Source of the DNA: Bacillus sp. ISL-34
Lineage (GTDB): Bacteria > Bacillota > Bacilli > Bacillales > DSM-1321
Reading direction: 5' to 3'
DNA length: 64,000 bases
Assembly (NCBI RefSeq): GCF_018613325.1
Contig: NZ_JAGGQJ010000004.1
Location: 62,001-126,000, forward strand
Shown here: piece by piece, positions 1 to 64,000 of the stretch
Layout: each line of letters opens with the position of its first letter
How positions within the stretch are numbered: position 1 is the first letter of the stretch
Notes under the pieces: model-generated
Database searches by the model: none
What the model was told of the DNA's origin: nothing
Seen by the model: only the letters and a program-made list of their open reading frames with translations
Translations under genes and position numbers: made by a program

Positions 1-21
1 AGATAGTCAAAAAAATCATAA

Positions 22-51
22 TAAAAAGCCTCCTTTTTTTATTAAGGAGGA
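22..51 (-). terminator. terminator after spoIIIAH
   Basis: A 7-bp stem (CCTCCTT/AAGGAGG, read on the minus strand) is followed by CTTTTTATT. It lies about 55 bases beyond the spoIIIAH stop codon, so it probably ends the spoIIIA operon transcript. Confidence 0.6.
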
Positions 52-105
52 CTTTCAAATTTTTAGGATATTGAACTGTTCTGTATCAGCGTTCTGTATG
101 TGTGA

Positions 106-699
106 TTACTTTTCGGGTTGGAAATCGACCACTACATTTTGCGCATCGCTCACTTCTTTCCTTACGAGGCGGATAATGTTATTGGCCTCTGTTTTCGTTT
201 GTTTATCGGCCTTGACACTCACCTTTACATCCGTTCCGTCCACCCGGACCAGTGCGGCATTGTAATCCATGGCAACAATTAAGTTTTCAATGATATTTTC
301 TTTTACTTTCGTTTCACTTAATTGTTCGATTTTTGCATAAGCCTCGTCTCTTTCTTCAGCTGATAATTCTGTGTTGCCCATCTTTGCAGTCAATTCTTCA
401 TTCAGCTTCGCCCGTTCATCTTCAATCTGCATCCTTAACGATTCGAACTCATCTCCAGATGCAATGGTTACAGAGGAACCTTCTGTATTTTTGGACGTTT
501 CTTTTTCACTTTGAGTTTCCCCTTTTGTATCCGCTTTGTTCTCTGTTTTACTTTCTGTTTTATTTTCTTCCTGTTCCATTTGCTCTGTTGCCGTCATATC
601 GGCCGCATTTTCTTCAGGAGCGGTTAAATAATAGACTGAAAGCACAACGACCAGACTTAGCATAGTCAATAACCAAACGGTTTGTTTTTTTAATAACAT
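106..699 (-). CDS. spoIIIAH: stage III sporulation protein AH
   Basis: SpoIIIAH is the mother-cell half of the SpoIIIAH-SpoIIQ channel that joins mother cell and engulfed forespore. The 197-residue protein has one N-terminal membrane segment (about 7-27), a long charged Glu/Lys/Thr linker (about 30-80), and a C-terminal domain with the YscJ/FliF-like fold typical of the family, ending in a VVVDFQP stretch. It is the last gene of spoIIIAA-AH, 14 bases after spoIIIAG. The start has a GGGGGAAAA ribosome site. Identification is firm from both sequence and operon position. Confidence 0.95.
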   Translation of the reverse strand: MLLKKQTVWLLTMLSLVVVLSVYYLTAPEENAADMTATEQMEQEENKTESKTENKADTKGETQSEKETSKNTEGSSVTIASGDEFESLRMQIEDERAKLNEELTAKMGNTELSAEERDEAYAKIEQLSETKVKENIIENLIVAMDYNAALVRVDGTDVKVSVKADKQTKTEANNIIRLVRKEVSDAQNVVVDFQPEK

Positions 700-713
700 G
701 TAGATTTTCCCCC

Positions 714-1385
714 TTATTTTTTAGGCATGACAGAAACCCTGTGGCTCGGTACATCAAGTGAGCGTGTGACAGCCTCGATGATCCACTTCTTTATTTGAAT
801 GTTTTCGGCCCCTTTTGCGACTACCAGGACTCCTCGTACACTAGGTTTTTTCGTTTCTGAAATGATCGGCCCTTCTTTCTCACCGCTCTTGACCAAAACG
901 AGCTGTTCATCAACCGATGTGTCTTCGACCGTCCTTTTGCCGCCTTCCTGGTCGGTTTCTTCAGTGACTTGTTTTTGGGTGACCTTGTTTCTTTCATAGA
1001 CTTTCTTCTCGGATGCATCGACGTAGATTACGACTTTTACATCCTGGACGCCTGCGATGGATTCAAGCGCTTCCTTCATTTCATTCTGTAGATATATTTC
1101 ATAGTCTTTTGTAGTCTTGAATTCTGATTTCTTCTGGCCGAATGTTTCAACATCCTCTTCTTCATCCTGCTGTTTATCATTATTGAATACAGTCGTCACT
1201 TCAGATGTTTGTCCCGTCTGGTTGGTGGTTAACAAATTCCCGGCCATCATGATTCCCGATCCCAAAAGGACAACTATTAAAGCATAGACATACAGGGAAG
1301 GTTTTTTTTCCTTAGGCTCTTTTTGGTCAGGGTCTTTATTTAATAGTTTTTGCAGCCAGGATAATGGACCTTTGTCTTTGTTCAA
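714..1385 (-). CDS. spoIIIAG: stage III sporulation protein AG
   Basis: SpoIIIAG forms a large ring in the intermembrane space during engulfment, as part of the feeding-tube apparatus. The 223-residue protein has a basic cytoplasmic start, one membrane segment (about 32-52), an acidic linker and a ring-building domain with the VQDVKVVIYVDASEK-type motif near residue 115. The start codon is TTG at 1385, with AAGGAAG somewhat far upstream; no closer ATG keeps the N-terminus. It sits 7 bases after spoIIIAF. Confidence 0.94.
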   Translation of the reverse strand: MNKDKGPLSWLQKLLNKDPDQKEPKEKKPSLYVYALIVVLLGSGIMMAGNLLTTNQTGQTSEVTTVFNNDKQQDEEEDVETFGQKKSEFKTTKDYEIYLQNEMKEALESIAGVQDVKVVIYVDASEKKVYERNKVTQKQVTEETDQEGGKRTVEDTSVDEQLVLVKSGEKEGPIISETKKPSVRGVLVVAKGAENIQIKKWIIEAVTRSLDVPSHRVSVMPKK

Positions 1386-1392
1386 TACTCAG

Positions 1393-2004
1393 TCACTTCC
1401 TTTCCCCGGCGATTTCAATGATCTCTTCATCAACAGACCAACTTGTTGCCAGAAACCTTTTGACAGCATCCAGATTGGCATCATTTGAAGTGGATGAGCT
1501 ATCTGCATTGATATCAACCTTCGCTACTGCCTCTATCTCCGAGTTTTCTTTCCCTTCTGCCTTTTCCAATGAGATGGTTATGTTCTGCAGATCATCAACA
1601 CCCGGTTCTTCCTCATTCTTGACCCCTACATCAATTGAACTAATCTTCATGTTATAATCCACCATCAGCTCCTCTTCCACTTCTGCCTGTAAGTCAACAG
1701 CCATTTGTTTTAAAATATATGCACCCTGGGTAGCTTGTATTTCTTTTTTCTTCATTTCTGTCAAATTTCCTAAATCTTTTTTTTTCTGATCCTCAAATTC
1801 ACTAGTAGCCGCAGTGAGAATATCTTCGAAATCCTTATTGAATAATCCCAATATAGGAGTGATGATGATCGCAATCAGTAAAAGCCCGATAACCATTTTG
1901 GCATACTTCTGTAAAGCTGAATTCGGAAGAAGCATATCGATCACAGTAGCCAGCAATACAAATATGATGATGTTGGATACCCAGCCAGCTAAAAAACTCA
2001 ACAA
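1393..2004 (-). CDS. spoIIIAF: stage III sporulation protein AF
   Basis: SpoIIIAF is a membrane component of the SpoIIIA complex. The 203-residue protein shows two N-terminal membrane helices (about 5-25 and 35-55) followed by a coiled, Lys/Glu-rich soluble part with a ring-building-like domain, as in the family. Translation probably starts at one of two tandem TTG codons after AGGAGGAGGG. It lies 13 bases after spoIIIAE. Confidence 0.93.
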   Translation of the reverse strand: MLSFLAGWVSNIIIFVLLATVIDMLLPNSALQKYAKMVIGLLLIAIIITPILGLFNKDFEDILTAATSEFEDQKKKDLGNLTEMKKKEIQATQGAYILKQMAVDLQAEVEEELMVDYNMKISSIDVGVKNEEEPGVDDLQNITISLEKAEGKENSEIEAVAKVDINADSSSTSNDANLDAVKRFLATSWSVDEEIIEIAGERK

Positions 2005-2017
2005 GCCCTCCTCCTTT

Positions 2018-3226
2018 CTAACGAACCATCAGGGTAATGTTTCCAGAGGCTATAATTACCGTGATACTTAAAAAAAACATGAGTGAGACGATGGCCAATG
2101 CAGCGAAAATATAAATCATGCTTTTACTAATAATGTCAAGGCATTTTATTACAGGTCCTCCGCCCAGCGGCTGCAAAAGACTCGCTGCCAATTTATAGAC
2201 AAAAGAAATCATCAGGATTTTTATGGCGGGAAACGTGGTAATGAGCAAGAGAATGATGACGCCAGACAAGCCGACTGTGTTCTTCAAAAGAACGGAGGCA
2301 CTTATGACCGTATCCGTTGCATCGGTAAACATGCGCCCTATTACCGGTATAAAATTACCTGTCACGAATTTGGCCGTCCTGATCGTCACTCCGTCAGCTA
2401 CAGCTGATGATGCTCCCTGAACGGATATCACACCAAGGAATATGGTCATGAATGCCCCAAGGATACCGATGGCAAAATTCCGGAGAAGCTGTGCCATCTG
2501 TGTCACTTTGTAATGTTCGGTCAGCGTACTGACAATGCTTAAAATCGCTGCAAAGAATAATAACGGAAGGACGACAAACTGAATCAAGATTCCGCTAGTA
2601 TTCATCAAAAACATCAATACCGGATGAAAGAAAGCTGCCGATACAAGTCCCCCTGAAGCAGCTATCAATGCCAAGAGTAAAGGGATGAGCGCCATTAAAA
2701 AGGAAATCATCAAATCTATCGTATCTTTTGTATATTCAATCGCCACATGAAAACTGTTAAGTGCCAAAATGATCAGCACCATATAAACGATTGCATAAGC
2801 GACCTTACTTACGGAGCTTTGCTCGAACGCATTCTGCAAAGACTGGAGGAACATGCTGAAAACGGTTAATAAAATGAGTGTTCCCAGCAGCTTTCCATTC
2901 ACGAGCAGTTCATGAAAAATGAATTTTGTCATTCCCTTTATCCATTGGTCAAAGGAAAATTTCTTATCACCGCTTACGAAGTCCATAAAGCTCCCTTTCT
3001 GGCTTTCCGGTAAGAATCCTCCATATTCCGTAACGATGTCATCCCAATATTGTTTGAGCTCATCGACACCCAGTCTATCTATTTGGGCTTGTACCAGCTC
3101 GGACTGCATGATCGGCTCTTGATCGATTTCACCATTTTCAGGATTTTCGGCAGCTTGTCCAATAGATGCATGCAAAAAAAAGAGTAAAACGAATAGAATG
3201 GATAAGTAAGGCATCCGCTGCTTCAT
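2018..3226 (-). CDS. spoIIIAE: stage III sporulation protein AE
   Basis: SpoIIIAE is the main polytopic membrane protein of the SpoIIIA complex and resembles a transporter-type export component. The 402-residue protein has an N-terminal signal-like segment (about 5-25), a soluble stretch, then at least six hydrophobic helices between residues 105 and 400. The ATG has TGAGGTGAATGT upstream. Length and position between spoIIIAD and spoIIIAF fit the family. Confidence 0.95.
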   Translation of the reverse strand: MKQRMPYLSILFVLLFFLHASIGQAAENPENGEIDQEPIMQSELVQAQIDRLGVDELKQYWDDIVTEYGGFLPESQKGSFMDFVSGDKKFSFDQWIKGMTKFIFHELLVNGKLLGTLILLTVFSMFLQSLQNAFEQSSVSKVAYAIVYMVLIILALNSFHVAIEYTKDTIDLMISFLMALIPLLLALIAASGGLVSAAFFHPVLMFLMNTSGILIQFVVLPLLFFAAILSIVSTLTEHYKVTQMAQLLRNFAIGILGAFMTIFLGVISVQGASSAVADGVTIRTAKFVTGNFIPVIGRMFTDATDTVISASVLLKNTVGLSGVIILLLITTFPAIKILMISFVYKLAASLLQPLGGGPVIKCLDIISKSMIYIFAALAIVSLMFFLSITVIIASGNITLMVR

Positions 3227-3259
3227 ACATTCACCTCATTGACTAGTAGGAGTAATCCG

Positions 3260-3649
3260 TTAGCTTGGGAGCATCTGTAAAATCGTTTCGATAATGACCG
3301 TCAAAATCGGAATCGCCATTGCAAGAATCAAGATTTTTCCGCTCAATTCTATTTTGGAAGCGAGCGAACCTTGCCCTGCATCTTTTGTTATTTGAGAAGC
3401 GAATTCTGCTATATAGGCAATTCCGATTATTTTTAAGATGGTCTCTAGATAGACGGTATTTACATTCGCATTAACCGCAATTTTTTCTAACATTAAAATA
3501 ATTTCGTATATTTTGTCAGCTAAAAAAAGAAAGATGGAGCATCCTACAAAAACGACAAGCAGGAATGCGAAATTTGGTTTTTGCTCTTTGACGATCAGTG
3601 CCAAAAAGGTGGCAACTAGGGCAATGGCCACGATTTTTATGATTTCAAT
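3260..3649 (-). CDS. spoIIIAD: stage III sporulation protein AD (likely ATT start)
   Basis: SpoIIIAD is a small multi-spanning SpoIIIA protein, about 130 residues in the family. A GTG at 3631 would give 123 residues and cut off part of the first membrane helix. Family members begin about ten residues earlier, and the in-frame upstream sequence here (IEIIKIVAIALV) matches that missing helix. No ATG, GTG or TTG is in frame there, but an ATT at 3649 lies 7 bases after GGGAGGG, which directly follows the spoIIIAC stop. I therefore infer an ATT start. The identity is secure; the start is inference. Confidence 0.88.
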   Translation of the reverse strand: MEIIKIVAIALVATFLALIVKEQKPNFAFLLVVFVGCSIFLFLADKIYEIILMLEKIAVNANVNTVYLETILKIIGIAYIAEFASQITKDAGQGSLASKIELSGKILILAMAIPILTVIIETILQMLPS

Positions 3650-3663
3650 CGCGAATCCCTCCC

Positions 3664-3867
3664 TTACTGAAATAGAAATACAGATTTAATTTTTTGAAAT
3701 AAATCCTCTACTACAGAAGCTACCATGAATAAAATATAGATAAATCCGAAAAGTGTCACCCACTGGGCATATTCCTTCTTCCCAACCTGATCGAGTATCG
3801 TGTGAAGAAATGCCACTACTAGCCCCACACCCGCTATTTTAAATATGATGTCCACATCAATGCCCAT
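3664..3867 (-). CDS. spoIIIAC: stage III sporulation protein AC
   Basis: SpoIIIAC is a 67-residue protein with two membrane helices around a short loop carrying KKEYAQWVTL, the most conserved part of the family. An upstream in-frame GTG at 3882 would add five residues, but the ATG at 3867 is preceded by GGGGGGA at good distance and gives the usual length. It lies between spoIIIAB and spoIIIAD in the operon. Its exact role in the complex is not established. Confidence 0.93.
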   Translation of the reverse strand: MGIDVDIIFKIAGVGLVVAFLHTILDQVGKKEYAQWVTLFGFIYILFMVASVVEDLFQKIKSVFLFQ

Positions 3868-3888
3868 TTTCATTCCCCCCACATATTC

Positions 3889-4404
3889 CTACATCAGCAA
3901 GATGATCAATAACAGCCCTGATAAAAAACCTAGACTTTTCATCATTTTTTCATATTTTCCCTGTCGGTCGAGTGCATCGCTCTCTTCCCGTTCCAAGTGT
4001 GCCATCGTTAGCATGATTTGCTTTTGCTGATGATATTTATCGCTTTTTCCAAGCGTCTCCCCAAACTGTGAAAGAATCTCGAATTCTCCCTGTTTTAAAG
4101 CAAGGGATTGCCATATTTTCTTCAAACTATCATCCCATGCCTCCTTGACGGTGGTCTCTCCTGACTCGAGTCGATTTGCAAATGTATCGAAAAAGATGGA
4201 TAAAGGTTTGGTCATCTGTTTAGAAAGTTTCCTTGCCGCTTCTTTCAAAGGTGTATGACCAAACATGATTTCAGCTTCAAGCGATTGCATGGCGACTTTC
4301 AGCTGTCTCAGTTGACGGGGTCTCATACTTAATTTTTTCGCAGCTTCGAAACCTGCCCATGTCGTTGCAATAATAATTATCGCGGCTCCTATTAACTTAA
4401 ACAT
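3889..4404 (-). CDS. spoIIIAB: stage III sporulation protein AB
   Basis: SpoIIIAB resembles type II secretion GspF-like proteins and is thought to act with the ATPase SpoIIIAA. The 171-residue protein has a hydrophobic segment at each end (about 2-20 and 150-170) and a helical soluble middle. Its start overlaps the spoIIIAA stop by 8 bases, which suggests translational coupling. Confidence 0.94.
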   Translation of the reverse strand: MFKLIGAAIIIIATTWAGFEAAKKLSMRPRQLRQLKVAMQSLEAEIMFGHTPLKEAARKLSKQMTKPLSIFFDTFANRLESGETTVKEAWDDSLKKIWQSLALKQGEFEILSQFGETLGKSDKYHQQKQIMLTMAHLEREESDALDRQGKYEKMMKSLGFLSGLLLIILLM

Positions 4405-5329
4405 GCGGGTTCACACTTTCCCCCAGGAAAATGGGAACTCCCGCTGCATCAAGGACTTTGTAGCTCCTCTTACCGGATTTACTTCTCTGTAATTCTATAA
4501 AACGTTCAAAGATGTTTTGCTTTAATATTTCAGCGATAAATGGTCGCTTCTTAATTTCATCCAGTGTATGGCCATGTGTAGTTATTATGAGTTTAATACC
4601 TGCGTTCACGGCTTCCAGCACAGCCTGCGTATCCGCTGCGCGGCCTATTTCATCCACAATCAATACATCCGGGGACATCGAACGGATCATCATCATCATC
4701 CCTTCCGCTTTAGGACATCCATCGAGCACATCAACCCTTGTTCCAAATTCGAGCTGCGGCACTCCATGAACACATCCGGCAATTTCCGAGCGCTCGTCCA
4801 CTATCCCCACTTTTTGAGGGGCAATGCCGCGTTTTTCATTACCACTGGATATCATTCTTGCAATATCACGCAATATGGTCGTTTTTCCCGTTTGCGGAGC
4901 ACCAATCAACATTGTATGCTGCCATTCCCCGTCATATAAGTAAGAAGTGAGCGGTTCAGCTGCACCTATTTTTTCACGTGCAACCCGAATATTGAATGAT
5001 GAAATGTCCCTGATCGCTTTGACCGACCCATTTTCCAGGATCACCTTGCCAGCCAGCCCCACCCGATGTCCGCCCGCTATGGTTATATATCCTCGCTTTA
5101 ATTCTTCCTCAAGTGTATATAACGAAAATTGACCTATTTGATTCAATAATTGATCTGCATCCGAATGGGTCACTTCATAGGAAAAGAAGTATGGTTCCCC
5201 TCCTACAATGACCTCAAGCGGCCTTCCAACCCGAATTCGCAGCTCTTCCATCTTATCGATCATCATCGGTGTCATACCCCGGAGTTGCTCGCATAATTTT
5301 TTCGGTAAAAAAGAAAGAATCGTTTCCAT
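4397..5329 (-). CDS. spoIIIAA: stage III sporulation protein AA, ATPase
   Basis: SpoIIIAA is the secretion-type ATPase of the SpoIIIA complex. In the 310-residue protein the Walker A motif is GAPQTGKT (residues 143-150) and a Walker B-like VLIVDEIGR lies near residue 220. The frame stays open for 87 further codons upstream, but the ATG at 5329 has AGGAGG nine bases before it and the resulting length fits the family (about 307). The extra upstream frame crosses the efp terminator and repeat DNA and is not coding. It is the first gene of the operon. Confidence 0.94.
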   Translation of the reverse strand: METILSFLPKKLCEQLRGMTPMMIDKMEELRIRVGRPLEVIVGGEPYFFSYEVTHSDADQLLNQIGQFSLYTLEEELKRGYITIAGGHRVGLAGKVILENGSVKAIRDISSFNIRVAREKIGAAEPLTSYLYDGEWQHTMLIGAPQTGKTTILRDIARMISSGNEKRGIAPQKVGIVDERSEIAGCVHGVPQLEFGTRVDVLDGCPKAEGMMMMIRSMSPDVLIVDEIGRAADTQAVLEAVNAGIKLIITTHGHTLDEIKKRPFIAEILKQNIFERFIELQRSKSGKRSYKVLDAAGVPIFLGESVNPHV

Positions 5330-5364
5330 TTTGACAATCCTCCTGTATACACCACTTTCAATAA

Positions 5365-5393
5365 AATATATGCCGACCAGCCCGCAATGATGA
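5365..5393 (-). promoter_or_regulatory. candidate sigma-E promoter of spoIIIA operon
   Basis: On the minus strand a TCATCAT element and a CATATATT element are separated by 14 bases, 36 bases before the spoIIIAA start. This resembles the -35/-10 layout of SigE promoters, and spoIIIA is known to be SigE-dependent in B. subtilis. The -10 fit is good and the -35 fit only fair. Confidence 0.4.
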
Positions 5394-5445
5394 CAGGCTA
5401 TTAAAGAAACAGACCATTTATTGATTTTTTTATAACTTCCGGGAT

Positions 5446-5486
5446 CTAAAAAAGACCAAAAAATAGACCGAGAAATTAATCTCGGT
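5446..5486 (-). terminator. efp terminator, distal copy with T tract
   Basis: On the minus strand a stem CCGAGATTAATTTCTCGG is followed by TCTATTTTTT. A second copy of the same stem, without the T tract, lies immediately after efp at 6124-6142. The simplest reading is that this was the original efp terminator and that the element at 5490-6123 inserted in it and duplicated the stem. Confidence 0.7.
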
Positions 5487-5524
5487 CTTAGGCTGTAGAC
5501 AAATTCGAAGAAAAGTACAATTTG

Positions 5525-5625
5525 GACGTTGATTATAACGTAGGGCACTCGCTTTTCCCGCAGGAGTCTCGTACCTTCCGTTCCAATCAACTTTGGTTTA
5601 ACATTAAGATAGAACCCTTCCTACA
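5525..5625. repeat. GTAGGGCACTCGC palindromic repeat, copy 1
   Basis: The segment runs from GGACGTTGATTATAACG through GTAGGGCACTCGCTTTTCC and GCAGGAGTCTCGTACC to TTCCAATCAACTTTG. The outer arms (CGTTGATT and AATCAAC) are complementary. A longer copy of the same pattern occurs at 56685-56835. Here it lies in the leader of the transposase remnant, so it may be part of the insertion sequence. Confidence 0.65.
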
Positions 5626-5662
5626 GTCTTTTATAGAAGGATGAAAACTTGAGGTGATGAGG

Positions 5663-6090
5663 ATGCTTTTTAAACATGATTCTATTCAGCGAAATCAGCT
5701 TGAAATGGTTACTTTAGACCAACTGGAAGAGCCTATCGTGTGTACAAATCATCCAAATCCATTTGTGCGACTTGTTCATTTTTATCACAGTGGTACAAAA
5801 TGTAAAGACCATCAGAAAGTGGTGACACGCCATATTTGGTAAGAATATATGGAAGAAGCAGATCATCTCCGACATCATGAAGATGTAAAACCTATATATG
5901 AGAAACGTAAAGATACGTTAGAGCGTGTTTCGCAGATGCAAAAGAAAAGCATGGTATGCCTTGGACTATTTTAAGGGGGACTTAAAAAATTGTAGATGCT
6001 TACTTTCACTGCCATGAATGTAAGCAGATTGCCAACTGGACTTGGCGATGCTTCAAATCCAATAAAAAATCAAAAAGGTTTCGGAATGAG
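5663..6090 (+). pseudogene. IS1182-family transposase remnant
   Basis: The remnant starts at an ATG with GAGGTGATG upstream and an N-terminus (NQLEMVTLDQL) like IS1182 transposases. It then jumps directly to the C-terminal region (CKDHQKVVTRHIW, EADHLRHHEDVKPIYEKRKD). A stop (TAA) at 5840 interrupts the frame where CAA is expected, a base is lost near 5930 before the FADAKEKHGMPWT motif, and another shift follows before MLTFTAMN. The middle of the protein, with most catalytic residues, is missing. It cannot be functional. Confidence 0.8.
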
Positions 6091-6109
6091 ACCATTCCGA
6101 AACCTTTTT
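6072..6109. terminator. perfect palindrome at end of IS remnant
   Basis: A 17-base arm (AAAAAGGTTTCGGAATG) is followed after four bases by its complement, ending in CCTTTTTG. It looks like a bidirectional terminator belonging to the insertion element and lies just inside its right inverted repeat. Confidence 0.65.
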
Positions 6110-6123
6110 GTCTACAAACTGAA

Positions 6124-6142
6124 ACCGAGAAATTAATCTCGG
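6124..6142 (-). repeat. duplicated efp terminator stem, proximal copy
   Basis: The stem CCGAGATTAATTTCTCGG directly follows the efp stop but lacks the T tract that the copy at 5467-5486 has. It is the right-hand target duplication of the insertion element. Confidence 0.65.
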
Positions 6143-6153
6143 CCTTCTTTCAT

Positions 6154-6711
6154 TTATGCACGTGATACGTAAGAACCTTCATTTGTATTGATCAATAGTT
6201 TGTCACCTTGGTTGATGAAGAATGGAACTTGAACCGTAAGACCCGTCTCAAGTACGGCTGATTTCGTGCCGCCTGAAGATGTATCGCCTTTAATTCCCGG
6301 CTCAGTTTCCGCCACTTCAAGTTCCACTGTGTTTGGAAGCTCGACCCCAAGTGTTTCCGCTTGGAAAGTCATGATATGCACTTCCATATTTTCCTTAAGG
6401 AATTTAAGTTCACGTTCAATGCTTGAAGCAGGCAGCTCGATTTGGTCATACGTTTCGTTATCCATGAATACATGGCTATCTCCACTTGCATAAAGGTACT
6501 GCATCTTGCGGTTTTCGATATGTGCTTTAGCAACTTTTTCACCGGCACGGAATGTTTTCTCTTGGATTGAACCCGTACGAAGGTTACGAAGTTTAGAACG
6601 AACAAAAGCTGCACCTTTACCAGGTTTAACGTGTTGGAATTCGATAACCTGCCAAATTCCATTATCTACTTCAATCGTAACACCCGTGCGAAAATCGTTT
6701 ACAGAAATCAT
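6154..6711 (-). CDS. efp: translation elongation factor P
   Basis: EF-P binds ribosomes stalled on polyproline stretches and promotes peptide-bond formation. The 185-residue protein has the usual three beta-barrel domains; the conserved loop KPGKGAAF puts the lysine that is modified in this family at position 32. The C-terminal signature [16 protein letters not shown] is intact. It is 26 bases downstream of an M24 peptidase gene, as in B. subtilis. Confidence 0.98.
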
Positions 6712-6737
6712 AAATTTGTCCTCCTACATGTACATGT

Positions 6738-7799
6738 TTACAGAATGATTAACTCTTTCGTTGAATGTGTAAGTGCTTCGTTACCTTCAATTGTAACGAT
6801 TGTATCATCTTCAATCCGCACTCCGCCTACCCCCGGTAAGTAAATGCCCGGTTCAACGGTTACGGCCATACCTGGTTCTAAAATGATATCAGACCTAAAG
6901 GATAATGCTGGACCTTCATGAACTTCAAGACCGATCCCATGTCCGGTCGAATGTCCAAAATACTGCCCATATCCCTTTTCTTCAATTAGATTTCGAGTTA
7001 GTGCATCCGCTTCCCTGCCAGTCATACCAGGTTTGATCCCAGCCATTCCTCGCAGTTGAGCTTCTAAAACAATGTCATAAATATTAATAAGTTCTTCACT
7101 TGGCTTGCCAACCGCTAATGTCCGAGTGATGTCAGACACATACCCATTAAAGTATGCCCCGAAATCCAATGTGACAAAATCGCCTTTTTCAATGATTTTA
7201 TCCGTAGCCACTCCATGCGGAAGTGCGGACCTTATGCCGGATGCTACAATAATATCGAAGGAAGAAGAAGTTGCCCCTTGTTTCCTCATAAAGAATTCAA
7301 GTTCATTGGATACATCCAATTCCGAGATCCCTGGACGCAGGAAATCCAGAATATGTGTATACGCAGCATCAGCAATAGCAGCCGCTTCCTTTAATATCTT
7401 AATCTCTGATGAAGTCTTTATCAAGCGTAAATTCTCAATAACCCCCGACACCGGCGAAAGTTGACCATCAATGGCCGCTTCGTATGCCTTATATGTAGCA
7501 TAAGTCAGGTGCTCTTGCTCAAAGCCCAGCTTGTCGATATTCATCGCTTTAGCCTGCTTGCCGACTTCTTCGATGATGGTTCCTTTGTGTTGAACGATCT
7601 CATAGTCCGGCGCCTGCTTGCCCGCTTGTTCCACGTATCTGAAATCAGTGATGAATTTAGCTTCTTTTTGGGAAATAAGGACAACGCCTGCACTTCCCGT
7701 AAAGTTGGTCATGAATCGGCGGTTATATGTACTGGTGATCAAAAAACCATCAATGCCCGCCTTTTCCATTGAGGCTCTTAAACGCATTAGTTTATTCAT
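6738..7799 (-). CDS. yqhT: M24 family Xaa-Pro peptidase (YqhT-like)
   Basis: This is a metal-dependent peptidase that removes N-terminal residues ahead of proline. The 353-residue protein has an N-terminal creatinase-like domain (1-125) and a pita-bread catalytic domain; metal ligands appear in DFGAYFNGYVSDITRT, HSTGHGIGLEVHEGP and the terminal E residues of VTVEPGIY and VRIEDD. The start is directly coupled to the preceding aroQ stop (TAA-ATG). It could be annotated pepQ or papA; the substrate is inferred from the family. Confidence 0.93.
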   Translation of the reverse strand: MNKLMRLRASMEKAGIDGFLITSTYNRRFMTNFTGSAGVVLISQKEAKFITDFRYVEQAGKQAPDYEIVQHKGTIIEEVGKQAKAMNIDKLGFEQEHLTYATYKAYEAAIDGQLSPVSGVIENLRLIKTSSEIKILKEAAAIADAAYTHILDFLRPGISELDVSNELEFFMRKQGATSSSFDIIVASGIRSALPHGVATDKIIEKGDFVTLDFGAYFNGYVSDITRTLAVGKPSEELINIYDIVLEAQLRGMAGIKPGMTGREADALTRNLIEEKGYGQYFGHSTGHGIGLEVHEGPALSFRSDIILEPGMAVTVEPGIYLPGVGGVRIEDDTIVTIEGNEALTHSTKELIIL

Positions 7800-8249
7800 T
7801 TAATTTCTCCCCTTTGCAATCTTTGTGATCGCCTGCAACGCCAATTCATATCCGTGTATCCCCAAGCCGACAATCTGTCCCGCCGATACCGCTGCGGTCA
7901 CTGATTCATGCCGAAAGCTTTCACGGGCATGTATGTTCGAAATATGCACTTCCACAACTGGAACATCAATTCCGGCTATTGCATCACGAATCGCATAGCT
8001 ATAATGAGTAAAAGCTCCAGGATTAATGATAATCCCGTCGATTCCATGATCCTCTGACCAATGGAGCTTGTCGATAATCGCTCCTTCATGATTAGTTTGA
8101 AAAGAGGTTAATTCCACATTTAACCCTTGAGCTTGCTGCATTAATTGCGCTTCCACGTCCGCAAGCGTCGAGGATCCATAATGCGCTGGTTCCCGCTTCC
8201 CCAAGCGATTTAAATTCGGACCATTGATTAGTAAGATTTTTGTCATCAT
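7800..8249 (-). CDS. aroQ: type II 3-dehydroquinate dehydratase
   Basis: The enzyme converts 3-dehydroquinate to 3-dehydroshikimate in the shikimate pathway. The 149-residue protein carries the type II signature INGPNLNRLGKREP, the NPGAFTHYSYA substrate loop and the VEVHISNIHARE active-site histidine region. The frame is open 30 codons further upstream, but the ATG-ATG pair at 8249 follows GCAGGTG and matches the family start. The gene is called yqhS in B. subtilis. Confidence 0.95.
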   Translation of the reverse strand: MMTKILLINGPNLNRLGKREPAHYGSSTLADVEAQLMQQAQGLNVELTSFQTNHEGAIIDKLHWSEDHGIDGIIINPGAFTHYSYAIRDAIAGIDVPVVEVHISNIHARESFRHESVTAAVSAGQIVGLGIHGYELALQAITKIAKGRN

Positions 8250-8327
8250 CAAACACCTGCTCATGTTAAAAGAATGCTTCCATGAACATTCTATCATAAT
8301 TGCAAATTGTCTTACTACTTTTTTACA

Positions 8328-8357
8328 ACCAAGAAGCAATCAGCTTTCTGATTGCTT
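8328..8357 (-). terminator. hairpin spanning the yqhR stop codon
   Basis: On the minus strand AAGCAATCAG and CTGATTGCTT form a 10-bp stem whose loop contains the last codons and TGA of yqhR. The following CTTGGTTGTAAAAAAG is a poor T tract, so termination may be partial and aroQ may be partly read through. Confidence 0.5.
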
Positions 8358-8861
8358 CTCGGCTTTGTTTTTTTGACGTATATATTCCTGATGATCGTAT
8401 GATATGGAAAACCCTACAAAAAGACCGTATATAATAAAAATGCATACACTTGTTATAATCGTATTTGCTGACATTTTAGCAAAGGTTGGCAAATCGGCGA
8501 ACATCGGTTTCAGGACAAATACCAGCAAAGCCCAGCAAACCACTCCCAAAATAATACCCGGAAAAATACTCTTCGTCCTTTTAAAAAGACTATAGTATAT
8601 AAAAGCGATCCCCACGGAAAGAATCCCGAACAAAAGTATGGTCATTACCGTACCGAGCCAGTGATCGATCCAGGTCATATTGGACCACGAGGTAAGTATG
8701 AATTTTGGGCTGAAATCCATAAAGTTAACATAATGGGCTATGATTCCGATAAAACTGGCTAAAGCCCCCCCAACAAAACCGACAGCAAGTACATTGTAGA
8801 TTAACATGCTTTGATATTTCTGTTGAATTTGTCCATTTTCATTAGAAGACATATCAATCAC
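8340..8861 (-). CDS. yqhR: YqhR family membrane protein
   Basis: This is a conserved Bacillus membrane protein of unknown function. The 173 residues contain four hydrophobic helices (about 22-45, 70-92, 98-118 and 132-155) with short charged ends. It lies between aroQ and the divergent yqhQ, the same place as in B. subtilis, which supports the name. No catalytic motif is visible. Confidence 0.85.
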   Translation of the reverse strand: MIDMSSNENGQIQQKYQSMLIYNVLAVGFVGGALASFIGIIAHYVNFMDFSPKFILTSWSNMTWIDHWLGTVMTILLFGILSVGIAFIYYSLFKRTKSIFPGIILGVVCWALLVFVLKPMFADLPTFAKMSANTIITSVCIFIIYGLFVGFSISYDHQEYIRQKNKAEKQSES

Positions 8862-8982
8862 CTCCGCTACGTAGTATGCCCTGTGTTAAATAGAACTATT
8901 TTTTTTTATTATTAGGAAGGAGAATCACTAGAGGTTTTGTGATTTATTCTGTATGATTAAATCATAAATAATCTACTTTTTT

Positions 8983-9051
8983 CAGAGGAAAATACCCATC
9001 CTCTGTTGAAGTTTATAATGTACACAGGATACTACCTTCCTGTGATTCAAC
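8983..9051 (+). other. structured leader upstream of yqhQ
   Basis: The 324-base gap between yqhR and yqhQ contains a 6-bp hairpin (CAGAGG/CCTCTG, 8983-9005), then a nested structure with outer stem GTTGAA/TTCAAC (9005-9010 with 9046-9051) and a perfect 7-bp inner stem CACAGGA/TCCTGTG (9023-9044). A TATAAT lies at 9014-9019 but I see no good -35 for it. The role is unknown; I do not recognise a known riboswitch. Confidence 0.3.
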
Positions 9052-9185
9052 TTTCATAAAGTAATTGCAGGGTTAAGGCTTCCATTCAATTTTGGAGGAC
9101 CGCCTTTAACGCCTGTGATGCTTGATAATAAACATGTTAGCACCCTTGAGAGAGCTACGTGAATAACTATTAGGTTGGTGTAGAA

Positions 9186-10139
9186 ATGACTGAGGTTCAA
9201 AAACCCGTTTACGGAGGGCAGGCTGTTGTGGAAGGCGTCATGTTCGGCGGCAAACATCACACAGTCACTGCGGTACGCCGCAAAGATTCGACGATTGTAT
9301 ATTATCATCTGCCTCGTGAATCGAAACCTGTTGTGAACAGCTTAAAAAAAGTACCGTTTCTACGGGGTATCGTATCACTGGTTCAGTCAAGTGCCACCGG
9401 CTCGAAACATCTGAACTTTTCAACTGAACAGTATGAGGAAGAAGACGGGGAAAAGCAGGAAGAAAAGAAAAATGAAACGAAAGAATCTTCTAAAATAAGT
9501 GTATGGCTTGGAGTTGCCGTGATCGGTGTTCTTTCCTTCCTATTCGGGAAGTTGCTTTTCACTTTAATTCCAGTCTTTCTTGCCGAATTGACAAGACCCA
9601 TCTTCAGCAGCCATATGGCCCAGGTTTTAATTGAAAGCTTGTTCAAGTTGATATTATTGCTCGTATACATTTACGCAGTATCCATGACGCCATTGATCAA
9701 GCGGGTCTTTCAGTATCATGGAGCAGAGCATAAGGTGATCAATTGCTTTGAAAGCGGAAAAGAATTGACCGTAGCAAATGTGCAGGCAAGTTCACGCCTT
9801 CATTATCGCTGTGGCAGCAGCTTTATTTTATTTACAGTCATTGTAGGCATGTTCGTCTATATGGTGGTTCCGACCGATCCATTATGGCTCCGTGTCGTGG
9901 ATCGCGTTTTGCTTATCCCCGTCGTGCTTGGAATAGCCTTCGAGGTATTGCAGTTGACCAACAAGGTAAGGGATATTCCCATTCTTCGTTACCTTGGCTA
10001 TCCCGGCCTTTGGCTTCAGTTATTGACAACCAAAGCCCCTACGGACGATCAAGTCGAAGTCGCATTAGCCTCCTTCCATGAACTGTTAAGGATGGAAAAA
10101 AAGACTGAAAAAGGTTTAGATTCGGATGTTATTGTGTAA
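9186..10139 (+). CDS. yqhQ: DUF1385 membrane protein YqhQ
   Basis: YqhQ is a conserved membrane protein of the DUF1385 family; its biochemical role is unknown. The 317-residue protein starts with the family signature PVYGGQAVVEGVMFGG, has four hydrophobic segments (about 110-132, 150-172, 215-235 and 238-258), and carries the conserved YHGAEHKVINCFE motif near residue 180. A GGTTGGTG site precedes the ATG. Confidence 0.93.
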   Translation: MTEVQKPVYGGQAVVEGVMFGGKHHTVTAVRRKDSTIVYYHLPRESKPVVNSLKKVPFLRGIVSLVQSSATGSKHLNFSTEQYEEEDGEKQEEKKNETKESSKISVWLGVAVIGVLSFLFGKLLFTLIPVFLAELTRPIFSSHMAQVLIESLFKLILLLVYIYAVSMTPLIKRVFQYHGAEHKVINCFESGKELTVANVQASSRLHYRCGSSFILFTVIVGMFVYMVVPTDPLWLRVVDRVLLIPVVLGIAFEVLQLTNKVRDIPILRYLGYPGLWLQLLTTKAPTDDQVEVALASFHELLRMEKKTEKGLDSDVIV

Positions 10140-10276
10140 AACACCTATACACATTTTGATGATGAAAAATCATATACTAACTAAGGGAATGATCTTCATT
10201 TTTTTCAAGTATTTTACATGAAGAATGTTTAAAATAAGCAAAAAATGCTTATGATGCTCTTAAGGAGGTGTCTTTG

Positions 10277-10651
10277 TTGAAACGTTTCATATCTTTCATG
10301 ATATACGGAATCATCGCCCTCGGAGTCCTCGGACTAATGAGCCGACTATTTAATGACCCGATTGGCTTTTTTAGAAACATTCTCATAATAGCCATTGTCG
10401 CAGGGATTATTTATATGATTTATACCGGATTAACAAAGGGAAAACCAGTTAAGAAAGAGCAGCAAGCATTCCGAAAGGCTGCCCGCCAATCGAAAAAAAG
10501 GCTAAAAAACCGAACTTCGAAAAAAGATAATGTGGCTAGCTTCTCTGCAGCAAAATCATCAAAGAAAATAAAATTGAGAAAGAAAACGGATAGTCACTTA
10601 ACCGTCATCGAAGGGAAAAAGAATAAAAAGAAAAATCGGGCTTCTTTTTAA
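10277..10651 (+). CDS. yqhP: SA1362-family small membrane protein YqhP
   Basis: The protein has 124 residues if translation starts at the TTG at 10277, eight bases after the core of AAGGAGGTG. The GTG at 10268 overlaps that ribosome site and is unlikely. Two hydrophobic helices occupy residues 5-55 and are followed by a very basic Lys/Arg tail. The position after yqhQ and the layout match B. subtilis YqhP. The function is unknown. Confidence 0.85.
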   Translation: MKRFISFMIYGIIALGVLGLMSRLFNDPIGFFRNILIIAIVAGIIYMIYTGLTKGKPVKKEQQAFRKAARQSKKRLKNRTSKKDNVASFSAAKSSKKIKLRKKTDSHLTVIEGKKNKKKNRASF

Positions 10652-10665
10652 GAGCCCGATTTTTT
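10631..10665. terminator. bidirectional terminator yqhP/yqhO
   Basis: AAAAATCGGGCT pairs with AGCCCGATTTTTT across the yqhP stop codon. It can serve both yqhP (plus) and yqhO (minus). Confidence 0.85.
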
Positions 10666-10673
10666 ATTTATCA

Positions 10674-11555
10674 TCAATAAGTCCATTTTTTAAGGAATTC
10701 TTTCGTGCACTGTCTGCCCCGATTCATTAATTCACCCTTTTGTTCATCATTCAGATTGAAATCCATTGCAGAAATTCCCTTCATCGGGATAAATACAATA
10801 TTATGGACGTGTTTCTTGGAAATATAACGTGCATCATGGGCATCTTTCATCGTTTTGAATAGTGCGGAGAACAATTCAACCGCATTATCCACCTCATGCG
10901 GTTTCCATATCTCATCGACACTTAGCCGTAAGCCTATGACCGGCCGTTCCTTTCTTACATGATCTGAATTGAATAACCACATTGGAAAATTGCTTAAAAC
11001 ACCTCCATCAACAAAAAGGAACTTGCTTTTTCCGACATCGAGTTTGACTGGCTCAAAGAAATAAGGAATGCTACAACTCATTCTAACTGCCTTTGCAACT
11101 GGAAAAGTGATCGGATCAATGCCATAGTTCGGTAAATCATCAGGCAGAACCACCAATTTCCCATTTGTGATGTCAGAGGTTATGATACGGAGGGATTTCG
11201 GCCGGACATCCTTAAAGGTGACTACATTCCTTTCGGCAAGTTTACTGGCAATCCACCCTTCCAATGCGTCGCCTTTATAAAGGCCAAGTTTCCAGTATAC
11301 AAGGAGCCATTTGGCAAACGGGATAGGCAAAAGACCACGCCTTCTATCCAGCAGGCCGCTTAAATCTATATCAAGAAAAAGCTCTTCCATTTCTTTTCCG
11401 GTGTACCCAGCTGCCACTAAAGCCGCAATTATGGATCCTGCACTTGTACCGGCTGTCCGATGGAATAAAAATCCCCGTTCTTCCAATTCCTGCAGGGCTC
11501 CCACTAAACCATAGCCTTTAATCCCGCCTCCGGAAAAAACGCCGTCAATAATCAT
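10674..11555 (-). CDS. yqhO: patatin-like phospholipase YqhO
   Basis: This is a predicted acyl hydrolase of the patatin/RssA family. The 293-residue protein has the oxyanion-hole motif FSGGGIKGYGLVGAL near residue 8, the nucleophile elbow GTSAG near residue 38, and the catalytic aspartate in FVDGGVLSNFP near residue 187. All dyad elements are present, so it is likely active; the natural lipid substrate is unknown. In B. subtilis mntR follows; here splB does. Confidence 0.93.
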   Translation of the reverse strand: MIIDGVFSGGGIKGYGLVGALQELEERGFLFHRTAGTSAGSIIAALVAAGYTGKEMEELFLDIDLSGLLDRRRGLLPIPFAKWLLVYWKLGLYKGDALEGWIASKLAERNVVTFKDVRPKSLRIITSDITNGKLVVLPDDLPNYGIDPITFPVAKAVRMSCSIPYFFEPVKLDVGKSKFLFVDGGVLSNFPMWLFNSDHVRKERPVIGLRLSVDEIWKPHEVDNAVELFSALFKTMKDAHDARYISKKHVHNIVFIPMKGISAMDFNLNDEQKGELMNRGRQCTKEFLKKWTY

Positions 11556-11638
11556 AGCTGCCCTCCCTAATCCGGTCTTTACATTTCTAAGCAGGATTAG
11601 AGCGATTTATGACAGTTTTAAATAGAAAATTGCTTTCA

Positions 11639-12664
11639 TCAGGTAAAATACTGAATTTCCGCTTTCGGGAAAAATTCCGCTATATACCCACGAATGGTCG
11701 TTTCCAGTTCAGCGGCTTCCTCGGTTTGATAAACATATTTACCAATGCCATATCGGCCCCATTTATATTTACGCTTCGTTTCGTCCAGTTCCAATTTTGT
11801 TTTCGGGTAGTTTTTTTGAATCACTTTTTTCGCTGGACCAGTGAATCGATGCTGGATTAATTCAAAAGTCAAATCCGGTATATCCACCCCTTTTAACGCC
11901 TCACTTAATCGTTCGAATAATTCTTGATAGCCCTCTTTCCATGCTTCATGACGATATATTGGAGCCACGATAAAACCCAGGGGATATCCGGCACCTGCCA
12001 CTTTACGTGCCGCTTCCATCCTTTCCTCGAAGCTCGAAGTGCCGGGCTCGAAATTCTTAATCACGAAACGTGAATTTATACTGAACCGAAATCTCGTTTT
12101 TCCATTATGTTCAGCATCCAACAGATGGTCAACATGATGAAATTTAGTTACGAACCTAAGAACCCCGAATTCACTTTTTCCAAAATATTCTATGGCCCTT
12201 TTTAAAGAATGTGTCAAATGGTCAATTCCGACTATATCGGATGTACAGGCTGCCTCAAAACGGGTAATTTCAGGCTTTCTCTCATTTATATATTTTTCGG
12301 CTGCCTCGAAAATCTCGTCAAGATTCACATATGTCCTAATATATGGTTTCGATCCGAGTGTCGTCTGTAAATAGCAATAATGACAATGCCCCATACACCC
12401 TGTTGCAAGAGGGATGGCATATTCAGCAGATGGCTTTGAAGAATCGAATTTCAATGTTTTTCTGATTCCTACCACAAGCGTCGATTTGGCGACACGATAT
12501 TTTTGCAAATCATTTTCTCCAGGAAGATCCCTAATTTGGTTATGCGATGTGGTCTCACGGATTTCAATGTTCAAATCTTCGAATTTCTTTTTCAATTCCC
12601 GGCCAAGCGGGTATTCCAGTGCCCTGGGCTCAATATATACTAACTGTGGCATAAATGGCTTCAT
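11639..12664 (-). CDS. splB: spore photoproduct lyase
   Basis: SplB is a radical SAM enzyme that reverses the thymine spore photoproduct during germination. The ATG at 12664 (GGAG six bases upstream) gives 341 residues. The [4Fe-4S] cysteines are in CMGHCHYC (residues 90, 94, 97) and the hydrogen-donor cysteine lies in EAACTSDIVG at residue 140, equivalent to Cys141 of the B. subtilis enzyme. No splA regulator gene is adjacent. Its place between yqhO and nrdJ differs from B. subtilis. Confidence 0.97.
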   Translation of the reverse strand: MKPFMPQLVYIEPRALEYPLGRELKKKFEDLNIEIRETTSHNQIRDLPGENDLQKYRVAKSTLVVGIRKTLKFDSSKPSAEYAIPLATGCMGHCHYCYLQTTLGSKPYIRTYVNLDEIFEAAEKYINERKPEITRFEAACTSDIVGIDHLTHSLKRAIEYFGKSEFGVLRFVTKFHHVDHLLDAEHNGKTRFRFSINSRFVIKNFEPGTSSFEERMEAARKVAGAGYPLGFIVAPIYRHEAWKEGYQELFERLSEALKGVDIPDLTFELIQHRFTGPAKKVIQKNYPKTKLELDETKRKYKWGRYGIGKYVYQTEEAAELETTIRGYIAEFFPKAEIQYFT

Positions 12665-12801
12665 TTCGTTCTCCATTCTTTTATGGATTTGTTCATACTT
12701 TCAATCGAACTACACAACCTAATTCATAAGGATAGTTTTTCTTTATTCTGTTATCATCATGATTGTTTTTACTTGGAAATTCAAAATGAAGGAGATGCAA
12801 T

Positions 12802-12990
12802 ATGGCTAATAAAAAACGAGACTTCTTGACAAATGGAACGGGGAAACAAGCGATCACCGTCCAAACAGATAATAAATATCCAAATCCAAGGAATATACCT
12901 GGAGACTCTGTCGATGAATTTTCGATATTGAAAGATGGCAACCAATATTTAGCCGAAAAGGAAATAGGGCAGCAAAATGAAAATGGTTGA
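12802..12990 (+). CDS. small hydrophilic protein, unknown
   Basis: A 62-residue hydrophilic protein starts at an ATG preceded by GAAGGAG at seven bases. It is rich in Asn, Lys, Asp and Gln, has no cysteine and no membrane segment. It is divergent from splB. A stem GAAGACCG/CGGTCTTC follows at 13004-13028 without a clear T tract. Size and composition would suit a minor spore protein, but I do not recognise the family. The good ribosome site is the main reason to believe the gene. Confidence 0.6.
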   Translation: MANKKRDFLTNGTGKQAITVQTDNKYPNPRNIPGDSVDEFSILKDGNQYLAEKEIGQQNENG

Positions 12991-13051
12991 TTGAACGCAA
13001 AAAGAAGACCGAATTCACGCCGGTCTTCCCTATTGTAATTGAACAGAACAC

Positions 13052-13094
13052 AAAAAAAGTCGTTAAGATAGCTTTGCAGCATACTTAACGACTT
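13052..13094 (-). terminator. nrdJ terminator
   Basis: On the minus strand AAGTCGTTAAG pairs with CTTAACGACTT around a 16-base loop and is followed by TTTTTGTG, directly after the nrdJ stop. Confidence 0.85.
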
Positions 13095-13107
13095 CCCTAA
13101 CATTAGC

Positions 13108-15678
13108 TTATAGCCCGCATTTTAATTGTGCTCCGCAATTCGTGCAAGTATTGCATCCGCCCATTTCCTGGACTTCACCTTTACGGCACACAGGGCAAGT
13201 GTTGCCCACTTCCGACCCAATCGTAACGTTAGTCGAACGCAGTTCATTTATCGTATCGACCAATACGACTTTTTTCTTTACTTCCACATCTGTCAATTCA
13301 TCCATTTCAAGCTGCTCGTCCATTTGGTTTTCTTCCGCTTTAAGCGTAAGAACCTGACTGTCACGGCTGCCATCCACATATACAGTACCGCCTTTTGCTC
13401 CGCCTTTGTATAGACGTTCATATACTTTTTCAACTTGTTCGACAGTATATCCTTTTGGGGCATTGACCGTTTTACTGATCGAGCTGTCAATCCAGCGTTG
13501 AATGATGCATTGAACATCAGCATGTGCTTCTGGAGCTAATTCCATAGCGGAAATGAACCATTTTGGAAGCTTTTCTGTATCGGCTTCTGGATGACGGTCC
13601 AAGTATTCCTGTACAATGTCAGCCTTAACTTCAATGAATTTACCAAGACGGCCGCTGCGGAAATACGTGAAAGAGAAATATGGTTCAAGACCTGTTGATA
13701 CCCCAACCATCGTTCCTGTGCTTCCTGTAGGTGCCACTGTCAATAAATGAGAGTTACGGATGCCATGTGCAGCAACACTTTCCCTGATATCTTCCGGCAT
13801 TTTTTCCATGAATCCGGTTTGTGTGAAACGTGTTCTAAGCTCATCGGTTTCTTTGTCCGTTGACCCGATCAGGAACGGGAAACTGCCTTTTTCTTTAGCA
13901 AGTTCCACGGAAGCCGTGTAAGCTGTCGTCGCAATCGTTTCAAACACCTTGTCAACCAGGATATTTCCTTCTTCAGAGCCATATTCCGTTTCACAGTAGA
14001 TCAATAGGTCGTGCAGACCCATTACACCAAGTCCAACCCGTCGCTCACCCAGTGCCTGTTTTTTGTTTTCATCCAAGAAATAAGGAGTTGCGTCAATGAC
14101 ATTGTCCTGCATACGCACACCGACTTCAACAGTCTGCTTTAGTTTCTCGAAATTAACCGTTTTGCTTTCTTTATCAGCCATCTCAGCCAGATTGACTGCC
14201 GCAAGGTTACATACTGAATATGGGGCCAATGGCTGTTCTCCACAAGGGTTCGTGGCTACGACCTGTTGACCGTATGCTTTGGCATTCGTCATTTCATTAG
14301 CATTATCGATAAAGAAAATACCTGGTTCAGCAGAATATGTTGCACAAATGTTTATTAAATTCCAAAGCTCTTTAGCTCGGATTTTACGGTAAACACGGAC
14401 TTTGTGACCCATTTTCTCCCATTCGCGAACATCACCGACATTATGCCATTCTTTATTGTAAATCGCCATTTCTTCGGCATTATAGCTTTCAACATCAGGA
14501 AAACGCAATTCGTATTCCGCATCTTGTTCCGCCGCTTCCATGAATTCCTTAGTCAGGCAAATCGAGATGTTGGCTCCAGTCAGAAAATCCGAATTATGGA
14601 CACTGTACGTTCCCCCTGTACGGAGCTTTTCCTCTGCATCCCTAATGATTTTCTCGCTAAATCCACCTTGGCCAGGAATCTCTTTATAATTGATGATCCC
14701 TTGATACATAGCCGTTTCCTGTTCCGTGTGCGGCGTGAATTTCAATTTATCCGTCGCATATTTCTTGATGGCTTCATCTTTAGTGTTTTCCACTAGGTAA
14801 CGCAGAATCCTTGGGTTTTGCATTTTAGAAATGATGAATTCTGCAATATCAGGATGCCAATCAGCAAGCATGATCATTTGCGCGCCGCGTCTGCTACCGC
14901 CCTGTTCAACAAGATGCGTAAGTTTAGCAATATCGTCAAGCCATGACACTGAACCCGAAGATTTCCCATTTACGCCTTTTGCCAGAGTGTTTCTTGGACG
15001 CAGTGTCGATCCGTTCGTGCCCACTCCGCCGCCGCGGCTCATGATTTCCATCACTTGTTTCCTATGTTCTGAAATCCCTTCACGTGAATCCGGTACGAAT
15101 GGCATTACATAGCAGTTGAAGTAAGTAACATCCGTATTGGAACCAGCACCGTATAATACTCGACCTGCCGGGACAAAATTAAGGTTCTTTAGTTCTTCAT
15201 AGAATTTATTGAACCATTCCGTTCTTTTTTCTTCCGTGGTTTCCACTGATGCCAAGCCCGTTGCATTACGTTTCGCAATTTGTTCATAGTATATTTCAAG
15301 CGGCTTTTCGATAATATCCAACGGACGGTTTACAATTCCCGTCTCCATTTCTTCCGGATTATCCAAAACACCACGGAATTCTTCATCCACCAAAACCTTG
15401 GCTTTTTTGGTTTCCCAATCTATTTCAACGATGTAACCGAGACCCCTTGCCGGGAATTTCGGATCTTCCTTAATCGTCAACACGACGAAATCGCCTGCCG
15501 AGAGTGTGATTTTTTCAGTATCCTTAAAAGAATAGCGGTCAAGCATGACTAGCCGGGACACTCCCTTATGCGCCATTTTCATATCAGCCGTTACAGGGTG
15601 AACCTGGGGAAATAAAGAAATATCCTTATTCAACCTTTCTAGATCAACCTTTAAAGCTTCTTTTATTACAACCGACAT
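13108..15678 (-). CDS. nrdJ: adenosylcobalamin-dependent ribonucleotide reductase (class II)
   Basis: NrdJ reduces ribonucleotides to deoxyribonucleotides with adenosylcobalamin as radical source and works with or without oxygen. The 856-residue protein has the N-terminal redox cysteine in YFNCYVMPF near 188, the radical-site NPCGEQPLAPYSVCNL near 478, phosphate-binding APTGSTGTMVGVSTGLEP near 645, and a C-terminal cysteine cluster (CPVCRKGE, CNTCTNCG) that can act as zinc ribbon and swinging-arm thiols. It is a single-gene unit with its own terminator and two NrdR boxes. Confidence 0.96.
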   Translation of the reverse strand: MSVVIKEALKVDLERLNKDISLFPQVHPVTADMKMAHKGVSRLVMLDRYSFKDTEKITLSAGDFVVLTIKEDPKFPARGLGYIVEIDWETKKAKVLVDEEFRGVLDNPEEMETGIVNRPLDIIEKPLEIYYEQIAKRNATGLASVETTEEKRTEWFNKFYEELKNLNFVPAGRVLYGAGSNTDVTYFNCYVMPFVPDSREGISEHRKQVMEIMSRGGGVGTNGSTLRPRNTLAKGVNGKSSGSVSWLDDIAKLTHLVEQGGSRRGAQMIMLADWHPDIAEFIISKMQNPRILRYLVENTKDEAIKKYATDKLKFTPHTEQETAMYQGIINYKEIPGQGGFSEKIIRDAEEKLRTGGTYSVHNSDFLTGANISICLTKEFMEAAEQDAEYELRFPDVESYNAEEMAIYNKEWHNVGDVREWEKMGHKVRVYRKIRAKELWNLINICATYSAEPGIFFIDNANEMTNAKAYGQQVVATNPCGEQPLAPYSVCNLAAVNLAEMADKESKTVNFEKLKQTVEVGVRMQDNVIDATPYFLDENKKQALGERRVGLGVMGLHDLLIYCETEYGSEEGNILVDKVFETIATTAYTASVELAKEKGSFPFLIGSTDKETDELRTRFTQTGFMEKMPEDIRESVAAHGIRNSHLLTVAPTGSTGTMVGVSTGLEPYFSFTYFRSGRLGKFIEVKADIVQEYLDRHPEADTEKLPKWFISAMELAPEAHADVQCIIQRWIDSSISKTVNAPKGYTVEQVEKVYERLYKGGAKGGTVYVDGSRDSQVLTLKAEENQMDEQLEMDELTDVEVKKKVVLVDTINELRSTNVTIGSEVGNTCPVCRKGEVQEMGGCNTCTNCGAQLKCGL

Positions 15679-15796
15679 AATTCCCTCTCCTTTATATGTT
15701 TCAAGATCCGTTCTTGCTGCCGCAAAAATCCTTATGTAGCCTTACATGTCCGTTTCGCTTAACAAGTACCCTAAATTTATCATAGCGAAACCCAAA

Positions 15797-15845
15797 AATC
15801 AATATATAGTGTTGCATTAAATATTTCAACTACTATATATTGTGT
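15797..15845 (-). promoter_or_regulatory. nrdJ promoter with two NrdR boxes
   Basis: Two 16-base sites fit the NrdR consensus acaCwATATATwGtgt. Box 1 is 15797-15812 with core CAATATATAG and box 2 is 15830-15845 with core CTATATATTG. Their cores are 33 bases apart, about three helical turns. On the minus strand TTGAAA (15824-15829), 17 bases and TATATT (15801-15806) form a SigA-type promoter whose -10 lies inside box 1 and whose -35 abuts box 2, so NrdR binding should block it. The rest of the 388-base gap holds a leader of about 110 bases with no recognised riboswitch. Confidence 0.8.
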
Positions 15846-16066
15846 TTATTTTGAATAACTTTTTATTTTGTCAAACGATAAATCAATTAATATAGTTAGC
15901 AAAAGGGAGGAAAATGTCGATTTACAATAATTTTTCATCAAATTTCAAATAATTTGGACCTTGCTTTTTCCCCACCCCTTTTAGGGCTTATCCCTGCAAG
16001 GGATGGCTTATTTAATCAAACAAATCTGAAAAAACTTTTTTATTATCCACTCTAATTATGCTTCCT

Positions 16067-16903
16067 CTATCTCATGAAATTCCATTCATCGCTTTCATAT
16101 TTGCTTTCTGCAATGGCCTTCACTTCCAGCAATTGCTTTTCGGTGAGGACGTATGGCTCTAAATCGATCGAAAGTCCTTCCGCAAAACCTTTTTCAAAAG
16201 CTTCTTTCGCTTCAGGGATGGTAATCTTTCTTCCGGCAATGTCATTTATGGCCACAGCTTTGTTTTTTAAGTTTTTTTGCATTCTCTCTTTAACCCTGTC
16301 ATTTGAGAATTTAAATACGCTGAAGAGCTTATCATCATCTAGTTCAAGCAAAATGGAACCGTGCTGAAGGATGACGCCTTTTTGCCTGGTTTGAGCGCTG
16401 CCAGCGACCTTCCTGCCCTCAACGACCAGTTCATACCAGCTTGGAGCATCAAAGCAGACGGAAGACCTGGGTGATTTTAAAGCCGCTTTTTCCTGATCGG
16501 TTCTTGGCACGGCAAAATAAGCATCCAATCCCAGATTCCTGAACCCCATCAATATTCCTTCAGAAATGACACGATATGCTTCAGTAACGGTAGTTGGCAT
16601 TCCCGGATAGGATTCTGGAACGATTACGCTATAAGTCAATTCATGCTCGTGCAGGACCGCTCGTCCTCCTGTTGGTCTGCGAACAAAACCAAGTCCCTGC
16701 CTTTTGACCTCTTCCATATCAATTTCCGCTTCTGCCTTTTGAAAATAACCAATCGACAATGTCGCTGGATCCCAGCCGTAAAAGCGTATGATTGGCGGAA
16801 TTTCCCCTTTGCTTTGCCAGTTTAACAGCGCTTCGTCCAACGCCATATTAAAAGCCGGTGAACAATACCCCGAATCTATAAAACCCCATTTTTCTTTAGT
16901 CAT
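16067..16903 (-). CDS. lipM: octanoyltransferase LipM
   Basis: LipM moves octanoate from acyl carrier protein to GcvH, the first step of lipoate synthesis in Bacillus. The 278-residue protein has the biotin/lipoate A/B ligase fold signatures [19 protein letters not shown] (75-93) and [14 protein letters not shown], and the catalytic cysteine at residue 150 in [10 protein letters not shown]. The ATG at 16903 follows GAGGGG; an earlier in-frame start would add 14 residues without homology. It lies near the gcv operon, whose H protein is its acceptor. Confidence 0.95.
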
Positions 16904-17034
16904 CCTTACCCCTCGTTTCAATAGACTGTTATCAATACCCCACAAAAAAACTCACATGTAGTAGTTTAACAGACTTTATCACTCTAAAAAAGAAAGTGCT
17001 ATCAAGTCGATGAAGAATTTGATGAAAATTCTTT

Positions 17035-17063
17035 TTGATTATTGGGTAAAGCAATTATATAAT
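17035..17063 (+). promoter_or_regulatory. SigA-type promoter of yqhL
   Basis: TTGATT, a 17-base spacer and TATAAT form a near-consensus SigA promoter 44 bases before the yqhL start. Confidence 0.7.
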
Positions 17064-17106
17064 AAAGACTGTCTGTATTCGTTAAGGTAGAAGGGAGTTT
17101 TTATGT

Positions 17107-17490
17107 TTGGAAATATTATATACACTGCTCATCATCTTGGGAGTGGTTATTGCGTATTCACTTTTTAATTGGTACCGCCAGCGTAAAATCGTTAAAACAT
17201 TAACACAGGACGAATTTATCGCTAACTACAGAAAAGTGCAGCTAATCGATGTGCGGGAACCGAATGATTTCGATAATGGTCATATCTTAGGCGCAAGAAA
17301 CATCCCTATGACTCAAATGAAAACCCGCTTGGTCGAAATTAGGCCGGACAAGCCTGTATACTTGTACGCTCAAAGCGAAATCATCAGCGGCAGAGCTGCA
17401 GCCATGCTATACAAAAAGGGTTACAGGGAACTTTTTCACCTAAAGGGCGGTTTCAAAATGTGGACCGGGAAAATCAAAGCAAAGAAATAA
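17107..17490 (+). CDS. yqhL: rhodanese-like protein YqhL without active-site cysteine
   Basis: A membrane-anchored rhodanese-fold protein of 127 residues, with an N-terminal helix (about 3-22), the DVREPNDFDNGHILGARNIP core (48-67) and the KGGFKMWTGKIKAKK C-terminus typical of YqhL. The active-site loop reads PVYLYAQSEIISGRAA: residue 88 is Ala (GCT) where B. subtilis YqhL has Cys. Sulfur transfer is therefore not expected. The start is TTG with GGGAG nine bases upstream; an ATG four bases earlier is in another frame. Confidence 0.9.
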   Translation: MEILYTLLIILGVVIAYSLFNWYRQRKIVKTLTQDEFIANYRKVQLIDVREPNDFDNGHILGARNIPMTQMKTRLVEIRPDKPVYLYAQSEIISGRAAAMLYKKGYRELFHLKGGFKMWTGKIKAKK

Positions 17491-17520
17491 GACCCCATCT
17501 CCGCATGGGCTCTTTTAATT
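17491..17520 (+). terminator. yqhL terminator
   Basis: GACCCCAT pairs with ATGGGCTC (one mismatch) and is followed by TTTTAATTT. Confidence 0.65.
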
Positions 17521-17582
17521 TCAATAGCTCAAGGAAAAGAAAGTTAACTGTTGGACTTTAATGAATCCTTACATAAACATGG

Positions 17583-17613
17583 AAAATCCCCGCCGGCAGG
17601 CGAGGATTTTTTC
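17583..17613 (-). terminator. gcv operon terminator
   Basis: On the minus strand AAAATCCTCGCC pairs with GGCGGGGATTTT around TGCC, 15 bases past the gcvPB stop. It could act in both directions. Confidence 0.8.
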
Positions 17614-17628
17614 GTGTAAGCTATCAGT

Positions 17629-19086
17629 CTATGCTTGATAACGCAGAACAGGTTTTCTTGCAGCAAGAGTCTCATCAAGCCGCTTTATAACGGTTGTATG
17701 CGGAGCTTCCTGGACGATTTCAGGGGTTTCTTCCGCTTCCTTGGCAATCTGGATCATCGCATCGATGAACGCATCCAGCGTTTCTTTTGATTCGGTTTCA
17801 GTCGGTTCTATCATCATTCCTTCTTCCACGTTCAACGGGAAGTAAATGGTTGGTGGATGATACCCGAAATCCAGCAATCTTTTGGCTATATCGAGAGTCC
17901 TTACCCCCAATTTCTTTTGCCGACGTCCGCTTAATACGAATTCGTGCTTACAATGACGATTATATGGCAGGTCAAAAAATGGTTCCAACCTACGCATCAT
18001 ATAATTGGCATTGATGACCGCATTCTCGGTGACGGCTTTAAGGCCATCGGGACCCATTGAACGAATGTACGTATACGCCCTCACGTTTATCCCGAAATTA
18101 CCATAATAAGGTTTTACCCTGCCAATCGATTGCGGACGATCATAATCAAGAACGAATTGCTCGCCTTGTTTGACCACAAGCGGTTTAGGCAAGTAAGGAA
18201 TCAAGTCCGCCTTCACCCCTACAGGGCCAGAACCCGGACCGCCGCCGCCATGCGGGCCTGTGAATGTTTTATGGAGATTTAAGTGAACCACATCAAAGCC
18301 CATGTCACCCGGGCGTGCTTTTGATAGGACTGCATTCAGATTGGCTCCGTCATAATAAAGCTTCCCCCCTGCTTCATGGACAAGTTGTGCCATTTCCAAA
18401 ATGTTTTCTTCAAACAATCCCAATGTATTCGGGTTCGTCAGCATCAAGGCCGCCGTATCCGGTCCGACAACACGCTTTAAATCTTCAAGGTCGACTAACC
18501 CATTTTCATCGGATTTCACTGTAATCGTTTCAAGTCCGGCAACAGTGGCAGAGGCAGGATTCGTACCATGTGCAGAATCAGGTACAATTACTTTCGTCCG
18601 CTCTGTATCGCCATTCGCTTCGTGAAAAGCGCGAATCATCATCAACCCTGTCCATTCACCGTGTGCACCTGCTGCAGGCTGTAATGTCACTTGGTCCATC
18701 CCGGTGATTTCCGTTAAGTGTTCCTGCAAATCAAATAATAGTCCCAATGCTCCCTGAACGGTAGCCGGATCTTGATATGGATGAATATGGGCAAAACCGT
18801 TGAAGCGTGCCACATTTTCATTTATTTTCGGATTATATTTCATCGTGCATGAACCTAGCGGATAAAAACCCGAATCCACCCCATGATTCCGTTTGGAAAG
18901 TGCTGTATAGTGACGCATGATATCCAGTTCTGACACCTCAGGAAGCTCTGCCTCTTCTTCACGGATGTAGTCGGCAGGAAGAATTTCTTCGAGCGGAATA
19001 GTTGCAACATCCATTTCTGGCAGACTGTACCCGATTCGACCGGAAGTACTGATTTCAAAAATGAGTGATTGATCTTGTTTATTCAT
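17629..19086 (-). CDS. gcvPB: glycine dehydrogenase (decarboxylating) subunit 2
   Basis: With GcvPA this forms the P protein of the glycine cleavage system, which decarboxylates glycine and passes the aminomethyl group to lipoyl-GcvH. The 485-residue protein binds PLP through Lys273 in [20 protein letters not shown]. The ATG at 19086 follows GGGGG and overlaps the gcvPA stop by 8 bases. Last gene of the operon. Confidence 0.97.
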
Positions 19087-20425
19087 GTTGATCCCCCAAT
19101 TCCTGCGCAAGTGCATCAATTTCTTCTTTTGTTCTAAGTTCAGTTACCGCTACCAGCATATGGTCTTTCAGCTCAGGATAAACCGTCCCTAAATCGAAGC
19201 CGCCGATCATTCCTTTTTCAAAAAGGTTTTTATTGATTTCTGAAAACGAAGCAGGCAGTTTAATGACAAATTCATTGAACGAAGGACCGTCGAATATCAC
19301 TTCCACCCCTTTTGCCATAATTGCTTTTTTCGCATAATGCGCTTTTTGAATATTTTGCACGGCCATTTCTTTAACACCCTTTTTCCCAAGCGCGGTCATT
19401 GCAACAGAAGCTGCCAAGGCATTCAAAGCTTGATTGGAACAAATGTTGGATGTGGCTTTGTCACGGCGAATGTGCTGTTCACGAGCTTGAAGCGTCAGTA
19501 CAAATCCCCTTTTACCATTTTCATCCACTGTTTGACCGACGAGTCGGCCCGGAACTTTCCGAACAAGTTTATTAGTAACGGCAAAATATCCACAATGAGG
19601 TCCACCGAATGCCGCTGGAATGCCGAATGGCTGAGCATCTCCCGTTACGATATCTGCACCGAGTTCACCAGGGGATGTCAAGGCTCCTAATGCAAGCGGA
19701 TTACTGGAAACGATAAACATGGACTTGATGCCATGAATGATTTCTTCCATTTCTTTCAATGGCTCGATGCGGCCAAAAAAGTTCGGATATTGCACGATCA
19801 CGCCCGCAATGTCATCATTCGCCAGTTCCCTTAAAGCAGCTAAGTCCGTCACACCGTCTTTAAAAGGAATTTCGACCACTTCCACGCGTTGCCCTTTCGC
19901 ATATGTCTTCACGACTTCTCTTGATTCAGGATGAACGGCTCCTGAAATGAGAATTTTCTTGCGTCGTGTCTGCCCTGAAGCAAGCATGGCTGCTTCAGCT
20001 AGCGCTGTCCCGCCGTCATACATGGAGGAGTTAGCCACATCCATTCCCGTCAATTCACATATCATCGTTTGATATTCAAAGATGGCCTGAAGCTCGCCCT
20101 GTGAAATTTCAGGCTGATAGGGTGTATAAGCCGTGTAAAATTCAGAACGGGATAGAACATGATCGACGATGACCGGTGCATAATGGTCATAAACACCCGC
20201 ACCAAGGAAGGAAGCATAGTTTTTAAGGTCCGCATTCTTGGCAGCAAGCCTTGATAATTCTTTCATTAATGCAGGTTCCGATTTAGCAGGCTTGATATCG
20301 TATTCTCCTTGAAAACGAACGCTTTCAGGAATATCATTGAAAAGTTCTTCAGCAGTTGATACCCCTATCGCTTTCAGCATTTCCTGTTTATCTTGCTCTG
20401 TCATGGGTAAATAACGATGTTTCAT
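19079..20425 (-). CDS. gcvPA: glycine dehydrogenase (decarboxylating) subunit 1
   Basis: This is the N-terminal-type subunit of the two-part P protein. The 448 residues include the conserved [12 protein letters not shown] and [20 protein letters not shown] stretches and the [19 protein letters not shown] region. It follows gcvT by 17 bases and is translationally coupled with gcvPB. Confidence 0.97.
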
Positions 20426-20442
20426 CTAATGACCATTCCCCT

Positions 20443-21549
20443 CTATTTACGTGGTTTTTTATAAAAAGGTGTTTGTATTATAACGGCTTTCAAACGTTTG
20501 GAACGGATTTCCACTTCGACTTCCGCATCCAGCACCGAAAATTCCTTATCAATAAGTACCAATCCCACGTTTTTCTTCAATGTTGGTGATTGGGTACCGG
20601 TCGTGACCTCGCCAATGACTTTATCACCGCTGTAGACCTTATACCCATGACGCGGAATGCCACGGTCAATCATTTCAATTCCCACAAGCTTGCGGGGAGC
20701 TCCTTTCTCCTTTTGCTCAGCAAGAACGGCTTTCCCGAAAAAGTCAACTTCCTTATCCACTTTAACCGCAAAACCAATCCCGGCTTCTATCGGGGTGATG
20801 TCCGCTGAAAGCTCCTGCCCATAGAGCGGCAGTTTCGCTTCAAAACGCAGGGTATCACGAGCACCTAAACCAATCGGCTGAACCCCCTCTTCCTTTCCGG
20901 CATCCATAATCGCCTTCCAAAGGGCAGGACCATTTCCACTGTCGCTATATATCTCAAAACCATCTTCACCAGTGTATCCAGTGCGGGATACCATCGTGGT
21001 GATACCGTTAATCATCACATTTTCCTTGAACTTGAAAAATCCAATTTCACTTAAGGCAGTATTACCCGATAGTTTTTGTAAAATCTTTTCTGCAGATGGT
21101 CCTTGAAGTGCCAGCTGTGTATAGTCACCAGATACATTCGTAATTTGGACATCTTCCGGTAAATGGGCTTGCAGCCAATTGAAATCTTTTTCTGTATTTG
21201 CTGCATTGACCACGAGCAGATAGTCGTCCTCATCCCTTTTATACACGATGAGATCGTCAACCGTGCCTCCGTTTTCATAACACATTGCGGTATATTGGGC
21301 ACCGCCCTGTTGCAGCTTTGAAATATCATTAGTCAGCATCTTCTGTAAAAAGGAAAGGCTCCCAGGACCCTTAACATCAACTTCCCCCATATGGGAAACA
21401 TCGAATAACCCCGCTTTTGTACGTACTGCTTCATGTTCGTCCTTTATACCCGAAAATTGGACAGGAAGTTCCCAGCCGCCAAAATCAATCGTTTTACCTC
21501 CGTATTCACGATAAACCTCAAATAGTGGTGTTCTTTTTAAATTGGTCAA
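20443..21549 (-). CDS. gcvT: aminomethyltransferase (glycine cleavage T protein)
   Basis: GcvT takes the aminomethyl group from lipoyl-GcvH and makes 5,10-methylene-tetrahydrofolate and ammonia. The 368-residue protein has the family motifs [24 protein letters not shown] and [20 protein letters not shown]. The start is TTG at 21549, seven bases after GAAGGGGG. It is first in the operon and follows the riboswitch leader. Confidence 0.97.
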
Positions 21550-21658
21550 AAAATGACCCCCTTCAGACTTTTTTTAATTAATTGGCTTCATTATCAAAAG
21601 CTTCTTGTCATTACGCATCAGGTATATCCTGATTCATGATGTGAAAAAAGCACAAAAA

Positions 21659-21696
21659 AGGACAGAGAAAGCCCGTTTGAGCTTTTTCTCTGTCCT
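21659..21696 (-). terminator. riboswitch-controlled terminator
   Basis: On the minus strand AGGACAGAGAAA pairs with TTTCTCTGTCCT, followed by TTTTTTGTG. The first arm overlaps the 3' strand of the second aptamer's closing stem (CAGAG pairing with CTCTG), so aptamer folding and the terminator exclude each other. Confidence 0.85.
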
Positions 21697-21875
21697 GAAA
21701 CCTGAAAGTTTACCTATGTAATAGGTTTTCCCCTTTGGTGGCCGTCCCAAAACGGGCGGCGCTCTCCAGAGTTGCGTCCAATAAGAGTTCTTTTGCCTGA
21801 GAGATTCACTGCTAAGTTTGCTCCTTCGGCGCTACATCCGTAGTCTCTCCCCTTATCTTCACCCGCATATAAATG
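21690..21875 (-). promoter_or_regulatory. tandem glycine riboswitch
   Basis: Two glycine aptamers are arranged in series on the minus strand. Aptamer 1 shows GGGGAGAGACTACGG, GCGCCGAAGGAGCAAAC and ATCTCTCAGGCAAAAG; aptamer 2 shows CTCTGGAGAGCGCC, GGCCACCAAAGGGGAAAAC and CTTTCAGGTTTCAGGAC. Both have the conserved cores of the gcvT RNA motif. Glycine binding should stabilise aptamer 2, prevent the terminator at 21659-21696 and turn on gcvT-gcvPA-gcvPB, as known for Bacillus. Confidence 0.95.
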
Positions 21876-22111
21876 GTCTACCAATGAAAGTAAGCGAACA
21901 AGCCCCAAGCATCGGTAAAGCCTCTGAGCATCATGGAATGCATTCTCTGCCAATTCTCCTAAAACTTCAGAAACCGTTAGATTGGTCTCCTTCAGTAATC
22001 TTGGATAAATTGGGAACCTATAGCCCATACTAAGAAAACGCGAACTGAAAAAATCGATGTACAAAAATTCTTTGTAGCGTTTGGAAATTGGAATTTTCTA
22101 AATATACTTAT

Positions 22112-22140
22112 ATCCTACCCTAAGAAACTTATCTCTGCAA
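22112..22140 (-). promoter_or_regulatory. candidate promoter of the gcv leader
   Basis: On the minus strand TTGCAG, 17 bases and TAGGAT form a possible SigA promoter. If used, it gives an unusually long leader of about 230 bases before the first glycine aptamer; a closer promoter was not evident. Confidence 0.4.
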
Positions 22141-22237
22141 TATCTTTTGAAGAGAAATATTTTTCTTACTTCACATATGAAATGTTCGGTTTTTGACCTT
22201 ATATTAAGGAAATTATGATAAGAGGGAGTTTTTTTCT

Positions 22238-23926
22238 ATGAAAATCAATATATCCTTCAATTCTGAATGGAATGACGAGTTTCTGCAAAAGATGGAAAAT
22301 GACGGTCCATGGGGAAATTGGGAGCTTTATAAGCTAGCGGTTCAAATGGAGGAAAATCTTATCATCCCTGATTTTGAAGGTTTACAGGCGCCCAAGCACC
22401 TTCCGCAGTTAACCCCGCTTCCCCATCAATTGGAAGCAGCCAAGCAAGTTGTGGAAAAGATGAATGGGAAGGCCATTTTAGCTGATGAGGTAGGGCTCGG
22501 AAAAACAATTGAAGCAGGCTTGATCCTAAAAGAGTATATGATTAGGGGCCTTGTAAAAAAAGTATTGATCCTTGTTCCGGCTTCCCTTGTCACACAATGG
22601 GCTTTTGAATTGAATACCAAGTTTCATATTCCGGCAGTCGTTCAGAGAAAAAGCTATGTCTGGGACTCCTGTGATGTGGTCATTTCATCCATTGATACAG
22701 CGAAACGCGCTCCACATCGAGATATCATTTTCAATCAGGAATATGACTTCATCATCATTGATGAAGCTCATAAACTTAAAAATAATAAGACGAAGAACTA
22801 TGAATTCGTCCAAAATCTGAAAAAGAAGTTTTGTTTACTCCTGACAGCCACTCCGATTCAAAATAAAGTCGAGGAAATCTTTCACCTCGTTTCGTTATTG
22901 AAACCGGGCCACTTGGGAAATGCCTCACTTTTTTCGGAAAAGTATAAAGGGAAAGGCCGAAACATAATTGAAGATGAACACCTAAAGGAACTTGTCAACA
23001 CTGTCATGATTCGAAACCGACGGGCCGATACTGGTATTGAATGGACAAAACGGCATGTGGAGACCATCACCATTGAATTTTCTCCAACGGAACAAGCATT
23101 GTACGATGCTGTTTCCAAATTCAAACCTATTTCTGATGGATCAAAAGGAAGCGCCTTTTCGGCCCTCACTCTCCAAAGGGAAGCATGCAGCAGCAGAGAG
23201 GCGGTCTTTTATACATTAAAGAATATGAAAGAAAAATATGATCAGCCTTCCCCTGACTTTTTGGCGAAGCTCGATGATTTATTTTCTAAAGTGAATGAAA
23301 CGGTTCAGAACTCCAAGGCTGAAAAAGCTTTGGAATTGATCAAGAAAATTGATGACAAAGTCATTATCTTTACCGAATACCGGGCGACCCAGCTATATCT
23401 ACAATGGTACCTACAGCAGAATGGAATTTCTTCAGTTCCTTTCCGAGGCGGTTTTAAGCGCGGAAAGAAAGACTGGATGCGAGAATTATTCCAAAAAAAT
23501 ATACAGGTATTAATTGCAACAGAAGCTGGCGGGGAAGGGATAAACCTTCAGTTTTGCCATCATTTGATTAATTTTGACCTGCCATGGAACCCGATGAGGC
23601 TCGAACAGAGGATTGGACGGATTCACCGCCTTGGTCAGGAAGAAGATGTGATGATTTATAACTTTGCTACGAAAAATACAGTAGAAGAACATATTCTGAA
23701 GTTACTTTACGAAAAAATTAATTTATTTGAAAAAGTAATTGGTGAATTGGATGATATTCTATCCAAACTGGATATTAACAACATTGAAGAATATTTGATT
23801 GATGTGGTCGGCGAGTCCAAAACAGAGGGCGAAATGAAAATTAAGATGGATAATTTTTCATCGTTAATCCAATTCGCTCAATCAATGAAGGAAGGTGAGG
23901 TTCATGCAGCAACGGGAAATTCATGA
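22238..23926 (+). CDS. yqhH: SNF2-type DEAD/DEAH helicase YqhH
   Basis: A Swi2/Snf2-like ATPase of 562 residues. Walker A is DEVGLGKT (83-90), the DEAH box is at 175-178 in IIIDEAHKL, motif III is LLLTATPIQN near 206, and the helicase C-terminal motifs ATEAGGEGINLQFCHHLINFDLPWNP and QRIGRIHRLGQ lie near 430-465. Its cellular role in Bacillus is not known. It overlaps yqhG by 23 bases, so the two are probably co-translated. The promoter lies in the divergent gap with the gcv leader. Confidence 0.93.
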   Translation: MKINISFNSEWNDEFLQKMENDGPWGNWELYKLAVQMEENLIIPDFEGLQAPKHLPQLTPLPHQLEAAKQVVEKMNGKAILADEVGLGKTIEAGLILKEYMIRGLVKKVLILVPASLVTQWAFELNTKFHIPAVVQRKSYVWDSCDVVISSIDTAKRAPHRDIIFNQEYDFIIIDEAHKLKNNKTKNYEFVQNLKKKFCLLLTATPIQNKVEEIFHLVSLLKPGHLGNASLFSEKYKGKGRNIIEDEHLKELVNTVMIRNRRADTGIEWTKRHVETITIEFSPTEQALYDAVSKFKPISDGSKGSAFSALTLQREACSSREAVFYTLKNMKEKYDQPSPDFLAKLDDLFSKVNETVQNSKAEKALELIKKIDDKVIIFTEYRATQLYLQWYLQQNGISSVPFRGGFKRGKKDWMRELFQKNIQVLIATEAGGEGINLQFCHHLINFDLPWNPMRLEQRIGRIHRLGQEEDVMIYNFATKNTVEEHILKLLYEKINLFEKVIGELDDILSKLDINNIEEYLIDVVGESKTEGEMKIKMDNFSSLIQFAQSMKEGEVHAATGNS

Positions 23927-24701
23927 TTTTTTAATAACTTACTTTAAAGCAAACGATTGTGAAATACTGGATAATACACCAACCCACCTTACAGTCCAAT
24001 TGACGATTGAAATGGATAAAGAATTAATGAACAGACCCTTTTATTGGCATTATCTAGAAAAAACAGGTGGCGTTCCAAACCCGGCACGGATGACTTTCAT
24101 TACCGATCCAGAACAAGCTCCATCCGATTTAAAGGGAGAAATGATTCATTTTGGCTCCCCTCGCCTTCATCAGATTATTCAATCCACCAAAAAGCTGGCA
24201 GGGTATACTAGACTTTTTGAGGATACCCCTCCATCAAAAGGGGGAAATAACCCTTTGTATCCTTGGCTAACCCTGAATGTGAAAATATCCTATCAATGTG
24301 ACCGTAAAAAGGATACCTTCATGTCGATCGGACTGAATTTAATCTCAGGTGAGATCATGGAAAGGTTTCACCATCGGGTTTTACCGATAAAGGTCACCCC
24401 AAAAATACCGGATTACTCCTTTACGCTTTCACCGCTCATCATGCCCAAGAGCGGATTGGCAAGACTGGATACATACATCAGAACCAGTTTCGAGGATGAT
24501 GACCATTCCTGGGCGGAAGAAGCAATGCTTCGCTGGCAGAATGACTTGAATTTATTGGAGCATTTTTACAAGGATATGGAAGAAAAAAGTGAGAGCTATT
24601 TTACCGAAAAAGATGCCTTAAAAGCTCAATATGAACCCAACATCCGAATATCCATCATCAACGGAGGATTATTTTACCTTTCAGATAGGGCGTTGGGATA
24701 A
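23904..24701 (+). CDS. yqhG: YqhG family protein
   Basis: A 265-residue soluble protein conserved next to yqhH in Bacillus, function unknown. It contains the family stretch MDKELMNRPFYWHYLEKTGG near residue 35. The ATG at 23904 follows AAGGTGAGG; a GTG nine bases earlier overlaps that site. Overlap with yqhH suggests a joint role. In B. subtilis sinI-sinR-tasA follows this gene; here yqzE does. Confidence 0.92.
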   Translation: MQQREIHDFLITYFKANDCEILDNTPTHLTVQLTIEMDKELMNRPFYWHYLEKTGGVPNPARMTFITDPEQAPSDLKGEMIHFGSPRLHQIIQSTKKLAGYTRLFEDTPPSKGGNNPLYPWLTLNVKISYQCDRKKDTFMSIGLNLISGEIMERFHHRVLPIKVTPKIPDYSFTLSPLIMPKSGLARLDTYIRTSFEDDDHSWAEEAMLRWQNDLNLLEHFYKDMEEKSESYFTEKDALKAQYEPNIRISIINGGLFYLSDRALG

Positions 24702-24716
24702 GTAAATAACGATAAA

Positions 24717-24750
24717 AAACAGATGTCCTAAGTTCAGGACATCTGTTTTA
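24717..24750. terminator. bidirectional terminator yqhG/yqzE
   Basis: AACAGATGTCCT pairs with AGGACATCTGTT and is flanked by an A run and a TTTATTTTTT tract, so it can serve both converging genes. Confidence 0.85.
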
Positions 24751-24933
24751 TTTTTTGATATTTTTCCTAACGAACATCGACAAAGCAAAAGGGACAATAC
24801 CAAACCAAAGGGACATACCATGATTTTTATCCTCTTTTCTATGACGGCGCTTTTCTTTTCGTTCTTTTTTCGTCAGATTAAAATACTCGACAAGCTGCTG
24901 CGTCAGATATTTAATATAAGCGTTTGTAGACAT
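24748..24933 (-). CDS. yqzE: YqzE family protein
   Basis: A 61-residue protein with the family N-terminus STNAYIKYLTQQLVEYFN, a basic middle (KKERKEKRRHRK) and a C-terminal hydrophobic helix (about 41-55). It lies after comGG as in B. subtilis, where it is transcribed with the comG operon. Function unknown. Confidence 0.88.
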   Translation of the reverse strand: MSTNAYIKYLTQQLVEYFNLTKKERKEKRRHRKEDKNHGMSLWFGIVPFALSMFVRKNIKK

Positions 24934-25050
24934 ATAAAATCATCACCCTATGCAAAGTATGCCCGGTTTACGCTGCTTTTATTCCTTCCCTTGTTCCCTG
25001 AACAGATGTACCTGTCGCTTTCCATTTTAAAAGGGTGTTGATTTTGCGCA

Positions 25051-25452
25051 TTACACAGCATACTTTTCCAACCATTCTTTCACTTTTCCCGCTTCTTTAT
25101 CGTATTGAATGATGACCCTTCCCTCGCGGTTATTTTTAGTCGTGGAAGAAAACTCGATATAGACATAAGGACCTTCTTCCTTCAATAAGGAATACCGCAC
25201 CACACCATTGGGATATGAAATTTCCCCCTGGATGATTTTTGGGATCTCTTCGCCCCACTCTGCCGTTACATCCTTGATCGCTAGATGGACAAGATGGTCG
25301 GCCACAAGCGATTCTTCCACTTCCTTATAAAACTTTTTATCAATGATAAACTGATCGATCATTAGTATCGTGAACATGATGAAAACACTCGCTATAATCA
25401 TGACCATCGGGAAAACGACTCCTTTTTGATTATTCATCGGCTTTCGTGACAT
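25051..25452 (-). CDS. comGG: competence protein ComGG
   Basis: A minor pseudopilin of the DNA-uptake pilus. The 133-residue protein has an N-terminal hydrophobic helix (about 12-32) after the NNQKGVVFPMV motif and lacks a good prepilin peptidase site, as ComGG does in B. subtilis. Its start overlaps comGF by 23 bases and has a poorly spaced AGGA, so a downstream ATG at 25437 is an alternative. Confidence 0.88.
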   Translation of the reverse strand: MSRKPMNNQKGVVFPMVMIIASVFIMFTILMIDQFIIDKKFYKEVEESLVADHLVHLAIKDVTAEWGEEIPKIIQGEISYPNGVVRYSLLKEEGPYVYIEFSSTTKNNREGRVIIQYDKEAGKVKEWLEKYAV

Positions 25453-25912
25453 TCCTAAAGAAAGGATGAAATCTTCGACTGAAAGTAGTCCCTGCTTTAT
25501 CGGTTATATTTATAACAATGACACTGCCATCCTTCTCAACCCGGAATTCCGAAATGTTCTGCAAGATGACCTCGTGCCCCATACCATTCACTTGTCTTCG
25601 GACCTTATCTTCATATTGTTCAAACGATGATAGTTGTTCATCTGAAAGAAGCAAATATAATTTTTCCCCCTTTACCTCCTGAACTTTGGAACTCCGGACC
25701 TCCTGCTTCATTTGCATGGTAAAGACCTCCCACTCTTTAGGATGCAATTTATCAACGGACCCCATCTGGGTGTGAATGATTGAAAAAAGCTGTAGAACAA
25801 AAAGGGACGTCGTCATTAAAATCATTAAAGAAAAAAGCATTTCGATCATCGTAAAGCCATCATTTTTTCGCAGCATCACAAATGGATTCAAGATTACCCG
25901 ATTCATCTTCAT
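25430..25912 (-). CDS. comGF: competence protein ComGF
   Basis: A pseudopilin-like protein of the competence pilus. The ATG at 25912 (GAAGGG ten bases upstream) gives 160 residues; an upstream TTG at 25930 overlaps the ribosome site. The prepilin motif KNDGFTMIEMLFSLMIL is at about residues 16-32, with processing expected after Gly. It overlaps comGE by about 50 bases, so the start could also be the GTG/ATG near 25879. Confidence 0.88.
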   Translation of the reverse strand: MKMNRVILNPFVMLRKNDGFTMIEMLFSLMILMTTSLFVLQLFSIIHTQMGSVDKLHPKEWEVFTMQMKQEVRSSKVQEVKGEKLYLLLSDEQLSSFEQYEDKVRRQVNGMGHEVILQNISEFRVEKDGSVIVINITDKAGTTFSRRFHPFFRNVTKADE

Positions 25913-26198
25913 AACGTACACACCCTTCAATCATCCCCGGGAAATCCCCTTGGTCCTTCCAAACCAATTCATAGGATCTTTTTTTGTAAATGATTTCCTG
26001 ACCAATTGCTTGTATCTCCCCATCCATGAACGCCGTCAATCTTTCATATAATAAATGGTGGGCTTCTGTCCTTACGGCAATATCTTTCCGATGCGTCATT
26101 AACTCTTCAAGAATCGGTAAAATGGCAAGGATCAGGAAAATACAAACGGAAAACGCGGCCATCAGCTCAAGGTAAACGTAACCTTTACAATTTCTCAA
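25860..26198 (-). CDS. comGE: competence protein ComGE
   Basis: A minor pseudopilin. A TTG at 26198 with GGGAGG seven bases upstream gives 112 residues beginning RNCKGYVYLELMAAF, which aligns with the prepilin start of ComGE. The longer open frame upstream lies inside comGD. The family is poorly conserved, so the name rests partly on position five in comGA-GG. Confidence 0.85.
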   Translation of the reverse strand: MRNCKGYVYLELMAAFSVCIFLILAILPILEELMTHRKDIAVRTEAHHLLYERLTAFMDGEIQAIGQEIIYKKRSYELVWKDQGDFPGMIEGCVRYEDESGNLESICDAAKK

Positions 26199-26628
26199 TC
26201 CTGAACCTCCCTTTACCGATATTGAGGACCAATTTATACTTTCCTTTTGACGTGTCAATCATAATCGTTCCGGCTTTTGAAGCATTTCCATACTGATTAA
26301 AATGGAAGCTGAACCCCAAAGTGCCACTTAAAAACTGTATATCCTTTGGTATGCTTCTCTCTAGAACGATCCCCTCCTTATAAGACGAAACGGTATAAAC
26401 CTTTTTGGCATTATCAATATGGAGGTAAATCAAGCTCTCATGACTGATGGCATACTGCTGTGCATAGAAGAGATCTTCATGGAATTGAGAAAGAAATAGC
26501 CTATTTTCCATGCCTTTAGTGAAGCTAGGATAAAGATTTGGACCGATGGAAATCAGGAGTACAAAAATAACGAGGACAATAAGGGTTTCAGATAGTGTAT
26601 AGCCCCCATTGGAATGCCGTATATTCAC
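26185..26628 (-). CDS. comGD: competence protein ComGD
   Basis: A pseudopilin of the DNA-uptake pilus. A GTG at 26628 gives 147 residues starting NIRHSNGGYTLSETLIVLV, similar to the ComGD start in B. subtilis; AGGAG lies only a few bases upstream. Prepilin processing is expected after the Gly-Gly pair. It overlaps comGC and comGE slightly. Confidence 0.88.
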   Translation of the reverse strand: MNIRHSNGGYTLSETLIVLVIFVLLISIGPNLYPSFTKGMENRLFLSQFHEDLFYAQQYAISHESLIYLHIDNAKKVYTVSSYKEGIVLERSIPKDIQFLSGTLGFSFHFNQYGNASKAGTIMIDTSKGKYKLVLNIGKGRFRIEKL

Positions 26629-26635
26629 TTCTCTC

Positions 26636-26947
26636 CTACTCAACGACCGTTATCTTTCCTTTACTATCCAAACTAATATCATCCCCATTAGGACAGGATG
26701 TCTGTTTGAGATAGCCTTGACTTTCCAATTCACCGATACTTCCGGGCAGTTTACCATTGTCGATCTCATATGCCTGTACCTGTGCTTGGGCCATCTTCAC
26801 GAAAGCTTCACATCCTTTAGACTGGATCGTGGATTGGTTCTTCGTAATATTGGGGATTGTGATGATCAAAAGGATGGATATTACCAGTAAGACGATAAGC
26901 ATTTCAATTAGTGTAAAACCACGTTCATTCATCACTTTCTTCAACAT
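26636..26947 (-). CDS. comGC: major competence pseudopilin ComGC
   Basis: The main subunit of the competence pilus. The ATG at 26947 has AGGAG nine bases upstream and gives 103 residues. Residues 6-30 show the prepilin cleavage motif NERGFTLIEMLIVLLVISIL with Glu5 of the mature protein. Two cysteines (CEAF and TSCPNG) are in place for the intramolecular disulfide known in ComGC. Confidence 0.94.
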   Translation of the reverse strand: MLKKVMNERGFTLIEMLIVLLVISILLIITIPNITKNQSTIQSKGCEAFVKMAQAQVQAYEIDNGKLPGSIGELESQGYLKQTSCPNGDDISLDSKGKITVVE

Positions 26948-27023
26948 ATCATCATGCTCCTGAAACCATCTGAATACTAGATGACCTTCGAGCACTTTCA
27001 CCTCCGGAATACAAAATAAAATC

Positions 27024-28058
27024 CTAAATACCTTCGAGCAGTGAGAACATCGGCAGCAAAACCGCCAAATAAATGGACACGATCAAAAGACCTATAATTG
27101 AAAACAGGAGAGGCTGAATGATTTTCAAGATTGCATTCATTCTCTCTTCAATTTTCTCCAGTATAAAACGACTGTAATGAAGCAGCTCCGCATCAAGTCT
27201 TCCGTATTTTTGACCATTTGCAGCGACCACCGGCAAATTCCCATCAAAATATGGGAGCTCCCGAAAAATCATTTCAAGTGATCTTCCCTCGATTAGATCA
27301 TCCTTAATGATATTGCATAGTTTTTGGTAAAACGGCTGCTGTTGATTTATCGAGAATAATTTGATGCTATCGTTAATCGATAGCCCTCCGGAGAGTAAGC
27401 CACTTAATTGGCTTGCAAAAAAATAAGTTTCGTATAATTTGATGAAGGTCCCGAATATCGGAATACCCATCAAAATCCGCCGCTGCCTTAATGGGCACAA
27501 TCCGTTAAACCAAAATCGTTTGAGCATATACAAGAATAGGAGCAATCCGAGTAAAAAGAAGGGGAGTGCTGGAAGAATGAATGTGGAAGCTGACATTAAT
27601 CTCAAGAGGGTATGCTGATCGACATCCATCGTGAAATAGATTGTCTGGAATTTAGGAAGGAGAACACTCTGAAGAATATAAAAAACGATGCCTACAAAAA
27701 AGACTAAGAATACGGGATACACCATTAACTTTTTTACTTTATCCATATCCTCGGTTCTTTTCTTCCAATATCGCCCTCCTTCTTTCAGCGCCCGTTCCAG
27801 GTCGCCGTATTGTTCTCCATAAAATATATAACTTACAAGCTGCGGATGAAAATTAAGATGGGTCAGCACCATGTGCAGCGGGTAACCGTTCCTTAAATCG
27901 GCTTTAGCCTGAGTGAAGTCTTCCGCTTTCTTCTTTGATTCCTGAAACTCAAGAAAATGTAAAGCGTCCGCCAAGGGATAACCATGATTCAATAATTCAC
28001 CTAGCTTCGAAATAAAGACCGCCTGCTCTTTTACCCTCCATTTACTTTTTGGTTTCAT
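27024..28058 (-). CDS. comGB: competence pilus membrane protein ComGB
   Basis: A GspF-family inner-membrane platform protein for pilus assembly. From the ATG at 28058, which overlaps the comGA end by 17 bases, the protein has 344 residues with three main membrane regions (about 105-130, 155-185 and 310-335) and two GspF repeats. The ribosome site is weak, consistent with coupling to comGA. Confidence 0.92.
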   Translation of the reverse strand: MKPKSKWRVKEQAVFISKLGELLNHGYPLADALHFLEFQESKKKAEDFTQAKADLRNGYPLHMVLTHLNFHPQLVSYIFYGEQYGDLERALKEGGRYWKKRTEDMDKVKKLMVYPVFLVFFVGIVFYILQSVLLPKFQTIYFTMDVDQHTLLRLMSASTFILPALPFFLLGLLLFLYMLKRFWFNGLCPLRQRRILMGIPIFGTFIKLYETYFFASQLSGLLSGGLSINDSIKLFSINQQQPFYQKLCNIIKDDLIEGRSLEMIFRELPYFDGNLPVVAANGQKYGRLDAELLHYSRFILEKIEERMNAILKIIQPLLFSIIGLLIVSIYLAVLLPMFSLLEGI

Positions 28059-29127
28059 GGTATACCAGCCGTTCATATTCCCCTGAATCCACATAGCCCA
28101 TCGCAACCGCTTTTCCGATTTCATCCTTCAATTGGCGGTAGCTGACCGTTGCCGTTCCTTCTTCATCTCCCATTATCCGGAGAACCTCAGCCAGGCTTTT
28201 TCCATAGAGCAATTCATAAACACTCGCCCTTTTATTCCTGGCAGTCATTTTGCAAGCAAAAGCACAGTCCCCTTTACATGTAAGACATCGCAATTCAACC
28301 AGCCGCTGTGCTGTCACGCCAATCAAACTCTGTTCAACCTCAAGCAAGCTGACACCAAATTCCAGTAACCTGGAGATGGCGCCCTTGGCATCCCGTGTAT
28401 GCATGGTTGTAAGTATCAAATGACCGGTTAATGCGGCACGCACTGCGATTTTGGCAGTTTCTGCATCCCTGACTTCCCCAACCATGATCACGTCAGGGTC
28501 ATGCCTCAGGACAGCTTTTAAACCGACAGAATACGTAATGCCCGCCTTTTCATTGATTTGGACTTGAAGTACCTTTTCGGATACATTTTCAATGGGATCT
28601 TCAAGTGTAATGATATTTCGATTGATCATCTCGTGGGCATGGTGAAGCAGGGAATATAATGTCGTGGTTTTTCCACTGCCGGTCGGACCGGTAAAAATGA
28701 GCATGCCATGGGAATGCTTCAGGAGTGCAATCAATTTTTGGACGGTGTTTGGAAATAAGGATAACTGTTCCAGAGGAAGGATATTCTGTTGGGGTATTAA
28801 GCGGATGACCAAACTTTCGAGATGGGCAGTGGGTAAAGTGGAAAGGCGGAGTCCGACAACCTGGTTTGCCAAATTAATGGTGAGGGCACCACTCTGGGGC
28901 CTCCTTTTCTCCCCTATATCCATCGAGGCAAGGAACTTCAAATGAGCGATCAGCCTTTCAGCTTCAAAGAATGATAATGTTTCCTGGGGTACAAGCCTAT
29001 TGTCTATCCTGAATTGGATGAGAGGTCCCTCCCTCCGAAAAAAAATGTGGATATCCGATGCAGATTCCTGTATGGCACGGGTTAATATTTTTTCTGCGGT
29101 CTTTTCAATCGAAATCAATTCATTCAT
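28042..29127 (-). CDS. comGA: competence pilus ATPase ComGA
   Basis: The GspE/PilB-type ATPase that drives the DNA-uptake pilus. The protein of about 361 residues has Walker A GPTGSGKTTT near 147, the Asp box LEDPIE near 175, Walker B DVIMVGEVRD near 210, and a cysteine cluster CLTCKGDCAFAC near 283. AGGAGGTG lies very close to the ATG at 29127; a TTG four codons later has a longer spacing and is the alternative start. First gene of comG. Confidence 0.95.
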   Translation of the reverse strand: MNELISIEKTAEKILTRAIQESASDIHIFFRREGPLIQFRIDNRLVPQETLSFFEAERLIAHLKFLASMDIGEKRRPQSGALTINLANQVVGLRLSTLPTAHLESLVIRLIPQQNILPLEQLSLFPNTVQKLIALLKHSHGMLIFTGPTGSGKTTTLYSLLHHAHEMINRNIITLEDPIENVSEKVLQVQINEKAGITYSVGLKAVLRHDPDVIMVGEVRDAETAKIAVRAALTGHLILTTMHTRDAKGAISRLLEFGVSLLEVEQSLIGVTAQRLVELRCLTCKGDCAFACKMTARNKRASVYELLYGKSLAEVLRIMGDEEGTATVSYRQLKDEIGKAVAMGYVDSGEYERLVYHETKK

Positions 29128-29189
29128 CACCTCCTATATTTCTTGTTGTAAGGATTCGACAACCTACGACAAATTCCTCCTTCAGAATA

Positions 29190-29219
29190 AAAAAATTTCC
29201 CGAAAAAAAATTTCGAGAA
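29190..29219 (-). terminator. candidate mgsR terminator
   Basis: On the minus strand CTCGAAA pairs with TTTCGGG around TTTTT and is followed by AAATTTTTTTATT. It sits nine bases after the mgsR stop and 63 bases before comGA. Confidence 0.5.
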
Positions 29220-29227
29220 TCATCATC

Positions 29228-29605
29228 TTACACGCTCATTTTCAAATCAAGCCTTTGGGAAACCAAATTTCTTAATGCGTCTACATTATGGCCTATCACC
29301 AGTTTTTCCCCGTCTATGAGGATGGGCCTTCTTAATAACTTCGGTTCTTTTGTTAATAATTGGATGACATTAGAAAGCATCATTTCGTCAATATTAACTT
29401 GTAAGTCTTTGTAAGCTTCACTTCTTGTTGCTAAGACTTCATCATGTCCTTCTGTTGTCAATTCAAGAATACTTTTTAACTCTGCAGTTGGAGTTTCTCT
29501 GAATAAATGTCGTTCATCGAAGGAAACATGATTGGCCCTTAACCATTTTTTTGTTTTTCGGCAAGATGTACAACTTGGGTACGAAAAGAAAGTTAACTGT
29601 GCCAT
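29228..29605 (-). CDS. mgsR: Spx-family stress regulator MgsR
   Basis: MgsR is an ArsC/Spx-like regulator that binds RNA polymerase and adjusts part of the general stress regulon in B. subtilis. The 125-residue protein has the redox motif CTSC at residues 12-15 and the RRPILIDGEKLVIG stretch near 95. The ATG at 29605 follows GGGAGTG; eleven codons of upstream frame are not conserved. I did not find a clear SigB promoter. Confidence 0.93.
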   Translation of the reverse strand: MAQLTFFSYPSCTSCRKTKKWLRANHVSFDERHLFRETPTAELKSILELTTEGHDEVLATRSEAYKDLQVNIDEMMLSNVIQLLTKEPKLLRRPILIDGEKLVIGHNVDALRNLVSQRLDLKMSV

Positions 29606-29818
29606 ACTAATCACTCCCCGTTCACAATTTGTATACATTTATAATCTATATAATCATTGTGTAATATTTGTACAATTAATGTATACTTTTTGCTTTATAA
29701 AACGGTTTAAATTGTGAATTTTTTTTAAACTAAAGCGAGTTAGCACTTTCTATTATTCCATTTTTTTCTGCCTGCATTATAATGAACGTAGGTAAACTAT
29801 GGAATACAGGAGGGTGTA

Positions 29819-30520
29819 ATGGAACAAACGTTAAAAATAACAAACGTGTTAGCAGATCCCACCAGATATTATATATATCAGCATATCGTGAACAACCATG
29901 GCGATGTATCGGTACAGCAAATCGCCGATTCTTTTAACATCCATCCAAATGTTGCCCGTCTACATTTGTCAAAACTTGAAGATATCGATATGTTGACCTC
30001 GGATGCCCGAAAGACCGGGAAAGGCGGTCGCCCGAGCCGGCTTTATCGATTATCTGATAAAGTCATTCAGCTTAACTTTCCATATAGGAACTATCAGCTG
30101 CTTTCAAGGATTGCAATCCAGTCGTTGATGACATTAGGGGAACAAGGAAAACAGGCTCTTTATGAAACGGGAAAAGTTTTCGGGGAGGAACTAATCAATC
30201 ACCAACTGGCCCTGAACTCGAAGTCGATCGATCGAATAGCTTTTGCGGAAAAAGTCAACATGCTTAAAAATGCGGCTATGATCGCAGGGTTATCTCCTGA
30301 AATACAAGCAAGCGAAGAAGAAAAGAAAATATACTTCCGTATCTTCAATTGCCCGTTTAAGGAAGTTACTGAAGTGGAGCCAAGGACAATCTGCTCCATG
30401 CACAATTCATTTTTAGAAGGTATGTTCGAAGCCTTGTTTGACAATGTCAATATTGTGGAATTAGAAAGTATGATATCTAATTGTGCAACATGCTCATACC
30501 AGGCTTCGGTTCTCATATAG
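29819..30520 (+). CDS. SufR-like winged-helix regulator with four cysteines
   Basis: A 233-residue regulator. The N-terminal ArsR/DeoR-type winged helix (about 5-80) has a recognition-helix region NVARLHLSKLEDIDML and a GKGGRPSRLYRL wing. The C-terminal part carries Cys178, Cys192, Cys222 and Cys225 in a layout like the iron-sulfur repressor SufR (FNCPF, ICSMH, NCATC). I infer binding of a metal or Fe-S cluster. It starts with an ATG after AGGAGGG and is divergent from mgsR. Targets are unknown. Confidence 0.85.
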   Translation: MEQTLKITNVLADPTRYYIYQHIVNNHGDVSVQQIADSFNIHPNVARLHLSKLEDIDMLTSDARKTGKGGRPSRLYRLSDKVIQLNFPYRNYQLLSRIAIQSLMTLGEQGKQALYETGKVFGEELINHQLALNSKSIDRIAFAEKVNMLKNAAMIAGLSPEIQASEEEKKIYFRIFNCPFKEVTEVEPRTICSMHNSFLEGMFEALFDNVNIVELESMISNCATCSYQASVLI

Positions 30521-30605
30521 AAACAAAAGGCATCCTTTACATTACCTTACAATTTCATTTATAATTATTTAGAATGTACACGACTAGACACAAGGAGGGA
30601 TTCGG

Positions 30606-30848
30606 GTGGAACGCATGTTCAGAGTATGTGGATTTTGGACAGGAATTATGGCAATTTTCTTTTATCTTGGCCATATGCATCAAACGTCTTTGCTTTTCTT
30701 TGCACAAACGATCTTTTTTGTACTTTTAAGTTATTTGAAATTATCTGAGCGCATGTATATTTATGTTTTCGGCGCCTATCTTACCGTTTTCTTTGCAGGA
30801 TTTTCCTACTGGAGCGTATTTATGATGACTCCGGGTACTGCGCATTAA
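30606..30848 (+). CDS. yqgY: DUF2626 membrane protein YqgY
   Basis: An 80-residue protein with three hydrophobic helices (about 5-22, 27-44 and 50-72), typical of the DUF2626 family. It begins at a GTG seven bases after AAGGAGG. Function unknown; the gene sits near yqgX/yqgZ as in B. subtilis. Confidence 0.88.
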   Translation: MERMFRVCGFWTGIMAIFFYLGHMHQTSLLFFAQTIFFVLLSYLKLSERMYIYVFGAYLTVFFAGFSYWSVFMMTPGTAH

Positions 30849-30866
30849 GGACAAGCAATATTACAT

Positions 30867-30896
30867 AACCCATGAATGTTGATTCATGGGTTTTTA
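30867..30896. terminator. terminator between yqgY and methyltransferase gene
   Basis: AACCCATGAAT pairs with ATTCATGGGTT around GTTG, followed by TTTAC; suitable for yqgY and, in reverse, for the converging gene. Confidence 0.8.
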
Positions 30897-30900
30897 CTTG

Positions 30901-32034
30901 TCACCATTCAGGAAAGATCCTTACACATTCAGCTATATTCTTCGATTGAAACAACACTTTGAAATGTTCACTAAATCCCCCTGGAACGATTAAACCCCGA
31001 ATTGCCCGATTACGCTTTGCCGTTATGGAGAATGGATCAGTACCCTTATGGTCTTTCAATTCCTCAAGTATCCCTGTTTTTAGCAAGAATTCATTTTGAA
31101 GAAAAAGCCCCTGATTGGTAAGATCCTTTCTTTTTCCAATTTCGATTAATGTGTCAAAATGGATATGTGTCGTCAAGTCCATATCACCAGGATACATGAG
31201 TGGATCTTTAATCATTTGATGCTGATAATAGCCCCTCAAGCTCCCTTGAAGATGAGCTGGCTCCTTCCATTCCCTTTCGGTATAGCCATAATCAATTGTA
31301 AGGAGAATGCCGGATTCGATACAGGAAACGATCTTCTCATATTCACGGACCATTTTTAGCGGAACTTCGTATCGTTGTTTTTCATTTAAGGTGATAGTTC
31401 GTACTGTAAGGTAAGATAGAATGTCAGGGTTGTCCAAAGGTTCCCTCACTTCTACCAAATCGCCTTCCTTTTCAGTGACGAATACCTCTACCAGGGCTCC
31501 CTTATACTTTTCAATCACATGTACAGGCAACGCGTCGAAAAGTTCATTTGAAAAGACGATTCCATTTACATTCGTCCGTTTTTCTAAACTGGCAGCAGAA
31601 ACTGCCTGTTTGAACATCCCTATACGTTCTTGCTGAAGCCTTCTATGAAATGGACTGCCATCCACAAGGATATAAGTCAGAGAGTCCCATATCTGCGGTT
31701 CCATTTCCTTTATGAAAACGAGGATATCATAAGCGAGCTTACCGTCACCTGCGCCGACCTCGATGATTCTTGGTGAAACTCCGCACCTTTTTATTAAATA
31801 AACGAACCATCTGGCCAGTGATCTCCCAAAAGCATCCCCAACATTGCCAGACGTATAAAAATCCCCTCTTGAGCCAATCTTCTTTTTTGCGCGTACATAG
31901 TAGCCTATATTTGGCGCATATAACACAGCTTCCATATAGTCATGATAGGAAATTCTTTTTTGGGGGCTTCCTGCAATCAATTCCATTACGTGATTTTTCA
32001 ACACAATGCCTCCGTCTCCATGATCTTCCATCAT
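30901..32034 (-). CDS. MidA/NDUFAF7-family SAM-dependent methyltransferase
   Basis: A 377-residue protein of the DUF185 family, related to NDUFAF7, an arginine methyltransferase for mitochondrial complex I. The start region (FMEAVLYAPNIGYY-like) and GDFYTSGNVGDAFGRSLARW near 58 are conserved, the SAM-binding IIEVGAGDGKLAYDIL is near 92, and FSNELFDALPVHV near 160 is the family's post-I region. The substrate in bacteria is not established. It is a single gene with a short terminator region. Confidence 0.88.
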   Translation of the reverse strand: MMEDHGDGGIVLKNHVMELIAGSPQKRISYHDYMEAVLYAPNIGYYVRAKKKIGSRGDFYTSGNVGDAFGRSLARWFVYLIKRCGVSPRIIEVGAGDGKLAYDILVFIKEMEPQIWDSLTYILVDGSPFHRRLQQERIGMFKQAVSAASLEKRTNVNGIVFSNELFDALPVHVIEKYKGALVEVFVTEKEGDLVEVREPLDNPDILSYLTVRTITLNEKQRYEVPLKMVREYEKIVSCIESGILLTIDYGYTEREWKEPAHLQGSLRGYYQHQMIKDPLMYPGDMDLTTHIHFDTLIEIGKRKDLTNQGLFLQNEFLLKTGILEELKDHKGTDPFSITAKRNRAIRGLIVPGGFSEHFKVLFQSKNIAECVRIFPEW

Positions 32035-32300
32035 ATGATTAAGCGTTCCTTTTCTTTATAAAACACATAAATAAGTTTTTTTATCGACAATCATACTCAA
32101 AACTAAATTTTAAAGTTCACAAAATGTTCAATTTTTTCATCTCGCAGTCAAAAGCGTGCCATCATTACAAATGAAAGTTTCCAGCAACACTTAATTCAGA
32201 GCAGAATCAAAGTCATGCACACTAGGTAAGACCCCGGTTTTTATATTCAGTATAGTTCCGGAAATGACCCATTTCAATATTTTTACATAATTTAGCACTT
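32035..32300. other. intergenic DNA without recognised feature
   Basis: The AT-rich stretch between the methyltransferase start and the yqgX terminator shows no convincing open frame, RNA motif or repeat. Nothing is claimed for it. Confidence 0.5.
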
Positions 32301-32330
32301 AAAATAAAACAGGTGCCATATGGCACCTGC
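32301..32330 (-). terminator. yqgX terminator
   Basis: On the minus strand GCAGGTGCCA pairs with TGGCACCTGT with no more than a minimal loop, followed by TTTATTTT. Confidence 0.8.
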
Positions 32331-32338
32331 AAAAGTCA

Positions 32339-32965
32339 TTATCTCAAAAAGGGATTAGTATTCTTTTCATCCAGAATGGTCGTGACAGGCCCATGACCAG
32401 GAAAAACGATCGTATCATCAGAAAGTGTCAGCAGCTTCGTTTCAATGCTATTTAACAGCACTGCCTCGCTTCCGCCTATTAAATCGGTTCTGCCTACGCT
32501 TCCTTGGAACAAGACGTCCCCTGAAAAGAGGAGACGTTGCTCCTTCGCATAATACGAAACGCTCCCTGGTGAGTGTCCGGGGGTTTCGAATACTTCGAAA
32601 GTGAATCCCCCAATAGTAAGTTCTTGCTCATTTGCCAGGAAGTGATCGGCAGGCTTCATGCGCATTGGATTTTCCGGGAACCAATTTTGGGAACCATTCA
32701 ATGCGGGATCAAGTAGCCACTTGGCCTCTTTTTCATGAATATATGCAGGTATCCCATAATGATCCCGAATAGCATCAAGAGCACCGATATGGTCAAAATG
32801 GGCATGTGTCAATAAGATCGCCAAAGGCTTTAAATTTTTTGTTTGTATGTACTGAATGATTTTCTGTGGCTCTTCACCCGGATCAAAAATGATGCAATCC
32901 TGCCCATCGGAAACTACATAACAATTCGTTTGCAGCGGGCCTAGAGGAATTTGTGTCCATTTCAT
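32339..32965 (-). CDS. yqgX: metallo-beta-lactamase-fold hydrolase YqgX
   Basis: A glyoxalase II-like metal hydrolase of 208 residues. Zinc ligands are visible in THAHFDHIG near 58, in TPGHSPGSVSYY near 138, in SGDVLF near 158 and in FPGHGPVTT near 197. The ATG at 32965 follows TTGGAG at nine bases. In B. subtilis the homologue has been linked to bacillithiol-dependent methylglyoxal metabolism; the substrate here is inference. Confidence 0.92.
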   Translation of the reverse strand: MKWTQIPLGPLQTNCYVVSDGQDCIIFDPGEEPQKIIQYIQTKNLKPLAILLTHAHFDHIGALDAIRDHYGIPAYIHEKEAKWLLDPALNGSQNWFPENPMRMKPADHFLANEQELTIGGFTFEVFETPGHSPGSVSYYAKEQRLLFSGDVLFQGSVGRTDLIGGSEAVLLNSIETKLLTLSDDTIVFPGHGPVTTILDEKNTNPFLR

Positions 32966-33198
32966 TTCCATCAACTCCAATATGATTTTCTATCTTCATC
33001 TTACACTAATTAAGCTGCTAATGTTAATCCAGTTTACTCAAGTCATAGAAGTGTCACCTATTAAACCTCGACAAATAATTGAAAAAATATTAAGATATTA
33101 ACAAATGCAATCTTTTCTACATATTTTTGGTAGTTGCTTTATTCTCTGGGTATATTATTAGGGATTAGGTATTCATTACGAAAAAAGGGGGTTTTGAC

Positions 33199-33372
33199 AT
33201 GATATTAATGGTAGTTTTCGGACTTGTGGCTATTTTAGGAGTAGTAGCTGTGTTTACCTCATTAAAAAAGAGAAACTTCTTAGGATTCATTTTTGCTGCC
33301 GGCAGTGCAGTCGTGTTTGGCTGGTTCACTGTCATGACTGTCATCAACAGCGGTTTTCCAGTTGCCCATTGA
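33199..33372 (+). CDS. yqgW: DUF2759 small membrane protein (YqgW-like)
   Basis: A 57-residue protein starting at an ATG seven bases after GGGGG. Two hydrophobic helices (2-20 and 29-50) surround SLKKRNFLGF, and the protein ends SGFPVAH, as in DUF2759 proteins. A good terminator follows the stop. It lies between yqgX and yqgU, the position of yqgW in B. subtilis. Function unknown. Confidence 0.85.
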   Translation: MILMVVFGLVAILGVVAVFTSLKKRNFLGFIFAAGSAVVFGWFTVMTVINSGFPVAH

Positions 33373-33375
33373 AGA

Positions 33376-33405
33376 AAAAAGCTCGCCATCCGGCGAGCTT
33401 TTGTT
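33376..33405. terminator. bidirectional terminator yqgW/yqgU
   Basis: AAAAGCTCGCC pairs with GGCGAGCTTTT around ATCC; it lies between two converging genes. Confidence 0.85.
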
Positions 33406-33413
33406 ATAGGTCA

Positions 33414-34586
33414 TCATGTTTGTTTGAACAATCTTTGTATTTGATGGGTTTTCATATCAATGATTTTCTCAAATTGATATCCATATAAGCAGAAGTTGCC
33501 ATCAAGCGAACAGCTTAATGGTTCATTTTCCATGTCCTTCATCAATTCTTCTTGTGTGCCTTTTTCCCAATTTAATTTAGTTAAGGTAAACCTTCCCTCA
33601 TATTGGTCCGCATCTTTTGATTCATTAGGAATAAACGTTATCAATTCCTTGTTTTTTTCAATGAAATCATAGGATGGAATCACCCAATCTGAAAAGCTTT
33701 TCAATAGTGGCACGGAAAAAGAGTGGATCGGCTTGTTTGTTGGATCATAAAATGCATATGTACCCCGATCTTGTTTTTCTGTCTCCACTTGAATCGTCAT
33801 CAGCGCTTGTTTCATTTTTTTAAAGTGAATGACATCGAGCATAAGGCTGTCCGTTCCATCCCCATTAAGCGCTTTTCTTTCTAGGGGTGCCGTCAAAGCA
33901 GGTTCTTCCCTGTCCCAATCGAGAAACATCAAATCTTTTTCACTTGCCCATTGAGCAAAGGGCTGTGGAAAGTCCAGAGTTTCCATTGTTTGTTCATCTG
34001 GATTCAACACATAACTGTTGTAGGTCCAATCTTCATAAAAACTCGATAAAAACAACCGGCCATCTTTAAATGAATTCCACTCATAAGCTAATTCATAGGC
34101 TGGGATCGCCACGGAATAGAGTGGATTTCCCGTTTTATCGAGAATTGTGATTGATGCTTTACCTGAAGAGGTGAAGGACGATAACAAAATATGCGTACCA
34201 GACGGACTGATCGATACTTCAGAAAACGCTAAAGCCGGCTGATAGAAAACGGAAGTATCATTCGTTTCCAAATTCCATGACATCAACTGGGATAATTCAT
34301 TACCATCCCGCTTCACAGAATATAAAATGGTTTTAGAATCCAGCCATCCAAAAATGGCTTCGATTTTTTCCGTTTCTGCAGTCGGGACCTTTAAATTGCT
34401 TACTGAAGTTTCCAGGTTTGATTGGGAGTGTTCTTTTTCCGTATCATTTACGGGTTTACTAAGGTCCTTGGAAGGCTCACAAGCCGAGATAAGAAGGATA
34501 GTGGAGATAAATAATGGGATGAAACACAACATCCTACAAATGGAAAGCCGCCTACAAAGTGCTGCTTTGGATACTTTAATCTCCAC
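33414..34586 (-). CDS. yqgU: YqgU-type lipoprotein with beta-propeller-like domain
   Basis: A secreted lipoprotein of about 390 residues. A signal peptide (hydrophobic about 19-34) ends in the lipobox LISAC with Cys36. The mature part has repeated WLD/W-type strands that suggest a beta-propeller. The GTG at 34586 lies only three bases after GGGAGG, which is too close for comfort; no ATG, TTG or GTG further downstream keeps the full signal with a better site. Function unknown. Confidence 0.85.
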   Translation of the reverse strand: MEIKVSKAALCRRLSICRMLCFIPLFISTILLISACEPSKDLSKPVNDTEKEHSQSNLETSVSNLKVPTAETEKIEAIFGWLDSKTILYSVKRDGNELSQLMSWNLETNDTSVFYQPALAFSEVSISPSGTHILLSSFTSSGKASITILDKTGNPLYSVAIPAYELAYEWNSFKDGRLFLSSFYEDWTYNSYVLNPDEQTMETLDFPQPFAQWASEKDLMFLDWDREEPALTAPLERKALNGDGTDSLMLDVIHFKKMKQALMTIQVETEKQDRGTYAFYDPTNKPIHSFSVPLLKSFSDWVIPSYDFIEKNKELITFIPNESKDADQYEGRFTLTKLNWEKGTQEELMKDMENEPLSCSLDGNFCLYGYQFEKIIDMKTHQIQRLFKQT

Positions 34587-34759
34587 ACACCTCCCACTTC
34601 AAAACTAAAAACGCCTGGCATATGTGAGCGAGACATTAGAAAGAGAGTAAGGATTAACCAATCGAATCCTTACGACTTTCATTATAAAGTAAAAAAGAGA
34701 AAATGTGGCGAATAATGATCTTATATTTTTTTGGCAGTATATCCCTTAGCGGAAATGTA

Positions 34760-35926
34760 TCACATATAAAGGCCTGCCATCAAAATCTTGACGGTATCTT
34801 CATATATCCCAGGCAAATGGGATAGCGGAAGCGGATTGATGCCCTTTCCCAATTCGATTGTGAATCCGCCGCGTTTGAATTCCTGAATGAACCAATCTTT
34901 ATATCCGGCATGGCTGTCAACGTATTGTACGGCCCGATATCCGCTGCGTTCCTCAAACTCCCTTGCAACATTCGCTGCCTCTTCAGGTTCATGTCCCTCA
35001 TATCCCCAATAGAATTCTTTTCCTTGGGTGTGAAGTGCAAGCACTCTTTCAAAATTCCGTCTTATGGCCAGCTCCTTCATGGCCAATGCTTCTGGTTCTG
35101 ATAACGCGGTCTCTCCTGGAAAATCTCTTGGGGCAGGGGCTTTTGGAATCTTTCTACGCTTTTCAATCTCCCAATTGGCAGGATATTGATTATTCAGGTC
35201 TACACCGCGAATATTGGCTTTCCAAGCATAGAAGGCATGATTGCCATTATTTATTTTTAAAACATCGATTTTCCCCTCTGCCGCCTCCTCCCCCTTTAGA
35301 ACAAGCTCGACTCCATCCGGATTCACCATTGCAACCATCGAAATGGTCATATCCCGATAGAAGGGCATACAATCCATTCCGCAAAGTGTACGATCATTCG
35401 TTACTGCCAGCAGAAAATCATTCAGCCATTTCATCAAGACCGCCGAAGTGATCCATTCATTAGCATGGAATGAACCGTTATAATGTATGATCTTATCACC
35501 TTGACCGATTCTTACCTCAAGGAGTTCTTTGCCCAACACACTCCTCCCGATCGATTCAACCTTAATAAAGGGGTAATGAAAAGATAGAATATCAAGATCG
35601 TCAAGAAGTGATTGATAATCATAGGGCTTGTCGGTGACAATCACGGGATTCATGACCCGGACGGGTACGGAAAAAGGTTTTTGTCCACTTTGATTCAACA
35701 ATGATACCCCATCGATGGGCAGCTGATATTGTAAAGCGATTTCGGCAAAATCGATATCTGACCGGGACTCTTCCTGAACAATGTATCCAGGTATCTGTAC
35801 TTCCATGCCATTTGGCAAAACCCCGCCTGTAATGGCGGGATTGGCATCCTCTATCAAAACCCGAGGAATTTGGAACAATTGACTGTAATATGCCAAATCA
35901 TCCCCGCTTCTGCTCACGACTTTCAT
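34760..35926 (-). CDS. yqgT: M14-family gamma-D-glutamyl-diamino acid peptidase (YqgT)
   Basis: A zinc carboxypeptidase-fold enzyme of 388 residues, related to the gamma-D-glutamyl-L-diamino acid endopeptidase I that cleaves spore or cell-wall peptides. The N-terminal part (about 1-90) resembles LysM-type wall binding. Zinc ligands are in NGSFHANEWIT near 152 and LALHTQG near 296, and the catalytic glutamate is in GGFTIELGKG near 362. The start follows GGCGGAGG. It has no obvious signal peptide. Confidence 0.9.
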   Translation of the reverse strand: MKVVSRSGDDLAYYSQLFQIPRVLIEDANPAITGGVLPNGMEVQIPGYIVQEESRSDIDFAEIALQYQLPIDGVSLLNQSGQKPFSVPVRVMNPVIVTDKPYDYQSLLDDLDILSFHYPFIKVESIGRSVLGKELLEVRIGQGDKIIHYNGSFHANEWITSAVLMKWLNDFLLAVTNDRTLCGMDCMPFYRDMTISMVAMVNPDGVELVLKGEEAAEGKIDVLKINNGNHAFYAWKANIRGVDLNNQYPANWEIEKRRKIPKAPAPRDFPGETALSEPEALAMKELAIRRNFERVLALHTQGKEFYWGYEGHEPEEAANVAREFEERSGYRAVQYVDSHAGYKDWFIQEFKRGGFTIELGKGINPLPLSHLPGIYEDTVKILMAGLYM

Positions 35927-36037
35927 TCAGCCTCCGCCCCCTTCATAGTTTTATCTTTATGAAGCAAAAGACAGAAAGATGTTCAGGAAGTCTCACGTGT
36001 TTCATAATTGTAATGGGTACTGATTCTCCTGAAAAAA

Positions 36038-36064
36038 CAAAAAAACCTGGATTGCGCCAGGTTT
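36038..36064 (-). terminator. yqgS terminator
   Basis: On the minus strand AACCTGG and CCAGGTT form a stem around CGCAAT, followed by TTTTTG, just after the yqgS stop. Confidence 0.8.
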
Positions 36065-36070
36065 CATTTT

Positions 36071-37924
36071 TCAACGTTGCTCATAAAATCGGAGCAAATC
36101 CCCGTAAATGATTTTGTCGGAGTAATCAAGCTCCTGCTTCGCTTTTTCCAAATACTTCTCACATGAATCCTTTTCAGTCGCAACTCCGGTCTTTTTATCA
36201 TAGCAGGTATCCATCGTATAGAGATAATCCTTCGTGATGAAACTGCTATCGCGAAGAACGGTGAATTGTAAATTCTCTTCAGAAAATAGATCTTTGCCGA
36301 ATTCGATATAATCATCATTTTCAATCCCCAATAAATGAAGGAGAGTCGGCCTTACATCAATTTGGCCGGAAACGGTGGAAATCGTTTTTCCCTTCTGCCC
36401 GGGGACATGAATGATGAGCGGGACACGCTGAAGTTGTATGGATTCGAAAGGCGTGATTTCCTTCCCAAGGAACTGGCCCATGGCAGAGTTGTGATTTTCC
36501 GAAATTCCATAATGGTCCCCATATAGTACAATAATGGAATCTTCATATAATCCATCACGTTTCAAATCACCGATAAATCGTTCCAAGGCTTCGTCCGTAT
36601 AACGTACGGTCGGAAAATATTGATTCAATGTTTTGGAATTTGAGTCGTATGGCTCCAATGTCCGGTCTTCTTCATTCAAAGTGAATGGAAAATGATTGGT
36701 TAACGTTATGAACTTGGCATAAAAAGGCTCAGGCATCCTCTTCAAGTGAGAAATTGATTGCTTGAAGAACGATTTATCATTCAACCCCCAATTGATTGAA
36801 TTCCCTTCAGAGACTTTGTATTCATCACTATCATAAAACCGTTGATACCCAAGAGATTCGTACATTATGTCACGATTCCAAAAGCTTTTATTATTGGCAT
36901 GCAAGGAAGCCGTATAGTAACCTTTTTCCGATAAGATTTCGGGGGTGGCTTTGTATTCATTTTGGGCATGAGTGAAAAATACCGCACCTCTACCTAAAGG
37001 ATAGAGGGAATTCTCAATAATGAATTCTGAATCGGATGTTTTCCCCTGGCCAGTTTGGTGATAAAAGTTATTGAAATAATAGCTCTCTTTGATGAATTCG
37101 TTCAGAAAAGGAGTGATTTCTTCACCGTTGACAGTTCTATTGATGACAAAGCTTTGAGTGGATTCCAATGATACAAGTATCACATTTTTGCCTTTTGCCA
37201 GACCATACAGATCATCATTAACCTCTTTTTGATTGGCACGGACATAATTTTCAATTTCCGACAATTCACTGCCATCCGCAAGGGCACGCTGAGCTGATGA
37301 TTTCGTCTGTAATATGGCATCATAGAGGTGATAATGGTACGTACCGATATTCTTGACGAGGATTTCGCGGTCAAACGTTCTTGTCAGTAATTCAGGACGC
37401 GCCACTTCCGCTAAAGCCAAGTTAAAAAATGTCGCTCCCAAAGCCATTAACATAAAGAATTTACGATCCTTTGGATTGTATCGGCATTCATGGAATGTTT
37501 TTGGTTTGTATTTCAGCAGCATCATCAAGATAAGAATATCGGCAAAATACAATAGGTCACTCGGATTGATCAATTCATGTACACTGCTTCCAAGGTCGTT
37601 CATATTGCTCGTTTGAAAAAGAACGGGAATGGTTAAAAAGTCATTGAAAAAGCGAAAAAAAACAAGGTTGGCAAAGAGGACGAAGGTGATGGAAAAACTC
37701 ATGATCAATAAGTATGCTGGCCTTCTATTTTCTTTTAAAAATATATTCACGCCAAGAGTAAGTAAAAGGAAACTGACAGGATTGATGAATAGTATGAACT
37801 CCTGGAGCCAATTATCAATATCTATCTCAAAACTTGTTTTATAAGCAATATATGTTTTAAGCCAAAGTGAAATTAATACGACCCAAAACAATGAATATCC
37901 CTGTTTTTTGAAGACCCTTTTCAA
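36071..37924 (-). CDS. yqgS: lipoteichoic acid synthase-family protein YqgS
   Basis: A polyglycerolphosphate transferase of the LtaS family. From a TTG at 37924 (AGGAGG eight bases upstream) it has 617 residues: five membrane helices in the first 200, then an extracellular sulfatase-like domain. The nucleophile threonine is in [10 protein letters not shown] near 295; metal ligands include the LYGDHYG motif near 458. The 18 codons upstream form an imperfect palindrome and have no family similarity. Confidence 0.93.
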
Positions 37925-38109
37925 TCCTGGTCCCTCCTCATCGAAGAAGCGCTGGAGCCATGGTCCAGAGCGCCTCAATCATGGGTCATGGTTCTCCCCC
38001 TCTATGCAAAAGCAGGAACGATTGCCCCCCATCCCTCAAAACGAGGGAACTTTTTTGAAGATTCCATCTTTATTTCTTATAAGCCTGTTTGCCACAGGGC
38101 AGCAAGGAA

Positions 38110-39078
38110 TCACGTATTCAGTTGGCTTTTAATGAGCCAGGCTGCACCTATTACCCCTGCATCATTGCCTAGTGTGGCCAGGCTTATTTTCGTTGATTTA
38201 CTAACCCGTTTGAATGCATACTTTCCGAAGGCAGTACGGACAGGATCAAGCAAAATGTCACCCGCTTGTGAAACGCCCCCACCAATGACGATTTTATCTG
38301 GATTCATGACATTCCCAACATGTGATAGTGCCAGCCCCAAGTAATTGCCTACCTTATCCACCACAGCTTTGGACAAAGAATCACCTGCTGCAGCGCATTG
38401 GAATAACAGTTTGGAAGTAACCGCATTTCCCTCGTCGACTTTCTGCTGAAGCAATGACTTTTCATCGGCGGTATTCAAGGCTTCTAAAGCCATACGGACG
38501 ATTCCCGTTGCCGAAGCAACCGTTTCCAAACAACCAGTCTTGCCGCAATTGCATGGTGCCCCTCCGTCCGTTACGACCGTTATATGCCCTATTTCTCCAG
38601 CAGCCCCACTGGTACCATGGACGATTTGCCCATTATGGATGATCCCGCCGCCTACACCCGTTCCTAGAGTGACACAAACGAGGTCTTTGGCACCATTACC
38701 GGCACCTTTCCACATTTCTCCCAAAGCTGCCATATTGGCATCATTATCGATCACAGCTGGCAGAGAGGTCTCCACCTCCAATAAATCTTTTAAAGGATAG
38801 TCCTTCCAGCCTAGATTGACGGCTTCATATATGGAACCGTTAACAAATTTCACAGGGCCGGGAGCACCCATCCCTATCCCTACGATCTTACTCTTCGGTT
38901 CATTAAGTTCCAGGAGCTTCGCATCAATTGCTTTGGCTATGTTAATCGTAATGAATTTTCCCTTTTCGGAGATGTCCGTGCTGATTTCCCATTTATGAAT
39001 AATCTCTCCGTATAAATTGATCAGAGCCAGTTTGGTAGTTGTACCGCCTAAATCCACACCCATCAGCCACTTTTCCAT
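38110..39078 (-). CDS. glcK: glucokinase (ROK family)
   Basis: Phosphorylates glucose to glucose 6-phosphate. The 322-residue protein has the ATP motif GVDLGGTTTKLA (7-18), active-site IDNDANMAALGE near 104, the TLGTGVGGGIIHNG loop, and the ROK zinc motif GHITVVTDGGAPCNCGKTGCLE (His plus three Cys). The ATG at 39078 follows AAGGTGAGA; an adjacent ATG one codon earlier is equally possible. It overlaps the yqgQ frame by 86 bases. Confidence 0.95.
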   Translation of the reverse strand: MEKWLMGVDLGGTTTKLALINLYGEIIHKWEISTDISEKGKFITINIAKAIDAKLLELNEPKSKIVGIGMGAPGPVKFVNGSIYEAVNLGWKDYPLKDLLEVETSLPAVIDNDANMAALGEMWKGAGNGAKDLVCVTLGTGVGGGIIHNGQIVHGTSGAAGEIGHITVVTDGGAPCNCGKTGCLETVASATGIVRMALEALNTADEKSLLQQKVDEGNAVTSKLLFQCAAAGDSLSKAVVDKVGNYLGLALSHVGNVMNPDKIVIGGGVSQAGDILLDPVRTAFGKYAFKRVSKSTKISLATLGNDAGVIGAAWLIKSQLNT

Positions 39079-39304
39079 CATTCTCACCTTTTTTATCAAT
39101 TTTTTTCTGTTTTTCCCTTTCATGAGACAATTGCTGCCTAATTAAAAGGATCGCCATTTGATAATCTTTCGTATCCATCATCTGCATACGGTGGATTTCC
39201 CTTATTTCGGCTTCCATCAGTTCAAGCTCGGCTAAGCGATCACCAATATAGATAAATGTACCGAATCTTTTCAAGTATTGTTGAAGTTCATAATATGTTT
39301 TCAT
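38993..39304 (-). CDS. yqgQ: YqgQ family protein, extended C-terminus
   Basis: The first 70 residues match the YqgQ family (MKTYYELQQYLKRFG, YIGDRLAELELMEAEI, DYQMAILLIRQQ). The usual stop is missing, so the frame runs on to residue 103 and overlaps glcK by 86 bases in another frame. The tail after about residue 78 (EKQKKIDKKGEND and onward) is probably not conserved. The ATG follows GAGG. Function unknown; the gene keeps its place before glcK. Confidence 0.85.
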   Translation of the reverse strand: MKTYYELQQYLKRFGTFIYIGDRLAELELMEAEIREIHRMQMMDTKDYQMAILLIRQQLSHEREKQKKIDKKGENDGKVADGCGFRRYNYQTGSDQFIRRDYS

Positions 39305-39518
39305 CGTAAACCTCTTTACTCTTTTCTTTAGGAAAGTATATCGAATCAGCCTCTTTGTAACAAGCACCAATTTCCCCTTTTGATAATTTCCCCCATCCCC
39401 CTCATACATGTCCAACTGTATTCATATGATGAAATATCAAGAATGTGGACTCTTTCGATTTGATTTAACGGCTTATTGTTTTTAAACCATTCATCACGCG
39501 TGAAAACGGAGGGGAAAA

Positions 39519-40376
39519 ATGAAAGTACAATTGAAGTATACCGTCTTTTTGGTCTTGACCACCATTTTTGTCATCCTTTATTTATCAAATCATAAAAGGA
39601 CAGAGGAAACCATCATTTTTTTTCCCATCGATTCCTCGCTCCATTTTGAACATGCCTCCACCCATCTGACACCGAAGGGTACCGGGGATTCCACCTATAC
39701 CATCACTTGGAGGGTGGATTCTTCGTTGGACCAGCCTGCTTACTTACGTCAGGACGTATCGCTTTTATACAAAAATGGAGAATTGGCAGGAGCTTTAAAA
39801 AATTGGCGCCAAAATAAACAAGACCTCTCTCAAAAAGCGAAATCTAAAGAAACCGAGAGTGGGCGTTATGAAGCGGTTACGTTTCATTATGCAGAGGTTC
39901 ATCCGAGTGACACAATTTTCACCAGTGCCCAGCAGCTCAGTAAAGATAAACTCTATGCAGTAACGACACCGGCTTTTCAATATTTTCACCGTCCCCTTTC
40001 AGAAGAACAGATTCAGTGGAAAAAAACGCTGGACGGCTTGACAGATCAAACGGTCCGAAATGGTTTGGAGAAAGCCGGTCAAGCATTTCAGGTTAATCTG
40101 GATCAGTACAAAATCATCTCTTTAACAGATCTGCCCTCAAAGAAAAATCAATGGCTTGCTGCCTTCCCCCAATTCAAACGGGAGGAAATTGTGGGGAAAC
40201 TGTGGGAAGGACTTTACAAAAATTATGTGTTGGGAATAAAAAAGGAGGATGGATCCACTGTGAGTCCACAAGGCAGCACCATCCCCCTATTGCTTATGGC
40301 AAAGAATCAAAGTGAAATACTTGTTTTGTTTACCCTGAAAGACGGTACCCCAATCATGCTGCGACAAAAGTTATAG
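39519..40376 (+). CDS. membrane-anchored protein of unknown function
   Basis: A 285-residue protein with an N-terminal helix (about 7-23) that can act as signal anchor, followed by a soluble outside domain. It lacks cysteines and I recognise no catalytic motif. It begins at an ATG after ACGGAGGGG. It overlaps the convergent gluP stop by 6 bases, with no terminator between. B. subtilis has no equivalent at this place that I can recall. Confidence 0.8.
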   Translation: MKVQLKYTVFLVLTTIFVILYLSNHKRTEETIIFFPIDSSLHFEHASTHLTPKGTGDSTYTITWRVDSSLDQPAYLRQDVSLLYKNGELAGALKNWRQNKQDLSQKAKSKETESGRYEAVTFHYAEVHPSDTIFTSAQQLSKDKLYAVTTPAFQYFHRPLSEEQIQWKKTLDGLTDQTVRNGLEKAGQAFQVNLDQYKIISLTDLPSKKNQWLAAFPQFKREEIVGKLWEGLYKNYVLGIKKEDGSTVSPQGSTIPLLLMAKNQSEILVLFTLKDGTPIMLRQKL

Positions 40377-41921
40377 TCGCTTTTCAATTTCTGCTAGCAG
40401 TTTAGTGTAAGACTTATTATCCGGGGCAAGCTCAATAGCCTGATCAGCTTGCTCCTTAGCTTGATCGAATGATTCGAGATTCATGTAGACTAAGGCTAGA
40501 TTGTAATGGGCTTCATGCAAATCCGGATTACTTTCAATCGCCTTTTCATAATAATCCCTAGCTTTGTATATGTCCTTTTTATCAAAAGATAAATTTCCAA
40601 GCATAAAAAGCGATAGCGGTGCATCAGGATTTGCATCAACATAATTGATTAACATCTCTTCCGCTTTACCCTCTTCATCATCATCAATATACTTTTGGGC
40701 GAGCATGGCCATGGCATTATCATCTATAGCTGCGCTTTCCTGATGATTGAAACCAAACTGAAGCAGGCCATAGGTCAGTATCGCCGTCCCTATCAGAAAA
40801 GCCAGCTGCCGAAAGAAATTCTTGGATTTTGGCAGATGGACCACGCCTGCAGCAAAGAACCCTCCAATCAAACCTCCGATATGCCCTGCATTATCAATTC
40901 CCGAAACGGTGAAACCGTATATTAAGTTAATGATGATCAACACGATCACCGATGAGCCCATCGAGCGCATGAATAATTTCGGATAGACGATGCCAAAGTA
41001 CAGAAGTGCCCCAAAACAGCCAAAAATGGCTCCGCTCGCCCCTGCGGAAAGATTCGGGGTCATGATGAAGCTGCCTAGAGTTCCAGCGAAACCAGCGAAT
41101 ATATAGATGAAAAGGAACCTGGCATTACCGTAAATCCTTTCAACTTCAGCACCGATCAAATACAATGAAAATGTATTCATCAATAAATGAATGAACCCAA
41201 TATGGACGATCATCGGTGTAAAGAACCGCCACCATTCCCCTTGTATGATATAAGGGGAAAATTTAGCGCCAAACTCAATCAAGGTTTTGGAATTGGTGCT
41301 GCCCCCATTAAACTCCATCAAGATGAACACAGCTATTTGTAACGCCATGAATATATATGTAAAGAATGGCTTATTGGCATTTTGAAATACCTTCTGCTCA
41401 GCCTTAGCCTTTTTGACTGACTCCGAGATGGCGTCTTTCTTTACTGCAAGAATCTTTTCCTCATCTATTTCATTTTCTTCAAGAACTTGAATTGAAAGTG
41501 GTTTTTTCAAAACATGTTCAAGGTTTTGCAACGAATCTTGAAAGTTTTCACAAGTTAGAAGAAACGTGTTAACATTCGTTTTTTTAAAGGAAGCCACGCG
41601 TGAACTAAAGTCATGATCATCCACCGGGGCGAATTTACTAACATAGATGCTTAATATGTTAATGGGCTTTTTGTATAATTTCCTTCTGATACTTTCCCCA
41701 TTCTGCAAAGTTCGGTCGATATCGCGTTTCAGCCAATTAGCCCAATCCAAATCATGTCGAATGAGTCTTATGACTGGAAATTCTTTATCCTTATCGCTCT
41801 CAAGCCAAATCTCCTGATGGTTTTCCGTGACAGTGATCATTCGATAATCATAATGGGCAGACAACTCCCTTATGGTTTCCCAAAACAAATAATCCTCTTT
41901 AAATCCCAATGCCTTCCCCAC
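40371..41921 (-). CDS. gluP: rhomboid protease GluP with TPR tail
   Basis: An intramembrane serine protease (YqgP). The 516-residue protein has a long cytoplasmic N-terminus (1-185), a rhomboid core with the GASGAIFG nucleophile near residue 297 and the partner histidine in NAGHIGG near 344, and a C-terminal TPR region (about 400-515). In B. subtilis it cleaves the MgtE magnesium transporter under manganese stress together with FtsH. All catalytic elements are present. Confidence 0.94.
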   Translation of the reverse strand: MGKALGFKEDYLFWETIRELSAHYDYRMITVTENHQEIWLESDKDKEFPVIRLIRHDLDWANWLKRDIDRTLQNGESIRRKLYKKPINILSIYVSKFAPVDDHDFSSRVASFKKTNVNTFLLTCENFQDSLQNLEHVLKKPLSIQVLEENEIDEEKILAVKKDAISESVKKAKAEQKVFQNANKPFFTYIFMALQIAVFILMEFNGGSTNSKTLIEFGAKFSPYIIQGEWWRFFTPMIVHIGFIHLLMNTFSLYLIGAEVERIYGNARFLFIYIFAGFAGTLGSFIMTPNLSAGASGAIFGCFGALLYFGIVYPKLFMRSMGSSVIVLIIINLIYGFTVSGIDNAGHIGGLIGGFFAAGVVHLPKSKNFFRQLAFLIGTAILTYGLLQFGFNHQESAAIDDNAMAMLAQKYIDDDEEGKAEEMLINYVDANPDAPLSLFMLGNLSFDKKDIYKARDYYEKAIESNPDLHEAHYNLALVYMNLESFDQAKEQADQAIELAPDNKSYTKLLAEIEKRL

Positions 41922-42030
41922 TTTCCAATGAAACTTAAGCTTCTAAAAATTTCTGTTTCTTTAATTAAAACTATAGACGAAATCAAGTAAAAAGTAAAAA
42001 AGGAGACTGCTTTCCCGCTCCTTATAAATA

Positions 42031-42063
42031 AAAAAAGGAACCCCCTTATCAGGTTCCTTTTTA
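42031..42063. terminator. terminator near yqgO
   Basis: AAAAGGAACC pairs with GGTTCCTTTT around CCCTTATCA; it ends yqgO on the minus strand and could work in both directions. Confidence 0.8.
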
Positions 42064-42077
42064 AAATGCCTGCATTC

Positions 42078-42266
42078 TCATTTGGTCTGACTGAACATGC
42101 TTTGCATCATTTTATCCCTGAACATTGGCATATCCAAGGATTTAGTCACTAGAAATCTTCTCAATATGCCGTTGGACAGCGCAACATTAATCAGGCGGTA
42201 CCGGTTTTTATACCCTGCATAAACAGCTAAACCAACCAAGAAGATTTGAATAATTAATCGAAGCAT
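42078..42266 (-). CDS. yqgO: small membrane protein (YqgO-like)
   Basis: A 62-residue protein from an ATG with AGGAGGG seven bases upstream. A hydrophobic N-terminal helix (about 3-18) precedes a basic amphipathic region (KNRYRLINVALSNGILRRF). It occupies the place of yqgO between gluP and yqgN; the name rests mainly on synteny. Function unknown. Confidence 0.75.
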   Translation of the reverse strand: MLRLIIQIFLVGLAVYAGYKNRYRLINVALSNGILRRFLVTKSLDMPMFRDKMMQSMFSQTK

Positions 42267-42342
42267 AACAATCCCTCCTATCAATAGTGTGATACAGGAC
42301 AGGATTTTTATGAGCTAAAAGTGATAATTAATAAACTTCTTC

Positions 42343-42915
42343 TTAATGGGCGTACGTGCGTATAACCCTGGATGGGGTAATGAGTTTGCTGACCGCTATA
42401 TCATGAACCTCTATCGGGAGTTCATCCATTAATTGAAGCTCGTATGTAAGGGCCAATGTATCTCCTCGGTAATAAGATAGGAAACGGTCATAATAGCCCC
42501 CTCCAAAGCCTAGGCGATACCCTTCTTTAGTAAAAGCAAGACCAGGTACGATCAATGCATCCAATTCCTCTTTGCGAGCCTTGGCTGTTTCAGCCACTGG
42601 TTCAAGCAATCCATAATATACAGACTCCAGCTGATTGAAGGACGATATTTTCTTGAATTCCATTGTCTTTTTTTCAGGATCACATTTTGGTACTGCCACT
42701 TCTTTTCCTTCGCTCCATGCTTGTTCGATGATCCGTACCGTTGGAACTTCAGGCGGAATGGAGATGGTAATGCCAATGGTTTTAGCTTTTTTCCATTCCT
42801 CCAGTGAAAATAAGTTTTCAGCGATTCTGTTCGATAGTTCTTCATGTTCCTTTTTAGTCAGCTCCATTAAACGGGACCTAACTTCTTGGCGGAGCTTATT
42901 CTTGTTTTCTCTCAT
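42343..42915 (-). CDS. yqgN: 5-formyltetrahydrofolate cyclo-ligase
   Basis: Converts 5-formyl-THF to 5,10-methenyl-THF with ATP. The 190-residue protein has the substrate-binding basic start (KNKLRQEVRSRL), the VAVPKC region near 75, and the family signature LIVPGLAFTKEGYRLGFGGGYYDRFL near 123. It complements the one-carbon role of the gcv operon elsewhere in the window. Confidence 0.95.
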   Translation of the reverse strand: MRENKNKLRQEVRSRLMELTKKEHEELSNRIAENLFSLEEWKKAKTIGITISIPPEVPTVRIIEQAWSEGKEVAVPKCDPEKKTMEFKKISSFNQLESVYYGLLEPVAETAKARKEELDALIVPGLAFTKEGYRLGFGGGYYDRFLSYYRGDTLALTYELQLMDELPIEVHDIAVSKLITPSRVIRTYAH

Positions 42916-43063
42916 CTCTTCCGACTCCTTTAGTCTACTTCTATCATTATCTCATAATATTTGTTCATTTACGAAAATACGGTGTCGGAAATCGCCGAAT
43001 CATTAGTGCATTCTGAAAATATTAACTAAAGGAAAGAGAGGTACAAGGGATTAAAAAAATGCA

Positions 43064-43093
43064 TAAAAAAAACAACAGGAAAAATCCTGTTGC
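43064..43093 (-). terminator. rpmG terminator
   Basis: On the minus strand AACAGGA and TCCTGTT form a stem around TTTT, followed by GTTTTTTTTATG, right after the rpmG stop. Confidence 0.75.
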
Positions 43094-43243
43094 TTACTTT
43101 GTTTCACGGTGAGTCGTGCTGCGTTTTTCTCTTGAGCAGTATTTTTTAAGCTCAAGACGGTCTGGATTGTTACGTTTATTTTTTTTAGAAATATAGTTAC
43201 GGTCTCCACATTCAGTGCAAGCTAATGTAATATTTACGCGCAT
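43094..43243 (-). CDS. rpmG: 50S ribosomal protein L33
   Basis: A 49-residue protein starting [17 protein letters not shown] and ending RSTTHRETK, a clear L33. It keeps the CTEC pair (Cys9, Cys12) and a third cysteine at 36, as in the B. subtilis RpmGA form, so it may bind zinc incompletely or through another ligand. AGGG lies upstream of the ATG. It precedes the yqgN gene as in B. subtilis. Confidence 0.97.
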
Positions 43244-43361
43244 TGTGTATTTCCCTCCAAACATATTGACTTTTTCACATAGGACTTTTCTATAATAGCA
43301 TTATTCAATGCGAATTGCTAGTATGTTTTTTGGGAAATCCGACATTAACTTTTTTGAATCC

Positions 43362-43970
43362 TTAATTGTTTACGTTTTGCATCGTCAGGAGGAGCTGATT
43401 ATTTATCACTTTCGCTTCTTCTTTCGTTTCAGCATGAATGATCCAAGCCACAGCTTCCACACATTCTTTCGGTAAGATTTCCGTCTCTAGCGTAAACACG
43501 CTGGTAACTTCACCTTTGGCGAGCGGTGAATAAGCCAGGAGCCCTTCTTTCAATGATTTGAAGCATCCCTCTTGATAAAGGCTACCTTTACCTTGGATGC
43601 AATATTGAGAGATGCTTTTTCCTTTCACCAATCCACCCAATAAGGCAATCGATTGAGGGGCTACATGTAAAATCGCCCGTTCATTCGGACTGTAAAAAGC
43701 CACAGCCTGCCTTTCGAAAGCGTTTTCATAGTGAAAAAACACTTTAGGGCGCCTAGTCTCGAATGAGGTATTTCTAATCGTGAACTTCGAAAAGGTCACC
43801 TGACCTTGGGTATAAGTTTGTGAAAGTGTCCGGATCTCTCCATTAGGATGACTCATCATGTCTTCCTCAGGATACCAATCAAAACTCCCCTCCATCCATA
43901 ACCCAGCCTTTAATCCCTTACGAAATATATCCTGGTTATCCTGCGGCATATACGCGAATAGCGAATTCAT
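43362..43970 (-). CDS. conserved protein of unknown function
   Basis: A 202-residue soluble protein with no membrane segment and no recognised motif. It starts at an ATG after GAAGGGGAAGGG. The composition (many aromatic residues, segments such as FFHYENAFERQAVAFYSP) suggests a beta-rich fold. Its position after rpmG corresponds to the yqgL region of B. subtilis, but I cannot confirm homology. Confidence 0.75.
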   Translation of the reverse strand: MNSLFAYMPQDNQDIFRKGLKAGLWMEGSFDWYPEEDMMSHPNGEIRTLSQTYTQGQVTFSKFTIRNTSFETRRPKVFFHYENAFERQAVAFYSPNERAILHVAPQSIALLGGLVKGKSISQYCIQGKGSLYQEGCFKSLKEGLLAYSPLAKGEVTSVFTLETEILPKECVEAVAWIIHAETKEEAKVINNQLLLTMQNVNN

Positions 43971-44164
43971 ATAATCATCCCTTCCCCTTCTTTATCGTTA
44001 TATAACTTATCGTTAGGCGCTGACAGTGAAACAATCCACTTTAGAATCTGCACACCATTTTCTTATAGTTTTACCGATTTTTAACTATTCAAAATATTTT
44101 GTTTTTTCGATTTATTCTATCTTTATGTTAGCACTGAATTGGCTGATGGACAATAAACACATTT

Positions 44165-44372
44165 TGTCGAATTTTATGTATGTTATCTCACAAAGGTTTT
44201 TTTCCCATTTTAATGCCTAATTTTTTTTCTTCAACGACTGTTTTAAGGCTTTTCGACAATATTTGAAACAAAACAGACAATAAATGAAGTTTAAGGTCAA
44301 CTTCCGAAAATATAAAAATATGAAAATCTCCAATTTTTTAAAAATATGTGTAAAATATAAGTATATGTCGAA
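44165..44372. promoter_or_regulatory. cluster of three Spo0A-type boxes
   Basis: The 7-base Spo0A core TGTCGAA occurs at 44165-44171 (plus), 44252-44258 (minus) and 44366-44372 (plus) in the 424-base gap before the membrane gene at 44395. The first is in the context TTTTGTCGAA, a full match to the 0A box, and the second reads TTGTCGAAAA on the minus strand. The third lies 23 bases before the start codon and would be expected to repress. The rest of the gap is AT-rich DNA with no other signal seen. Confidence 0.5.
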
Positions 44373-44394
44373 AATTATCATCTGAGGTGAAATC

Positions 44395-44775
44395 ATGGAA
44401 ACACTTATCATCCTTCTTTTTTCATTAGCAATCGTCCTTCTCATCATTTCCTTTTTCGGTAAAGATAAAGTTGCCAAATTAGAAGAAGATTTGGAGCAGA
44501 TGACACTAACGTATATGCAGGATATTTACCAATTAAAGAAGAAGGTGAAGATTCTCGAAGAGGAATTCGTAATCCAGGATGAACCTGTTCCCCCTGTAAA
44601 GGATAAATCAACTGTCAATTCCAATGATATCGAACCCATTCATGAAATTCTAAAATGCCAGGTTCTATCTTTATATAGTCAAGGTCTTTCTTTGGACCAG
44701 ATCGCTAGACAATCCTCGTTAACGAAGGAACAAACCATTGCAGTGATCGAGCAGCAAAGATTGCGGGGTGAATGA
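44395..44775 (+). CDS. membrane-anchored coiled-coil protein with HTH-like end
   Basis: A 126-residue protein: N-terminal membrane helix (about 3-21), a coiled coil (about 25-60), a proline-rich linker, then a C-terminal helix-turn-helix-like part (VLSLYSQGLSLDQIARQSSLTKEQTIAVIEQQ, about 88-121). It starts after TGAGGTG and overlaps the next gene by 4 bases. It matches the place of yqzD near pst in B. subtilis. Function unknown. Confidence 0.8.
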   Translation: METLIILLFSLAIVLLIISFFGKDKVAKLEEDLEQMTLTYMQDIYQLKKKVKILEEEFVIQDEPVPPVKDKSTVNSNDIEPIHEILKCQVLSLYSQGLSLDQIARQSSLTKEQTIAVIEQQRLRGE

Positions 44776-45188
44776 CAATGAACAAAGCAAGACTGCAAGG
44801 TCTTTCCGCCGGTATCATTTTTACAACAACAATCTTTGCTGGCTTTTATTATGGAACCGGATTATTCGAAGGCACCACTCCCACTGCGGAGGAAGCTAAA
44901 AAGACCGTCCAAACAAAGGATGCAGATAAAGATTTAATGGAGAGAGAGGCTTCAAAAAAAGATCCCTCCAAGGATCCCTCCATCGTCACCTATACAATTA
45001 AAGTGAAAACGAATATGACCACAACCGAAATTGCCGATAGCCTTGCCAAGGAAAAAATCATTGATGATTCTGCTGAATTTAAAGCTTACATGAATGACCA
45101 TGATTTCTCAAAAAAAATACAAATCGGCGAGTTTGTTGTTACGAATAATATGACATATAGACAATTGGCCAATACTTTGACCCATTAA
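44772..45188 (+). CDS. membrane protein with MltG/YceG N-domain-like region
   Basis: A 138-residue protein with a membrane helix (about 10-30), an acidic/basic linker, and a C-terminal part (about 72-138; FKAYMNDHD, KIQIGEFVVTNNMTYRQLANTL) that resembles the LysM-like subdomain of MltG lytic transglycosylases. The catalytic MltG domain is absent, so it is not itself a transglycosylase. It is coupled to the preceding gene and matches the place of yqzC in B. subtilis. An ATG two codons later is an alternative start. Confidence 0.8.
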   Translation: MTMNKARLQGLSAGIIFTTTIFAGFYYGTGLFEGTTPTAEEAKKTVQTKDADKDLMEREASKKDPSKDPSIVTYTIKVKTNMTTTEIADSLAKEKIIDDSAEFKAYMNDHDFSKKIQIGEFVVTNNMTYRQLANTLTH

Positions 45189-45190
45189 TG

Positions 45191-45243
45191 AAAAGAGAGA
45201 CTTTTAAATGGACGATGTCCGAGAAAAAGCCTCTCTTTTTTTT
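45191..45243 (+). terminator. terminator between MltG-like gene and phoU
   Basis: An imperfect stem (AAAGAGAGACTTTT with AAAAAGCCTCTCTTT) is followed by a T run, two bases past the upstream stop. It may also serve the converging phoU transcript. Confidence 0.65.
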
Positions 45244-45257
45244 CAATTAGGATGGGG

Positions 45258-45911
45258 TCATTCATTCCTGCTGATATATCTCCCTCTTACCAGGAAGTAA
45301 ATATTCTCTGCGATATTCGTTGTATGGTCCGCTGTCCTTTCCAAATATCGAGCAATTAAGGAAAGCTGTGTAACCTGCTGAAGGTTTTTTTCATCCGAAA
45401 GGCGAAGGAGACTTCGAATCATCTCTCCATAAAAGCGATCAACCTCATCATCCATTTCAATGATTTCCCTTGAAAGAACAACATCTTCCTTCTCAAATGC
45501 TTCTATTGAAAGTTGAATCATCTTTAAAGTAATATCATGCATCTGCTTTAATGGTGTTAAAGGCAGAATAAATGGCTGGTCACCGATTCGGATGGCTGAT
45601 TTAGCGATATTCACACCAAAGTCCGCCATCCTTTCAATATCAGAGGCGATTTTTATGGCAGCAATGATACGCCTTAAATCAATCGCAACCGGCTGCTGCT
45701 TAGCAATCAGTAAAATCGCAAAGTCATTAATTTCCTCTTCCAGTAAATCAGCGATTGTATCATCATCAATAACCTCAAGGGCATCATCCACATTATTGTT
45801 TTCCAGTGCGGCATATGATTTTGATATGGCACTTGAAGCTAAATTAGCCAACTTCACGATTTTCTCCTGTAACTCTTTCAATTGAAGCTCGAAATTTTCA
45901 CGAACGATCAT
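45258..45911 (-). CDS. phoU: phosphate signalling protein PhoU
   Basis: PhoU links the Pst transporter to the PhoPR phosphate response. The 217-residue protein consists of two three-helix PhoU repeats with the metal-binding E/DxxxD patterns (EVIDDD near 43; IEMDDEVDRFYGE near 145). It is the last gene of pstSCAB-phoU, 20 bases after pstB. B. subtilis lacks phoU at this place, but many Bacillaceae have it. Confidence 0.95.
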   Translation of the reverse strand: MIVRENFELQLKELQEKIVKLANLASSAISKSYAALENNNVDDALEVIDDDTIADLLEEEINDFAILLIAKQQPVAIDLRRIIAAIKIASDIERMADFGVNIAKSAIRIGDQPFILPLTPLKQMHDITLKMIQLSIEAFEKEDVVLSREIIEMDDEVDRFYGEMIRSLLRLSDEKNLQQVTQLSLIARYLERTADHTTNIAENIYFLVRGRYISRNE

Positions 45912-45931
45912 TATCGCATCTCCCTTTCTCT

Positions 45932-46759
45932 TTAACCGAAGCGTCCGGTAATGTAATCTTCTGTTCTTTTATCATTCGGATTAGAGAAGATGGTGTTTGT
46001 ATCAGAATATTCGATGACTTCCCCATTTAAGAAGAAGGCTGTTCTATCAGAGATACGTGCTGCCTGTTGCATGTTATGGGTAACGATGATGATGCTGAAA
46101 TCCTTTTTCAGTTCTTGGACCAATTCTTCTATTTTCAAAGTGGATATCGGATCAAGGGCAGAAGTCGGTTCATCCATTAATATGACATCTGGTTCGATTG
46201 CCAAACATCTGGCAATACAAAGGCGCTGTTGCTGTCCACCTGAAAGTCCATATGCATTTTCATGCAGTCGGTCTTTCACTTCATCCCAAATCGCTGCCCC
46301 TTTTAAACTCTTTTCAACGATCTCATCAAGGATTTTTTTATTTTTAATTCCATGGATTTTTGGTCCGTATACAACATTTTCATAAATTGATTTAGGAAAA
46401 GGATTAGGCTTTTGGAAAACCATTCCTACCTGTGTCCTTAAATCTTCCACCTTATAGGACTGATCGAGGATATTCCTGTTCCTATATTTAATCTGACCTG
46501 TCGTTTTCACATCCGGGACTAGCTCTATCATTCGGTTCAATGTTTTGATGTAGGTGGATTTCCCACAACCTGAAGGCCCTATGATGGCGGTCACTTCATT
46601 TTGATGCATATCCAGATTAATATTTTTCAAAGCATGGTTTTCTCCATACCATAAATTGAGATTGGATGTTTCATACACCTTTTCCGTCAAGGTAGCTGAT
46701 CCGACATTTTCGATCCCGATTGCCGGTGACTCTTTTTCTCTCGTTAAGGTCATATTCAT
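45932..46759 (-). CDS. pstB: phosphate ABC transporter ATP-binding protein
   Basis: The ATPase of the high-affinity phosphate importer. The 275-residue protein has Walker [10 protein letters not shown] near 62, the signature [13 protein letters not shown] near 172, Walker [14 protein letters not shown] near 192 and the H-loop IIVTHNM. An N-terminal extension of about 25 residues precedes the core. Only one pstB is present, whereas B. subtilis has pstBA and pstBB. Confidence 0.96.
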
Positions 46760-46774
46760 GCTTCCTTCCTCCTA

Positions 46775-47653
46775 TCAGTATCTTTTCTGGAATTTATTTC
46801 GAATTATAACCGCAATTGAATTCATGAATATTAACAGGATGAGTAGAACGATGATTCCCGCGGCAGCAACCTGCTGGAATTCCTCCTGTGGACGGGATGT
46901 CCAATTATAGATTTGCATTGGCAGCACTGTAAATGTATCCATGACCGTTTGAGGTAAAAAGGCGATGAACATTGGTATGCCAACCACCACCAATGGAGCC
47001 GTTTCACCGATTGCACGTGATAAAGCAAGTATCCCCCCAGTTAAAATGCCAGGTATCGCAGCAGGCAGGACCACTTTCAATATCGTTTGCCACTTAGTTG
47101 CACCCATTCCAAATGATGCTTCCCTTAAATCACGAGGTACGGCACGTATGGCCTCTTGGGCAGCTACTATGATGACCGGGAGAACTAGTAGGCTCATGGT
47201 CAAGCCTGCTGCCAATATGGACCGGTCCAAGGCTAGAGCACGAACGAAAACCGTTAAGCCCAGAAGTCCAAATACTATTGACGGGACACCTGCCAGATTG
47301 GAAATATTCACTTTGATAAAAGTGGTGATCCAATTCTTCCTGGCATATTCCTCTAAATAAATGGCCGTTCCAACACCAAGCAGCAGGGAAACTGGAGCCA
47401 CCACTACCATCAACCAAATTGAACCGATCAGCGCAGCCTTTATACCAGCCTCTTCAGGTTTCCTGGAAGCGAAATTCTGAAGGAAATCCCCATTCAGACT
47501 GCCAATTCCTTGAGTGAATATCCGATAAAATAAGATGGCCACTACGAGGAGGCCAACCAATGTTGCCAAGAAGAATAATCCTTTACAAATCGTGTTAACA
47601 GCCAGCCTAGCAGGCATTTTTTTTGCAACATGACTTTTGTTTATCAGTTTCAT
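46775..47653 (-). CDS. pstA: phosphate ABC transporter permease PstA
   Basis: One of two channel subunits of the Pst importer. The 292 residues form six membrane helices; the coupling-loop motif EAIRAVPRDLREASFGMGATKW lies near 175. It starts three bases after the pstC stop. Confidence 0.95.
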   Translation of the reverse strand: MKLINKSHVAKKMPARLAVNTICKGLFFLATLVGLLVVAILFYRIFTQGIGSLNGDFLQNFASRKPEEAGIKAALIGSIWLMVVVAPVSLLLGVGTAIYLEEYARKNWITTFIKVNISNLAGVPSIVFGLLGLTVFVRALALDRSILAAGLTMSLLVLPVIIVAAQEAIRAVPRDLREASFGMGATKWQTILKVVLPAAIPGILTGGILALSRAIGETAPLVVVGIPMFIAFLPQTVMDTFTVLPMQIYNWTSRPQEEFQQVAAAGIIVLLILLIFMNSIAVIIRNKFQKRY

Positions 47654-47656
47654 GTC

Positions 47657-48595
47657 TTAATATTCCTCCCTGAACTTGCGAGAGATGAACTGCGCCAGTA
47701 AATTCATGAGTAGCGTAAAGACGAACAGTGTCATTCCAACCGCATATATGCTGTAGTAAATCGTTGTCCCATACCCTGCATCCCCCGAACTGACCTGTAC
47801 GATATAAGCAGTCATCGTTTGGATCGATGAAGTGACATCCATACTCATATTTGGGGTCGAGCCACCGGCAACACTCACAATCATGGTTTCCCCGATCGCT
47901 CTGGATAAAGCAAGAACGATGGATGCCACAATTCCAGAAATGGCTGCTGGCAATACCACTTTAATTGTCGTTTCGAGTTTCGTTGCTCCTAAAGCATACG
48001 CACCTTCGCGAATCGACTTCGGTACTGATACAAGGGCATCTTCCGACAAAGAGGCTATCATCGGCATGATCATGATACCTACAACGATCCCAGGACTTAG
48101 GGCATTGAACATGTCGAGGAAAGGAAATAAATCCCGCAAAACCGGTGTTACAAAAGTTAAGGCAAAAAAGCCGTAAACGATAGTAGGAATCCCAGCTAAA
48201 ACTTCTAAAATCGGCTTGATGATTCTCCGTGTTTTCTCTGATGCATATTCACTCAAGAAAATGGCTGTTGCAAGTCCTACTGGAACTGCAACCACCGCTG
48301 CTATGACTGTTATCTTCAACGTTCCAACGATAAGGGGCATAATCCCATAGGTAGGTGCAGATGCAAATGGCAGCCATTTAGCTTCCGTAAAAAATTCGAC
48401 GATAGATACTCTGTCAAAAAAGATAAATGTTTCAAATATAAGCGTCAGGATGATCCCGATTGTCGTAAAAACGGAAATTGCCGCCGTAAGGAACAAAAGC
48501 TTAGGGATGACTTTTTCCATATTCATTTTTTTCTTGCTATTCTTTTCCCGGATCATTTGCTGTACAGAATAGGTTTGTGTTTTTCTAAGTTCCAA
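47657..48595 (-). CDS. pstC: phosphate ABC transporter permease PstC
   Basis: The second channel subunit. The 312-residue protein has six helices, with the coupling motif EDALVSVPKSIREGAYALGATK near 190. It starts at a TTG seven bases after GGAGG. A stable hairpin separates it from pstS. Confidence 0.95.
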   Translation of the reverse strand: MELRKTQTYSVQQMIREKNSKKKMNMEKVIPKLLFLTAAISVFTTIGIILTLIFETFIFFDRVSIVEFFTEAKWLPFASAPTYGIMPLIVGTLKITVIAAVVAVPVGLATAIFLSEYASEKTRRIIKPILEVLAGIPTIVYGFFALTFVTPVLRDLFPFLDMFNALSPGIVVGIMIMPMIASLSEDALVSVPKSIREGAYALGATKLETTIKVVLPAAISGIVASIVLALSRAIGETMIVSVAGGSTPNMSMDVTSSIQTMTAYIVQVSSGDAGYGTTIYYSIYAVGMTLFVFTLLMNLLAQFISRKFREEY

Positions 48596-48647
48596 CTTGC
48601 ATCCTCCATTTCAGACAAGCAATATTTGGATTTACAAGCTGTTACCC

Positions 48648-48672
48648 CCGCCTAAATCGAGTCAAGGCGGGA
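48648..48672 (-). other. intercistronic hairpin between pstS and pstC
   Basis: CCCGCCT and AGGCGGG form a perfect 7-bp GC-rich stem around an 11-base loop, 23 bases after the pstS stop. No T run follows, so it is more likely a processing or stability element that keeps pstS mRNA more abundant than the downstream genes. Confidence 0.55.
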
Positions 48673-48694
48673 TTTCAGTAGCCTGTAATATCGT

Positions 48695-49657
48695 TTATTT
48701 TTCCAGTTCTTTTAATTTATCAAGATCTTTCTGGTACTCTTCTTCAGGCAGGCTGATATAACCCACTTCTTCAGCAAGCTCTCCTGCATTTTCAATGACG
48801 AATTGAGTATAATCTGCGACTTGTTCTTTTTCAGCTACCGACTTATTGGATACATACGTGTAAAGTGGACGTGACAATGGTGCATACTCCCCACTTTTAA
48901 TCGTTTCATTCGTTGGCTTAACAGCACCTTTGCCGTTGTCGATGGAAATGATCTTTAACTTATCCTTATTTTCTGCATAGTAGGCATAACCGAAGAATCC
49001 AATCGCATTTTTATCACCTTCTACACCTTGTACAAGGACATTATCATCTTCTGAAAGCGTAGCATTTTCCACCATCGGTTTTTCTTCAAGAATCACTTCA
49101 TTGAAATAATCATATGTGCCTGAATCTATTCCCGGAGAGTAGAATTTAATTTCCTCCTTCGGCCATTCAGGACGTATATCAGACCATTTCTTCACCTTTC
49201 CATTATCAATCCACAGTTTTTGAAGTTCTTCAACTGTTAGTGAATCGATGAATTCATTATCTTTATTGGCGACGATTGAAATACCGTCAAATGCCAGTTT
49301 CAATTCTGTATATTTAACTCCCTTTTCATCAAGTAAGGCACTTTCTTCTTCCTTGACCGGACGGGATGCATTGGCTAGGTCCGTATCACCAGCGATGAAT
49401 TTCTTGAATCCCCCACCTGTTCCTGACGATCCCACTGAAACCTTCACATCAGGCTGTGTACCCATATATTCTTCGGCAACTGCCTCCATGATCGGAAAGA
49501 CCGTTGAAGACCCATCCGTAATCACTTCTCCCTGCAATTGGCCTGATCCTTTTCCTTCACTGCTGCTTGTCTTAGTGTCATCGGATCCACAACCCGCCGC
49601 TACTGCAATTACTCCACCCATCATTACAGTCATTGCCATACCTTTGAAACGTCTCAT
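48695..49657 (-). CDS. pstS: phosphate-binding lipoprotein PstS
   Basis: The extracellular phosphate receptor of the Pst system. The 320-residue precursor has a signal peptide and a lipobox ending at Cys23 (VAAGCGSDD). The phosphate-binding loops DGSSTVFPI near 50 and SSGTGGGFKKF near 78 are intact. It is the first gene of the operon, behind a PhoP box array. Confidence 0.96.
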   Translation of the reverse strand: MRRFKGMAMTVMMGGVIAVAAGCGSDDTKTSSSEGKGSGQLQGEVITDGSSTVFPIMEAVAEEYMGTQPDVKVSVGSSGTGGGFKKFIAGDTDLANASRPVKEEESALLDEKGVKYTELKLAFDGISIVANKDNEFIDSLTVEELQKLWIDNGKVKKWSDIRPEWPKEEIKFYSPGIDSGTYDYFNEVILEEKPMVENATLSEDDNVLVQGVEGDKNAIGFFGYAYYAENKDKLKIISIDNGKGAVKPTNETIKSGEYAPLSRPLYTYVSNKSVAEKEQVADYTQFVIENAGELAEEVGYISLPEEEYQKDLDKLKELEK

Positions 49658-49706
49658 TTGTAAATCCCCCTAAGAATTTTATATGAATATTTTGTCCTAC
49701 AACCAA

Positions 49707-49780
49707 ATCATACTTTTAGACTGTAAACCCCGTTTAAAGCATTTGTAAATATTCAGTAAATTTTTGTGTTCTAATTGTAA
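49707..49780 (-). promoter_or_regulatory. pst promoter with PhoP box array
   Basis: Four TT(A)ACA-like half sites on the minus strand (TTACAG at 49721, TTAAAC at 49732, TTACAA at 49743, TTACTG at 49754) are spaced exactly 11 bases apart, the PhoP box pattern of Bacillus. A fifth (TTACAA at 49775) lies 21 bases further. A TATGAT -10 is at 49707-49712, eight bases from the nearest box, with no good -35, as expected for PhoP-activated promoters. Confidence 0.85.
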
Positions 49781-49817
49781 AGATGAAATAACTGTATTGA
49801 TCTAGGTCTTAAAATGC

Positions 49818-49857
49818 AAAAAAACACGTTTCCGGTTTTACCCAAAAACGTGTTTTA
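49818..49857 (-). terminator. pbpA terminator
   Basis: On the minus strand AAAACACGTTT pairs with AAACGTGTTTT around a 16-base loop, followed by TTTGC, just after the pbpA stop. Confidence 0.85.
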
Positions 49858-49862
49858 ACTTA

Positions 49863-52043
49863 TTATTCATTTTCCTGGCTTTTTCTAACTTCAGCCTGGT
49901 CCTTTTGAACGTCTTTACCATTCTCCACTTTCAAATCAGTCGAAGTTTCGGTATTTTCCTTCTTAGCCCGTTCTTTTTTTAGTTCGAAATAAGTATCCAT
50001 GATTTCTTCACCTATTTCTTTACTCATGCTGTGGCCCGTATGCCCTTGGTATGCCCACGGCACAACGACCGCAAAAGCGACCTCTGGATTTTTAGCTGGG
50101 GCATAGCCAACAAGGGTGATGTTCATCGTTTCTTGTGGCTCGCTATAATCCATCCGATTCGGTCCGTCATAGAATGCTTCCGCCGTCCCGGTTTTAGCTG
50201 CCACTGTATACGATTTATTCCCAAAATAGGTATAAGCCGTTCCGCCTTGTTCCATCGCAACTTTCTCGAAACCGCTCTGAACACGTTCAATCCATTCTTC
50301 CTTCATATCAAGACGATTAAGGACATTCGGCGCAACGTCTTCGGCAACAGGTCCCAATTCCTCATTATTATCAACCGGATCGCGGATTTCCTTAACCATA
50401 TGCGGCTTCATCCGGTTACCGCCATTTGCGATGGCAGAAACATATTGCGCGAGCTGCATCGGTGTGTACGTATCGTACTGTCCGATAGCAAGGTCAAGTA
50501 GTTTACCAGGTGATGCGTCGGAACCTTTGAATCCACTCATTTCATTCGGAAGATCAATCCCCGTGCGGACTCCCAAGCCAAACTGGGCAAATGAATTCCG
50601 CATGGTCGAAAAGGCGCTTGAACTAATATTCAAAGGTTCATTCGGCACATAATGCGCACCTGCAATATTAATTGCCGTTCTGAACATATAAACGTTCGAA
50701 GATACTTTTAATGCGGTCAAATCATTAATGTTCCCGAAGTCACTATATGAACCTTTTGCTGGTGTACCTTTGATTTTCAGCTTTGTATCATAAAAGTACG
50801 TACCCGGCTGGATCGCACCTTGCTGATAACCGGTTAAAACGGTAGCTCCTTTAACCGCAGAGCCCATTGTATAGGAAGTCGTGATATTTCCTAATGCGAA
50901 GTCCTCAATCGAGGATTTTCCCGTTTTTGGGTCCTTCTCATATTTCTTGCCAGCCATCGTCAATACTTCCCCTGTATCGGGATCCATCATGACGACAAAG
51001 GCCCTGTCCAAGAATTTGGTGTTACCCATTTTTTTCTTGGCAATCAATTGCTTTTCAATGATTTCCTCTGTTGCAAGCTGTAAATCCATATCAACTGTCA
51101 ATATAAGATCTTTCCCTCGCGAACCTTCAGTAATCACCTCGGAATCGACAACATTTCCTGATTTATCGGTCACATTCCTTACTTTCGCTTTCTGCCCTTG
51201 GAGGATATCTTCATATTGCATCTCGATATAACTCTTACCTACACGGTCATTCCGGCTGTAATCACGTGCAAGGTAGTAGTTCAGGCTTTCACTAGGCAAT
51301 CCTTCTTCAGATGAGGAAACTTTACCCAATACAGATTTAAGTGTTTTATTATATGTATAAAAACGATCCCAATCTGTTGATATATCGACCCCTGGGAGAG
51401 AATCAAGGTTCTCACTCACCCTGGCGAATTCTTCTTTTGTTACTTTCTTGTTTTTCACGATTTGCGGGGTAAGGGCATATCCGCTTGCAAATTCCCTATA
51501 GATGGCAAGAACTTCAAGATCTTTTTCCGAAAGCTTCGTTTCTTCTTCAGTAATCCGATCAAGCTGAAGCTTATACAAATCACTTTCTTCCATCTCGCCC
51601 TCTTCCACTTTTTTCCTCTCTTTATCGGTAATCTTTTTCTCGGCCAGCTTTGGATTATTTAAAATCCAAAAATCCTTTTTATCGCGCTCAGTCACTTTAT
51701 CTGTTTCTTTTTCGATCAACTTCGCGAGTTTTTCAGCTGTTTCCACCATTTCTGTTTGTTTCGTACCTTGCTTTCGTGTATATGTAATTGCATCCAGTGG
51801 TTGGTTATCGACCATCAGTTTCAAATTCCGGTCATACATCTTTCCACGGGGCACCGAATTATTCACGGTCACTTCCTCTGTTCTTTCAATCTCACGCCGG
51901 TAATCATCACCATAAACAATCTGTACAACACCCAAGCGTAAAATTAAAGCGGAAAACAAAACAAACACTAAAAAGAAAAGAATATTCAATCTGAAAGGCA
52001 CATGCGTCTTTTTCTTTTTCTTTTTATTCACACTAAGCCACAC
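49863..52043 (-). CDS. pbpA: class B penicillin-binding protein PbpA
   Basis: A peptidoglycan transpeptidase of about 726 residues, of the PBP2A type used for sidewall synthesis in rod-shaped Bacillus. It has a basic cytoplasmic start, one membrane helix (about 20-42), a dimerisation domain, then the transpeptidase with SAVK near 395, SSN near 450 and KTG in VAAKTGTAE near 615. The C-terminal 35 residues are highly charged. The GTG at 52043 has AAGGA close by; a GTG four codons later is possible. Confidence 0.93.
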   Translation of the reverse strand: MWLSVNKKKKKKTHVPFRLNILFFLVFVLFSALILRLGVVQIVYGDDYRREIERTEEVTVNNSVPRGKMYDRNLKLMVDNQPLDAITYTRKQGTKQTEMVETAEKLAKLIEKETDKVTERDKKDFWILNNPKLAEKKITDKERKKVEEGEMEESDLYKLQLDRITEEETKLSEKDLEVLAIYREFASGYALTPQIVKNKKVTKEEFARVSENLDSLPGVDISTDWDRFYTYNKTLKSVLGKVSSSEEGLPSESLNYYLARDYSRNDRVGKSYIEMQYEDILQGQKAKVRNVTDKSGNVVDSEVITEGSRGKDLILTVDMDLQLATEEIIEKQLIAKKKMGNTKFLDRAFVVMMDPDTGEVLTMAGKKYEKDPKTGKSSIEDFALGNITTSYTMGSAVKGATVLTGYQQGAIQPGTYFYDTKLKIKGTPAKGSYSDFGNINDLTALKVSSNVYMFRTAINIAGAHYVPNEPLNISSSAFSTMRNSFAQFGLGVRTGIDLPNEMSGFKGSDASPGKLLDLAIGQYDTYTPMQLAQYVSAIANGGNRMKPHMVKEIRDPVDNNEELGPVAEDVAPNVLNRLDMKEEWIERVQSGFEKVAMEQGGTAYTYFGNKSYTVAAKTGTAEAFYDGPNRMDYSEPQETMNITLVGYAPAKNPEVAFAVVVPWAYQGHTGHSMSKEIGEEIMDTYFELKKERAKKENTETSTDLKVENGKDVQKDQAEVRKSQENE

Positions 52044-52146
52044 ATCCTTTTTACATAGTCATAATAAGTCCTATACTATTCTATAGAACATTTATATTTT
52101 TTTCTACCTTAGTGTTCTAGAAATATTAAACATCTAACGAACTTCA

Positions 52147-52183
52147 CATAAAAAGTGACTTACGGCTCATAAAACCGTAAGTC
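52147..52183 (-). terminator. second hairpin after yqgE
   Basis: GACTTACGG pairs with CCGTAAGTC around nine bases, followed on the minus strand by ACTTTTTATG. It lies downstream of another hairpin, so yqgE has two terminators in series. Confidence 0.65.
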
Positions 52184-52193
52184 CTGATATTGG

Positions 52194-52218
52194 AAAAGAG
52201 GCCTCTAAGGCCTCTTTT
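52194..52218 (-). terminator. yqgE terminator
   Basis: On the minus strand AAAGAGGCCT and AGGCCTCTTT form a perfect stem around TAG, immediately after the yqgE stop, followed by TCC. Confidence 0.75.
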
Positions 52219-53439
52219 TCAATCTTGGTCAATGATATCGATTTTTCGTACAAACCAATATATCACGGTATGCCCTGCCCCGACGATTAACAGATAGATC
52301 GGCAGTACTTCCTTTAGGTCGAATAACATGACGGAAAGTATGAATCCTGATATCGATACAATCCTTCCAATATGAACGAACAGTTCCCGGACAACGATAT
52401 ATTCAATTCTCATTTCCGCTGCTTTCCAAGCACGGCCTATAATGTCATAAGTCAATGATATATAAGGGACCAAAAGAATAGGGTAAGCGGAAGCGACAAT
52501 CGCCCCATAAATGAGAAGCTTCCCGAATGTGATATCAAATGCAATCAATAGGACCCCTGCATACAACAGGATTCCTCCAATAAGAATGGCCTTTTTTCGC
52601 ATCGGCTGTTTTATATATCGTGAAGCAAAAAAATACGCAACAAATGAAATGGCCGAATTTAGCAGTCCATAGCTCCCTAAGGCAAGTTCACTATCCGTCT
52701 GAATGAAAACGTTAATCGAAATGATGAACATGAAGGTGCCCTCTCGAATCCCTTGAAAAAAGTGAGCACGAGTGATCAAGAGCCAATTCCGATTATTTTT
52801 CCGTTCCTGCAATATCCGAAGGAAACAGTATCTGCCATGTGCTGGACGTCTTTTTAACGAAAAGCTAAGAAACACCGCAATGGAAAACAATAGCAAAGAC
52901 AATCCGAATACAATGGAATATCCCGTGAATTTTTCAAGCCTCGAAATGATGAACCCTGAAAGAATCGGACCGACCATTCCCCCAAGTGATGATAAAATCC
53001 CTAAAAAGCCATTGAAGAAATCCCTTGTTTCCGGTTCAGTTATCTCAAAAGTCAAGACATTATAGGCAAGCCAATAAAACCCATAACCGATTCCTAACAG
53101 TCCACCAAGCAACCAAAGGAAATCCGTTGCCCGTGTGCCTACCAATAGGACAGATAAATAAAATAGGGCCAAAAAGATAACACCCAGACGCAAAACAATG
53201 ATTCGATCCACTTTTTTCGCCAGCCTGCCAGCAAAGACAAAGGTAAGCGGTTGAAAAAGCACCACGGTTAGATTATATACGGCAATATCAACAATTTGAC
53301 CGGATTGTTTCCACAAGTACACATTAACGAATGTATTGGATAAAGCAATACTCAGGCTGTACAGCCCGCCAATAAACAAAAGGAGGTGCAAATCCTTCTT
53401 CCCTCCCGCTTCACCCAACCATCTCTCTAAAATACCCAT
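52219..53439 (-). CDS. yqgE: MFS transporter YqgE
   Basis: A 406-residue membrane protein with about twelve hydrophobic helices of the major facilitator superfamily. The loop between helices 2 and 3 reads GRLAKKVDRIIVLRLG, equivalent to the MFS motif A region. It lies between pbpA and sodA as in B. subtilis. The substrate is unknown. Confidence 0.9.
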   Translation of the reverse strand: MGILERWLGEAGGKKDLHLLLFIGGLYSLSIALSNTFVNVYLWKQSGQIVDIAVYNLTVVLFQPLTFVFAGRLAKKVDRIIVLRLGVIFLALFYLSVLLVGTRATDFLWLLGGLLGIGYGFYWLAYNVLTFEITEPETRDFFNGFLGILSSLGGMVGPILSGFIISRLEKFTGYSIVFGLSLLLFSIAVFLSFSLKRRPAHGRYCFLRILQERKNNRNWLLITRAHFFQGIREGTFMFIISINVFIQTDSELALGSYGLLNSAISFVAYFFASRYIKQPMRKKAILIGGILLYAGVLLIAFDITFGKLLIYGAIVASAYPILLVPYISLTYDIIGRAWKAAEMRIEYIVVRELFVHIGRIVSISGFILSVMLFDLKEVLPIYLLIVGAGHTVIYWFVRKIDIIDQD

Positions 53440-53506
53440 TGTTTTAACTCTCCTTTAAATTCCACTCTAGTGTTTGAAAAAACAAAAGAATTTATGTAAA
53501 AAAAGG

Positions 53507-53583
53507 TAAAGAAAACTCTTCGATTGGCGAGACAGGATGGCGAAGACAGAGAAGTAGTTGCCCTTATACTGTTTTCCTAAAAA
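53507..53583. repeat. 77-bp dispersed repeat, copy 1
   Basis: The unit begins TAAAGAAAACTCTTCG and ends CCCTTATACTGTTTTCC. Inside, TCTTCG and CGAAGA can pair around GATGG-type sequence. Two further copies follow at 107 and 106 bases. This copy lacks the AACAGTA arm that precedes copies 2 and 3. Confidence 0.9.
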
Positions 53584-53605
53584 GCTCTCTCTCGAATAAA
53601 ATCAA

Positions 53606-53690
53606 TAACAGTATAAAGAAAACTCTTCGATTGGCGAGACAGGATGGCGAAGACAGAGAAGTAGTTGCCCTTATACTGTTTTCCTAAAAA
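53606..53690. repeat. 77-bp dispersed repeat, copy 2
   Basis: Essentially identical to copy 1 over 77 bases (53614-53690). Here the unit is framed by AACAGTATAA and TTATACTGTT, a perfect terminal inverted repeat. About 30 bases of unrelated sequence separate it from each neighbour copy. Confidence 0.9.
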
Positions 53691-53711
53691 AAAGACCTCC
53701 TATTAATTCAG

Positions 53712-53795
53712 AAACAGTATAAAGAAAACTCTTCGATTGGCGAGACAGGATGGCGAAGACAGAGAAGTAGTTGCCCTTATACTGTTTCCTTAAAA
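53712..53795. repeat. 77-bp dispersed repeat, copy 3
   Basis: Third copy, identical up to CTTATACTGTTT and then slightly different (CCTTAAAA). It again has the AACAGTATAA arm. It ends about 70 bases before the sodA stop. Confidence 0.9.
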
Positions 53796-53812
53796 GCCAT
53801 TTATACAGAAAC

Positions 53813-53851
53813 AAAAAAAGACGGGTTCCCCTGAAAAGGGCCCGTCTTTTG
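53813..53851 (-). terminator. sodA terminator
   Basis: On the minus strand GACGGGCCCTTTTC and GGGGAACCCGTC form a stem followed by TTTTTTTG. It lies 16 bases after the sodA stop. Confidence 0.8.
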
Positions 53852-53866
53852 TTACTTATTTATATA

Positions 53867-54475
53867 TTATTTTGCAGCGCTGTAACGTTTTGCAACTTCA
53901 TCCCAGTTTACAACATTCCAGAAAGAATTGATGTATTCAGGACGGCGGTTTTGGTAGTTTAGGTAGTAAGCATGTTCCCAAACGTCCAATCCAAGAAGCG
54001 GTGTTTTTCCTTCTGATAATGGATTGTCTTGGTTCGGTGTACTTGTTACTTCCAACTCGCCATTGTTGACTGCAAGCCAAGCCCAGCCAGATCCAAAACG
54101 AGTAGTAGCCGCTTTAGCGAACTCTTCTTTAAAGCTGTCAAAGCTTCCGAATTTTGAAGTGATAGCATCCGCTAATTCACCAGTTGGTTGCCCGCCGCCG
54201 TTAGGTGAAAGGATTTCCCAGAATAAAGTGTGGTTAGCATGTCCGCCACCATTGTTGCGTACAGCTGTACGAACAGCTTCAGGTACTGCGTCAAGGTTAG
54301 CGACGATTTCTTCAACGCTTTTGCTTAGAAGTTCTTGGTTGCCTTCTAGAGCATTGTTCAGGTTTGTCACATATGTGTTGTGATGTTTAGTGTGATGAAT
54401 GTTCATTGTTTCTTTGTCGATGTGTGGTTCTAATGCATCATATGCATACGGTAATTGTGGAAGTTCAAAAGCCAT
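53867..54475 (-). CDS. sodA: superoxide dismutase (Mn type)
   Basis: Converts superoxide to hydrogen peroxide and oxygen. The 202-residue protein has metal ligands in [11 protein letters not shown] (His near 27), [11 protein letters not shown] (His near 82) and [11 protein letters not shown] (Asp near 164 and His near 168). The ATG at 54475 follows GGAGG by nine bases; 35 codons of upstream frame lack similarity. The residues around the active site favour manganese. Confidence 0.97.
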
Positions 54476-54618
54476 AATAAAATTCCTCCCTATGTAAGCT
54501 TTTTTTTTGAGGGCTTCAGTTCTCGAAAGATACCTAAAGCTCGCTAGCAATAGAGTATCAAATTTTTGTAACCGTTTCAAACCTTATGCCTCAATTTTTC
54601 ATTTTTCGATTAAATTTC

Positions 54619-55104
54619 CTATGAGAATACCACGAATAGAAAATATCCAATCATCAGAAGTTGAATGATGCCTTTTGTGATGACGCTGCTTATAAAGCCT
54701 ACAACGGAACCAAGGCCGATTTTGGAAGCAGTAACCGGGTCTTTTTTATGTACTAGGAGCTCTGCCAGGAATGCCCCGATGAATGGACCTATTAGTATTC
54801 CGACGAACGGAATCACGAATGGCCCGACCAGAAGCCCAATCGTACTGCCCCATATCCCTGCTTTCGTGCCGCCATACTTTTTGACCCCGACCATGTTCGC
54901 AATATAATCAGCTGCGAATAAAAGTATGACGAATAAAATTTGGACCGTCCAGAAAAACCAGCCAAATGTTTCAAAAGAATAAAATAGTCCATATAGCAAT
55001 ATTCCGCCGAAAATGAACAAAACACTTGGGATGATTGGAAAAATCAGACCGACAAATCCCATTATGAACATGAGGGTAATTATTATCCAAAATAGTGTAT
55101 CCAT
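54619..55104 (-). CDS. yqgC: DUF456 membrane protein YqgC
   Basis: A 161-residue protein with four or five hydrophobic helices and glycine-rich helix pairs ([21 protein letters not shown]), typical of DUF456. It starts after AAGGGGC. Position next to sodA matches B. subtilis yqgC. Function unknown. Confidence 0.9.
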
Positions 55105-55267
55105 AACTAAAACGCCCCTTTCTCATTTCATTTATAATTTGACTTTATCTCTCCATAATTACCTCATTACTGATGGTTAAAACCAATGAAGCAGAATACA
55201 GGTTGTTTTATTTTTCCCATATAGTTAAAATTGGTTAGGAATCTTATATAGTTAGGTGCTGAAAACA

Positions 55268-56035
55268 TTGAACATATTCAAACAACTGTGGGTAAGCTTA
55301 TATTCTCCTAAAGATATCGCTTCCTTTCAAAACCAAGGTATCGGGAAAACGATTTTATTCGTTTTCTTTATAAGTCTCATTGCCTTTCTCCCTTCAGCTT
55401 TTTATTTCGGGACAATGGTAGTTGACGGGATAGATGCCATGCACGAAACAGTATCCGAAGACTTACCGGCATTTGAAATCAAAAATGGCACGTTGACGAC
55501 TGAACAAGATGAGCCATTTAGCCTGAATAAAAACGGATATCAAATATTTGTAGATGGCACGGGAGCCTTGACCCCGGAAGAAGTAGCTGCAAAAGCTGAT
55601 GAGGCTGTCGCGCTTTTAAAGTCTGATCTGGTTTTCGTATCCGGAGGCAACGTGCAATCCTCTCCATATTCAGTTCTGGAGGGAGACAATCAGGAAATAT
55701 CCACTTGGCTTGATTCAGTTGAATCTGTGCTTCCTATCATCCTTACATTGCTTCTAATTATATTATACCTGTTTACCGCTAGCGGAATCTTCATTAAAGT
55801 GACAATCCTTGCCGCTTTCGGTCTTTTTTTCAAAAATGCTCTTGGCCGTCCTCTTTCCTATAGGCATCTATGGAGAATCGGTGCTTACAGCATAACGCTT
55901 GCCACCGTATTCTTCACCATCATGGATGCTTTTCAAGCAATTGTACCATTCGCTTCCATCATTAGCTGGTTTGTGACACTGATGATGTTATATTTATCCA
56001 TTAAAGAAACATCAGCCAATAAGATCACAAAATGA
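55268..56035 (+). CDS. yqgB: DUF1189 membrane protein YqgB
   Basis: A 255-residue protein from a TTG nine bases after AGGTG. It has a membrane helix at about 28-48, an extracytoplasmic domain (about 50-155) and four further helices (about 160-245). The family resembles maltodextrin-type membrane proteins but has no known role. It is followed by a very strong hairpin. Confidence 0.87.
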   Translation: MNIFKQLWVSLYSPKDIASFQNQGIGKTILFVFFISLIAFLPSAFYFGTMVVDGIDAMHETVSEDLPAFEIKNGTLTTEQDEPFSLNKNGYQIFVDGTGALTPEEVAAKADEAVALLKSDLVFVSGGNVQSSPYSVLEGDNQEISTWLDSVESVLPIILTLLLIILYLFTASGIFIKVTILAAFGLFFKNALGRPLSYRHLWRIGAYSITLATVFFTIMDAFQAIVPFASIISWFVTLMMLYLSIKETSANKITK

Positions 56036-56056
56036 CATTAAAAAAGATCCGGACTC

Positions 56057-56104
56057 AGACTGTAGGCAAACTCGATGAGAATCAAGTTTGCCTACAGTCT
56101 TTTA
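56057..56104 (+). terminator. 16-bp hairpin after yqgB / left end of repeat block
   Basis: AGACTGTAGGCAAACT (56057-56072) pairs perfectly with 56085-56100 and is followed by TTTT. It looks like a terminator for yqgB. The same sequence resembles the left end of the IS1182-like element at 5490 (TGTAGGCAAA here, TGTAGACAAA there). Confidence 0.7.
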
Positions 56105-56111
56105 AGGATTT

Positions 56112-56390
56112 GTAAAATTCGAACGTTCTTTTGGAACGTAGGGCACTCACTCCAATCAACTTTGTTTTAAAATTCAGATGGAACTTTACTATGATTTCAG
56201 GACAAGATTCCTGGTTATTGACTGTCTTATTTAAACCCTCAATGGATTGAAGAAATTTGCGACACTCCTGCCGAATAACTGGCTAGCCGAGACACCGCAG
56301 GCGCTTGCGCGAGGAGGCATGGCAGACAGTCGGCGGCGGAAAGGGAGCGGATTTCTGAAATCAGCTGGAACGTTTTTAACTTGAGGGTTT
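56112..56390. repeat. 279-bp tandem repeat, unit 1
   Basis: The unit runs from GTAAAATTCGAACG to AACTTGAGGGTTT. It contains GTAGGGCACTCACTCC, then TTGCGACACTCCTGCC, CCGAGACACCGC, a GGCGCTTGCGC palindrome, GGAGGCATGGCAGACAG, and GGAAAGGGAGCGGATTTC. Unit 2 follows directly with only scattered differences. Confidence 0.9.
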
Positions 56391-56668
56391 GTAAAACTCA
56401 AACGTTCTTTTGGAACGTAGGGCACTCACTCCAATCGACTTTGTTTTAAAATTCAGATGGAACTTTACTATGATTTTAGGACAAGATTCCTGGTTATTGA
56501 CTGTCTTATTTAAACCCTCAATGGATTGAAAAAATTTGCGACACTCCTGCCGAATAACTGGCTAGCCGAGACACCGCTGGCGCTTGCGCCGAGGAGGCTT
56601 GGCAGACAGTCGGCGGAAAGGGAGCGAATTTCTGAAATCAGCTGGAACGTTTTTTAACTTGAGGATTT
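56391..56668. repeat. 279-bp tandem repeat, unit 2
   Basis: It matches unit 1 over its whole length apart from single-base changes and small gaps (for example CGGCGGCGGAAAG in unit 1 versus CGGCGGAAAG here). The start of a third unit follows at 56669. Confidence 0.9.
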
Positions 56669-56835
56669 GTAAAATTCGAACGTTGATTGGAACGTTGATT
56701 GGAGCGTAGGGCACTCGCTTTCCGGGACGGTCCGCACTCGGCGCTCTTTGCGCCTGCGGAGTCTCCATAGACGCGCTTTTCTAAACAGGAGTCTCGCACA
56801 CCTGTTCCAATCAACTTGTTTAAAATTTAGATGAA
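56669..56835. repeat. partial third unit with GTAGGGCACTCGC palindromic repeat, copy 2
   Basis: It begins like the 279-bp unit (GTAAAATTCGAACG), then diverges into ACGTTGATTGGAGCG, GTAGGGCACTCGCTTTCC, GCGCTCTTTGCGCCTGCGGAG, CAGGAGTCTCGCACACC and TTCCAATCAACTTG. The two ends (GTTGATTGGA and TCCAATCAAC) are complementary. It is a longer version of the repeat at 5525-5625. Confidence 0.8.
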
Positions 56836-56944
56836 CCCCTTTTGTCTGCAAACTGAGATTCGACCACCTTGCTAAAGAATAAAATCGGGTATCCATGCCT
56901 TTGCAGCATATGACTATAGTCATCATTTTTTTATATCTACTTAA

Positions 56945-56978
56945 TTCGACAAAATACTCACTAAGTTATTCCTATACT
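56945..56978 (+). promoter_or_regulatory. Spo0A-type promoter of the SinI-like gene
   Basis: TTCGACAAAA at 56945-56954 is a perfect 0A box (TTTTGTCGAA on the minus strand). A -10 TATACT lies at 56973-56978, and the expected -35 position (56950-56955, CAAAAT) is poor and covered by the box. This is the layout of SigA promoters activated by Spo0A~P, such as spoIIG. Confidence 0.55.
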
Positions 56979-57011
56979 TATGGTTGAAATAGTATTTAAG
57001 AGGTGATAGAC

Positions 57012-57146
57012 GTGAAGGAGAGTCATATTGATGTACAGTGGTTGTTACTCATAATGGAGGCAAAAAAGAGTGGTCTGACCCTAAAGGAAATTCGCTCCTT
57101 TCTTAGCACTAATTCAAATAATAAGAATGTTACTAAACTGAAATAG
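57012..57146 (+). CDS. SinI-domain peptide (anti-repressor-like)
   Basis: A 44-residue peptide from a GTG with AGAGGTG six bases upstream. Residues 6-31 (IDVQWLLLIMEAKKSGLTLK, then EIRSFL) match the SinI/SinR dimerisation helix-hairpin: the Trp, EAK and EIRxFL positions are conserved. SinI binds and inactivates the biofilm repressor SinR in B. subtilis. No sinR is adjacent. It is too short for most gene callers. I am confident of the domain, less of the partner. Confidence 0.75.
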   Translation: MKESHIDVQWLLLIMEAKKSGLTLKEIRSFLSTNSNNKNVTKLK

Positions 57147-57259
57147 AAAATATGAATGGTCACTCTCACATTCCATTTGAAAAATCGCCCATTTTCAGGC
57201 ATATTTTTTGACCCCTCCAAGTATAGATGAATTAAAGACAAGCTTGGGAGGATGGAAAA

Positions 57260-57592
57260 TTGAAACGGCTACTGCTTTTTATCTCATTCTGTTTCACTTT
57301 ATTTATTATTTATTTTGATATGACTACGGGTACCCTGCCGGCTTCCCATCCACCGGCCTCTACAGGCGAACCGGCCGTCCCGGCCAGCCAGCCTGCATCC
57401 GTACCATCTGCCGCTTATAAAGAAATTACCATGAAACCGGGTGATACCTTACTTTCCATCGTCGAAACGGAAAAAGGCGGATCCAATCAGCCAATCGAAA
57501 CGATCATCTCTGACTTTCAAAGTTTGAATGAAGGATTGAAGCCCGAAGATATGCAGATTGGCAAATCATATAAGATTCCCGTTTATAAATAA
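57260..57592 (+). CDS. yqfZ: LysM-domain protein (YqfZ-like)
   Basis: A 110-residue protein from a TTG eight bases after GGGAGG. A signal anchor (about 3-20) is followed by a Pro/Ala/Ser-rich linker and one LysM domain (about 53-108; EITMKPGDTLLSIVE to GKSYKIPVYK), which binds peptidoglycan. It lies before ispG like yqfZ in B. subtilis. Confidence 0.87.
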   Translation: MKRLLLFISFCFTLFIIYFDMTTGTLPASHPPASTGEPAVPASQPASVPSAAYKEITMKPGDTLLSIVETEKGGSNQPIETIISDFQSLNEGLKPEDMQIGKSYKIPVYK

Positions 57593-57642
57593 CCCCCTAA
57601 TGGGAAACTGCCCCTTCACAAGAACCATTAAGGGGGATTTCC
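57592..57642 (+). terminator. terminator-like stem after yqfZ
   Basis: ACCCCCTAATGG pairs with CCATTAAGGGGG (one mismatch) around a 20-base loop, followed by ATTTCCCC. The T run is weak. Confidence 0.5.
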
Positions 57643-57797
57643 CCATACTGAGTATATCCAGAAAATAGGGAATGTCTCGTAATGAAAAAAGATTATGCGT
57701 CCTATTTCCTTGTCAAGCGGTATGTACATTGATACAATATTTCAGAGAAGCAAATTAAAAATCAAAACTGATTTTTTCCTAAAGGAGAGAATTCCAC

Positions 57798-58919
57798 TTG
57801 AGTGAAATCATACATCGCACCAAGACGCGGCCAATCAAAGTCGGAAACTTAACGATTGGCGGCAATAATGAAGTTATAGTACAAAGCATGACAACGACAA
57901 AAACACATGATGTTGAAGCAACGGTTGCAGAGATCCTTCGCCTTGAAGAAGCGGGATGTCAAATCGTACGTGTCGCCTGTCCGGATGAAAGGGCAGCTGA
58001 TGCAATCCCTGAGATAAAAAAACGGATAAACATCCCTCTTGTAGTCGATATTCATTTCGATTATAAACTTGCTTTGAAGGCAATCGAAGGCGGAGCGGAT
58101 AAAATCAGAATAAATCCTGGTAACATCGGACGCCGTGAAAAGGTTGAAGCAGTCGTGAAAGCTGCGAAGGCTAAAGGAATCCCAATCCGCATCGGGGTCA
58201 ATGCTGGTTCTCTAGAAAAGAAAATCATCGATAAATATGGCTTCCCGACTGCTGATGGAATGGTAGAAAGTGCTTTACACCATATCAAGATACTGGAAGA
58301 TTTGGATTTTCATGACATTATCGTTTCCATGAAGGCATCCGATGTGAATTTAGCCATCGAGGCATATGAAAAAGCTTCTAAAGCATTCGATTATCCTTTA
58401 CATCTTGGGATCACGGAATCAGGTACACTGTTCTCCGGAACCGTAAAAAGCGCGGCCGGACTAGGTGCCATCCTAAGTCAGGGTATTGGAAGCACGATGC
58501 GTGTTTCTTTAAGTGCCGATCCTGTCGAAGAGGTGAAGGTGGCAAGGGAGCTTCTAAAAGTATTTGGCCTTGCTTCCAACATGGCCACTTTAATTTCCTG
58601 CCCTACTTGCGGTCGAATCGAGATTGATTTGATTTCCATCGCCAATGAAGTTGAAGAGTACATCCAGACGGTTAAAGCACCAATCAAGGTATCAGTGCTT
58701 GGTTGTGCGGTAAACGGCCCTGGAGAAGCCCGGGAGGCTGATATTGGCATAGCCGGGGCCCGTGGTGAAGGTTTACTGTTTAGAAAAGGTCAAATTGTAC
58801 GTAAAGTGCCTGAAGAAACGATGGTCGAGGAACTTAAAAAGGAAATTGACAAAATCGCTGAAGAGTACTATGAGAAACAAAGAGCCGAAGCAGCTGCAGC
58901 AGCTTTATTAAATAAATAA
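57798..58919 (+). CDS. ispG: 4-hydroxy-3-methylbut-2-en-1-yl diphosphate synthase
   Basis: IspG makes HMBPP in the non-mevalonate isoprenoid pathway using a [4Fe-4S] cluster. The 373-residue protein starts at a TTG eight bases after AAAGGAGAG. The N-terminal TIM barrel has [14 protein letters not shown]; the cluster cysteines are in SCPTCGR near 268 and 271 and in [11 protein letters not shown] near 303. A Glu/Ala-rich tail ends the protein. Confidence 0.96.
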
Positions 58920-58923
58920 AACA

Positions 58924-58960
58924 AAGAATCCCGAATTTTCATCATCGGGATTTTTTGTTT
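58924..58960 (+). terminator. ispG terminator
   Basis: AATCCCGA pairs with TCGGGATT and is followed by TTTTGTTTT. Confidence 0.8.
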
Positions 58961-59021
58961 TATGCCATTTGAAAAACCCTTTGATTCATTTTGAAAAATG
59001 ACATCAAAGGGTTTAATGATG

Positions 59022-59492
59022 TTAAAAGAACGGCAGGATGAATATGCCAACGATGATGGAGATTGCACCAATGACGATGGCCCAAGTACCCAAGTTCGAT
59101 CCCCTGCTTCTGGCCACTATCCCTACAATGATACCCACAATCCCTAAAATGAAAGGCATCATGAATAAAGATAAAATGGAGATGATCAAAGCTATGACAC
59201 CAATCGCTTTCCCTCTTGATGCCACATCCCCAGAACCATCTGCACCTGCAGGCTCGTCATCCTTATAAGCCCTGATTCGCTGAGGCGGTGTTGAAATTTC
59301 GGCAGACGTTTCTTCCTGATACCGGTTATCCATATTGGTTATGGTTCCACGACTTTCATATCGTCTGTCATCTTCAGGTGTATCTTCATTATAATACCGC
59401 TCATGATGCTGATCATCCACAACGGTTGGTTCACTGCCCTCTTTCGCCAATTGCATTTCATCGTCAATACTGGAGTATTGATCTTTTTCCAT
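59022..59492 (-). CDS. yqfX: YqfX-type membrane protein
   Basis: A 156-residue protein from an ATG eight bases after GAGGG. The first 90 residues are hydrophilic and rich in Asp, Glu, Arg and Tyr; two C-terminal hydrophobic helices (about 95-122 and 130-153) have many Ile and Gly residues. It fits YqfX between ispG and yqfW. Function unknown. Confidence 0.83.
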   Translation of the reverse strand: MEKDQYSSIDDEMQLAKEGSEPTVVDDQHHERYYNEDTPEDDRRYESRGTITNMDNRYQEETSAEISTPPQRIRAYKDDEPAGADGSGDVASRGKAIGVIALIISILSLFMMPFILGIVGIIVGIVARSRGSNLGTWAIVIGAISIIVGIFILPFF

Positions 59493-59660
59493 TCGTGCAT
59501 CCCTCACTTTCATTTGTGAAGCATTTATAGTGTATGTAAAAATTGCGGAACCCATCGTGAAAATGGTTTCATGTCTTGGAAAAAAATACGGGTTTTTACC
59601 AAAGCTATGATGGGATATGTTACACTATTACAAGTATTGAAAATGAGGGAGAGATTCATC

Positions 59661-60245
59661 ATGAAAAAACGTTTTGGCATCGATATAGACGGGACTGTTA
59701 CAAGACCTGACTCCATGGTCCCTTTTTTAAATAAAGCTTTTCAGCTGAATTTAGCTTATGAAGACATTACTGAATATGACTTATTACCCTTCGTGAATGT
59801 TCCAAAAGAGGATTTCACTAAATGGTTCATTGAGAGCGAGCCACTCATCTATTCCGAATCATTATTGGCTGAAGGTGCGAAAGATGTATTGGAAAAATGG
59901 ACAGAACAAGCCAACCTTTATTTCATCAGTGCCAGGAGCAACCGTTTATTGGATGTAACCAAAAATTGGTTCACGGCGAATGAAGTCCTATATGATCATA
60001 TTGAGCTTGTAGGTTCACACGATAAAGTGGCTGCAGCCAAAAAATTCGAAGTCGATCTCTTTTTAGAGGACAAGCACGATAATGCAGTGGCGATTTCGGA
60101 AGAGTGTAAAATACCCGTAATTTTATTTAATACTCCTTACAACCAAGATCCCGTGCCTGAAAGGGTGGTTCGGGTCAACAATTGGCAAGAAGCCTCTGTC
60201 TGGGTGAATAATTGGATGGCAGTGCAACCGGCAACCATAAAATGA
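59661..60245 (+). CDS. yqfW: HAD-family nucleotidase-like protein YqfW
   Basis: A HAD hydrolase related to 5'(3')-deoxyribonucleotidases. The 194-residue protein has the nucleophile motif GIDIDGTVTRPDS near 6, the motif II region YFISARSNR near 90, and the metal-binding DLFLEDKHDNA near 135. The ATG at 59661 follows GGGAG; an upstream frame of 30 codons is not conserved. The substrate is not established. Confidence 0.88.
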   Translation: MKKRFGIDIDGTVTRPDSMVPFLNKAFQLNLAYEDITEYDLLPFVNVPKEDFTKWFIESEPLIYSESLLAEGAKDVLEKWTEQANLYFISARSNRLLDVTKNWFTANEVLYDHIELVGSHDKVAAAKKFEVDLFLEDKHDNAVAISEECKIPVILFNTPYNQDPVPERVVRVNNWQEASVWVNNWMAVQPATIK

Positions 60246-60251
60246 ATCAAG

Positions 60252-60283
60252 AAAAAACCATTGACTGGAGGTCAATGGTTTTT
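60252..60283. terminator. bidirectional terminator yqfW/zur
   Basis: AAAAAACCATTGAC pairs with GTCAATGGTTTTT around TGGAG between two converging genes. It overlaps the zur stop codon. Confidence 0.85.
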
Positions 60284-60707
60284 ATGCTTCCAAAGATACG
60301 CTGCATGCGGGACAGCGTCCGTAAATTTCAAATTTATGTCCCGAAACATCGTAGTCCTTCAAGCTTTCCTGAAGTTCCTGCATCGGGCACAATTCGATTT
60401 CTTTCGTTTTTCCACAATTCAAACAGATGAAGTGGTGATGGTGGGAGGAATGACCGCATGTAAAACGAAAACGCTTTTCCCCTTCCAACTCGGTCGCTTC
60501 AAAGATGCCCAGTTCGACAAATAGGGAAAGATTTCTATAAATCGTATCGAAGCTTAAACCTGGATAATCCTGTTTCATATTCTCCAATACATCTTTGGCC
60601 GTTAAATATTTATCGCTTGAAGAGAAAAGCTGAAGCATTTCTTCCCTCTTTCCTGTATGCTTAAAACCTTTATCTTTTAATAATTGCATGGCAGTAGTTA
60701 CGTTCAT
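60282..60707 (-). CDS. zur: zinc uptake regulator Zur
   Basis: A Fur-family repressor that senses zinc. The 141-residue protein has the winged helix with recognition region [13 protein letters not shown] near 50, the HHHHF metal site near 90, and two CxxC pairs (CLNCG, CPACS) for the structural zinc. It follows znuB by 15 bases, so it lies in an operon with the zinc transporter it probably controls. Confidence 0.94.
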
Positions 60708-60722
60708 AATACATCACCCCAT

Positions 60723-61571
60723 CTATCGATTTTTCCACTTATCAAACAAAATTGACAAGATGAGAATTAGTACAGCTATTACTACAATGGTCCCGCCAGG
60801 AGCCAGGTCAAGGTTGTATGATAAGAATAATCCGCCTATGACGGAAACTTCACCGAATAATACCGAATAACCTATCATCTGCTTAAAACCCTTCGCAAAG
60901 CGAAGACTAGCAGCTACCGGGAGAGTCATGAGCGAAGAAACAAGTAATATGCCAATGATTTTCATGGAAGCGGCAATGACCAATGCGACCATGACAATAA
61001 AAATAAAATGAATCGCTTTATAAGGTATTCCAGACGCTTTCGCATGCTCTTCATCAAAAGATAACAGAAACAATTCTTTATACAATAGGGTGAGCATCAA
61101 GGCTACGACTATCCCCACTGCCAAAATGACATACAAGTCCGCCCGGCTGACGGCACTGACACTGCCGAATAAATAACCGTATAAATCGGTATTGAAACCA
61201 TCTGCAATGGATATGAAAATGACACTAAGACCCATGCCGCCTGACATTATGATCGGGATTGCAAGCTCTTGATAATGCTTGTACACCCCTCTTAATTTTT
61301 CAATGAATAATGAACCACCTACAGAAAACGCCATTCCTATATAAAGCGGATTCAATCCTGCTAAAGATAGAAAACTCTTCTGCAGCAATAAACTAAACGC
61401 TATTCCAGCAAGCGCTACATGACTGAGCGCATCGGAAATCATCGACATCCGCCTTACCACGACAAAAACGCCCACTAATGGCGCAATCGCTCCGATGATG
61501 ATTCCGGTCAAGAATGCGTTCTGCAAAAATTCAAATTGCAATATCCCCGATATCATTGGGCTATCCTCCAA
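60723..61571 (-). CDS. znuB: zinc ABC transporter permease
   Basis: A membrane subunit of the ZnuB/MntB family. The 282 residues form eight or nine helices; the loop DALSHVALAGIAFSLLL near 47 is the family signature. It lies between znuC and zur. The substrate is inferred to be zinc from the zur linkage; no binding protein gene (znuA) is nearby. Confidence 0.92.
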   Translation of the reverse strand: MEDSPMISGILQFEFLQNAFLTGIIIGAIAPLVGVFVVVRRMSMISDALSHVALAGIAFSLLLQKSFLSLAGLNPLYIGMAFSVGGSLFIEKLRGVYKHYQELAIPIIMSGGMGLSVIFISIADGFNTDLYGYLFGSVSAVSRADLYVILAVGIVVALMLTLLYKELFLLSFDEEHAKASGIPYKAIHFIFIVMVALVIAASMKIIGILLVSSLMTLPVAASLRFAKGFKQMIGYSVLFGEVSVIGGLFLSYNLDLAPGGTIVVIAVLILILSILFDKWKNR

Positions 61572-61577
61572 AACATA

Positions 61578-62342
61578 TTAATGATCATGATTTAAAAATT
61601 GGACCCCATGTCCATAAATGGACGAGAGCTCACCTTCATCCAACTCATTATATTCACAGGCATCCCCGTGAAAATGAAGCTTTTTATTTAAGCAGGCGAC
61701 ATGTGTGACTTTATCGGTCACAGTACCAACATCATGGGTTACTAAAATCAGGGTTATTCCTAATTTTTTATTCAACATCTCAAGCATTTCATAAAATTGG
61801 TGGACGTTTTTTGAATCAACGCCAACCGTGGGTTCATCCAATATCATCAATTCCGGCTCGCTGACCAGTGAACGGGCGATGAACACCCTCTGCTGCTGGC
61901 CTCCGGACAATTCCCCGATATTGCGGTTCTGATACTCAAGCATATCAACGGATTCCAGAGCCTTCTTCACCTTTTGCTTATCCTCTTTGCCTGCAAACTT
62001 AAACAAACCGATTTTTTTGGTCAAACCGCTCTGAACCACTTCAAATACTGTGGCAGGAAACCCAGAGTTGAAGGAGTTCGCCTTTTGGGAAACGAAACCG
62101 ACCTTTTGCCAATCTTTAAAGCGTCGTATGTCTTCCCCGAATATTTCTATTTTTCCCTTTTGGAGCTTGAACAGACCAAGCAGCAACTTCAAAAGTGTTG
62201 ACTTACCGGATCCATTCGGCCCAACGATAGCTAAGAAGGCCCCTCTAGGGATTTCAAGCGAAACATGTTCCAGCACTAGATCTTTTGTATATTTGTAAGA
62301 TATATCTTCAAATTTAACTATGGGGTTTACTGCATTATCCAA
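61578..62342 (-). CDS. znuC: zinc ABC transporter ATP-binding protein
   Basis: The ATPase of the zinc importer. From a TTG at 62342 with AAAGGTGAT upstream it has 254 residues, with Walker A GPNGSGKST near 45, the signature [15 protein letters not shown] near 142 and Walker B LMILDEPTVGVD near 163. Earlier in-frame starts overlap the ribosome site. First gene of znuC-znuB-zur. Confidence 0.92.
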   Translation of the reverse strand: MDNAVNPIVKFEDISYKYTKDLVLEHVSLEIPRGAFLAIVGPNGSGKSTLLKLLLGLFKLQKGKIEIFGEDIRRFKDWQKVGFVSQKANSFNSGFPATVFEVVQSGLTKKIGLFKFAGKEDKQKVKKALESVDMLEYQNRNIGELSGGQQQRVFIARSLVSEPELMILDEPTVGVDSKNVHQFYEMLEMLNKKLGITLILVTHDVGTVTDKVTHVACLNKKLHFHGDACEYNELDEGELSSIYGHGVQFLNHDH

Positions 62343-62363
62343 AGAGATCACCTTTTTTTTAAG

Positions 62364-62386
62364 AATCATTACGATTAACAATCGTT
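62364..62386 (-). promoter_or_regulatory. candidate Zur box before znuC
   Basis: AATCATTACGATT at 62364-62376 matches one half of the Bacillus Zur box (ATTACGATT) exactly and the other half poorly. It overlaps the perfect inverted repeat ACGATT-AAC-AATCGT at 62371-62385. Placed about 25 bases before the znuC start, it is a likely operator. Confidence 0.6.
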
Positions 62387-62554
62387 AGTATAAATCAAAG
62401 AAGCCCAGATGTAAAGAATCCGGTCCTCTGAACAAGTGCCGGTACGCCCTGAACCACAAAAAATGTTAGTTTAACCAAATTACCGTAATCTAACAAAGTT
62501 TCATGTTCACATACGTCTTACTCCTTCATATGTTTTAACAAAGGAGGAGATCGT

Positions 62555-62815
62555 TTGAAATTATTTGAAATGATGGTCAATCATAAAATCAACAGTATAC
62601 GCCCCGATGAACTGCTTTCCCTTGCTAAACAGCATAAGGTTGCACTCACTCAAAAACAAGCACAGGATATCACTGCACTTCTAGCAGGTAAAAATATTAA
62701 CATTTTTGATATACGTCAAAGACAGAACGTACTTGGTCAAATAACAAAAGTCGCCGGAGCAAGCACAGCCAGGGAAATAGAATCCCTCTTCAACAACCTT
62801 ACTTCCACTTTTTAA
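62555..62815 (+). CDS. yqfT: DUF2624 protein YqfT
   Basis: An 86-residue helical protein from a TTG at seven bases after AAGGAGGAG. It has the DUF2624 features NHKINSIRPDELLSLAKQH and LLAGKNINIFD. Position between znu/zur and nfo matches yqfT in B. subtilis. Function unknown. Confidence 0.88.
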   Translation: MKLFEMMVNHKINSIRPDELLSLAKQHKVALTQKQAQDITALLAGKNINIFDIRQRQNVLGQITKVAGASTAREIESLFNNLTSTF

Positions 62816-62873
62816 AGATCTTAAGCCAGCTGCTTAAAGTCGTTATCAGAGCATACTTAATCCAAATGCAAAA

Positions 62874-62916
62874 TGAAAGGACGATTCATCTTTATTTCGA
62901 TGAATCGTCCCTTTCT
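62874..62916. terminator. nfo terminator
   Basis: AAAGGACGATTCATC pairs with GATGAATCGTCC around TTTATTTC, followed on the minus side by TTTCATTTT. It may also end yqfT. Confidence 0.85.
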
Positions 62917-62923
62917 TTTATGA

Positions 62924-63820
62924 TTATTGTTGAAATCTGATCTTTTCCAATAAATCTTCATCAAATTGATTATTCTTGAACATATCAATTTCAAATTTAT
63001 AAGGTGCCTTTTTGTCTTTTTTGTCTTCCCCTACATAAGGTGTTTCCAGGATTTTCGGAACAGAGCTTAATTGCGGATGGTGGACAATATCATTCAACGC
63101 CTTAAAACCGATATGGCCAAATCCAATGTTTTCATGGCGGTCTTTACGCATGCCGCGTTCGTTCTTGCTATCGTTTATATGAAGGACCTTGATGCGGTCA
63201 ACACCGACCAATTTATCAAATTCATTCAGTACGCCATCAAAATCCTCGATGATATTATATCCTGCATCGTGAGTATGGCAAGTATCGAAGCATACCGATA
63301 ATTTTTCATTATGGGTCACACCATCAATGATCATTGCCAGCTCCTCGAAAGACCTGCCACATTCAGAACCTTTACCCGCCATCGTTTCAAGGGCAATCTG
63401 AACTTTATCGTCGGCAGTAAGCACTTCATTCAAACCTTCGATGATTCTCTTGATGCCCAGTTCACTGCCTGCACCAACATGCGCACCTGGATGAAGTACG
63501 ATCTGCCTGGCGCCAATCGCTTCGGTCCGGTCGATTTCGCTGCGTAGGAAGTTGACTCCAAGCTCGTATGTGGCAGGATTCGTGGTATTTCCAATATTAA
63601 TGATATACGGGGCATGGACAACGATATCGCTGATCCCATTCTCCTCCATATGCAGTCTTCCGGCTTCGATATTTAAATCCTCGATTTTTTTACGTCTTGT
63701 GTTTTGAGGGGCCCCTGTATAGATCATGAATGTGTTGGAGCCATACGAAGCCGCTTCTTGACTCGCAGCAAGAAGCATACCTTTCCCGCTCATTGAAACA
63801 TGCGATCCAATCTTCAACAT
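62924..63820 (-). CDS. nfo: endonuclease IV
   Basis: An AP endonuclease of base excision repair. The 298-residue TIM-barrel protein has zinc ligands in [12 protein letters not shown] near 110, ALETMAGKG near 145, [14 protein letters not shown] near 180, [27 protein letters not shown] near 215-232 and LETPY near 261. In Bacillus it protects germinating spores. It lies 12 bases after cshB. Confidence 0.96.
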
Positions 63821-63832
63821 CTGTTTTCTCCC

Positions 63833-64000
63833 CTATTTCTTTCTCTGTATACGACGTTCGCGTTTTTTAAAGTTCTCCACATCTCGTTGAATTTTCTTCT
63901 TGTATCCTGGTTTGACTTTAGTTGGCTTCTTGACGTGCCTGCTCGCTTTAACATCTATTTCAGATTTTTGTTTTTTACGGTTTTTCCGTTTATTACGTTC
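63833..64000 (-). CDS. cshB: C-terminal tail of DEAD-box RNA helicase CshB (partial)
   Basis: The last 55 residues of a gene that continues beyond the window. The tail is extremely basic (KRKNRKKQK, KKPTKVKPGYKKKI, KKRERRIQRKK) like the C-terminus of CshB (YqfR), and it precedes nfo as in B. subtilis. The helicase core is not visible here, so the call rests on tail and position. Confidence 0.75.
   Translation of the reverse strand, partial: ERNKRKNRKKQKSEIDVKASRHVKKPTKVKPGYKKKIQRDVENFKKRERRIQRKK

Follow-up and report, generated by a model that had tools for sequence, protein, structure and literature searches.

A SinI-domain peptide gene apart from sinR in Peribacillus, a candidate additional antirepressor behind a conserved 0A box

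In Bacillus, the SinI-SinR switch sets single motile cells against biofilm. In B. subtilis, sinI is under Spo0A control, as the earlier note on this DNA had stated and as an excerpt of PMC3163267 states. A second SinI-type antirepressor of B. subtilis, SlrA, also binds to SinR; its gene has a transcriptional input of its own, the repressor YwcC (excerpt of PMC4238804). For Bacillus methanolicus MGA3, a '(c-di-GMP)-sinI' entry is given in an excerpt of PMC4342826. In the open-licence literature, no other title on a riboswitch-controlled sinI or on Peribacillus SinI was found among the matches listed.

The gene described here lies in the window (the whole stretch of 64,000 nt that was analysed, from Bacillus sp. 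ISL-34). Its product is, like B. subtilis SinI, short, two-helical in its predicted model and matched by the Pfam SinI domain PF08671. It differs from that system in that the gene is not beside sinR and has another gene neighbourhood, that the peptide is under the NCBIfam SinI cut-off, and that the genome has its sinI elsewhere. B. subtilis SinI and SinR also have E before the tryptophan, where the window peptide family has an invariant Q. Compared with SlrA, whose gene is under YwcC, the window gene has a promoter with a 0A box instead; by analogy, it may be regarded as comparable to SlrA, but with a Spo0A-type promoter. The features of the locus were as follows.

55256..56035, plus strand: DUF1189 gene, the 5' neighbour (PF06691, 244.3 bits)
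56910..56923, no strand assigned: 14-nt palindrome ATGACTATAGTCAT, upstream of the 0A box and beginning 35 nt before it
56940..56954, plus strand: invariant 15-nt block CTTAATTCGACAAAA around the 0A box, the longest invariant run in 20 orthologues
56945..56951, minus strand: 0A box TGTCGAA, an exact consensus match, invariant in 20/20 aligned orthologues
56973..56978, plus strand: -10 element TATACT (TATACT in 19/20 orthologues, TATAAT in 1/20), 21 nt beyond the box in 20/20
56998..57007, plus strand: Shine-Dalgarno AAGAGGTGAT, read from the sequence, largely conserved across orthologues
57012..57146, plus strand: SinI-domain peptide gene, GTG start, 44 aa, PF08671 match, orthologues in the genus
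57260..57592, plus strand: yqfZ-like gene, the 3' neighbour, from the ORF list, with a LysM-type motif (19/20 orthologous loci have the motif downstream)

The earlier note had read an orphan 44-residue SinI-like peptide before yqfZ, and the frame 57012-57146 was present, matching PF08671 at 38.2 bits with a cut-off of 31.4 (37.4 bits in the genome search). A longer variant of the frame, with a GTG at 57003 and 47 aa, is in the ORF list; the spacing of AAGAGGTGAT suits the GTG at 57012, and the same Shine-Dalgarno overlaps the GTG at 57003. The gene lies between the DUF1189 gene and yqfZ-ispG and not adjacent to sinR, which is on contig C24. The genes downstream are those that we take to be yqfZ-like and ispG-like; the former had no Pfam match. 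Across the 20 orthologous loci, ispG was downstream in all and the DUF1189 motif was upstream in 17; of the three loci in which it was not found, two are short (1917 and 2099 nt). The stretch from the DUF1189 gene to the peptide gene contains two direct repeats of 209 nt, 56102-56310 and 56381-56589, that are 96% alike and are accompanied by shorter further copies; several relatives have no such repeats at that place.

The usual sin block had been described as missing from its place after yqhG, and the search agreed. The end of yqhG is at 24701, comG genes come next (both names are our assumption), and no sinI, sinR or tasA was seen after yqhG in the window. The window's contig had no PF08671 match besides the window peptide, and the TasA/camelysin family PF12389 had 0 matches in the whole genome at E 0.001; the B. 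subtilis control does match. A profile search of the genome gave seven PF08671 places, which were SinR, sinI, an SlrR-like protein, the window peptide, an orphan on contig C1, and peptides on C8 and C11. The gene had been proposed as a relocated or additional anti-repressor; because sinI is found convergent to sinR on another contig (C24), a relocated sinI was ruled out and the gene is additional.

The SinR-type partner expected elsewhere in the genome was found by a search for SinR homologues, which gave SinR and the SlrR-like protein. SinR matched 1b0n_A at E 2.7e-39 and was aligned to B. subtilis SinR over its whole length. Its tail scored 47.5 bits on PF08671, and the C-terminal tail of the SlrR-like protein scored 31.7 bits. 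The latter protein is an HTH plus a SinI domain and is encoded beside a gene that is presumably EpsA-like (Wzz-like). The NCBIfam SlrR cut-off of 250 was reached by neither regulator (71.4 and 53.7, with 53.7 for the SlrR-like protein), and the two proteins are called SinR and SlrR-like on the grounds of PDB match and position. The small PF08671 peptides on C8 and C11 (L002:1477-1623, minus strand, and L005:1465-1614, plus strand) are closer to the SinR C-terminal tail than to SinI and are possible SinR tail mimics. The contig of the window also carries the gene for Spo0A, whose recognition helix appears to resemble that of B. subtilis.

The window peptide scored 20.3 bits on the NCBIfam anti-repressor SinI equivalog NF046031, under its cut-off of 80. 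Its best PDB sequence matches were SinI of 1b0n (1b0n_B, E 0.0042) and 5tmx (E 0.0053), followed by SinR chains (E 0.062 to 0.12) and MerR-family chains (0.087 to 0.098). At the sequence level, the match to B. subtilis SinI is modest. MerR domains, at 21.3 and 20.7 bits in Pfam, were under the cut-off and were taken as helical look-alikes. Alignment of 15 of the 19 intact orthologues gave 15 invariant columns (M1, K2, D7, Q9, W10, L13, A17, G21, L22, K25, E26, I27, F30, L31, and S35), and the hydrophobic pattern was kept by all 15. The predicted model has two helices, at residues 2-19 and 24-35, with pLDDT of about 94 (residues 11-20) and about 92 (21-30) and a pTM of only 0.49. This two-helix shape is the one given for the SinR-SinI four-helix bundle (excerpt of PMC3163267). 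The model had no match at E up to 10 using Foldseek against the PDB, which is not surprising because the peptide has only 44 residues.

Of 36 genomes of the same genus (Peribacillus), this one counted, 20 had the gene together with its 0A box, and in one of these the gene was truncated. In a peptide search of the 36 genomes, 31 had some match at E 0.001, several being other SinI paralogues. The orthologue was intact in 19 genomes (L037-L055, own included), and the twentieth (L058, from G017) had lost part of the second helix. In the 18 other genomes, the intact orthologues were 52-86% identical to the window peptide and had the same start region, Shine-Dalgarno, and promoter. Among the 16 genomes without gene plus box, two had a diverged copy or remnant: L060 (G012) is a diverged copy at the same place that keeps TCGACA and TATACT, and L064 (G004) has only a peptide remnant left, with the 0A box gone too. 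G017 retains an intact box beside its degraded peptide, so the two are not conserved together in every case. Ten related loci were from seven Peribacillus, two 'Bacillus sp.', and one Acidaminobacter (58% over 26 residues), the last being taken as chance or a distant relative. Of seven genomes from the family's other genera, six had weak matches (E 9.1e-4 to 3.9e-7) and one had none.

On the plus strand, 56945-56951 reads TTCGACA, the complement of TGTCGAA, which is the 0A box consensus as printed in an excerpt of PMC10134886. A perfect 0A box over a poor -35, with TATACT as the -10, had been claimed from the letters, and the claim holds for each part. The box is at 56945-56951, the hexamer at a 17-nt spacer from TATACT is CAAAAT (56950-56955), sharing two bases with the box, and a sigma-70 scan with thresholds of at least 9 of 12 and a spacer of 16-18 did not list the promoter of the peptide gene. 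This absence is as expected if an activator is needed at the promoter. In the window, TGTCGAA was observed 9 times with 9.00 expected from shuffles, so the box alone proves nothing and significance from the 7-mer count was ruled out; it is conservation in 20 orthologues that makes the box meaningful. The promoter alignment had 20 rows (19 distinct) and 105 columns, with L060 and L064 left out, and the rows are related genomes and so not independent events. An invariant run of the length of CTTAATTCGACAAAA was reached in 430 of 100000 column shuffles, a test that takes no account of how conserved columns cluster. Among the orthologues, the start codon stands at distances from the box that differ by up to six bases, compared with a fixed 21 nt to the -10 in 20/20. 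A conserved 0A box at a fixed distance to the -10, as looked for in a member of the Spo0A regulon, was present in 20/20 orthologues. The whole 15-nt block was kept in L051-L055, though their peptides are just 52-59% identical to the window's.

Upstream of spoIIG in the same genome, GTGACA and TATACT are separated by 22 nt (counted by eye), and no exact 0A box was found in the spoIIG upstream stretch searched. The pattern TTCGACA-N(20-22)-TATAMT had the window site as its sole match genome-wide and was rejected as a finder of other Spo0A promoters because the reversed control also gave 1, leaving no yardstick. For these two reasons, the genome yields no known Spo0A promoter as a positive control. 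The palindrome without its two central bases, ATGACTNNAGTCAT, was exact in 15 of the 20 orthologues, with one-base variants in the other five, and it starts 34-35 nt before the 0A box across them; ahead of it, 2 of 80 columns of the 20-row alignment were invariant. Since ATGACTATAGTCAT/ATGACTNNAGTCAT has a single place in the whole genome, no regulon could be read from it and ATGACTNNAGTCAT was dropped as a shared operator. The palindrome may also be a weak terminator, with a five-base stem then a T run, though it was absent from the terminator-scan list.

The best explanation of the window gene, and one that we consider reasonably probable, is an additional SinR-family antirepressor, a SinI paralogue activated by Spo0A~P. 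In starvation, Spo0A~P would bind the single perfect 0A box standing in place of the -35 element and would recruit sigma-A RNA polymerase to TATACT. The two-helix peptide would pair with its homologue in SinR or the SlrR-like protein, the C-terminal hook, and would in this way break the repressor tetramer and derepress the matrix genes; it would act beside sinI and not in its stead. Antirepression of SinR under Spo0A~P is the most likely function because the core is kept, the model has two helices, and SlrA provides a precedent. Starving cells would probably have one more means of turning off SinR, the biofilm repressor. The direction of regulation, the partner, and the effect are those that we infer from the locus.

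Several other explanations were weighed. The partner might be wholly or mainly the SlrR-like protein and not SinR, with the peptide tuning chaining, motility or eps, and the presence of such a regulator, with a C-terminal tail matching PF08671 (31.7 bits) and a presumably EpsA-like neighbour, fits this; yet nothing in the sequence picks one partner, the SinR tail scores higher (47.5 bits), and SinR aligns at full length with B. subtilis SinR, and we regard this partner as unlikely. It is rather more doubtful that Spo0A~P represses, in which case binding of the box at the -35 region would block RNA polymerase and the peptide would act in growing cells. By position, the box does overlap the -35 hexamer place, but the sigma-70 scan gives no good -35 without the box, and both the fixed 21-nt distance and the similar spacing upstream of spoIIG (counted by eye) agree with activation.

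The invariant block could also be the site of another factor, with its likeness to a 0A box being accidental. The 7-mer is as frequent in the window as by chance, the conserved 15 nt extend past it on both sides, and the palindrome, which is conserved as well, hints at a further factor at this promoter; however, the block holds the exact 0A consensus, and even L060, a more diverged locus, retains TCGACA and TATACT, and we give this reading a slim chance. It is very improbable that the frame arose by chance or is a decayed, functionless relic: just 44 codons and the degraded copies in the relatives G004 and G017 would suit a relic, but intact orthologues in eighteen other genomes, 52-86% identical and alike in start region, Shine-Dalgarno, and promoter, and the hydrophobic pattern kept by 15 aligned orthologues argue against it. 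Judged by its sequence, the candidate antirepressor gene is real and conserved, and it belongs to a known kind of gene that here has a new location and promoter logic of its own.

The other SinI-type genes of this genome differ from the window gene in what precedes them. The two riboswitches that matter here were as follows.

C24:16652-16737: c-di-GMP-I riboswitch (L004), precedes sinI
C1:22986-23067: c-di-GMP-I riboswitch (L006), precedes the orphan SinI-type gene

These Rfam matches scored 70.4 bits before sinI and 69.7 bits before the C1 orphan, with a gathering score of 35, and the window gene had no Rfam riboswitch match within 1.5 kb (L003). With 150 of 391 first-look candidates scored, at least three c-di-GMP-I riboswitches were found in this genome, two of them before SinI-type genes, and none was found in the 14 control genomes, including B. 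subtilis. The third (L067, C22:270933-271023) precedes a small frame with paired cysteines. Riboswitches and SinI places were compared in the 36 genomes using 150 of each among the matches listed, and at least 52 riboswitches in at least 32 of the 36 genomes stood 36-62 nt ahead of a SinI-domain match on the same strand. At least 31 riboswitches preceded a match with an opposite-strand PF08671 match within 700 nt, and at least 21 preceded orphans; G003, G012, G015, and G026 had no riboswitch-SinI pair among the matches listed. The sinI of this genome is thus like that of B. methanolicus MGA3 in being preceded by a c-di-GMP riboswitch, and differs in that the arrangement is spread over the genus and also includes orphan paralogues, with the window gene having no riboswitch.

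Leaders were found by motif in loci L001-L066, giving 24 distinct leaders, of which only 40 nt were folded. In 22 of the 24, the last bases of the aptamer pair with part of the Shine-Dalgarno in a hairpin just past the aptamer; the exceptions were L009, whose hairpin is of another sequence and ends just before the Shine-Dalgarno, and the C1 orphan (L006), which has no hairpin of this kind. Because the hairpin pairs the Shine-Dalgarno with the aptamer end, the leaders suggest that c-di-GMP switches translation on at these SinI genes, and at sinI it would do so by freeing the Shine-Dalgarno. Upstream of the sinI riboswitch, a 0A-like box with one mismatch, TTTTGTCGGAT, was present in 13 of the 21 distinct sinI loci compared, own included. 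A 0A box before the orphan riboswitch gene was dropped because none was conserved upstream in the alignment of 19 of the 20 loci. Among the orphan-riboswitch loci, L117 was without a riboswitch by motif and L125 without a SinI frame by motif; TGTCGACT is common to the orphan riboswitch locus of this genome and L125.

Since sinI and the second orphan have c-di-GMP riboswitches, the window gene is probably a purely Spo0A-driven input to the SinR switch, and SinR antirepression in the genus seems to be divided between paralogues that answer to different inputs. The chances appear evenly balanced that SinR control is spread over SinI paralogues with a sensor each, namely Spo0A only for the window gene and a c-di-GMP riboswitch for sinI and the orphan. 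If true, Spo0A~P would drive one SinI copy and c-di-GMP would drive others via riboswitches, so that this second messenger would reach the SinR biofilm switch directly through RNA. One switch would then respond to several inputs through extra copies of its smallest component, a peptide of about 44 residues, and the paralogues would be a natural peptide set for asking how specificity for SinR versus SlrR arises.
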